The notes beneath the pieces were generated by a model, which saw only the letters and a list, made by a program, of their open reading frames with translations, searched no databases and was not told the DNA's origin. From positions 1 through 25,833 of IMG/VR virus record IMGVR_UViG_3300024308_000057: a DNA stretch of 25,833 nt; one strand, 5' to 3'. The stretch comes from a virus. The number at the start of each line of letters is the position of its first letter. Positions within the stretch are counted from its first letter, which is position 1. The position numbers were made by a program, and so were the translations under genes. Below, one piece after another: positions 1-25,833 of this stretch.

Positions 1-570
1 AAACACATCCCAACCTTTGGTTTTGGTTCTGGCGAACATTTCAAGGCGCGGAACGTCACCCATGAGTTCGACGCATTTATCGCGAAACTCATCGGGCTTT
101 TGGCTGTGGCGAATGTTTTGATAGGTTCCCACGTAGCAGAGGTGAGCCAGTACTTCATCAAGGATTTGTGGGTCGAAATTTCCCACTGCGCGAACGCTGC
201 GGCAAGCTGGCGTGGGTTTGCCCTTGATGGCAATGATGGCCGACTCGCTACCTGCGCGGGTCCAAAAGCCCATGCCAAAAAATGGGTTGTTATTGACTGT
301 TAGCTTGTTCCAGACAAAGCCATTCATGTTTTTAAGGGTGAAGCCCCAGCTTTTAACCAGATCAATGGCATCCTGTGGCATGGCACCCACGTACCACATC
401 ACTAGCACACAGTTATCATCGGCAATGCTGCCCACATCGAGGCGTTTTAAGTCCTCTGTGCTGGTGACGGTGTACTTGGCTTGGGCGCTTGATTTCATTG
501 ATCCGCCCGTGTTCTGGTTGCTAAATGCCCATGGTGGATCGGCGTATATCAGCTGATATTTTTTGCTCAT
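1..570 (-). CDS. MT-A70 family DNA N6-adenine methyltransferase (partial, C-terminus beyond window)
   Basis: Reading leftward from ATG at 568-570, the 190 visible residues begin MSKKYQLIYADPPWAFSNQ. The DPPW catalytic motif right after the first beta-strand is the signature of MT-A70 N6-adenine methyltransferases. Later residues (a tryptophan-containing WNKL segment, GFWTRAGSE, then HSQKPDEF near residue 153) also match that family, including the usual H-x-x-KP element. No stop is reached before base 1, so the C-terminus is missing. An AAGGCGGG stretch lies just upstream. It is the last visible gene of the leftward early operon, 2 bp after the PapB-like gene. Phage enzymes of this type usually modify phage DNA against host restriction; that role here is inferred. 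The family call is firm. Confidence 0.9.
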   Translation of the reverse strand, partial: MSKKYQLIYADPPWAFSNQNTGGSMKSSAQAKYTVTSTEDLKRLDVGSIADDNCVLVMWYVGAMPQDAIDLVKSWGFTLKNMNGFVWNKLTVNNNPFFGMGFWTRAGSESAIIAIKGKPTPACRSVRAVGNFDPQILDEVLAHLCYVGTYQNIRHSQKPDEFRDKCVELMGDVPRLEMFARTKTKGWDVF

Positions 571-572
571 GG

Positions 573-947
573 TTAACCCGCCTTGCTCAATTCAGTTGTG
601 GAATCAGTTAACTGATAACTGGCTAGTATTTTTTCTAGTTCAGCGATCCGCGCGTTGGCTGCGGCGAGCTTGGCAAGATGCTTTTCCCAGTCGATTTCTT
701 TGATGGCTTCAACCACGCCCATAGTGCTGTTAATCGTGGACTGAGCGCGATTGAGGTTTGATAGCTCGATAAAGTGGCGAGCGGCGCAACGTTCTTCAGC
801 CAGACCCGTGGTATAGTGCAGCTTTAAGGCGGCAATGGTTGGCTCTGAGGTGATGCGCGTTAGCGATAGCAGCAAGTCAAGATTGCGTTCTGGCTCGCTG
901 CCTGCGAGCAGGTAAAGCATTTCGCGGGATGATTTAGGGGCGCTCAT
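573..947 (-). CDS. PapB/FocB-like helix-turn-helix regulator (tentative)
   Basis: A 124-aa protein. Residues about 24-75 (LLSLTRITSEPTIAALKLHY, then a glycine turn, an alanine/cysteine-rich helix and a serine/asparagine-rich helix) fit the layout of the PapB/FocB family: two helices, a GYSRKEVCERH-like turn and a recognition helix. PapB proteins bind AT-rich DNA to control fimbrial operons. The remaining C-terminal 45 residues look like a coiled coil (EKHLAKLAAANARIAELEKI). The start overlaps the stop of the upstream gene by 4 bp (ATGA), and its stop lies 2 bp before the MT-A70 gene, so the two are surely co-expressed. The family assignment comes from remembered motif resemblance only; a generic phage HTH protein is the alternative. 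Confidence 0.55.
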   Translation of the reverse strand: MSAPKSSREMLYLLAGSEPERNLDLLLSLTRITSEPTIAALKLHYTTGLAEERCAARHFIELSNLNRAQSTINSTMGVVEAIKEIDWEKHLAKLAAANARIAELEKILASYQLTDSTTELSKAG

Positions 948-963
948 GCTTCACCGCCTTGGT
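942..963 (-). repeat. duplicated coupling junction, copy 1
   Basis: Contains CTCATGCTTCACCGCCTTGG, which recurs at 1328-1349 (22 bp identical). On the coding strand it encodes the last residues of one gene (QGGEA), the ribosome site GGTGA and the next ATG. Confidence 0.9.
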
Positions 964-1333
964 CATCATGAAAGCAACGCATGAGATTTTTTTCAGCTGC
1001 AAGAATTTTCTCATACAGAGAAATGAAGCTACCCGTATCCCATGCTTCACGCATGTTTTCAGTAGAGGTAACTAATAGCTTTGCTGCATCTCTAATATCG
1101 CGCATATCATCAGCGCTAATAAGAACTGGGCAAACTAGGCTATCAAGATAGTTATTGCCGCTTGCATCCCATAGCCAGTTTTCTTCATCATTGAAATGCC
1201 AAAATCGTTTATTACGCATTTCATCTAACTGTTGCTGTAAAAACTTGTTGTGCTGATATGACTCAGCAAGTACTAGCCTAAGTTGATCAATATCAGTGAT
1301 GTGCAAGGCTGGAAGTTCAATTTTATGGCTCAT
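944..1333 (-). CDS. hypothetical phage protein, 129 aa
   Basis: I do not recognise this family. It is a soluble, acidic protein with a probable helical N-terminus (residues 14-40, rich in Leu, Gln and Glu), an aromatic patch (RFWHFNDEENWLWDAS, about 43-58) and a helical C-terminal half. It overlaps both neighbours by 4 bp (ATGA at each junction), so it is translationally coupled. Its C-terminal residues QGGEA equal those of the next gene upstream because the two genes end in the same duplicated junction sequence. Coding status rests on the coupling, the GGTGA ribosome site and operon orientation. Confidence 0.7.
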   Translation of the reverse strand: MSHKIELPALHITDIDQLRLVLAESYQHNKFLQQQLDEMRNKRFWHFNDEENWLWDASGNNYLDSLVCPVLISADDMRDIRDAAKLLVTSTENMREAWDTGSFISLYEKILAAEKNLMRCFHDDQGGEA

Positions 1334-1349
1334 GCTTCACCGCCTTGGT
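1328..1349 (-). repeat. duplicated coupling junction, copy 2
   Basis: Second 22-bp copy of the junction at 942-963. A weaker cousin (CATGCTTTCACCTCTTCAC) stands at 2044-2062. Confidence 0.9.
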
Positions 1350-2046
1350 ATTTGCCTTGTTTACTTGAAAGCAGGGCAAGCGTTAGCGCTGACTTGTCGT
1401 AGAAGCCTTGCTCGATGAAATCTATTGAGATTTGCTTTAGCTGGTCGTCGGTTTTGTTGTACCAACCTGTTAGCTCTGCAATTAACTCGATGCCAGCGAC
1501 ATAGTTATTTCTGCTTTTAGTATCTGGGTTTGGCTGGTAGCAAATTAATCGGCCAACCGCGCCAAGGAAGTTGGCGACCCTCTCCATGTCGTAGTGATTT
1601 GCGTTGTCTTGGAAGCCGTACTTTTTACAAAGTTCTTGGTAGTGATAAGCCTCGAAACCTGACCATTCATTATCACGATAAACTTTTTGAACTCTGGCCT
1701 CTGCTTCTTTGGCGATCTGTTTATAGAGTGAGTCGCTGGCTTTGTAAGGCAGCATGCTATGGACAACTACGCCGCCATCCCATTCACCTTCGTAGCTTTG
1801 TTCGCTCCAATATTCGACTTCAGCTTCGTAAATGCCTGGGCGAGTGTTTGGATCAATTTCAATCCCAACATCGCCAATGGTGCAAAGGATGCCGTGGTTT
1901 TCAAAATTATCGTAAATCACCGCATCGTCAGTGTTTTTAGGCACAAATAAGATTGCGGTATGACGGATATTGCAGAAGTGACGATCAAGCGCTTTATGCC
2001 AAGCAGCAATGTCTTCTGGTGTGTAAATCACTGAGTTAGGGATCAT
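1330..2046 (-). CDS. hypothetical phage protein, 238 aa
   Basis: An unrecognised soluble protein, the longest complete gene in the leftward operon. The N-terminal half is beta-rich with several acidic/aromatic stretches (EVEYWSEQSYEGEWDGG around 76-92). A helical segment rich in Lys, Glu and Ala follows (SLYKQIAKEAEARVQKVYRD, about 106-125), and the C-terminal half is helical. No membrane segment or catalytic motif is evident. The ribosome site AGGTGA sits 4 nt before the ATG. Its start overlaps the upstream stop (ATGA) and its own stop overlaps the next start, so it is a coupled operon member. No function is proposed. Confidence 0.75.
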   Translation of the reverse strand: MIPNSVIYTPEDIAAWHKALDRHFCNIRHTAILFVPKNTDDAVIYDNFENHGILCTIGDVGIEIDPNTRPGIYEAEVEYWSEQSYEGEWDGGVVVHSMLPYKASDSLYKQIAKEAEARVQKVYRDNEWSGFEAYHYQELCKKYGFQDNANHYDMERVANFLGAVGRLICYQPNPDTKSRNNYVAGIELIAELTGWYNKTDDQLKQISIDFIEQGFYDKSALTLALLSSKQGKYQGGEA

Positions 2047-2432
2047 GCTTTCACCTCTTCACTTGGGTATTGCTCTCTTACCGTGATAATGGCTTGTTCG
2101 ATGGTTGGATGACGTTCACAGTAATCACCTTCACGGTTATGGCGTTTGTGCGCGATAAACTTCAACATCCGTGGTCCTGATGGTTCGATTTGAAAGCGGA
2201 TCATGCGGTCATGGGCAAGTACTACTGCTTTTGTCAGGTTGCTATAGTCAAAAGTTGACATGTAGTGAGAGGCTTTGCTGTTGATCACTAAGCCATGCTC
2301 GCCACAAGCTTGGATTTTGCCAAACATGTGATTGCCGCCATTGTGAATATCACAAAGAAAATCAAAGCACTCACGTTGATCTGCGTTAAGCCAAGGGTAG
2401 TTTTTGGCGTAGAAGTCGTGTATCGGATTCAT
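2043..2432 (-). CDS. hypothetical phage protein, 129 aa
   Basis: The reading frame is open further upstream, but the ATG at 2430-2432 (MNPIHDFYAKNYPWLNADQR) is chosen because AAGGAC lies 8 nt before it and the longer version would run through the upstream gene. The product is soluble and basic/aromatic, with a helical N-terminus (DQRECFDFLCDIHNGGNHMF) and a basic C-terminal part containing HKRHNREGDYCERH. The Cys and His residues could bind metal, but their spacing does not match a finger family I know. It overlaps the next gene by 4 bp (ATGA). The family is not recognised. Confidence 0.7.
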   Translation of the reverse strand: MNPIHDFYAKNYPWLNADQRECFDFLCDIHNGGNHMFGKIQACGEHGLVINSKASHYMSTFDYSNLTKAVVLAHDRMIRFQIEPSGPRMLKFIAHKRHNREGDYCERHPTIEQAIITVREQYPSEEVKA

Positions 2433-2442
2433 GGTGATGTCC

Positions 2443-2607
2443 TTATCTTTTAACCAGAAAGCGGTGCAGGCCTTTGGCGGCACGGATGGCAACGGCGCGA
2501 TTGGTGGTGAACTTGCCACCTGGCAACATCCAACCGTCTTTATCTGCAACGATATGGCCTAGGCCGATTTTGATATCGCGGTGTTGGGGTTTGTCGTGGG
2601 TTAGCAT
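2443..2607 (-). CDS. small hypothetical phage protein, 54 aa
   Basis: A short basic protein starting MLTHDKPQHRD. A strong AGGAGGA ribosome site 7 nt upstream fixes this start, although the frame is open further upstream. It overlaps the end of the 186-aa gene by 7 bp and is followed after 10 bp by the next gene. The sequence includes VADKDGWMLPGG, a repeated-turn beta pattern, and a basic C-terminal helix (RAVAIRAAKGLHRFLVKR). The pattern resembles small phage proteins whose helix follows a beta-hairpin, but I cannot name a family. Confidence 0.6.
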   Translation of the reverse strand: MLTHDKPQHRDIKIGLGHIVADKDGWMLPGGKFTTNRAVAIRAAKGLHRFLVKR

Positions 2608-3161
2608 GCTGCGTCCTCCTGCTTGATTATTGGCAGTTGTGCAGCTGCTGCGCGGACGGCTGCGGCGGCTTCTTTGCCATAGCCCCAAATGTCGCCGTTA
2701 TCAGGATTCCAACGAGTAGGCGCTATCCATTCAATCGAGAGTTGCTTGCCTTTTGTGATGTAATCACGCATTGCACACACTAATTCGCGTAAGGTCCCGC
2801 CATGGTTAAAACCGCGCCAACTACCTTGGGAATGGGTGTAAACTCGCGCTTTAGTATATTCATCAACTACCCAAACCTTGCCGTTTTTATCGAGCTCAAG
2901 TGTGGCTATGGTGCCTTTGTGGTCGAAAAACTTGCGGCCATGCTCAGATATTACTTTGATGAGTGCGTTAGCGTGTTCTACGCGCTCGTTGATGATTGGC
3001 TCCGGCAAATCGTAATAAGATTTGCAGCCGCATTTTGGGCAAACGCCTGTGTAAACCGCAAAAGACTTAGATGCGTATTTAGGGTCAGCTAGCTTGCTTA
3101 AATCTTCATGTCTACCAGTCCAGCGGCAGGTGCGGCGGCTGCATTCGATACGTTGTGTCAT
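2601..3161 (-). CDS. zinc-ribbon-containing phage protein, 186 aa
   Basis: The N-terminal 45 residues carry a likely zinc ribbon: C8 and C13, then C40-x2-C43-x-C45 (CPKCGC). The middle and C-terminal region (about 75-160) alternates beta-strands with a helix (KVWVVDEYTKARVYTH, then HGGTLRELVCAMRDYI) and ends in an alanine-rich helix. The start has AAGGAA 7 nt upstream, within a leader shared with the 183-aa gene. The protein is soluble. I do not recognise the C-terminal domain. Nucleic-acid or protein binding through the ribbon is plausible but unproven. Confidence 0.7.
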   Translation of the reverse strand: MTQRIECSRRTCRWTGRHEDLSKLADPKYASKSFAVYTGVCPKCGCKSYYDLPEPIINERVEHANALIKVISEHGRKFFDHKGTIATLELDKNGKVWVVDEYTKARVYTHSQGSWRGFNHGGTLRELVCAMRDYITKGKQLSIEWIAPTRWNPDNGDIWGYGKEAAAAVRAAAAQLPIIKQEDAAC

Positions 3162-3168
3162 GCTCTAT

Positions 3169-3184
3169 TCCTTCTTTCGTGAAT
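3169..3184 (-). repeat. duplicated ribosome-site leader, copy 1
   Basis: TCCTTCTTTCGTGAAT, upstream of the zinc-ribbon protein gene (3161). The identical 16-mer is found at 3754-3769, upstream of the 183-aa gene. Confidence 0.85.
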
Positions 3185-3195
3185 GGCTGCGAAGA

Positions 3196-3747
3196 TCAAG
3201 CGGCGCTGGCTTGTGCTGGGGCGGTGGATGCGTTGGCATTTTTGCCAGCGGTATAAGCATTTTTCTCGGATTCGTATTCACTGCCGAGTATTTCGGTGGC
3301 ATCGAGAAGGTTTAAACGGGTGTTGAGGTAAATCACATCATTGTGTAGGAACATATCGAGCCCACTAAACAGACAATCTCCGTAACCTACGCCAATTGCT
3401 GCTAGCAACGGTTCGCGTGAAACGGGCTCAGGTTTCATGGCGTTGTAGGTGGCTCTTAGCGTTTCTAACGCTGCACGGTCTGTGGCTTTTGGTTTGCCGT
3501 ATTTGGGCTCAGAAGCAAAGCCGTTAGTCGCTTTAGGTTTTAACCATAAGTGGTTGTTTTCAAGCTGATTAAAGAAGTTGAACTTAATTCCAGCAAACGA
3601 CACTTGTTCAATGCGATTACTGAAAATTGGTTCGCCGCCAAAGTGGTTAGCTAGCACAGTTGCTTGCTCGATTAAGGCCGCTTTTGCTGCACTAAAATCT
3701 TTGAATGCTTGCACTGCGGTTGTGTTGCTGATTTTGAAGTAGCTCAT
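3196..3747 (-). CDS. hypothetical phage protein, 183 aa
   Basis: Begins MSYFKISNTTAVQAFKDF, with AAGGAC 7 nt before the ATG. The N-terminal part is a helix followed by beta-strands (VSFAGIKFNFFNQL), then a lysine/proline-rich loop (LKPKATNGFASEPKYGKPKA). The centre contains GVGYGDCLFSGLDMFLHND, and the protein ends in an alanine-rich tail. No membrane segment or known catalytic motif is seen. It resembles proteins annotated only as unknown-function in lambdoid phages; I do not name a family. The same 16-bp leader precedes this and the next downstream gene. Confidence 0.7.
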   Translation of the reverse strand: MSYFKISNTTAVQAFKDFSAAKAALIEQATVLANHFGGEPIFSNRIEQVSFAGIKFNFFNQLENNHLWLKPKATNGFASEPKYGKPKATDRAALETLRATYNAMKPEPVSREPLLAAIGVGYGDCLFSGLDMFLHNDVIYLNTRLNLLDATEILGSEYESEKNAYTAGKNANASTAPAQASAA

Positions 3748-3753
3748 GATTAG

Positions 3754-3769
3754 TCCTTCTTTCGTGAAT
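3754..3769 (-). repeat. duplicated ribosome-site leader, copy 2
   Basis: Identical to 3169-3184. On the minus strand it reads ATTCACGAAAGAAGGA and supplies the Shine-Dalgarno site. Confidence 0.85.
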
Positions 3770-3782
3770 AATTTGCTGATTG

Positions 3783-4130
3783 TTAAGCGGCCATTTCGCC
3801 GTTATAGACTTCCCAAGCGATGACTTCTTTCTTGGTTTTTGGGTTCACTTTGCCAGTGGGTTTGCGATAGCGAATATGCAGGTCGCGGCATTTGTCTTGA
3901 CGCTTTGCTAACTCGATATACTGGCTGCACAGGGCAGGGGTTGAGAGTGAGTGCGATAGCTTTTGCGGACGCATTTTCTCGAATTTTTCTGCGGCTATTT
4001 TTTCAAGCTTGGCTTGGTATTCCGCAGGGCTGAGTTCGCGGCGATTGGGGTAAGTGCCTTCGTATTGGCTGCACTTTTTCGCTGCTTCTTTTTTAGCTAG
4101 GGTCATTGATACGCCGTATACAAAGAACAT
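3783..4130 (-). CDS. hypothetical basic phage protein, 115 aa
   Basis: A lysine-rich soluble protein (about 115 aa) with a helical N-terminal half (AEYQAKLEKIAAEKFEKM) and a basic, probably beta C-terminus (RDLHIRYRKPTGKVNPKTKK). The start at 4130 is supported by GGGAGA 6 nt upstream. A second ATG eight codons in (MTLAKKEAAKK) is less well supported. It may bind nucleic acid because of its charge, but no family is recognised. It sits between the PrtN-like gene and the 183-aa gene, in the same direction, with short gaps. Confidence 0.65.
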   Translation of the reverse strand: MFFVYGVSMTLAKKEAAKKCSQYEGTYPNRRELSPAEYQAKLEKIAAEKFEKMRPQKLSHSLSTPALCSQYIELAKRQDKCRDLHIRYRKPTGKVNPKTKKEVIAWEVYNGEMAA

Positions 4131-4177
4131 GGTGCTCTCCCGTTTTGCTGCTTGCTAAGCTGGCTAATGTTTAACTT

Positions 4178-4432
4178 CTAGGCTGCGCGGTTTACTTGGT
4201 CTTTTGCTGCTGCGTCGCGCTGTTTGTCGAGGTAGGCGGCTAGGTCGTTTACGTTAACCAACCACGGGGCTTTATTGCCTTCGCCGCCGCGAAAGGCGGG
4301 GACGGGCAAGCGGCCTGCTTTGGCGTAGTTCGCGGCGGTGCGTGGATCAAGGGCAAAAAACTCTTTGCTGATTTGTTCCAGCGGCACGATCACTTTGTTG
4401 AACTGGGCCATGAGTAGTAATGCGGTGTTCAT
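4178..4432 (-). CDS. PrtN-family pyocin-activator-like DNA-binding protein
   Basis: An 84-aa protein with the PrtN layout: MNTALLLMAQFNKVIVPLEQ, then FFALDPRTAANYAKAG (a winged-helix-like turn), then GRLPVPAFR and a C-terminal WLVNVNDLAAYLDKQRD helix. Pseudomonas PrtN activates pyocin genes by binding P boxes, but phage members of this family are short and could equally act as excisionase-like or transcription factors. The family call rests on remembered motifs and is fairly strong; the role here is inferred. The ATG overlaps the stop of the 56-aa gene upstream (ATGA), so the two are coupled. Confidence 0.75.
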   Translation of the reverse strand: MNTALLLMAQFNKVIVPLEQISKEFFALDPRTAANYAKAGRLPVPAFRGGEGNKAPWLVNVNDLAAYLDKQRDAAAKDQVNRAA

Positions 4433-4599
4433 ACTGGCTCCTTGGGTTGAGTGTTGTTAATCAGTGCTAGGTGGCGGCGTTTGGCTGCGCGCCAGCCGGT
4501 GATAACTCTTTCGAGCGCTGCCCGTTCGCGTGGGTAGTCGGCTATTAGCTTTTGGGTTTCTGCGATTTGTTTATCGCAGTAATCACTTAGTGCGCTCAT
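4429..4599 (-). CDS. small helical protein, 56 aa, coupled to the PrtN-like gene
   Basis: A short frame that I translated by hand: MSALSDYCDKQIAETQKLIA, then a helical basic stretch ending NNTQPKEPV. Its TGA overlaps the PrtN-family ATG (ATGA, 4429-4432), and AAGGAG within its last codons provides the ribosome site for prtN. It begins 9 bp after the upstream gene stops. It is highly helical and charged (DYPRERAALERVITGWRAAK), so a small coiled-coil or DNA-linked partner of the PrtN-like protein is possible. Its own ribosome site is weak. The coupling and frame integrity support it as a real gene. Confidence 0.6.
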   Translation of the reverse strand: MSALSDYCDKQIAETQKLIADYPRERAALERVITGWRAAKRRHLALINNTQPKEPV

Positions 4600-4608
4600 G
4601 GCCGTGCC

Positions 4609-4938
4609 TTATGCGAGTTGATGCACGTTGGTTGGCGCTTGGTCGTTGCGCCAAATAGTGACGGTGCCAAACAAGCCTTGCTTGGGCTCGTTAAAGCGCA
4701 GGCTAAAGCTGTTGCCAAGTTCGCCAGTACGACCAATGTATTGGCTGTGAAAGGCGGGGCTTGGGTGGTTGTAGGCAAAATGCTTGGTTAGCTCTGCACA
4801 ACGCCCTTGTACCCGTGGGCAGTCCATTGGGTTGGTGTGGCCTTTGGCGATGGCCATTAGGCAAGCAAAGCGGATGGCGACAAGTAGACGAAACTCGGTG
4901 CGCTGTTTTGCTGATGTTTGAACTCTGGTTAAGATCAT
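4609..4938 (-). CDS. hypothetical phage protein, 109 aa
   Basis: An unrecognised small soluble protein, MILTRVQTSAKQRTEFRLLV onward, with a helical N-terminus and a beta-rich C-terminus (FSLRFNEPKQGLFGTVTIWR). AGGACAGGG lies just before the ATG. That leader is almost identical to the one in front of the 86-aa membrane protein at 5443 (25 of 26 bases), showing that a gene start was duplicated. A gap of about 240 bp separates it from the next gene upstream, an unusual looseness for this operon. Confidence 0.65.
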   Translation of the reverse strand: MILTRVQTSAKQRTEFRLLVAIRFACLMAIAKGHTNPMDCPRVQGRCAELTKHFAYNHPSPAFHSQYIGRTGELGNSFSLRFNEPKQGLFGTVTIWRNDQAPTNVHQLA

Positions 4939-4961
4939 TTCCCTGTCCTCGGTAGTGGGTA
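4936..4961 (-). repeat. duplicated gene leader, copy 1
   Basis: The 20-mer CCTGTCCTCGGTAGTGGGTA at 4942-4961 plus the adjoining start codon region equals 5441-5466 except for one base. On the minus strand it supplies the ribosome site GAGGACAGG and the ATG. Confidence 0.9.
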
Positions 4962-5182
4962 AATTGGTGCCCGTTTTTTAATCACGTTGGGCTTCGTGCT
5001 ACGATTGGTGTTCCTACACAGCCAATCGAGTTTTTAAGATGCTTCGCAAAATCAGAGGCCGAGTTCGTCATATCAAAAGGCGATATCCGTTTTCGCTTAT
5101 TTCACTTGCCACGCTATCAGCGATGGTTTCGATGCTTTTTAAGTCTCTTGATAAACCCGTTAGCCATTTGCTACTTAACGCG
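4942..5182. other. short intergenic stretch inside leftward operon
   Basis: No leftward gene is seen here. The stretch begins with one copy of the duplicated leader (4936-4961) and contains an inverted repeat CGATTGG...CCAATCG (5002-5028, 13-nt loop). No U-run follows it, so a terminator is not claimed. A rightward open frame begins at 5039, but it lacks a convincing ribosome site and overlaps the leftward 86-aa gene. Confidence 0.5.
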
Positions 5183-5443
5183 CTAATTACCTTTAACTTG
5201 CTGTTCTTGCTTGTATTCTTTGTGAGTCTTTATCGCGATAAGCGTTACTACGTAGAACGTGTAACCAACTTGCAGCGCTATCGACACCAAAAGAATCTGT
5301 TCAGAAGGCAACAGGCCGAATACAACAGGCAAATTGCTAAACTGAGCGGCAATCCACTCGGCAATCCACTGGACGATTTGGATAACGAACAATCCCCAAC
5401 CCATAAGCCATAGTGATGGCGCGTTTTCGGTTTTGCGGGTCAT
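5183..5443 (-). CDS. predicted two-helix inner-membrane protein, 86 aa, first gene of leftward operon
   Basis: The ATG at 5441-5443 gives MTRKTENAPSLWLMGWGLFV and is chosen because GAGGACAGG stands just before it. Two hydrophobic segments are seen: about 13-33 (LMGWGLFVIQIVQWIAEWIA) and about 48-68 (ILLVSIALQVGYTFYVVTLI). They are followed by a basic C-terminal tail (KTHKEYKQEQQVKGN), which suggests both ends lie in the cytoplasm. It would be the first product of the CI-controlled leftward promoter, the place of gene N in lambda, but it has no N-like features. Membrane proteins at this place can act in superinfection exclusion. A rightward open frame covers the same bases, so this call is not certain. 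Confidence 0.6.
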   Translation of the reverse strand: MTRKTENAPSLWLMGWGLFVIQIVQWIAEWIAAQFSNLPVVFGLLPSEQILLVSIALQVGYTFYVVTLIAIKTHKEYKQEQQVKGN

Positions 5444-5466
5444 TTGCCTGTCCTCGGTAGTGGGTA
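5441..5466 (-). repeat. duplicated gene leader, copy 2
   Basis: Second copy of the leader described at 4936-4961. It sits directly downstream of the predicted leftward promoter and in front of the 86-aa membrane-protein gene. Confidence 0.9.
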
Positions 5467-5474
5467 CAGGGATA

Positions 5475-5531
5475 AAGTTAAGACGTCTTGACTTTTTAGT
5501 CAAGTGGATAGGTTTAAAAATCTTGACTTAT
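5475..5531 (-). promoter_or_regulatory. predicted leftward early promoter with repressor operators (PL/OL-like)
   Basis: On the minus strand TTGACT (plus-strand 5498-5503), a 17-bp spacer and TAACTT (5475-5480) form a plausible promoter for the leftward operon. The -35 lies in a perfect inverted repeat, CTTGACT-TTTT-AGTCAAG (5487-5504). A second site TTGACTTAT at 5523-5531 is identical to one in the CI/Cro region (8139-8147). By analogy with lambda this should be the CI-repressed leftward promoter. The -10 is only a moderate match. Confidence 0.6.
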
Positions 5532-5621
5532 TTTTGATTATTTTTGATTTGGTGATTTTTAGATTGGGGAGTGTTATAAATAAGATGTTAAAAAATGGAG
5601 ATTTTTAGTAAGGATTTAGCT

Positions 5622-6473
5622 ATGCCGATCACGTGTCCATCATGCCAGTTTATTCGTGAAGATGATCAACATTTAGACGTTCCTGAATGGAAATGTCCTA
5701 ATTGCGACATCGTTTATGAAAAATTTATTAAAAATTATAATGAAGGTTCTATACCTCCAACCTCATCAACGATAAAGCCTGTCGATCCAAATCCTAAAAA
5801 TGCAAGTTCAGCTGTTCCTAAAGCGAAACCTTTAGATGAAAAGGCATCGACCAAGCAAGCCACGTATAAACCAGAAAGCAATCAGTCTAAAGCCAGTCAA
5901 TTTATTGAACGCCATAACCTTGAGCACTTTGTTACAGCAAAGGGTGGTTTGATTATGGTACTGGTGTTTATCACGGGGTTCTTTGCTGGTAGAGAGTATT
6001 TTAAATACGAGGTAAGACAAGCTGTGGTGAGCGCTTTCCCCGGATTAGCAAAACCAGCAGAAAAAACAGCAATCCCTACTACTGATGTTAAATTACCTGA
6101 GGTTTTTACCAATTCTAAGAAGTTACCTGCATTTTTAATTTCTAAAGGTTACCGTGAGTTTGACTCAAGTCTTGGTGGTGACGCTGTGACCATGGACATT
6201 CACATTACAAACACTTTTGATAAAGACATAACTGGTTTTAATGGGGTCTTGGTGTTTAACGATATCATTGGAAATGAAGTTAAACGTTTGAATATTAAAT
6301 TCACTGACGGCATCGAGGCAGGAGGGAATGTCGTTTGGAAAGGTGAAATGCAATACAATCAATTTATTGATTCAAGTAGAGCGCTACGCTACGCAGATCG
6401 TGAAAAATTAAAAGTTGTATTAGAACTTAATAAAGTGGTTTTTGCTGATGGGACTGTTGAAGAATTTGATTAA
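5622..6473 (+). CDS. zinc-ribbon / single-TM / periplasmic-domain protein, candidate lysogenic-conversion gene
   Basis: The start at 5622 (MPITCPSCQF) is preferred over an ATG nine codons upstream because AAGGA lies 8 nt before it. Domains in the 283-aa product: a zinc ribbon C5-x2-C8 ... C25-x2-C28 (CPSC/CPNC); a Pro/Ser/Lys-rich linker about 45-90; one membrane helix about 108-123 (KGGLIMVLVFITGFFAGREY); and a C-terminal beta-rich domain about 150-283 that looks immunoglobulin-like. The ribbon should be cytoplasmic and the C-terminal domain periplasmic. The gene is notably AT-rich, reads against its neighbours inside the immunity region and ends at a bidirectional terminator, all typical of a moron expressed from the prophage. 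I infer a role in superinfection exclusion or host surface change, without direct evidence. Confidence 0.75.
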   Translation: MPITCPSCQFIREDDQHLDVPEWKCPNCDIVYEKFIKNYNEGSIPPTSSTIKPVDPNPKNASSAVPKAKPLDEKASTKQATYKPESNQSKASQFIERHNLEHFVTAKGGLIMVLVFITGFFAGREYFKYEVRQAVVSAFPGLAKPAEKTAIPTTDVKLPEVFTNSKKLPAFLISKGYREFDSSLGGDAVTMDIHITNTFDKDITGFNGVLVFNDIIGNEVKRLNIKFTDGIEAGGNVVWKGEMQYNQFIDSSRALRYADREKLKVVLELNKVVFADGTVEEFD

Positions 6474-6476
6474 TCA

Positions 6477-6503
6477 TTAAAACCCGCAAAATGCGGGTTT
6501 TAA
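6477..6503. terminator. bidirectional intrinsic terminator
   Basis: An 11-bp perfect stem (TTAAAACCCGC / GCGGGTTTTAA) around a 5-nt loop AAAAT. It lies between the converging zinc-ribbon gene and the CI-linked operon. A-rich and T-rich flanks on both sides let it stop transcription both ways. Confidence 0.9.
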
Positions 6504-6518
6504 TAAGGCTATTTCAGT

Positions 6519-7040
6519 CTATTGATTTTTAGCGGCAATTTTATCTAATGTCGCATTTGTTCGCTGTTGCTGTTCAATAACAGTAGTAATCAATTGGCGA
6601 TTGTTATTGACGTCATTTTCGATTTTTTTGACGGAACTATTTACTGCTTGCTTAAAAAGCTCTTGACGCTCGCCAGTGGCTTTAAAATATTCTTCAGCAG
6701 TACCAAGGCGAGTGACTAGCGTGTCAAATCTGGCATCGGCAACTCTGTCTTGACCCGTGCCGTAAATTTGCTGAACTGTGATAATTAATCCCAAGCCTGC
6801 CAGCAGTAATCCCGCAATACCGAGACCAGTGCCAACAATATAGCGTTTTAGCTCTGTTACTCTGTCATTAAAACGTTTTTCTATATCAGCCATTTGGTCA
6901 CCATTGTATGTCTTTTTATCAACATTTGTTGGTGACATTGTAGCATCATCAAGACTAATTGCTATGGGATTGGCTTTATTGGCAGCAGGGCTAATTTCTA
7001 CTATACCATCATCTCTTTGGGTGATTTTACGGTTACTCAT
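6519..7040 (-). CDS. CI-operon membrane/coiled-coil protein, 173 aa (rex-position gene)
   Basis: The protein has a polar N-terminus (1-50), a coiled-coil-like stretch (ADIEKRFNDRVTELKRYIVG), one membrane helix about 68-90 (GLGIAGLLLAGLGLIITVQQ), then a long helical C-terminal half (ERQELFKQAVNSSVKKIEND, later TTVIEQQQRTNATLDKI) likely to be coiled coil. GAGGA lies 6 nt before the ATG, which overlaps the upstream stop by 4 bp. The gene is the last of the leftward operon headed by CI, the place of rexB in lambda, and is AT-rich. It is not homologous to RexB in any way I can see. A membrane-anchored effector or exclusion protein is the natural guess. The family is not recognised. Confidence 0.75.
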   Translation of the reverse strand: MSNRKITQRDDGIVEISPAANKANPIAISLDDATMSPTNVDKKTYNGDQMADIEKRFNDRVTELKRYIVGTGLGIAGLLLAGLGLIITVQQIYGTGQDRVADARFDTLVTRLGTAEEYFKATGERQELFKQAVNSSVKKIENDVNNNRQLITTVIEQQQRTNATLDKIAAKNQ

Positions 7041-7357
7041 AGTAGATCCTCTGTGTAATCAGGGCCTTCTAAAAATTTTACTCCATGATTAAACGCCATT
7101 GTTAGTAACTGTACCTGAGCTTTGCTGAGTGACAATTTTGCTTCAACAATATCAACTACACCTAAGTGTTCGTCATTTATTGTTAAGTCAGTCTTTTTTA
7201 AAATATAAATATCATAGGATTTTTTATTTGCGCTTGGCCTAGCGTAAATACCTATTTCGGCACCTTCGTACTGGCGAAATATTTCATCAAAAACAAACAC
7301 GTTATCTCTACCAATCTCAGCACTAATGATTTTTTGCATGTCTTTATTTTGTTTCAT
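7037..7357 (-). CDS. CI-operon soluble protein, 106 aa (rex-position gene)
   Basis: The frame is open back into the CI gene, but the ATG at 7355-7357 (MKQNKDMQKIISAEIGRDNV) is preferred because AAGGT lies 6 nt before it. The product alternates helices and strands: DNVFVFDEIFRQYEGAEIGI, then SYDIYILKKTDLTINDEHLG, then a helix KLSLSKAQVQLLTMAFNHGV. No membrane segment or catalytic motif is apparent. Its stop overlaps the next ATG by 4 bp, so the two are coupled. It takes the place of rexA in lambda without visible homology. A sensor/effector pair expressed from the prophage is an inference from context only. Confidence 0.7.
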   Translation of the reverse strand: MKQNKDMQKIISAEIGRDNVFVFDEIFRQYEGAEIGIYARPSANKKSYDIYILKKTDLTINDEHLGVVDIVEAKLSLSKAQVQLLTMAFNHGVKFLEGPDYTEDLL

Positions 7358-7398
7358 AAAGTACCTTAATGGTGGGTGAATGTGAGTCTCTTTTACCT

Positions 7399-8091
7399 TT
7401 AAATTAGTACCGAGTACCAAAACACTTTGCCGATGATTTTGATGTGCTTGAGCTGTTCTAAGCTGATATGTTCATCTGGCCATTCGTCTATGTTGTAGCT
7501 GCGTAGGCGGATGCCGCCACCTGGGAGCTTGTAGAGCATTTTTACTCTTAGCATGCCATCGTGATTAATGGCGTACATTTTCCCGTCCACAATATCGGTG
7601 TGTGAGGTGTCCACGCCGACGGTTGATCCGTGGGGTAATACGGGTTCCATGCTGTTGCCGTTGACTTTTACGCATACCGCATCGGCAGCGCTGACACCTT
7701 GACGCCTCAGGGTGGATTTAGCAAAACGCAATTTGGGGCCGTAGTATTCACGAATATCCGTTACCCCTGCACCCGCTGCGAGTTCTACTTCCATGTAAAA
7801 CGGTATCTCCACTTCGTCGTCACCAAGCGGGCTATTTCTATCCCACGTTTCAAAACCGCCAATAAATTCAGCGTTTGATTCTGGCTTGGTTTGCTTTTCT
7901 TCACCATACAAAAGCCATTCAGAAGAACAGTTTAAAGATTTTGCCAAGGCGTAAAGGTTTTCGCCCTTGGGTGAGGTTGCTCCTGCTTCCCAAAGCGAAA
8001 TAGTGGCTTTAGTTACGCCAATCATTTTACCAAGCGCTGGCTGAGTAAGCCTGTTAGCTTTGCGTCTTTCTTTAATTCGTTCATTCATCAT
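7399..8091 (-). CDS. cI: CI-type repressor, XRE HTH plus S24 LexA-like protease
   Basis: A 230-aa lambda/LexA-type repressor that keeps lysis and replication genes silent. The N-terminus is a helix-turn-helix (about 16-50: LTQPALGKMIGVTKATISLW). The C-terminal S24 domain carries the autocleavage site A106-G107 in ELAAGAGV, the catalytic serine S147 (GNSMEP) and lysine K184 (LRVKMLY). SOS-activated RecA should trigger self-cleavage and induction. The start at 8091 is followed immediately by a second ATG and has no strong ribosome site, as is common for CI mRNAs with short or no leader. Two small genes are downstream; the Cro-like gene is divergent, with operators between. The assignment is firm. 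Confidence 0.95.
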   Translation of the reverse strand: MMNERIKERRKANRLTQPALGKMIGVTKATISLWEAGATSPKGENLYALAKSLNCSSEWLLYGEEKQTKPESNAEFIGGFETWDRNSPLGDDEVEIPFYMEVELAAGAGVTDIREYYGPKLRFAKSTLRRQGVSAADAVCVKVNGNSMEPVLPHGSTVGVDTSHTDIVDGKMYAINHDGMLRVKMLYKLPGGGIRLRSYNIDEWPDEHISLEQLKHIKIIGKVFWYSVLI

Positions 8092-8108
8092 AGTAAAGCC
8101 ATCTTAAC

Positions 8109-8147
8109 TTGATTTCGGTCAAGCTTCCTTTCCTTTTTTTGACTTAT
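8109..8147. promoter_or_regulatory. operator region between CI and Cro (OR-like)
   Basis: Two candidate CI/Cro sites: TTGA-TTTCGG-TCAA (8109-8122), an inverted repeat, and TTGACTTAT (8139-8147), which also occurs at the leftward promoter (5523-5531). The shared TTGA(C) half-sites suggest one repressor controls both promoters. Confidence 0.6.
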
Positions 8148-8151
8148 CTCG

Positions 8152-8180
8152 TTGACAAAACGGTATAGTTTTCTTAACCT
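8152..8180 (+). promoter_or_regulatory. predicted rightward early promoter (PR-like)
   Basis: TTGACA (8152-8157), a 17-bp spacer and TAACCT (8175-8180) lie 30 bp upstream of the Cro-like ATG. The -35 is perfect and the -10 is weak. It follows the operator TTGACTTAT directly. Confidence 0.55.
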
Positions 8181-8209
8181 CATCAAAGGTCACTTTTCGG
8201 AGTTAATTG

Positions 8210-8404
8210 ATGAAAACAAAAGATGCAATTACGCACTTTGGTAACAAAGCAAAACTCGCAAAAGCACTGAACATTTCAAAGTCTGCAATTACGCAATGGC
8301 CTGATGACGTTCCTGCGCTGCGCGCTTTTCAAATTGAGCGGTTAACCAATGGAAAGCTGAAGGCGGGGGCGTTACAGCTGCCGAATGCTGACCACGCGGC
8401 TTAA
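8210..8404 (+). CDS. cro: P22-Cro-like repressor
   Basis: The 64-aa product MKTKDAITHFGNKAKLAKAL, then NISKSAITQWPDDVP, closely follows the P22 Cro pattern (DVIDHFG...VAKALGIS...AVSQW), a helix-turn-helix over about residues 10-35. It should bind the operators between itself and CI and favour lytic growth. The ATG at 8210 is chosen over a TTG one codon upstream because GGAG lies 7 nt before it. It is the first rightward gene, divergent from cI, followed by the YdaT/CII-like gene. Confidence 0.85.
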   Translation: MKTKDAITHFGNKAKLAKALNISKSAITQWPDDVPALRAFQIERLTNGKLKAGALQLPNADHAA

Positions 8405-8443
8405 CCCTTCTGATTAAACATTAGCAGAGAGAGGATTTTTAGC

Positions 8444-9058
8444 ATGAAACCACAATCACGTTTGAATTTATTGATGAAAACCATCCATCGGGTACTTGAG
8501 TTGCCGAAGATGAGCCGTTTTGGGCTGGCGATGGATTTTGTAGCGGCGGTTGATCGCCTTGGGCTTAACGAGGTGTTAGCGGCTGAGGGGATTAATTTTG
8601 CCCGTACCGATGATGTGCATAACAACGCCCGGGTAAATGCGCAAAAGCTGTTCCGTTGGCTGGGGCAGTATGAAGGGCAGCATCCGCAGGTTGAACGGCT
8701 GTTTTACGTTGAGCAAGCCCTTGTGGCGGCGTTACCTGAGCATTTGCGAGTGCAGTATCTCAACGATGTGTTTGGTTGCGCTGGGGTGACGGTGATTGCT
8801 GATTCGATTCGTGATGGGCATGTGCTGCGGGTGGTTGATATGGCCGCAACGCTGACCAAAGAGAACTGTGAGGCGCAAGTGGCAGTGATTCACTTAGGCC
8901 AAGAGCCTTCACGCGAGCAGCTGATGCATGCTCACCGTGAGTTGCGTGAATCTGCCGCTACGACTCAGGCAAGCATGGCAGCGCTTGAATTGGCTTATCC
9001 GTTTTTGGCGAATAAGACCGAACTACGCAAGAACGAGAGAGTTGCCGATGTCGGATAA
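8444..9058 (+). CDS. YdaT/CII-like transcription regulator
   Basis: A 204-aa protein in the place of CII (after cro, before O). A central stretch, NNARVNAQKLFRWLGQYEGQ followed by a helix with VEQALVAALPEHLRVQYLND, resembles my recollection of E. coli YdaT (ARNTQKIFRW... and AIEKAMPPLLVARMR). YdaT was first described as a toxin and later shown to be a CII-like activator in the YdaS/YdaT pair. The N-terminal helices (about 1-50) would carry the HTH; the C-terminal helix is long and alanine-rich. AGAGAGG lies about 7-13 nt upstream. The similarity is judged by eye, so family membership is likely but not certain; overproduction may be toxic. Confidence 0.6.
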   Translation: MKPQSRLNLLMKTIHRVLELPKMSRFGLAMDFVAAVDRLGLNEVLAAEGINFARTDDVHNNARVNAQKLFRWLGQYEGQHPQVERLFYVEQALVAALPEHLRVQYLNDVFGCAGVTVIADSIRDGHVLRVVDMAATLTKENCEAQVAVIHLGQEPSREQLMHAHRELRESAATTQASMAALELAYPFLANKTELRKNERVADVG

Positions 9059-9248
9059 AGCGGATGCTGCGGATGCATTGGTTGAGTTGCAGCTGCGTGC
9101 TGCGATGACCTGCAGACAACGCCCTGTGATGCGGCCGTTTACGGGCTGTTGTTATTGGTGCCGTGAGCCTGTTGAGTCGCCACGGATTTTTTGTGATGCC
9201 GATTGTCGTGATGATTTTGAGCGCAATGCGGCGAGAAAGGGAGAGTGA
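9048..9248 (+). CDS. small treble-clef zinc-finger protein, 66 aa
   Basis: Overlaps the end of the CII-like gene by 11 bp, with GAGAG upstream. The product ends in C-x2-C ... C-x3-C (CYWCREP...FCDADCRDDFERN), a compact zinc finger resembling those in many small phage proteins. The N-terminal half is a helix (DAADALVELQLRAAMTCRQR). It sits between transcription regulator and replication genes, so a nucleic-acid or polymerase contact is plausible but not shown. The family name is uncertain. Confidence 0.7.
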   Translation: MSDKADAADALVELQLRAAMTCRQRPVMRPFTGCCYWCREPVESPRIFCDADCRDDFERNAARKGE

Positions 9249-9252
9249 AACG

Positions 9253-9630
9253 ATGAGAGCTTATGACCCTGTGATTGCGGTTAAGGCCGAATCAAATCAG
9301 TTAAGTGATAAGTGCGCTGATAAATCCGTTATTCCTGATGTTGGCGTTAAACCAAAATTCCCTAATTGGGATGCGTTAAATGATGTCTGCAAACACCTTA
9401 GTGGTAAATCAGGTGATATCCCCCATACACCTGAGGAAGATGCTGAGTTTGAGCGCTTAGCGCGTAATCAGCAATTGTCTGAGTTCGCTCGCATTGAACG
9501 CAATCATGAAATTGCATTAATGGCGAATGTGATCCGCAGTACGGTACGCACTCATAGCGCTGAGGGTATTGCAACACGGTTGTTTGAGGCGGGTTATCGG
9601 TTTGATAGTTCGGCTGTGTGTTTGAAATAA
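9253..9630 (+). CDS. hypothetical phage protein, 125 aa
   Basis: The ATG at 9253 is preceded by GGGAGAG and begins MRAYDPVIAVKAESNQLSDK. The N-terminal part is disordered and acidic; the C-terminal part is helical (FERLARNQQLSEFARIERNH, then MANVIRSTVRTHSAEGIATR). I do not recognise it. It carries an early-coding copy of the 20-mer AAATCAGTTAAGTGATAAGT (9294-9313) also found twice beyond cos; here it encodes NQLSDK. The gene follows the zinc-finger gene after 4 bp. Confidence 0.7.
   Translation: MRAYDPVIAVKAESNQLSDKCADKSVIPDVGVKPKFPNWDALNDVCKHLSGKSGDIPHTPEEDAEFERLARNQQLSEFARIERNHEIALMANVIRSTVRTHSAEGIATRLFEAGYRFDSSAVCLK
9294..9313 (+). repeat. 20-mer repeat, copy 1 (coding)
   Basis: AAATCAGTTAAGTGATAAGT, identical to 14785-14804 and 14835-14854. 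It lies inside the 125-aa gene. Confidence 0.9.
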
Positions 9631-9633
9631 GAA

Positions 9634-9665
9634 AGCCCGCTGATGTTTGGCGACGGATGCGGGCT
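9634..9665 (+). promoter_or_regulatory. hairpin in leader of the replication gene
   Basis: AGCCCGC (9634-9640) and GCGGGCT (9659-9665) can form a 7-bp stem with an 18-nt loop between the 125-aa gene and the O-like start. No U-run follows, so it may shape translation or RNA stability rather than end transcription. Confidence 0.45.
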
Positions 9666-9685
9666 CAATACCGAGAGGCAAAATC

Positions 9686-10582
9686 ATGGTACTTGAAACA
9701 AGTAATTGCGTCAATTTTGACGCGGGCAATAGCAATGTGGTGCATTTGCGGCCACTGACTGATCACAGTGCTAAGCGGGGTGATGTGGTGAAGGCAGATC
9801 TTGATGATGGTTATTTGAGGCTGTCAAACACGCTGGTTGATGCGTTGTGCTGCACCAAATTGAGCGATCGTGAGAGTCGTGTGGTATTTGCTGTGATGCG
9901 CAGAACCTACGGCTACGGTAAGGCTACTGATTGGGTTTGTTTAGAGCAATTGGCCGAGATGACGGGGATTTCGACTAGCAATATTTGCCATGCTATTCGC
10001 TCGCTCACCCAGCGTAATATTTTGATAAAAGATGGTCGTAAGTTAGGGGTGAATACGGTTGTTTCGGAGTGGAGTGCTAAGTTAACTCAGCCTGAAAACA
10101 GCAAAAAAAGCGTTGTCGAAACCGACAATTCGATTGTCGGAATTGACAACGCGATTGTCGAAATCGACAGCCCAGATTGTCGAAACCGAGAGATACAAAA
10201 GAAAGACAATATTACAAAAGACAATATAAATAATATTTGTCCGAAATCTGCGTTTAATCCCTTTTTCAAAATCTATCCAGCGCATCGCAAAGGCGGTAGT
10301 GATGCCCATTCTTGGAAGGTCTGGAAAGCTGAAAAGCTGACCGAGGCCGATTGTGAAGCTGCAATCATCTGGTTAACTCAAGCCGCTGCTGCGGATGCGA
10401 GTTGGCAAACTCATGCCAATGGGCAGTACGCGTTGGGTATCACTCGTTTTATCCGCGAACGCCATTGGTTAACGCCGTTGCCTAAGCCTGCTTTGCAAAA
10501 CTCACATTTGGATATTGCGAGTTATCACGATGCTGCATCGCGTTTTGATGCGGTGAACAGCCAGTTTAATACGGAGCTGTGA
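9686..10582 (+). CDS. O-type replication initiator containing the phage origin
   Basis: The ATG at 9686 has AGAGG 7 nt upstream and gives a 298-aa product. Residues about 37-120 match the phage replication protein O N-terminal domain: DDGYLRLSNTLVDALCCTKL, RTYGYGKATDWV, then a winged-helix segment LAEMTGISTSNICHAIRSLT. O binds origin iterons and recruits the helicase loader. The middle (about 140-185) is a repetitive acidic linker (IVGIDNAIVEIDS type) because the DNA there consists of iterons, exactly as in lambda O. The C-terminal part (FFKIYPAHRKGG onward) resembles the domain of many O homologues that contacts the loader. The stop overlaps the next start (TGATG). Confidence 0.9.
   Translation: MVLETSNCVNFDAGNSNVVHLRPLTDHSAKRGDVVKADLDDGYLRLSNTLVDALCCTKLSDRESRVVFAVMRRTYGYGKATDWVCLEQLAEMTGISTSNICHAIRSLTQRNILIKDGRKLGVNTVVSEWSAKLTQPENSKKSVVETDNSIVGIDNAIVEIDSPDCRNREIQKKDNITKDNINNICPKSAFNPFFKIYPAHRKGGSDAHSWKVWKAEKLTEADCEAAIIWLTQAAAADASWQTHANGQYALGITRFIRERHWLTPLPKPALQNSHLDIASYHDAASRFDAVNSQFNTEL
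10113..10190. other. replication origin iterons (four) within the O-type gene
   Basis: Four direct repeats starting TTGTCG at 10113, 10134, 10155 and 10177 (spacings 21, 21 and 22 bp). Each reads about TTGTCG-AAAY-CGACAA, and copy 1 is a perfect inverted repeat. This matches the lambda ori plan: four iterons in gene O followed by an AT-rich segment. Confidence 0.85.
10191..10245. other. AT-rich DNA-unwinding segment of the origin
   Basis: Directly after the iterons. It is A-rich on the plus strand and contains AAAGACAAT, AAAAGACAATATAAATAAT and ATTTGTC. In lambda, the equivalent AT-rich stretch melts when O binds. Confidence 0.7.
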
Positions 10583-11319
10583 TGATGATGGATATGAGCC
10601 AAGAGGTTGATAAGTTACTAAAACGCCTTGGTTGCCCTGAGCATATCAAGCCTGATTCACCTGAGGTTTATCGTCAAAAATTCCGTGAGTTGCAGCGCCG
10701 TGATGAGCTGGAAAAATCAATTGAGCATCGTACTCGAGTAAATAACGCGCTGTTTGGTAAGAGCGGCCTAAATGCCCATTTTTTAAGTTGTTCGTTTGAG
10801 AATTATCAGGTTGAGCGAGTAGATCAGCGTAAGGCTTTGGAGGTGGCTAAGCGTTACGTGGAGAAGTTTTCGGAGTTGTCGGCACTCGGTAAGGGTTTTT
10901 TGTTTATCGGTACGCCTGGCACTGGCAAAAACCATTTAGCGGCGGCGATTGCGAATGCGTTGATGGCTAAACATCACTCGGTGGTGTTGTTGAGTGTGAT
11001 GGACCTATTTGCGCGGGTGCGTGAGAGCTATAACGACCGTTCACTGAGCGAGGAACGCTTGATTGCCGAGTTTATGCGGCCTGAGTTGTTGATTATCGAT
11101 GAGATTGGTTTGCAGCGCGGCAGTGTGGACGAAATGCTGTGGTTAACGCGAATTATCGATAAACGGCTGTATGGGCATAAATCGACTGGGTTTATTACCA
11201 ATCTTGCTCCCAATGAGTTGCAAAAGATGCTTGGCGAACGCGCTTATGAACGGCTGCTTGATGCTGCTACGGTGGCGGTGACGTTCAATTGGCCGAGTTA
11301 TCGCGGTAAGCGGGGGTGA
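10582..11319 (+). CDS. DnaC-like AAA+ helicase loader
   Basis: A 245-aa AAA+ protein. Walker A is GTPGTGKN (about 110-117), with the unusual Asn that is also found in E. coli DnaC, followed by HLAAAIANAL. Walker B is LLIIDEI (about 169-175). An arginine-finger-like GERAYERLLD and a C-terminal VTFNWPSYR complete the DnaC pattern. It should load the replicative helicase at the O-bound origin, the role of P in lambda. Several ATGs occur at the start; 10582 overlaps the O stop (TGATG), with GGAG 5 nt upstream, so starts at 10585 or 10588 remain possible. Confidence in function is high. Confidence 0.92.
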   Translation: MMMDMSQEVDKLLKRLGCPEHIKPDSPEVYRQKFRELQRRDELEKSIEHRTRVNNALFGKSGLNAHFLSCSFENYQVERVDQRKALEVAKRYVEKFSELSALGKGFLFIGTPGTGKNHLAAAIANALMAKHHSVVLLSVMDLFARVRESYNDRSLSEERLIAEFMRPELLIIDEIGLQRGSVDEMLWLTRIIDKRLYGHKSTGFITNLAPNELQKMLGERAYERLLDAATVAVTFNWPSYRGKRG

Positions 11320-11321
11320 GC

Positions 11322-11633
11322 ATGGCGGCACTGAAGCAATTACCCGACGATGCGCCCGATTTTTATTCGGCTTTGGTGAGCGCTGCTGACTTACGGGCCC
11401 AAGGTTTGCTGCGTGAACGTGAATATCCGCAAATGTGGCATTGCCGTGGCGGTGAGTCTGACATAGAGAAGATTTTAGAGCATATGTCGGTTATCCCCGT
11501 TGAGTTTAAACATTCCATTTCTATCGAGTACGAAAAGCTATTTGCGCAAGGTGGGCCAGCTGCGCGTAAGCAGGCAAATCAGTTTTTGGTAAGGCAGTCA
11601 AAGCGATTTAGAGGAGTTCCCCATGGAAACTAA
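11322..11633 (+). CDS. hypothetical phage protein, 103 aa
   Basis: The ATG at 11322 follows GGGGGTGAG, just after the loader stop; a GTG two codons earlier is an alternative. The product has an acidic N-terminus, a YPQMWHCRGGESDIEKILEH segment and a basic C-terminal helix (ARKQANQFLVRQSKRFRG). Proteins of this pattern occur downstream of replication genes in many phages, but I cannot assign a function. It overlaps the next gene by 11 bp. Confidence 0.7.
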   Translation: MAALKQLPDDAPDFYSALVSAADLRAQGLLREREYPQMWHCRGGESDIEKILEHMSVIPVEFKHSISIEYEKLFAQGGPAARKQANQFLVRQSKRFRGVPHGN

Positions 11634-11865
11634 GTTAACTCAACCGGCTAAGCCGTTAACTCAGCGTGAGCGCCTGGCGAAGATTATTACCGGATCACGT
11701 TATTGGACGCTGTTTGAGATCCAACAGGAGTGTTTTACCCGTTTTGGTTCGTTTGATAGTGAGACGGCTTTGAGTGCACGTTTTAGGGATATGCCGCTGG
11801 ATAAGCGCTGTAAGCGTGTTCGCCATGGCACTAAAAACACGTTTGAATATCGGTTGGAGGCGTAG
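11623..11865 (+). CDS. small winged-helix-like phage protein, 80 aa
   Basis: METKLTQPAKPLTQRERLAK starts 11 bp before the upstream stop, with GAGGAG about 6 nt before it. The centre (SRYWTLFEIQQECFTRFGSF, then ETALSARFRDMP) and a basic beta tip (CKRVRHGTKNTFEYRL) suggest a winged helix. It may be a regulator or DNA-binding accessory. The exact family is unknown. It stops 3 bp before the integrase start, so it is part of the same operon. Confidence 0.65.
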   Translation: METKLTQPAKPLTQRERLAKIITGSRYWTLFEIQQECFTRFGSFDSETALSARFRDMPLDKRCKRVRHGTKNTFEYRLEA

Positions 11866-11868
11866 GCA

Positions 11869-13128
11869 ATGGCTAACGCGAGTGGTGTTGAAGTGGGTAA
11901 GTTGAATGATGCCGCGTTGCGCCGTTGGCTGCGTGGTGGGGTGACGCGGGATTATCGTGATCCGCAGTATCCTGAATTGCGTTTGCGGGCGACGACTGAC
12001 CGGAGCAAGGCCTCGGTGTTTTTGGTGGTGAATGAGGGAGGCAAGACGGTTTGGCAAAAGCAAGGGGTGTGGCCAAGCATGTGTATTAAGACGTTTTTAG
12101 ATCAACTGCCTGTGGTGATGGCTAAGCGTAGTGCGGGTGCGGAGGTATTGCGCGGTGAGTTTGCGACAGTGGTTGATTTGCTTGGCTGGTTTTTGGGGCA
12201 TATCGAGGGCAATGCTTCGTTTAGCCATAGTTGGCGGGCTAATTGTAAATCGGTGGTGAGTAAGCATTTGTTGGGGATGTTTGCTGATTTGCCGCTTGCT
12301 GAGCTTTCTTTTGTGGCGGTTGATCTGCGCTTGGTTAAGCCGATGTTGGCTGAGGGTTATTCAACTAACTATATCAAAAGTGCGGTTAAGGTGTTTAAGC
12401 GGGCGTTAAGTGCGGCGGCTGATTTGCGTTTGGTCGATGGCAATGCGCTGGCGGGCTATCGGGTGGAAATGAGTTTGAAGATGGGCCCGAGTGTTGGCAC
12501 TCAGTTGATGGAATCTGACTTAGCGCTGTTGTTTGCTGCGCTGCGTGATGCAGTGAGGCCTGTGGCGATGTTGTTTATGCTGATGCTGATGTTTGGTACT
12601 CGCATTAATGAAACTCGGTTAGCCAGATGGGAGCACTTTGCAGGTGATTATTGGTTTATTCCGGCATCGAATGCGAAGAACCGCCAAGAGCATAGATTGC
12701 CTTTAACACCTACGGCTAAGGCGTTGCTGAATCAGTATTTGCAGTGGCAGGTAAAGAGCGTGGGTAAGCGAGCATTTTTATTCGCGGGTGATGTTGGGGT
12801 GATTAGCATTCGTACTGCGCATTATTGGAGTGAACAAATTCGCTTTAAGGCGTTTACTTCTCATGCGCTTAGAAAGCTTTGCCGCACCATTATTGCGGAT
12901 ATGGGTGTAGATACGATGGTGGGTGAGCGGCTGCTTAATCATGCCTTGCCTGTGCTTTTGCGTACCTATGTTCACTCGACTTTAGATAAGGGTATGTTGA
13001 GTGCTCTTGATGCTTATCATGCTCATTTAATTTTGCGCGGTTTTAACGAGGTTGCGCCCGAGATAATCCCTAGATCAACCCTAGATCCTAAGAACACTCA
13101 AAGCCAGATGGCTAGCGGGTGGCTGTGA
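11869..13128 (+). CDS. tyrosine-type site-specific integrase
   Basis: A 419-aa tyrosine recombinase with an intact active site: R245 (GTRINETRLARW), K270 (NAKNRQEHRLPL), H332 and R335 (SHALRKLC), H358 (LLNHALP) and Y367 (RTYVHS). The N-terminal region (about 30-200) includes the arm-binding and core-binding domains. It should catalyse integration and excision. Unusually, it lies between the replication genes and the Q-like gene in the rightward operon, with no adjacent attP-like direct repeats or classical excisionase. The ATG has GGAGG 10 nt upstream. The stop overlaps a possible 19-codon ORF (TGATG). Identification is firm. Confidence 0.93.
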   Translation: MANASGVEVGKLNDAALRRWLRGGVTRDYRDPQYPELRLRATTDRSKASVFLVVNEGGKTVWQKQGVWPSMCIKTFLDQLPVVMAKRSAGAEVLRGEFATVVDLLGWFLGHIEGNASFSHSWRANCKSVVSKHLLGMFADLPLAELSFVAVDLRLVKPMLAEGYSTNYIKSAVKVFKRALSAAADLRLVDGNALAGYRVEMSLKMGPSVGTQLMESDLALLFAALRDAVRPVAMLFMLMLMFGTRINETRLARWEHFAGDYWFIPASNAKNRQEHRLPLTPTAKALLNQYLQWQVKSVGKRAFLFAGDVGVISIRTAHYWSEQIRFKAFTSHALRKLCRTIIADMGVDTMVGERLLNHALPVLLRTYVHSTLDKGMLSALDAYHAHLILRGFNEVAPEIIPRSTLDPKNTQSQMASGWL

Positions 13129-13187
13129 TGATCGTTGCATCAACCCCTAAAGAGTATGCAATGGCACAAATTAAGGTGATTTTATGA
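13128..13187 (+). CDS. possible 19-codon linking ORF
   Basis: MIVASTPKEYAMAQIKVIL. The ATG overlaps the integrase stop (TGATG) and its TGA overlaps the next ATG (ATGA), so ribosomes could be passed on. It has no good ribosome site of its own. It may only serve to couple translation. Confidence 0.3.
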   Translation: MIVASTPKEYAMAQIKVIL

Positions 13188-13402
13188 GCAATCGGTCAGC
13201 AATAATTCTAAAAACAGCGCGCAAGATCCGTGGGTTTAGTCAGCATGAAGTAGCCGAAATTTATGGCGTTGACCGCAGAACGTACCAGCGTTGGGAAAAC
13301 GGCAAGTGTGCAGTACCGAGCAATGACTTTCTTGCCATCTTGGATGATGTATTTCAATTATCAATTGAGCAAATCGCGGGGGTTGCGAATGGAACCATCT
13401 AA
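13184..13402 (+). CDS. XRE-type HTH regulator, 72 aa
   Basis: MSNRSAIILKTARKIRGFSQ, then HEVAEIYGVDRRTYQRWENG (about 20-40) is a clear HTH_3 fold. AAGGTG stands 6 nt before the ATG. It resembles small phage transcription factors, possibly a modulator of the late switch since it precedes the Q-like gene. Its stop overlaps that gene by 14 bp. What it binds is not known. Confidence 0.8.
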   Translation: MSNRSAIILKTARKIRGFSQHEVAEIYGVDRRTYQRWENGKCAVPSNDFLAILDDVFQLSIEQIAGVANGTI

Positions 13403-13775
13403 AAACCAGTTGCGTGAATGGAATAAACGCAGGGATTTGCGGGAGGATTTTACCAATATGGCCGCGTTGCGTGCTGGCCTAACTACCTGGGGACGCTATT
13501 GGGCATTCCAAGAACTAGGACGCAGCTATGGCAACCGCAGCGCCTGCGATAAGTTGGGCGATCCTGTGTCGCGTGGTGGTGCTGTGGTACATGAGCTTAA
13601 TGTGCCTAAGCATGTAGCCCAATACGACCTAGTGATTGAACGGCTATCGATAAACTGTAAGCGCGCTATCCGTGCTCAGTATGTATGTAAAGGCCAATGG
13701 GCACTGATGGGGTTCGATAGTAAGAAGTCTTATATCTACTGGCTCAGACGAGCCGAAATGCAATTAGTAAAGTGA
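13389..13775 (+). CDS. Q-like late antiterminator
   Basis: The ATG at 13389 follows GGGGG and gives 128 aa: MEPSKNQLREWNKRRDLRED onward. The segment LTTWGRYWAFQELGRSYGNR, then VPKHVAQYDLVIERLSINCK and a final helix FDSKKSYIYWLRRAEMQLVK, matches the overall pattern of phage antitermination Q proteins with a C-terminal sigma-region-4-like HTH. It sits just upstream of the lysis/head operon and of a terminator at 15027-15054, the expected Q target. By eye the family match is moderate. Other late regulators are possible alternatives. Confidence 0.6.
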   Translation: MEPSKNQLREWNKRRDLREDFTNMAALRAGLTTWGRYWAFQELGRSYGNRSACDKLGDPVSRGGAVVHELNVPKHVAQYDLVIERLSINCKRAIRAQYVCKGQWALMGFDSKKSYIYWLRRAEMQLVK

Positions 13776-13783
13776 GGTGCGTG

Positions 13784-14398
13784 ATGGGACAATTCTTTTT
13801 GTTTGGTGATTTAGAAACGGGTGGGCTTAACGGCCGTCTAGATAATGGTCATTTGGGTATGGAGTATTACCCTATCTTTGAGCTGGCCTTTATCGTAACT
13901 GATAGTGAGTTAAACCAAGTTGGTGAAGCCTTGCATATTGTTGTGCATCAAGACGAAGATGTGATTGCAAGATCACATGAGTGGGCGCTAGATGTGCATA
14001 CCAAGAGCGGGTTGTTAGATGCTGTTCGTGCCTCATCAGTATCGTTAGTGCAGGCTGAGCAGATGGTTATTGAACACCTGAAAGCACTTGGAATACCTAA
14101 GTATGACCGTAAAACTAAGACTGGTGTAGTGTTTGCTGGTAACTCAATCATGTTCGATCGGTCATATATCATGTGCCAAATGCCTGAACTGCATGAGTAC
14201 ATGCATTACAGACAGTTAGATATATCGGCGATAGCCATGGCAGCAAGAGCATGGGCGCCTGATGTTGAACGTAATGCAGTTGAGGCTAAGCAGTATCAGC
14301 ATGAAGCCTTAGCCGATATTCGGGAGTCGATAGCGGAACTCAAATACTATCGAGATGAGTTGTTTGGTGTGGAAGCCTTTGCTTTATCAATCGACTAA
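13784..14398 (+). CDS. phage oligoribonuclease (Orn-like DEDDh 3'-5' exonuclease)
   Basis: A 204-aa protein with the DEDDh layout: D9-x-E11 (LFGDLETGGL), D125 (GNSIMFDRSYI), H173 and D178 (HEALADIRES). Orn-type motifs are also seen: SEWALDVHTKSGL-like text at 64-77, a central CQMPELHEYMHYRQLDIS and ELKYYRDEL near the end, all as in bacterial oligoribonuclease. Orn degrades 2-5-nt RNAs and pGpG. Compared with E. coli Orn, the region after the first motif has an insert (about residues 15-30). AGGTG lies 4 nt before the ATG. A phage copy just before cos is unusual; it could salvage nucleotides or remove short RNA signals. The homology is firm and the purpose is inferred. Confidence 0.88.
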   Translation: MGQFFLFGDLETGGLNGRLDNGHLGMEYYPIFELAFIVTDSELNQVGEALHIVVHQDEDVIARSHEWALDVHTKSGLLDAVRASSVSLVQAEQMVIEHLKALGIPKYDRKTKTGVVFAGNSIMFDRSYIMCQMPELHEYMHYRQLDISAIAMAARAWAPDVERNAVEAKQYQHEALADIRESIAELKYYRDELFGVEAFALSID

Positions 14399-14460
14399 GC
14401 ACCCAACTATTCAAATGATAGTAGTTATCAACTATGCCAGATGTGACCTGTTATCATCGC

Positions 14461-14530
14461 GGGTCCTTCCGGCCGCCTTCACTGCGGGGGCGGTGACGCG
14501 CAGTGCTTCACTACATACGAAAATTTTCTT
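14461..14530 (+). other. cos: lambda-like cos site (cosQ, cosN and downstream element)
   Basis: cosQ-like GGGTCCT (14461-14467) is followed by a GC-rich candidate cosN around GGGCGGTGACGC (14488-14499, flanked by the dyad TGCG...CGCA), then GAAAATTTTC (14519-14528). Lambda has GGGTCCT, then GGGCGGCGACCT about 30 bp on, then GAAAATTTTC about 32 bp further; here the spacings are 27 and 31 bp. The Nu1 and gpA homologues downstream are also of lambda type. Exact nick positions are not determined. Confidence 0.75.
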
Positions 14531-14784
14531 GGGTTGAGTTGTTGTTTTATGTGGCAGCAGCTTTAACCTTAGAATGTATAAGCATTAACCGCTTATTAAT
14601 CTTTTGATTTTAAAGTAAGTTTTTAACTTTGCGCGAACTCGTGTTTTTTAGGTTTTCGCTTGCTGGCTAAATAACAACTTTGCTAGATCTTTTTTGATCG
14701 TTCGATCATTCAATCAAAACACTCTCGCAGTTTACCCATAACAATTTTGCCAACGCTGGCAAAATGGTTGTGTCTGTACGTGTA

Positions 14785-14804
14785 AAATCAGTTAAGTGAT
14801 AAGT
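14785..14804. repeat. 20-mer repeat, copy 2
   Basis: AAATCAGTTAAGTGATAAGT, followed by AA. It is not within a recognised gene. The third copy is exactly 50 bp downstream. Confidence 0.9.
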
Positions 14805-14834
14805 AATTTAAAAAGTTTAGATTGAAGCCGGAGT

Positions 14835-14854
14835 AAATCAGTTAAGTGATAAGT
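14835..14854. repeat. 20-mer repeat, copy 3
   Basis: AAATCAGTTAAGTGATAAGT, preceded by GT and followed by AAAACG. Copies 2 and 3 lie about 300-370 bp beyond cosN. Confidence 0.9.
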
Positions 14855-14913
14855 AAAACGAAAAAAGTGATGTGATTAAGTTTTCACATATCACACCTTT
14901 ACAAATTTGGAAA

Positions 14914-14948
14914 CGGCACATGTGCCGCATAATGCGGCAGATCTGCCG
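14914..14948. promoter_or_regulatory. three interlocking palindromes in the late leader
   Basis: CGGCACATGTGCCG (14914-14927), GCCGCA-TAA-TGCGGC (14923-14937) and GCGGCAGATCTGCCGC (14933-14948) share arms, so the transcript can fold in two alternative ways, or a dimeric protein could bind in series. It stands 80 bp before the terminator. Candidate RNA switch, operator or antitermination site. Confidence 0.6.
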
Positions 14949-15026
14949 CTTTCAAGCCCCTTAAAATCGGGTAGATTTATATACGCTTGCTAAAGCTTCG
15001 TTTCTAGGTCGCACTCTTTCCCGCTC

Positions 15027-15054
15027 AAAGGCTCCCACGTGGAGCCTTTTTATT
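15027..15054 (+). terminator. intrinsic terminator before late genes (tR'-like)
   Basis: AAAGGCTCC-CACGT-GGAGCC followed by TTTTTATT. It lies 11 bp before the first late gene, so late transcription must read through it, as a Q-type antiterminator would allow. Confidence 0.85.
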
Positions 15055-15064
15055 TGGTGCTTTT

Positions 15065-15484
15065 ATGGCTCGTGTCTCGCTTCGCAAAAAGGTTTACATC
15101 GCAGGCCCCATGACTGGGTTGATTGATTGCAATCGCCCTGAGTTTCATTTGGCCGCCGATGTTCAGCGCGAGCTTGGCCATATTGTACTTAACCCTGCAA
15201 CCATACCGGATGGATTAACCGAGCCAGAGTACATGGCAATTTGCTTGCCGATGTTGATGTGCTGCGACCGTATTTATCTGCTGGATAACTGGGCTAGCTC
15301 AAAAGGTGCCAAAGCGGAATATGCGCTGGCTAACAAACTTGGCTTAGAGATTGTTTTTCAAGATGGGGTGGATCATGAAATAGCGCTACTCGGTTTGCGG
15401 GGTGATCAATACCATGCTGATGGTCAAGGCTACAGGCCTAAGCCATGTCGCCATGTTTATCAAAATCCGCATGGTGATGACTAA
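15065..15484 (+). CDS. DUF4406 (nucleoside 2-deoxyribosyltransferase-like) protein
   Basis: A 139-aa protein beginning MARVSLRKKVYIAGPMTGLI. The KVYIAGPMTG start, NRPEFHLAADVQRELGHIVL, a proline turn and DRIYLLDNWASSKGAKAEYA, then LGLEIVF are the hallmarks of DUF4406, a family related to nucleoside deoxyribosyltransferases. It could act on nucleotides or a base-sugar bond. The substrate is unknown and no experiment is recalled. The ATG lies 11 bp after the terminator, with weak GGTG as ribosome site. It is the first gene of the late operon, upstream of lysis genes. Confidence 0.85.
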   Translation: MARVSLRKKVYIAGPMTGLIDCNRPEFHLAADVQRELGHIVLNPATIPDGLTEPEYMAICLPMLMCCDRIYLLDNWASSKGAKAEYALANKLGLEIVFQDGVDHEIALLGLRGDQYHADGQGYRPKPCRHVYQNPHGDD

Positions 15485-15672
15485 CACCAGTAATCCAAAA
15501 GAGAGTTCGCATTGCTCTAAGCAAAAAGCAACGCAGTCAGCGAAAGGTGGTCGAGCCATTTTTAGGAATGGTAACGACATGACGTAGTTCGGGTTCGCGC
15601 CCCGTTAATGCATCAGTAGCGATCTAATACTTACCTAATTTACTTACTCAATTACTTACTTAGGAACTCACT

Positions 15673-15933
15673 ATGTTTACTCTAAAATTTTTTAAAAAAC
15701 CTTATCCTGATGGATCGGAATCCTCTGCTGTTGTTTTTGCTAAGTCTTATGAAAAATATAAGCGCAGTAACGGCAGTACAGAAATCATCGTACATGATTC
15801 AGCTATTCAAAATATGGGCGTTTGTTACAACGTATCAAACGAAGAGCAGCATTATCAAACTTGCTATGTTGAAAACATTGCAGGTAAAACAATCGATACA
15901 GTTAATTCCTTAACATTTGCCGACCCAAGCTAA
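15673..15933 (+). CDS. small hypothetical phage protein, 86 aa
   Basis: MFTLKFFKKPYPDGSESSAV with TAGGA 7 nt upstream. It is a mixed alpha/beta protein with a short beta start, SYEKYKRSNGSTEIIVHDSA and a cysteine in VCYNVSN. I do not recognise a family. It is fairly AT-rich relative to neighbours. Between the DUF4406 gene and this one (15485-15672) there is a repeated TTACTTA-type stretch (about 15631-15661) and no gene. It lies before the lysis cassette. Confidence 0.65.
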   Translation: MFTLKFFKKPYPDGSESSAVVFAKSYEKYKRSNGSTEIIVHDSAIQNMGVCYNVSNEEQHYQTCYVENIAGKTIDTVNSLTFADPS

Positions 15934-16128
15934 ATCGTAGCCAACCCCAGCTGAACAAAAGCGGCCGCTGCAATGGTGGACGTGGTGGGTCTGTGTTGCC
16001 TAGGTGCTAATCACACGACTAGGACGTTGAAAGACACTAAAAACATCAGCAGTTAGAGGCGGTTAACCTTCGCCGTTGATCTAACCGTTGGCCGCGCTAA
16101 GGCTAACCAACTTACAGGAGTATTGCCC

Positions 16129-16662
16129 ATGTCATTAAAGCAAAAGCTCATGGCACTTGGGCTGTCCTCGGCTGTTGCATTGGCGGGGGCGAATTTAATT
16201 GCCCCTGCCGAAGCCCCAAACGGTGAGCCGATTTTGCACACTTATCTTGATCCGGTGCAAATCCTAACCGCTTGCTTTGGGCACACAGGCCCCGAGCTTG
16301 AACTCAATCAGTTTTTTAGCGAACAACAATGCATTGAAATGTACGCCGAGGATTTGGGCAAAGCCGATCGCCAGCTGCGCCGCCTTACGTATCCGGTGCA
16401 ACTTACTGAAGGTGAGCACGCGGCTTACCTCAGTCTCATTTACAACTTTGGCGCGGGTAACTTTCAATCCTCCACTTTGCTAAAGCTGTTAAAGCGTGGC
16501 GAACGGGTGGCGGCTTGCCGCCAACTCACCGAAGCCTGCGGCAAATATGGCTGCAATGGGTTTGTGTATTCCAATAACGTCAAATTGCCTGGTTTAGAAG
16601 TACGGCGCAAAAAAGAACAGGCGATATGCCTTAAGGATCTCCATGTTCCAAAAACTCATTAA
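16129..16662 (+). CDS. SAR-type endolysin, GH24 lysozyme
   Basis: A 177-aa phage lysozyme of the P21 R type. Residues 5-29 are a weakly hydrophobic Ala/Gly/Leu stretch (LMALGLSSAVALAGANLIAP), as in signal-anchor-release endolysins, so it is exported by Sec and held inactive in the inner membrane until the membrane is depolarised. Catalytic residues E33, D41 and T47 stand in EPILHTYLDPVQILTACFGH. LIYNFGAGNFQSSTLL is the typical GH24 core. It cleaves peptidoglycan glycan strands. The ATG at 16129 is chosen because AGGAG lies 9 nt upstream. The Rz gene overlaps its end by 20 bp. Confidence 0.88.
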   Translation: MSLKQKLMALGLSSAVALAGANLIAPAEAPNGEPILHTYLDPVQILTACFGHTGPELELNQFFSEQQCIEMYAEDLGKADRQLRRLTYPVQLTEGEHAAYLSLIYNFGAGNFQSSTLLKLLKRGERVAACRQLTEACGKYGCNGFVYSNNVKLPGLEVRRKKEQAICLKDLHVPKTH

Positions 16663-17146
16663 CGCCACTGGCACATTGCACCTGTATATCATCGGCGCGT
16701 TGATACTGGCGATTGCATTACTGGGTATCAGCCTCACCGCCACTAAAACCGACTTAGCGCTTAAAAACGCCCAGCTAGAGTTAGCCGCCGCGAATCAGCG
16801 TACTTTGCAAGATAACCTAACGACAGTTACCGATGAGCTGCAAGCGCAGGCTAAAGAACGTGACAGGCTAGCCAAGGATTACGCCTTTGCCTTAGCACTC
16901 AATCAACAAGCCGCCAAAGCCAAGGCCGAGATTGACAAGCAGCTTGCCGATCAGCGCGACGCCATAAAAAAACTAAGGACATCAGCCAATGAACAAACCC
17001 GAAGTTGGGCTAATACTGCTGTGCCTGATGATGTTCAGCGGCTGCTCAAGCACGCCGCCTATTGTGCGCACCGTAGTCACCAAGCAGACCCAGTATGTGT
17101 TACCGCCGCAATCGTTAATCAGCCAGTGCTTGCCCGCAGAATGTAG
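16643..17146 (+). CDS. Rz-like i-spanin
   Basis: A 167-aa protein with an N-terminal membrane helix (about 13-34, LYIIGALILAIALLGISLTA) and a long coiled coil (about 38-120, with ERDRLAKDYAFALALNQQAA). It has the look of an inner-membrane spanin (Rz) that spans the periplasm and joins the outer-membrane lipoprotein Rz1 to break the outer membrane after lysis begins. AAGGA stands 4 nt before the ATG. Rz1 lies inside it in another frame. Confidence 0.85.
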   Translation: MFQKLINATGTLHLYIIGALILAIALLGISLTATKTDLALKNAQLELAAANQRTLQDNLTTVTDELQAQAKERDRLAKDYAFALALNQQAAKAKAEIDKQLADQRDAIKKLRTSANEQTRSWANTAVPDDVQRLLKHAAYCAHRSHQADPVCVTAAIVNQPVLARRM

Positions 17147-17270
17147 TTCAGACGCTAATGCCGATCTGCCCGATTGCATCATTCAACTCTTAGCCGTGAT
17201 CCGCAAATGCGATACCGATTTGCAGAATATCGAAACATGGCGTGAGGCCAAATCCAATGAACTCAACTGA
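16989..17270 (+). CDS. Rz1-like o-spanin lipoprotein (embedded in Rz)
   Basis: Begins MNKPEVGLILLCLMMFSGCS: a short signal peptide with lipobox MFSG-C19, then a proline-containing periplasmic part (STPPIVRTVVTKQTQYVLPP). It starts inside Rz in the +1 frame with AGGA 8 nt upstream, and runs about 124 nt past the Rz stop, so it is partly embedded and partly extended, unlike lambda's fully embedded Rz1. At 93 aa it is longer than lambda Rz1. It should partner the Rz-like protein just before it. Confidence 0.85.
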   Translation: MNKPEVGLILLCLMMFSGCSSTPPIVRTVVTKQTQYVLPPQSLISQCLPAECSSDANADLPDCIIQLLAVIRKCDTDLQNIETWREAKSNELN

Positions 17271-17562
17271 ATCAATCCGCGAAGTTGGCACGCAAAAAAT
17301 GCTCGCCGCTGCGTCTTATAGTGCATCCGCTACAACGGCAGCTGGAGGAGTGTTTACAGTGAATAATTTAGCGCTGTGGATAGGGATATTTTTAACAGTG
17401 CTCACATTCCTTGTTAACTGGATATATCAAGCGTTTAAAGACAGGCGCGACGCGGAGCGGCATGAGTTGCAAACGCAAGTGCTAAAGGCACAGTTAAAAC
17501 AGGTAGAACAACGCAATGGCTCGCATTCAACCCCAAGAGACAGCGCCTGTACTGCTGAATAA
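17257..17562 (+). CDS. class-II / pinholin-like phage holin
   Basis: The ATG at 17257 (MNSTESIREVGTQKMLAAAS) overlaps the Rz1 stop by 14 bp. Two membrane segments: about 15-34, weakly hydrophobic and rich in Ala, Ser and Gly (LAAASYSASATTAAGGVF), and about 39-61 (NLALWIGIFLTVLTFLVNWI). The C-terminus is polar and charged (KDRRDAERHELQ). A weak first TM plus strong second TM is the pattern of the phage 21 pinholin, which suits the SAR endolysin encoded nearby. The holin usually precedes the endolysin; here it ends the cassette. It overlaps nu1 by 47 bp. The family match is judged by eye. Confidence 0.75.
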   Translation: MNSTESIREVGTQKMLAAASYSASATTAAGGVFTVNNLALWIGIFLTVLTFLVNWIYQAFKDRRDAERHELQTQVLKAQLKQVEQRNGSHSTPRDSACTAE

Positions 17563-18049
17563 AACCGGCCTTTGCAAAAGTCTCGGTATCAGTACCCAAG
17601 CGTTTGATAAATGGGATGTGCCAGTCCACAGCAAAAAAGGCCGTGAATGCCTATACACCATGGCCGATGTCGTCGCCAATCGCGTGGCCAACGAGCGGAA
17701 AAAACACCTCAGCAAACCTGATGAAGATGATCCAGAAAAGCCAGATCTCGACTATGAGCGCTGGCGCTTAACCAAAGCTCAAGCTGACGGCCAAGAAATA
17801 AAAAACGAAAAAGAGCGTAAAGAAGTCGTTGAAGTCGGCTTTTGTACCTTTGTACTTAATCGAATCTCTGCCCAAATCGCCCCAGTGCTGGATCAAACCC
17901 ACATTCGGATGAAGCGCAAATATCCCGACATTCCAGAACGCTATATCGATGCATTTAGAGCGGAGATGATTAAAAGCCAAAACACCGTTGCCGAGCTCGC
18001 AGCGGGTATCGAGGACCTACTAGATGAGTATATCGGCAGCACAGATTAA
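17516..18049 (+). CDS. terminase small subunit, lambda Nu1-type
   Basis: A 177-aa protein with a winged-helix N-terminus (LNKTGLCKSLGISTQAFDKW), then LDYERWRLTKAQADGQEIKN and FCTFVLNRISAQIAPVLDQT, each matching lambda Nu1 (IEYERHRLTRAQADAQELKN, FCTFVLSRIAGEIASILDG). It should bind cosB and present DNA to gpA. The terminase genes overlap by 26 bp. The start codon overlaps the holin gene, as if the upstream lysis block had been inserted here. Confidence 0.93.
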   Translation: MARIQPQETAPVLLNKTGLCKSLGISTQAFDKWDVPVHSKKGRECLYTMADVVANRVANERKKHLSKPDEDDPEKPDLDYERWRLTKAQADGQEIKNEKERKEVVEVGFCTFVLNRISAQIAPVLDQTHIRMKRKYPDIPERYIDAFRAEMIKSQNTVAELAAGIEDLLDEYIGSTD

Positions 18050-20024
18050 AAATCTGAAAGCTGCCGTTGCTGCTGGGCTGCGCGGATTCTATCGCCCGCC
18101 CATGCTCACTTGCTCAGAGTACGCCGATGAGCATTTTTATATGTCGTCGGAGTCCAGCTACACCGAGGGCAAGTGGGAGAGCTTACCGTTTCAAATCGGC
18201 ATTCTTAATGCCATGGGTAACGACCAAATCAGCGTGCTCAACTTAATGAAGTCAGCGCGGGTCGGTTACACCAAAATGCTCATGGCTAACGCGGCATATA
18301 AGATTGAGCACAAAAAGCGCAACGTGTTGATCTACCAGCCGCGTGATGGTCAAGCCAAAACCTTTATGAAAAAGCACGTTGAAACGGCGATCCGCGATAT
18401 CCCCGTTTGGCGTGAGCTGGCTCCGTGGATGGGGCGCAAACATAAAGACAGCACGCTGGAAGATAAAATCTTCAGCAACGGCAAAACGCTCATGGTGCGA
18501 GGTGGTACGGCTGCGGCCAACTACCGCGAAATCTCCACCGACGATGTAATTTACGACGAGCTAGCGGGTTTTGATGAATCCATCGAGCACGAAGGTAACG
18601 CCACCTCATTAGGTGATACCCGTATCGAACTGTCGATGTTCCCCAAATCAATCAGGGGATCAACGCCAAAAGTGCTCGGCTCATGCCAGATGGAAAAGGC
18701 CTGCAGCGAATCGCCACATTTTTTTAAATTCAATTTACCGTGCCCACACTGCGGCGAACTGCAATCGCTTAAATGGGGCGGTGCCGAAGAAGCATTCGGC
18801 ATTAAGTGGCGCAAAAATGATAAAGGCGAGCACGACCCAAGCACCGCTTACTATTTGTGTGAGCACTGCGGTTGCTGCATTGAAAACAACCAGCTCGATG
18901 ATATGGAGTTGGATAGTCGCGCAATCTGGATTTGCGAAAATACCGGTATTCGCACCCGCGACTTTATTGATTTTTACGATGCCGAAGGCAACGATATCAC
19001 CACGCCGCCCAATATCTCAATTCATATTTGGTCGGCATATAACTCGCTCAATAGCTGGGCAAAATTGGTCACCGAGTTTTTAAAGGCTAAAGGAGATAAA
19101 GAAAAGCTCCAAACCTTTATCAACACCAAGCTTGGCTTGCCGTGGGATAACGACACAGGCGAGCGCGTTGAGTGGGAAGATTTAAAACGCCGCCGCGAAA
19201 TGTACCCATCAGGCAAAGTGCCCAACTGGGTGGTGTATTTAACCGCAGGTATCGACACCCAAGACGACCGCTATGAGGGCCGTGTATGGGGCTGGGGCGC
19301 GGGTAAAGAGGCGGCACTGATTGACCGCTTTATCCTGTATGGCGATCCATCAAGCCAAGTCTTAAAAGACAAAGTTGCCGAGCGTATAGCTCAAAGCTAT
19401 GCCCGTGCCGATGGGGTGATCCTCAATATTGGCGTAGCGGGTTGGGACTCTGGCGGTCACTACACCGACGATGTTTACGCCATGAGTAAAAAACTTGGCG
19501 TGATGCGGGTAATCCCAGTTAGAGGAGCCAACGTCTACGGCAAGCCGATTGCTAACTTCCCGCGTAAGCGCACCGCTAAAGGGGTGTACTTAACCGAAGT
19601 CGGCACCGACAACGCCAAAGAGTTAATCATGGCTATGTTGCGCATCGACCCCGATGTGGATGTGCGCAAGCCTGGTGCAATTCACTTCCCGTTGAATGAA
19701 TCGGTGTGTGACGATATTGAGCTGCAACAGCTCACTGCCGAACGAAAAATTCCTAAACGGGAAAATGGCCGCATTGTCTACCGCTGGGATGCAGGCAAGC
19801 GCCGTAACGAGGCGCTGGACTGTTTTGTCTACGCCTTGGCCGCGTTGTATATCGCCATCGAAAAGTTTGGCATCAATCTCGACAAGTTGTCGCCCGTTAA
19901 ACCCATCGCCACAGCCAATAGCGAGCAACCCGCCGCAGAACCTAAACCCGCAAGCAAGCCAAAGCCAAGCGCCAACAGTTGGCTAAACGGTGGCGGCGGT
20001 GGTGCAAGCGGCGGCTGGCTGTAA
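18024..20024 (+). CDS. terminase large subunit, lambda gpA-type
   Basis: A 666-aa packaging ATPase and nuclease. Walker A is K76-SARVGYTK (lambda has K76-SARVGYSK at the same place); Walker B is VIYDEL with D178-E179. CPHCG and CEHCG form a zinc-binding element about 240-290. The C-terminal endonuclease region has the conserved AGIDTQDDRYEGRVWGWG (about 409-427), then GWDSGGHYTDDV, and VYALAALYIA near the end. It cuts cos and drives DNA into the prohead. Its C-terminal tail is proline/glycine-rich, likely prohead-binding. Family assignment is firm. Confidence 0.97.
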   Translation: MSISAAQIKNLKAAVAAGLRGFYRPPMLTCSEYADEHFYMSSESSYTEGKWESLPFQIGILNAMGNDQISVLNLMKSARVGYTKMLMANAAYKIEHKKRNVLIYQPRDGQAKTFMKKHVETAIRDIPVWRELAPWMGRKHKDSTLEDKIFSNGKTLMVRGGTAAANYREISTDDVIYDELAGFDESIEHEGNATSLGDTRIELSMFPKSIRGSTPKVLGSCQMEKACSESPHFFKFNLPCPHCGELQSLKWGGAEEAFGIKWRKNDKGEHDPSTAYYLCEHCGCCIENNQLDDMELDSRAIWICENTGIRTRDFIDFYDAEGNDITTPPNISIHIWSAYNSLNSWAKLVTEFLKAKGDKEKLQTFINTKLGLPWDNDTGERVEWEDLKRRREMYPSGKVPNWVVYLTAGIDTQDDRYEGRVWGWGAGKEAALIDRFILYGDPSSQVLKDKVAERIAQSYARADGVILNIGVAGWDSGGHYTDDVYAMSKKLGVMRVIPVRGANVYGKPIANFPRKRTAKGVYLTEVGTDNAKELIMAMLRIDPDVDVRKPGAIHFPLNESVCDDIELQQLTAERKIPKRENGRIVYRWDAGKRRNEALDCFVYALAALYIAIEKFGINLDKLSPVKPIATANSEQPAAEPKPASKPKPSANSWLNGGGGGASGGWL

Positions 20025-20049
20025 TGCATAGATAGCAACAGGAAAACTC

Positions 20050-20256
20050 ATGAGCCAACAACAATGCCAACAGATGATCGATGCGTATATCGCAGCCGAA
20101 CTTGATGTACTTGAGGGGAAATCAACCACTATCAACGGCAAGTTAATGACCACCGAAGATCTTGGCGAAATCCGCAAAGGCCGCATGGAGTGGGAACGCC
20201 GCTTAGCAGCTTACAGCCGACCACAAGGCGGCGTTAAATTCGCAAGTTTTAACTAG
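20050..20256 (+). CDS. gpW-like head-to-tail joining protein
   Basis: A 68-aa protein, about the length of lambda gpW (68 aa), directly between terminase and portal as in lambda. Helix 1 (QQCQQMIDAYIAAELDVLEG), a beta-hairpin with INGKLMTTEDLGEI, then a helix RMEWERRLAAYSRP reproduce gpW. It closes the filled head and offers the tail-attachment site. AGGA lies 7 nt before the ATG. The call is supported by both shape and position. Confidence 0.88.
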   Translation: MSQQQCQQMIDAYIAAELDVLEGKSTTINGKLMTTEDLGEIRKGRMEWERRLAAYSRPQGGVKFASFN

Positions 20257-20264
20257 GAGTTCAA

Positions 20265-20549
20265 ATGGATAATCAGCATAAAAAAATCAAAGGCTACCGT
20301 GATTTGAGTCAGCAAGAAATTGATTTAATGAACCGAATTAAAGAGCACGGTGAAAAGACGAAAGAGTTGATAAAAGAACTTCGCACTATGCGAGGTAATC
20401 AATATCAAGATTATTGCCAAAATCAACCTATTGATTTAAGCCAAGTTCAGTTGCATGAATCAGTGCGTTGTCTTGATATTGCACAAGAAAAAATTCAAAC
20501 AGGCCAAATGTGGTTTGTTCGTGCAGTTGCCTTACCTGATTCATTCTAA
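20265..20549 (+). CDS. Acb2/Tad1-family anti-CBASS cyclic-nucleotide sponge
   Basis: A 94-aa protein. The N-terminus MDNQHKKIKGYRDLSQQEID then LMNRIKEHGEKTKELIKELR follows the Acb2 pattern of Pseudomonas phage PaMx33 and T4 Vs.4, with Y11 and K26 at the positions I recall as important for cyclic-nucleotide binding. The C-terminus WFVRAVALPDSF mirrors the family's ALVRAVAQPTTF ending. Acb2 hexamers soak up the 3',3'-cGAMP-type messengers that would trigger CBASS suicide. The middle (about 44-76) is longer and more divergent than typical. It is more AT-rich than the flanking head genes and inserted between gpW and portal, as a moron would be. AGGAGT stands 4 nt before the ATG. Confidence 0.85.
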   Translation: MDNQHKKIKGYRDLSQQEIDLMNRIKEHGEKTKELIKELRTMRGNQYQDYCQNQPIDLSQVQLHESVRCLDIAQEKIQTGQMWFVRAVALPDSF

Positions 20550-20560
20550 AGAGGCTCTTT

Positions 20561-22159
20561 ATGAGCATTATCAACGATGCGCTGGCGCTGTTTTCACCGG
20601 CGTGGGCACTCAAGCGCGAAGCGGCGGCCATGAGCTATCGCGGCCTAAAAGACCATTCTATAAACGCCTATGAAGCCGCCAACCCAAGCCGCACTCACCG
20701 TGCTCAAAAGGAAAGTCGCGGCGCCAACCAAGCGGTATTTGCGGCGGGTAAAAGCCTGCGCGAGCAAGCCCGTTGGTTAGATGAAAACCACGACTTAAGT
20801 ATCGGCATATTAGACCGCTTTGAAGAACGGGTTATCGGTGCTCAAGGGATTGTGGTTGAACCGCAGCCGCGCAGTATGAGCGGCGAAATCTTGGACGAAC
20901 TCGCCAATGATATTCAGCGCCGTTTCGCCACTTGGTCGCTTAAGTGTGATGTTACAGGCCGCTTTAGTCGCCCAGAGCTTGAGCGCTTAGTGCTGCGTAG
21001 CGCACTGCGTGATGGTGACGTATTCGGTCAGCATGTGATGGGGCGCGTTAGCAAGTTTGGTCATCCAAACGAGCAGGGCACCCAATACAGCATCGAAGCG
21101 TTAGAAGCCGACTTTATTCCCTACGAGTTAAACGAACCCGCAAATCGGGTACGCCAAGGGCTTGAGGTTAACGCTTGGGGCCAAGTGATTAACTATCACG
21201 TATTGCTTGATCACCCCGCTGATCAAGTCGGTTTTCGACACAAAACAAAACCGATACCCGCATCAAATATGATGCACCTCGGTTTATTCAAGCGATTGCA
21301 CCAGCTGCGCGGCGTGTCGATATTCCACGGCATTTTAACCCGCTTAGCAGACATTAAAGACTATGAAGAATCCGAGCGCGTAGCCGCAAGGATAGCCGCT
21401 GCGCTGGCGTTTTATATCAAGCGTGGTGATGCTCAAAGCTATGTTCATGATCAAAGTAATGAATCCAGCAGTCGCGAAATCCCCATTGCACCAGGCATGA
21501 CGTTTGACGATTTAAAGCCCGGTGAAGATGTCGGGATGATTGAATCAAATCGCCCCAACGTCCACATGGTGGAGTTTCGCAACGGTCAAATGAAAGCCGT
21601 CGCAGCGGGTAGCCGTGGCAGTTACTCGAGTATATCGCGCGACTACAAAGGCAGTTATTCAAGCCAGCGCCAAGAGCTGGTTGAGCAAGACGAATCCAAC
21701 CGCATTATGCAGCAATGGTTTTGTGCCGGTTGGTCGCGCCCAGTGTTTCGTAACTTCTTAAAAATGGAAATGCTCAACAAGCAAGACCCATTAGTGCTAC
21801 CGCCCGATCTCGACCTGCGCACGTTGTTCGATGCTGTGTACTACGGCCCAACTATGCCGTGGATTGACCCGCGCAAAGAGGCCGAAGGTTGGGAAATGAT
21901 GATTGCAGCCAACGTAGCTACTGAAGCCGATTGGACACGCGCCCGAGGCCGTAACCCAACCGAAGTGAAGCGCCAGCGTAAACGCGAGGTGGAATACAAC
22001 CGTCAAAACCACATGGTGACCGCCAACGACCCCGACCCATCGCTAGGAGATCCAAATAGTGAAAAAGACCCCAATAGCAGTAGCGGTAGCAACGCTAAGC
22101 GCAATGCTGCCAAACGGAACGCTGATCGCGCCCGCCGCAACGCTGAGCCAGATCAGTAA
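20561..22159 (+). CDS. portal protein, lambda gpB-type
   Basis: A 532-aa protein of the lambda portal family: SRGANQAVFAAGKSLREQAR, LDENHDLSIGILDRFEERVI, LRDGDVFGQHVMGRVSKFGH, then a clip/wing region with MMHLGLFKRLHQLRGVSIFH and EQDESNRIMQQWFCAGWSRP. A dodecameric portal channels DNA into the head and nucleates head assembly. The C-terminal tail is charged and repetitive (KRNAAKRNADRARRNAEPDQ) and overlaps the next gene by about 100 nt. AGAGG lies 6 nt before the ATG. Confidence 0.96.
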   Translation: MSIINDALALFSPAWALKREAAAMSYRGLKDHSINAYEAANPSRTHRAQKESRGANQAVFAAGKSLREQARWLDENHDLSIGILDRFEERVIGAQGIVVEPQPRSMSGEILDELANDIQRRFATWSLKCDVTGRFSRPELERLVLRSALRDGDVFGQHVMGRVSKFGHPNEQGTQYSIEALEADFIPYELNEPANRVRQGLEVNAWGQVINYHVLLDHPADQVGFRHKTKPIPASNMMHLGLFKRLHQLRGVSIFHGILTRLADIKDYEESERVAARIAAALAFYIKRGDAQSYVHDQSNESSSREIPIAPGMTFDDLKPGEDVGMIESNRPNVHMVEFRNGQMKAVAAGSRGSYSSISRDYKGSYSSQRQELVEQDESNRIMQQWFCAGWSRPVFRNFLKMEMLNKQDPLVLPPDLDLRTLFDAVYYGPTMPWIDPRKEAEGWEMMIAANVATEADWTRARGRNPTEVKRQRKREVEYNRQNHMVTANDPDPSLGDPNSEKDPNSSSGSNAKRNAAKRNADRARRNAEPDQ

Positions 22160-24161
22160 CAGCTCACAACCAAGCCAAAGCTGGTACAGCCTCAAGGCAC
22201 AAAACGGTAACGCTGAGCTAATGATTTATGACGAGATTGGCGGTTGGGGTATTAGTGCCCAACAGTTCGCCCGTGATCTCAAAAATCTAGGCAAAGTCGG
22301 TACCATCACCGCCCGTATTCATTCGCCTGGTGGGGATGTGTTCGAAGGGATGGCGATTTACAACATGATCAAAGGCCACCCAGCGCACAAGGTCTGTTAT
22401 ATCGATGGCCTAGCGGCATCAATGGCCAGTGTGATCGCCATGGCGTTTGATGAAATCATCATGCCTGAAAACGCCATGATGATGATCCACAAGCCTTGGG
22501 GCGGAACCCTAGGTGATGCGGATGATATGCGCAAATACGCCGATTTACTCGACAAAGTGGAAGGTAACTTAGTCGGTGCTTATCAACAAAAAACAGGCTT
22601 ACCCGAAGATGAGCTTCACGCCCTATTAGCCGCTGAAACATGGCTAACAGGCCGCGAGGCAGTGGAAAAAGGTTTTGCCAATACCCTAACCGATCCGCTG
22701 CAAATGGCGGCATCACTTAATTCAAAACGTCTTAAGGATTTTACGAATATGCCTGAACATCTAAAAAACCTGTTTGCACCAAAGGGAAATATTCCTTCGT
22801 CTGCACCAGCACCACAACCAGCCCCTGCGCCAAGTGCTCAGGTTCCCGCACCAGCAAACCAACCCGCGCCCGCTGCTCAACCTGATGCCGCGGCTATTCA
22901 AGCGGCGGCGATTGCATTTAATACCGCGCGTATTAATGGCATTAACACGGCGTTTGCGGCATTCCCGCAACTGGCCGAGTTAAAGAATCAGTGTATCGCT
23001 GATGCGTCCATTGATGCCGATAAAGCCAAAGATATGATCTTGGCAAAGCTTGGCGAAAACACCACGCCAGCGGCGACCATGCCAAATCGGGTGATTATCC
23101 ACTCTGGTAACGGCAATATCGTCGGTGACTCAATTCGCGCTCACCTGATGACCCGTGCAGGCCATGAAGAAGCCCAAGCGGATAACGGCTACGCCAGTTA
23201 TAACCTGCGCGAACTGGCGCGCGCTAGCTTGGTGGATCGTGGTATTGGTATCGCTAGCATGACTCCAATGCAAATGGTTGGCTTAGCCTTTACTCATTCA
23301 AGCTCTGACTTTGGTAGCATTCTGCTGGATGTGGCAAATAAGTCGGTATTGATGGGTTGGGAAACCGCCGAAGAAACCTTCGAGCGTTGGACTAAAAAAG
23401 GTCAACTAGGCGACTTTAAGATTGCGAAGCGTGTAGGCCTTGGTGACTTCAACAGCCTGCGTGAAGTGCGCGAAGGTGCGGAATACAAGTACGTCACCGT
23501 TGGTGATCACTCACAACAAATCGCCCTAGCGACTTATGGTGAGCTGTTCACTATTACTCGCCAAGCCATTATCAACGACGATATGAGTATGTTGACTGAT
23601 ATCCCGATGAAGATGGGTTTTGCCGCCAAAGGAACCATTGGTGACTTAGTTTATGCGGTGTTAACGCAAAATCCAAAACTGGCCGATGGTAAAGCGCTGT
23701 TCCATGCCGATCACGGCAACCTAGGCAGCGGTGCGCCCAGCGTGGCCAGCCTCGATGCGGCGCGTATGTTAATGCGTAAGCAGAAATCAGGTAATCGCAC
23801 CCTGAATATCCGCCCTGAGTTTGTACTGTGTCCGGTTGCGTTAGAAACCACCTTTAACCAGATCATCAAGTCGAGTTCTGTTAAGGGTGCCGATGTTAAC
23901 GCAGGTATCGCTAACCCGATCCAAAACTTTGCTGAAGTTATTGCTGAGGCTCGCCTCGATGATAGCAGCGCCGCCGCGTGGTTCCTCGCAGCAGGCCAAG
24001 GTCGCGACACCATCGAAGTGGCTTACCTCGATGGTATCGATACGCCTTACATCGAGCAGCAACAAGGCTTCACTATCGACGGCGTAGCGACCAAGGTGCG
24101 TATCGATGCCGGTGTAGCGCCACTGGATCACCGTGGCTTGGTGAAATCAACCGGCGTGTAA
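22059..24161 (+). CDS. ClpP-like prohead protease / scaffold / major capsid fusion
   Basis: The start is a GTG at 22059 with AGGAG 10 nt upstream, inside the portal gene. The 700-aa product has three parts. Residues about 40-230 are an S14 ClpP-like protease: IHSPGGDVFEGMAI, nucleophile S121 (GLAASMAS), H144 (MMIHKPWGG), and D165 as a likely third residue. Residues about 240-330 are a proline/alanine-rich linker and helical scaffold. Residues about 345-700 are a major capsid protein (IRAHLMTRAG..., ARASLVDRGIG, FHADHGNLGSG, NAGIANPIQNFAEV). Fusion of the protease and scaffold with the capsid is well known in related phages. An internal start at 22749 (AAGGA 10 nt upstream) may give a separate scaffold-capsid product, as lambda Nu3 lies within C. 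Confidence 0.92.
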   Translation: MKKTPIAVAVATLSAMLPNGTLIAPAATLSQISNSSQPSQSWYSLKAQNGNAELMIYDEIGGWGISAQQFARDLKNLGKVGTITARIHSPGGDVFEGMAIYNMIKGHPAHKVCYIDGLAASMASVIAMAFDEIIMPENAMMMIHKPWGGTLGDADDMRKYADLLDKVEGNLVGAYQQKTGLPEDELHALLAAETWLTGREAVEKGFANTLTDPLQMAASLNSKRLKDFTNMPEHLKNLFAPKGNIPSSAPAPQPAPAPSAQVPAPANQPAPAAQPDAAAIQAAAIAFNTARINGINTAFAAFPQLAELKNQCIADASIDADKAKDMILAKLGENTTPAATMPNRVIIHSGNGNIVGDSIRAHLMTRAGHEEAQADNGYASYNLRELARASLVDRGIGIASMTPMQMVGLAFTHSSSDFGSILLDVANKSVLMGWETAEETFERWTKKGQLGDFKIAKRVGLGDFNSLREVREGAEYKYVTVGDHSQQIALATYGELFTITRQAIINDDMSMLTDIPMKMGFAAKGTIGDLVYAVLTQNPKLADGKALFHADHGNLGSGAPSVASLDAARMLMRKQKSGNRTLNIRPEFVLCPVALETTFNQIIKSSSVKGADVNAGIANPIQNFAEVIAEARLDDSSAAAWFLAAGQGRDTIEVAYLDGIDTPYIEQQQGFTIDGVATKVRIDAGVAPLDHRGLVKSTGV

Positions 24162-24173
24162 TTTGTTTAGGCT

Positions 24174-24214
24174 CTAGGTTCTAGATTCTAGGACCTAGGC
24201 TTTACCCCTAGAAC
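24174..24214. repeat. degenerate CTAG heptamer array
   Basis: CTAGGTT, CTAGATT, CTAGGAC and CTAGGCT in tandem (24174-24201), then CTAGAAC at 24208, in the leader of the cement-protein gene. Related to the perfect array at 25483-25514. Confidence 0.8.
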
Positions 24215-24239
24215 CTTCTTTATTTTTAAGGAACCCAAG

Positions 24240-24563
24240 ATGAAAAATTACATTCAAGATGGCAAGACCATCAGCTTTACACCAACAGCAGCGGTTGCCA
24301 GCGGTGAAGCCGTTTTGCTTGGTATGTTGTTAGTGGTAGCCATCGCCGCTATTGCTGCCAATACTCCAGGCGAAGGCGTCACTGAAGGCGTGTTCGAACT
24401 GCCTAAAAAGTCCACCGATGATGTTGCGTTAGGTGTTGATCTTTACTGGGACGATACTGCTAACGAACTCTCCACCACGGCCACCGACAATACCAAAGTC
24501 GGTAAGGCTTGGGCTGCGGCAGGAAACGGCACTGCCACGGTTTGGGTAAAGATCAATGCCTAA
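24240..24563 (+). CDS. DUF2190 capsid cement/decoration protein
   Basis: A 107-aa protein starting MKNYIQDGKTISFTPTAAVA. The pattern (NYIQDG, SGEAVLLGMLLVVA, GVFELPKKS, DVALGVDLYWDD, GKAWAAAGNGTATVWVKI) belongs to DUF2190, a beta-rich family found next to capsid genes and thought to decorate the capsid like lambda gpD. AAGGA lies before the ATG. It directly follows the capsid gene and its stop overlaps the next gene. Confidence 0.85.
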   Translation: MKNYIQDGKTISFTPTAAVASGEAVLLGMLLVVAIAAIAANTPGEGVTEGVFELPKKSTDDVALGVDLYWDDTANELSTTATDNTKVGKAWAAAGNGTATVWVKINA

Positions 24564-24918
24564 CGTGGGCAGAAACTTTGCCGACCGTGTGAACGGTAAA
24601 ATGGTACGGGTGTTTAAGCGTTTGGCTGACCCGTGCCAATTTACCCCAAGCGATGGCACTGAGCCATTTGTTCGCCTAGTGAGCTTAGATGATAACCGCA
24701 CCGATCTTTCATCAGTAACAGAATACATCCCTGATATCGTCACCCGCGCTGAGTTCTTACTTAGCGAGGGCGCTGTTAATGCCGATGATACCTTTGCCCT
24801 AGGCAGTATTGATGACAGTGGGGCATTTATCCCCAACGGCCAACAAGGCAGACTCACTCAGCGCGTGAGCATGGATAGCGTCTGCGTGGCGTTTATTTAT
24901 ATCACGATTGAGGACTAG
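24556..24918 (+). CDS. putative head-tail connector (gpFII position), 120 aa
   Basis: MPNVGRNFADRVNGKMVRVF overlaps the cement gene by 8 bp. The product is mainly beta: DPCQFTPSDGTEPFVRLVSL, then EYIPDIVTRAEFLLSEG and SVCVAFIYITIED. Its place between cement and gpZ-like genes and its length (lambda FII is 117 aa) suggest the gpFII-type connector. I see no secure sequence match, so the role is mostly from position. Confidence 0.6.
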   Translation: MPNVGRNFADRVNGKMVRVFKRLADPCQFTPSDGTEPFVRLVSLDDNRTDLSSVTEYIPDIVTRAEFLLSEGAVNADDTFALGSIDDSGAFIPNGQQGRLTQRVSMDSVCVAFIYITIED

Positions 24919-24921
24919 CTC

Positions 24922-25479
24922 ATGGCGCGGGTAAAAATTGAAGGCATGGAGGCGGTAACAAAGGAACTTAACCGCATCCGTGCCGCCCAAGCGCCAGCCA
25001 TTAACCGCGCCATTGATGACACGGTTAAGTTTGGGCAAAAGGCGGCGGTCGATGCCATCTTTAACCGCTATGGCTATAACTCCCGAAGTTATATCGAGCA
25101 ACATCTCTCGGTAAGTGTGGACCCGCGCAACCTAAAAGGGGTGATCACTGCCCGTTATCGTGCCAGTACCTTAACCCGCTTTGCCAGACCATTAACCCGT
25201 ACTGGCAAGAACGGCCGCTCAAGAACTGACGGCCATATGATTAGCGCGCTGCGTAATCAGCCAACGTGGTTTAAAGGCACCTTTACCGTGATTGGTAAAA
25301 ACGGCAATCAAATCATGTTTGAGCGCCAAAAAGGTGATAACAGCTGGCGCAAGCTTAAGGGGCAAAAATCCATGTACGGCCCTTCAGTGGCAGGCAGTTT
25401 CCGCAAAATCCGCGACGATATTGAGCCGCCGATTATTGCGTATCTGCGAAATAAATACGGCCAGTACGCGAATAGATAG
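24922..25479 (+). CDS. gpZ-like minor tail/neck protein
   Basis: A 185-aa protein with the lambda Z shape: a helical N-terminus MARVKIEGMEAVTKELNRIR, AQAPAINRAIDDTVKFGQKA, then a basic beta region with TARYRASTLTRFARPLTRTG and FTVIGKNGNQIMFERQKG, and a final helix FRKIRDDIEPPIIAYLRNKY. Lambda Z is about 192 aa and acts in head-tail joining. It lies in the lambda order, before the tail-terminator gene. Start 3 bp after the preceding stop. Confidence 0.78.
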   Translation: MARVKIEGMEAVTKELNRIRAAQAPAINRAIDDTVKFGQKAAVDAIFNRYGYNSRSYIEQHLSVSVDPRNLKGVITARYRASTLTRFARPLTRTGKNGRSRTDGHMISALRNQPTWFKGTFTVIGKNGNQIMFERQKGDNSWRKLKGQKSMYGPSVAGSFRKIRDDIEPPIIAYLRNKYGQYANR

Positions 25480-25482
25480 TAA

Positions 25483-25514
25483 CTAGGTCCTAGGTCCTAG
25501 GTCCTAGGTCCTAG
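25483..25514. repeat. CTAGGTC tandem heptamer array
   Basis: Four perfect copies of CTAGGTC (25483-25510) plus a final CTAG, within 62 bp of intergenic DNA. It resembles the imperfect array at 24174-24214. CTAG is generally rare in enteric genomes, so such clusters stand out. Confidence 0.9.
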
Positions 25515-25541
25515 CGCCTCATTCCTTTGTTAAGGACTCCC

Positions 25542-25833
25542 ATGATCCAAGCAATTATCGACCGTTTAAAAACGGTTCAAGGCGCGACCGTGCGCGAAGG
25601 CTTTTACGCCCAAGGCGTGGCTAAGGAAAAGATGTTTATCTTTTTGCAGCCTTTTACCGATGGCTTTGGCGCTAAAAATGGCAATGATGCCTATCGTGAT
25701 GATCTGGTGCTGCAAGTGGTGGCGGGGATCGCGGTTGATAAAACCCAAACGCCCACGGCGGATTTAATTAACCTCGTGCGCGCCATTCGCACCGCGTTTT
25801 ACAAAGATGAGCGCACGGTAGAAAAGGTCAGCT
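25542..25833 (+). CDS. tail-terminator-like protein (gpU position), partial
   Basis: Starts MIQAIIDRLKTVQGATVREG with AAGGA 5 nt upstream, and runs off the window after 97 residues. The part seen has a helix, FIFLQPFTDGFGAKNGNDAY and a helical segment ADLINLVRAIRTAFYKDERT. In lambda the gene after Z is U, the tail terminator (131 aa). Sequence similarity to gpU is not evident, so the call is positional. Confidence 0.6.
   Translation, partial: MIQAIIDRLKTVQGATVREGFYAQGVAKEKMFIFLQPFTDGFGAKNGNDAYRDDLVLQVVAGIAVDKTQTPTADLINLVRAIRTAFYKDERTVEKVS

What the first reader, a model, noticed from the sequence alone, without database searches (positions are those of the whole stretch)
10113..10245. Four-iteron replication origin inside the O gene
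TTGTCG-AAAY-CGACAA repeats at 21, 21 and 22 bp are followed by an AT-rich tract, the full lambda ori plan but with a different iteron sequence. The 21-bp spacing puts all copies on one face of the helix, and the DNA repeat forces an acidic heptapeptide repeat in the O protein.
Basis: partly seen in the sequence, partly recalled or inferred. Interest (0 to 1): 0.6.

Follow-up and report, generated by a model that had tools for sequence, protein, structure and literature searches.

The report
Lambda-type phage replication origin in Shewanella
A Shewanella phage carries its DNA-replication start site inside the gene for the protein that binds it, as phage lambda does, and comparison with relatives shows that the protein's DNA-reading helix and its target repeats are exchanged together as one block.

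Summary
Four copies of a palindromic 16-mer (TTGTCG-AAAY-CGACAA; 0, 2, 1 and 2 mismatches) lie at 10113-10192, spaced 21, 21 and 22 bp, followed by an AT-rich tract (10193-10240). They sit inside a bona fide lambda O homologue (9686-10582, Pfam Phage_rep_O), upstream of a DnaC-like helicase loader. The interpretation as a lambda-type origin is well supported, though not biochemically shown. It is a new member of a known kind: lambda, phi80, P22 and phage L each have their own iterons inside the O gene. Two details need correcting. The fourth repeat is out of frame, so only three heptapeptides result. The 21-bp phasing is a subfamily trait, since the lambda/P22 class uses 20, 24, 23. Following it outward gave stronger evidence. 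(1) Near-identical Shewanella O genes differ by replacement of one block holding the recognition helix, wing and iterons, with iteron type changing along with the helix. (2) Across 65 O types, half-site differences track the recognition helix better than any other stretch of the domain. (3) The AT-rich tract holds a motif conserved far beyond the iterons (ACAAAAGA twice, usually starting 2 bp after the last iteron), read in all three frames. The C-terminus and loader change just downstream of it.

The parts
9686..10582 (+). O-type replication initiator gene (298 aa): winged-helix origin-binding domain (residues ~36-129), linker holding the origin, C-terminal loader-contacting region
   Evidence: PF04492 E=5.4e-34 residues 36-129; phrog_2365/277; AlphaFold2 winged helix, pLDDT 83
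9974..10012 (+). codons 97-109, predicted DNA-recognition helix (TSNICHAIRSLTQ)
   Evidence: helix H68-80 of the model = residues 97-109; peak of half-site correlation at residues 92-102
10113..10128 (+). iteron 1 TTGTCGAAACCGACAA
10134..10149 (+). iteron 2 TTGTCGGAATTGACAA
10155..10170 (+). iteron 3 TTGTCGAAATCGACAG
10177..10192 (+). iteron 4 TTGTCGAAACCGAGAG, right arm degraded, out of frame with the heptads
10193..10240 (+). AT-rich tract, putative DNA unwinding element
   Evidence: 23% GC at 10190-10249
10195..10202 (+). conserved box 1 ACAAAAGA, 2 bp after iteron 4
10214..10221 (+). conserved box 2 ACAAAAGA
10579..11319 (+). DnaC-like helicase loader (AAA+)
   Evidence: phrog_50 E=5e-66; PF01695

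Best explanation
This is the replication origin of a lambda-like temperate phage of Shewanella. An O-protein dimer binds each palindromic iteron through its winged-helix recognition helix (about residues 97-109). Four dimers form an O-some that strains and opens the adjacent AT-rich tract, and the O C-terminus recruits the phage's DnaC-like loader carrying host DnaB onto the opened strand. Shown here: gene identity, the array, its DNA-level conservation, and the co-inheritance of helix and iterons. Inferred from lambda: dimer binding, O-some formation, melting and helicase loading. The conserved ACAAAAGA boxes are probably where opening starts and may be recognised as sequence, not merely as AT-rich DNA (inference).
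For: O homology. Array and AT tract. The same plan in lambda, phi80, P22 and others: of 149 distinct O genes, 95% score above the best of 40 shuffled controls. Block swap L011/L013: codons 1-80 and 177 onward about 87-100% identical over most of their length, codons 84-176 about 33-73%, iterons TTGTC..GACAA to CTGTC..GACAG and helix GITTSNICHAIKSL to EIDTDNVSRVISGL; similarly L007, TTATC..GATAA with helix GIYTTNICLAIKSL. Half-site distance correlates with the helix after controlling for the rest of the domain: the top 8 of 84 sliding windows all lie on residues 91-108. Model shows a winged helix with that helix in place. Synonymous resampling 0/300. Conserved boxes. Literature on lambda: PMC7466680, PMC3349717, PMC5043065; on P22 and L: PMC8022706.
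Against: No direct binding, footprint or replication data for this phage. Copy 4 is degenerate, although iteron 4 is also among the weakest in lambda (PMC7466680). The record is a 25.8-kb contig with no tail genes seen, so another origin elsewhere in the genome cannot be excluded.
Confidence: 0.94

Rival explanations
1. The repeats are protein-level: a heptapeptide linker repeat in O, with the DNA similarity a by-product.
For: Three repeats are in frame and give VVETDNS/IVGIDNA/IVEIDSP.
Against: Copy 4 is out of frame yet conserved in DNA; synonymous resampling never reproduces the array; other O genes encode unrelated peptides but keep palindromic arrays.
Confidence: 0.02
2. The repeats are operators for a regulator (CI, Cro or CII-like) lying inside O, autoregulating the operon.
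For: Palindromic repeats can be operators; cI, cro and a CII-like gene are nearby.
Against: No copies near the cI/cro promoters or elsewhere in the record; iteron type changes together with the O recognition helix in otherwise near-identical genes.
Confidence: 0.02
3. The array is a vestigial origin that O still binds, while replication starts at another site in the unsequenced part of the phage.
For: The contig is incomplete; copy 4 is degenerate.
Against: The array, the AT tract and both boxes are intact and under DNA-level constraint; Shewanella relatives keep the same plan.
Confidence: 0.02

Closest known systems
Phage lambda ori (ori-lambda, O and P proteins)
   Same: Origin inside the O gene, four palindromic iterons just after the winged-helix domain, AT-rich tract with two ACAAAAGA boxes 3' of the last iteron
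   Different: Iteron half-site TTGTCG against TCCCTC; spacing 21,21,22 against 20,24,23; loader DnaC-like, not P
Phage phi80 origin (gp15)
   Same: Four gp15 sites annotated at 20-21-21 bp in gene 15, 6-4-6 palindromes as here
   Different: Half-site TTCCCG; degenerate boxes; loader gp14 described as similar to lambda P
Phage P22 / HK97 origins (gp18 / gp54)
   Same: Iterons within the O-like gene and strong ACAAAAGA boxes
   Different: Half-sites TTTACC and TTAGCC; spacing 20,24,23; a DnaB-type helicase gene follows
Shewanella prophage O genes (L005-L016)
   Same: About 50-74% protein identity over residues 1-184, same array position
   Different: Some carry other iterons (CTGTC, TTATC), some a lambda-type C-terminus and a P-like loader

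Membership tests
Lambda-type (O-protein) phage origin | Initiator belongs to Phage_rep_O | tested here: met
   PF04492 117 bits, cut-off 28.7
Lambda-type (O-protein) phage origin | Array of palindromic iterons inside the initiator gene, 3' of the DNA-binding domain | tested here: met
Lambda-type (O-protein) phage origin | AT-rich tract next to the last iteron | tested here: met
Lambda-type (O-protein) phage origin | Helicase loader or helicase gene directly downstream | tested here: met
   DnaC-like, phrog_50
Lambda-type (O-protein) phage origin | O binds the iterons as dimers and melts the AT tract | not testable with these tools
   needs footprinting and open-complex assays
Lambda-type (O-protein) phage origin | Replication starts here in vivo | not testable with these tools
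   needs marker-frequency or plasmid test
Iteron plasmid origin (Rep_3/RepE type) | Rep-family initiator with direct, non-palindromic iterons bound by monomers | tested here: not met
   the initiator matches only Phage_rep_O in Pfam and the iterons are palindromic

The most novel reading that the evidence does not exclude
The ACAAAAGA double box, usually 2 bp after the last iteron, is a family-wide element of O-type origins recognised as sequence during opening. It also acts as the conserved junction at which two interchangeable modules meet: a specificity cassette (recognition helix + wing + iterons) and a loader cassette (O C-terminus + P, DnaC-like or helicase gene). Origin specificity would then evolve by swapping a roughly 280-bp self-matching cassette.
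Probability: 0.4. Interest if true: 0.6.

Novelty: new member of a known kind. Interest (0 to 1): 0.42.

Why it matters
As an origin it is ordinary for lambda-like phages. Its value lies in the comparison: nearly identical Shewanella O genes with three iteron types are a natural swap experiment from which the O-iteron recognition code can be read and tested (for example H102 to L with G to A in the half-site). The strongly conserved boxes suggest that the AT-rich region of lambda-type origins carries sequence information and is not just easy to melt.

Tried and rejected
DNA-level search of phage records with the O-loader region: no match. PDB sequence searches found no credible solved relative (one hit at E=0.75). 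Fold search gave only generic winged-helix matches (CRP/FNR, MarR; best E 1.6e-3). Plain mutual information was confounded by ancestry (R73 and T49 ranked top), so a partial correlation against the rest of the domain was used. Searching papers for the box as text returned only unrelated hits among those shown. Rfam and tRNA scans of the window: nothing. Box counts from loci fetched by the box pattern itself were set aside as biased; the unbiased set is.

Full report
WHAT IS THERE. The window is a whole 25,833-bp virus record, possibly a fragment of the phage genome. Its early region runs cI-like repressor (7399-8091, minus strand), cro (8207-8404), a CII-like gene (8444-9058), O (9686-10582) and a DnaC-like loader (10579-11319). 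O matches Pfam Phage_rep_O over residues 36-129 (E=5.4e-34). Just after that domain lie four copies of TTGTCG-AAAY-CGACAA at 10113, 10134, 10155 and 10177 (spacing 21, 21, 22), then an AT-rich tract (23% GC at 10190-10249). A scan with up to 3 mismatches finds 8 strand-wise matches against 0.5 expected, and there are no copies elsewhere in the record.

DNA OR PROTEIN REPEAT. Copies 1-3 are in frame and give VVETDNS/IVGIDNA/IVEIDSP; copy 4, one base further on, is out of frame and gives DCRNRE. Resampling synonymous codons for the same peptide gave a mean array score of 9.0 and a maximum of 15.0, against 18.0 observed (0 of 300). The selection is therefore on DNA.

RELATIVES. All near relatives with a named host are Shewanella (viral contigs). 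In Shewanella genomes 9 of 129 carry the family. Lambda, P22, phi80, HK97 and others were fetched from annotated records. A scan of 149 distinct O genes for palindromic arrays (six-base half-sites, spacer 4 or 5) in the 260 bp after the domain found arrays above the best of 40 shuffled controls in 95%. The phi80 record annotates four gp15 sites at 20-21-21 bp. That P22, L and lambda each have their own iterons within this gene has been stated in print (PMC8022706), as have the lambda layout and footprints (PMC7466680, PMC3349717, PMC5043065).

HELIX AND ITERONS TRAVEL TOGETHER. L011 and L013 are nearly identical up to about codon 80 (90-100%) and similar again from codon 177 (about 87-100% over most of the rest), but only 33-73% identical across codons 84-176, the block that encodes the recognition helix, the wing and the iterons. 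With it the iterons change from TTGTC..GACAA to CTGTC..GACAG and the helix from GITTSNICHAIKSL to EIDTDNVSRVISGL. L007, whose flanking regions are again close to L011, has TTATC half-sites in all four copies and the helix GIYTTNICLAIKSL. Over 65 distinct helices, half-site distance was correlated with distance in each 11-residue stretch after controlling for the rest of the domain: the top eight stretches of 84 all fall on residues 91-108, with the best at 92-102 (partial r 0.30, median 0.10). Ancestry is reduced by this, not removed. AlphaFold2 on 42 aligned domains gives a winged helix (mean pLDDT 83) with a helix at residues 97-109.

THE AT-RICH TRACT IS A CONSERVED MOTIF. In 44 unbiased distinct O types, a first box ACAAAAGA with at most one mismatch follows the last iteron in 37, starting exactly 2 bp after it in 31; both boxes are present in 32 against 0.29 expected (maximum 2 in 200 shuffled sets). 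It is read in all three frames (27, 8 and 2 cases), so again DNA is conserved. Phi80-type origins have degenerate boxes. Repeats in the lambda AT region are mentioned in print (PMC4081077); I found no paper describing the family-wide motif, but the library searched lacks most subscription journals.

TWO MODULES. The window and L007 share the sequence through the boxes and then diverge completely at the C-terminus. In Shewanella, TTGTC-type iterons occur with a DnaC-like loader (window) or a P-like loader (L005, PF06992), and CTGTC-type iterons likewise (L014/L015 and L013): all four combinations. In enterobacterial phages too, cassettes of the same type occur with different C-termini and the reverse.

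VERDICT. A real, well-formed lambda-type origin with its own iteron: a new member of a known kind. Binding, melting and initiation are inferred from lambda. The added value is the natural swap set and the conserved boxes.

Noticed in passing
4178-4432 (-) and 11869-13128 (+): The excisionase-like gene (phrog_1300) lies about 7 kb from the tyrosine integrase, which sits just downstream of the replication genes; an unusual arrangement.
   Followed up: no
22059-24161 (+): Head-maturation ClpP-type protease fused in one frame to a major capsid protein (700 aa; phrog_133, PF00574 + PF25209).
   Followed up: no
L007:3420-3500: All four iterons carry the same half-site change relative to relatives (TTATC in place of TTGTC), together with three recognition-helix changes.
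   Followed up: partly
13772-14398 (+) and 15065-15484 (+): Exonuclease-like gene (phrog_192) and nucleoside 2-deoxyribosyltransferase-like gene (phrog_355) between the replication genes and the head genes.
   Followed up: no
L106 and L070 (O genes): Helix RLPRQKVN goes with GTCACC half-sites and GLSRQNVN with GTCTCT: a K/N difference in the helix core pairs with A/T at half-site position 4.
   Followed up: partly

Follow-up and report, generated by a model that had tools for sequence, protein, structure and literature searches.

A predicted Acb2 sponge gene inserted alone into the late head operon of a temperate lambdoid phage

The acb2 gene and the surrounding head operon

The window, i.e., the whole 25,833-nucleotide stretch of viral DNA that was analysed (IMG/VR record IMGVR_UViG_3300024308_000057), carries a short open reading frame, here called acb2, between a gpW-like gene and the portal gene. 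The features needed below are the following; relatives of the window are designated by L numbers.

15065-15484: DUF4406 protein, 139 aa, before the lysis genes (PF14359, E=9.7e-37; phrog_355, nucleoside 2-deoxyribosyltransferase)
17516-18049: Nu1 (PF07471)
18024-20024: large terminase gpA (PF05876/PF20454)
20050-20256, + strand: gpW-like head-tail adaptor, left flank (phrog_118, E=1.8e-22)
20255-20259, + strand: ribosome-binding site AGGAG of acb2, read from the sequence, overlapping the gpW stop codon (20254-20256)
20265-20549, + strand: acb2, predicted cyclic-oligonucleotide sponge, 94 aa (PF24729, PDB 8h2j, fold)
20295-20297, + strand: codon of Y11, counterpart of T4 Acb2 Y8 in the cyclic-dinucleotide site (alignment to the T4 tyrosine)
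20340-20342, + strand: codon of K26; the aligned position of T4 Vs.4 is also K
20394-20492, + strand: variable middle, residues 44-76 (end of the first helix, hairpin tip, start of the second helix)
20550-20560, + strand: linker before the portal gene, with a ribosome-site-like AGAGG (20550-20554)
20561-22159, + strand: lambda-family portal, right flank (PF05136, E=4.1e-89)
22059-24161: ClpP-like protease joined to the capsid protein in a single 700-aa frame
24240-24563: cement protein

The acb2 frame opens with ATG at 20265 and closes with TAA at 20547-20549, and both coordinates and frame agree with the preliminary description, which had placed a 94-aa gene between gpW and the portal gene. 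A Pfam search with the gpW-like adaptor itself returned zero matches. In the relative L046, the ClpP-like protease and the capsid protein are split into frames of 291 and 374 aa. The window also encodes a CI-like repressor, a CII-like activator, an integrase, and O-like and DnaC-like proteins, and from this lysogeny and replication gene content the phage looks temperate. The DUF4406 protein is a possible nucleotide-metabolism gene product.

The GC content of acb2 is 36.2% (GC3 28.7%), compared with 49.5% (GC3 51.5%) for gpW and 53.1% (GC3 55.3%) for the portal gene; the gene is thus AT-richer than its neighbours, as had been described. Equally AT-rich stretches of 282 nt make up 4.0% of the window and occur in eight places, acb2 among them. 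Promoter-like sites between 17300 and 22200 number three, all on the − strand, with 4.5 expected by shuffling, and no + strand terminator-like site was found from TerL to the portal gene. Since neither a promoter nor a terminator of its own is recognised, joint transcription of acb2 with the head genes is likely. The sequence AAAGAGGC, in which the last A's of the stop codon are counted, is found after acb2 also in L002, L005 and L046, and the linker at 20550-20560 probably moves together with acb2.

Family membership, conserved residues and fold

A check of the 94-aa protein against the Acb2_Tad1 family gave a confident match, i.e., to Pfam PF24729 (Acb2_Tad1_hairpin) at 1.4e-16 and 60.9 bits, compared with a curated cut-off of 27. 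The best PDB sequence match is p26 (8h2j, and also the 8ixz series; E=7.6e-22), of which 8H2J is, according to a figure legend in PMC11722364, PaP2 Acb2 with 3′3′-cGAMP. T4 Vs.4 (7uq2) is matched at E=0.022 by single sequence and at E=4.8e-9 by profile, and the 48-sequence profile finds solely p26 and T4 Vs.4 in the PDB (three distinct sequences, E≤1). PADLOC returned zero matches for nine proteins, and NCBIfam gave one match only, far below its cut-off. The nearest PHROG, 717, is without an assigned function; its profile has 289 positions, the 94-aa protein spans only 199-286 of these, and longer or fused PHROG 717 members may exist.

Residue conservation was read from 52 aligned sequences, i.e., the window protein and 51 others from 127 loci, after removal of 69 near-duplicates and of seven frames below 70 or above 118 aa, limits by which the length range is trimmed. 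The homologues were fetched (80 of 300 viral loci taken) by patterns containing residues 1-8 and 16-23, so N-terminal conservation is somewhat favoured in the following values. Unchanging in all 52 sequences are M1, N3, Q4, H5, K7, I8, G10, Y11, L14, N23, K26, A89 and P91, and R68 is kept in 92% of them. The conservation by position that had been proposed for Y11 and K26 extends to 127/127 loci, with the window and broken copies counted. K26 presumably has a ligand role, and R68 (R67 in PaP2) is taken by us to be involved in trinucleotide binding. Both end features of the preliminary description, YRDLS..MNRIK at the N-terminus and FVRAVALPDSF at the C-terminus, are present in the protein.

Compared with PaP2 Acb2 (8H2J, 8H2X and the 8IXZ series), the window protein shares the hairpin fold, Y11, K26, R67/68, the C-terminal PDSF and 46 of 94 residues, with 23/26 identical in residues 1-26 and 12/18 in residues 77-94. 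In contrast, residues 27-76 are identical at 11/50 positions (4/17 for 27-43 and 7/33 for 44-76), and the mean top-residue frequency among the 52 sequences falls from 0.88 (residues 1-26) to 0.38 (residues 27-43). The middle had been described as both divergent and lengthened relative to typical Acb2. The divergence holds, whereas the lengthening does not, the window protein being one residue longer than solved PaP2 Acb2 (94 vs. 93 aa). Homologues range from 74 to 117 aa with a middle value of 83, 40 of the 52 being shorter and ten longer than 94 aa, and 94 aa is long solely relative to the compact forms of 74-76 aa. The ligand set may conceivably differ from that of typical Acb2, as had been suggested, but the argument from length is weak. 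In L046 (5001-5225), a 74-aa Acb2 has H at both near-invariant positions M82 and R86, and its binding is possibly altered.

T4 Acb2/Vs.4 (7UQ2) is related to the window protein by the profile match and by fold, and its Y8 aligns with Y11; the identity, however, is 24-27%. Passages of PMC12657218 report that Y8A disrupts cyclic-dinucleotide binding by T4 Acb2 and that its F82 stacks on the ligand. A point against the assignment is that the F82 position is A89 in the 94-aa protein, although it is A88 in PaP2 as well.

The AT-rich composition of acb2, and the existence of broken copies in the family, e.g., that of PaMx41 (from its annotation and from passages of reviews), would suit a decayed or inactive remnant of Acb2 in the operon. 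However, the frame is open over its full length and has a ribosome site and intact conserved residues. In addition, L002 and L005 differ from the window by 6 and 9 synonymous codon changes in residues 1-26 but by no amino acid, a pattern that fits selection acting at the protein level. Decay is therefore very improbable. In two Pseudomonas genomes (L093:5001-5111 and L112:5001-5171), acb2 stops early in frame after 36 and 56 aa, similar to PaMx41.

An AlphaFold model of the protein (48 sequences, single chain; pLDDT 91.0, pTM 0.72) contains two long antiparallel helices, residues 16-51 and 60-88, which is the helical hairpin that had been anticipated. The top eight Foldseek matches are all Acb2/Vs.4 chains (E from 6.1e-6 to 9.7e-3), and the ninth has E=1.4. 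A review passage describes Acb2 with a short N-terminal helix ahead of the hairpin; residues 1-10 of the model have a mean pLDDT of 58, and no such helix is seen in that low-confidence stretch. The VIA-align Z scores, 9.6-9.7 for Acb2/Vs.4 vs. 8.6 for unrelated helical hairpins, separate Acb2 poorly from other helical hairpins and were kept out of the main evidence.

PF24729 is named after the hairpin of Acb2 and Tad1 alike, and a Tad1-type sponge, which counteracts Thoeris and binds gcADPR and cyclic oligonucleotides, would share this family. However, a review passage gives Tad1 an N-terminal antiparallel β-sheet, and the model has no strand of at least three residues and lacks such a sheet. 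Moreover, the PDB sequence matches are p26 (Acb2) and Vs.4, and no Tad1 chain occurs among the best 50 of 133 Foldseek matches, leaving a Tad1 assignment with hardly any probability. Thus, family profile and hairpin fold together bear out the Acb2-type identity first proposed for the gene at 20265-20549, and the 94-aa protein is predicted to be a clear further member of the Acb2 family and, by kinship, a cyclic-nucleotide sponge of the kind that sequesters the alarm molecules of CBASS, a bacterial immune system.

The gpW/portal junction in relatives

The gpW/portal junction was surveyed in 80 of 245 IMG/VR portal relatives, of which 76 have a gpW call (all except L143, L169, L170 and L172). 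The junction holds acb2 in five of the 76 (L128, L147, L148, L159 and L002), with four distinct sequences among them, and all five fall among the 41 relatives with a portal identity of 69% or more. L147 equals L148 over 9,557 bases. L128 and L001 share a contig, and L001 shows no difference from the window over 10,282 bases, so the distinct carriers independent of the window number three. In the remaining 71 junctions, the gap is no longer than 114 bases and contains no + strand frame of 30 aa; this includes the gaps of L144 (114 bases) and L145 (109 bases), the former being GC-rich (0.58 vs. 0.48 for the locus).

The empty relative L129 is 95.1% identical in DNA to the window over 17492-20255 and 90.5% identical from 20561, and it has 21 bases in place of acb2. 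Set against L129, acb2 stands out as one AT-rich gene inserted between gpW and the portal gene, and the local anatomy of this insertion is what is new here. Portals of L002, L005 and L046 are 92-96% identical, whereas their Acb2 proteins agree at 55-75% of the aligned residues, indicating that acb2 has been exchanged or evolves more quickly than the flanking sequence. Empty junctions of the L151 type carry the leader that precedes acb2 elsewhere, and the empty L149 junction carries the linker that follows acb2 in relatives, which is perhaps a scar of acb2 loss. This likeness to the L151 and L149 empty junctions suggests repeated gain or loss of acb2; the leaders would suit losses from an occupied ancestor, but equally stepwise gain.

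Beyond the IMG/VR relatives, acb2 was found in none of 19 gpW/portal junctions from 394 genomes belonging to the same order as Enterovibrio nigricans; 21 of these genomes contained a total of 23 portal matches at E≤1e-100, of which L219, L221, L223 and L224 were excluded as lacking a gpW call. A near-identity search of phage records with 13.8 kb of the window returned zero matches, and by protein 83 phage records contain portal relatives, every one less than 60% identical.

A small head-assembly or neck protein that merely shares the hairpin fold could also account for the position of acb2 in the head operon and for the absence of a recognised acb2 promoter. However, heads can form without acb2, since 71 of the 76 relatives lack it at the junction; homologues elsewhere adjoin tail, lysis, packaging or DNA-metabolism genes, and the protein is identical at many residues to a cyclic-nucleotide sponge of solved structure, which together make a structural role most improbable. 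A more speculative proposal, which we hold to be rather unlikely, builds on the Acb2 assignment: the gpW/portal junction might be an exchange site for anti-immune cassettes, at which a whole acb2 enters or leaves between two ribosome-site leaders, while the variable hairpin tip is replaced or evolves rapidly, with an altered ligand range such that, e.g., CBASS signals are held and Panoptes decoy nucleotides are spared.

Late-gene neighbourhoods and the proposed role

Relatives of the 94-aa protein occur in 231 of 50,697 phage records (E≤0.01). Neighbour assignment by the window's own proteins caught close lambdoid relatives only (among the first 50 loci listed), and the wider survey was therefore built on deposited annotation, from which positions were read for 19 phages chosen non-randomly among the best 60 of the 231 records. 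In this sample, giant phages are under-represented (GAP32 alone of several), and PVP-XSN with XM1, and Zuri with PB119, share layouts and are thus partly non-independent. In 13 of the 19 phages, acb2 lies within 2 kb of a same-strand structural, packaging or lysis gene (VP882, PVP-XSN, Shewanella 1/41, 252E42.2, Ps60, XM1, 5400, Zuri, PB119, Arash, CHOED, 733R5 and Amona, the match in the last being covered by no single annotated gene). The six without a late neighbourhood are PaMx41, GAP32, D479, D181, LASTA (whose neighbours are without names) and 9A; in PaMx41, which is related to PaP2, acb2 differs in ending a DNA-metabolism operon. In several Pseudomonas phages (e.g., MK511058.1), one of the features that overlap the acb2 match is labelled 'NAD/FAD-utilizing enzyme', and in Ps60, where the gene upstream of acb2 overlaps it by one base, the label could belong to either.

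The head operon of JBD67 (Pseudomonas, Beetrevirus) likewise contains acb2. The JBD67 gene, however, encodes 108 aa and is flanked by a head-tail adaptor gene on one side and, beyond one small gene, by the major head protein gene on the other, and the Ps60 Acb2, which is identical to the JBD67 copy, is 34.9% identical to the window protein. Thus, a late-gene neighbourhood of acb2 is common, and the late-operon position, which had been called notable for an anti-immune gene, is not unusual. No published account of a late-operon or structural-gene placement of Acb2 appeared among the matches listed, in a search that left subscription papers mostly outside.

We consider it highly probable that, in this temperate lambdoid phage, the one gene inserted into the late head operon encodes an Acb2 sponge, which would serve against CBASS. 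After infection or prophage induction, acb2 would most likely be co-transcribed with the terminase, gpW, portal and capsid genes, and its translation would be coupled to the gpW stop. The 94-aa protein would assemble into the Acb2 hexamer, with CBASS cyclic dinucleotides bound in pockets formed from the conserved N- and C-terminal ends (Y11, K26) and cyclic trinucleotides perhaps bound at the trimer interface; an Acb2 protein binds such nucleotides without cleaving them. A sponge made late, alongside the head proteins, would keep CBASS effectors from being triggered during virion assembly.

In support of this role, a passage of PMC12043709 places Acb2 activity during induction rather than lysogeny, and passages of PMC10419184 and PMC10286901 report that acb2-deleted phages carried a capsid mutation aiding escape from CBASS. 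However, the latter two speak against a simple capsid link, in that the wild-type capsid failed to set off CBASS toxicity, the mutation was insufficient and direct evidence was lacking. A further point against is that, for the JBD67 acb2 deletion mutant, a passage of PMC13083879, citing Huiting 2023, states that Acb2 restored titres only partly.

The presence of acb2 among head genes was already known from JBD67, and no concept is changed by the present locus. What it adds is a clear case in which a temperate phage keeps a predicted CBASS sponge in its late head operon, and the window and L129 form a close occupied/empty pair suited to weighing the cost of acb2 against its benefit.
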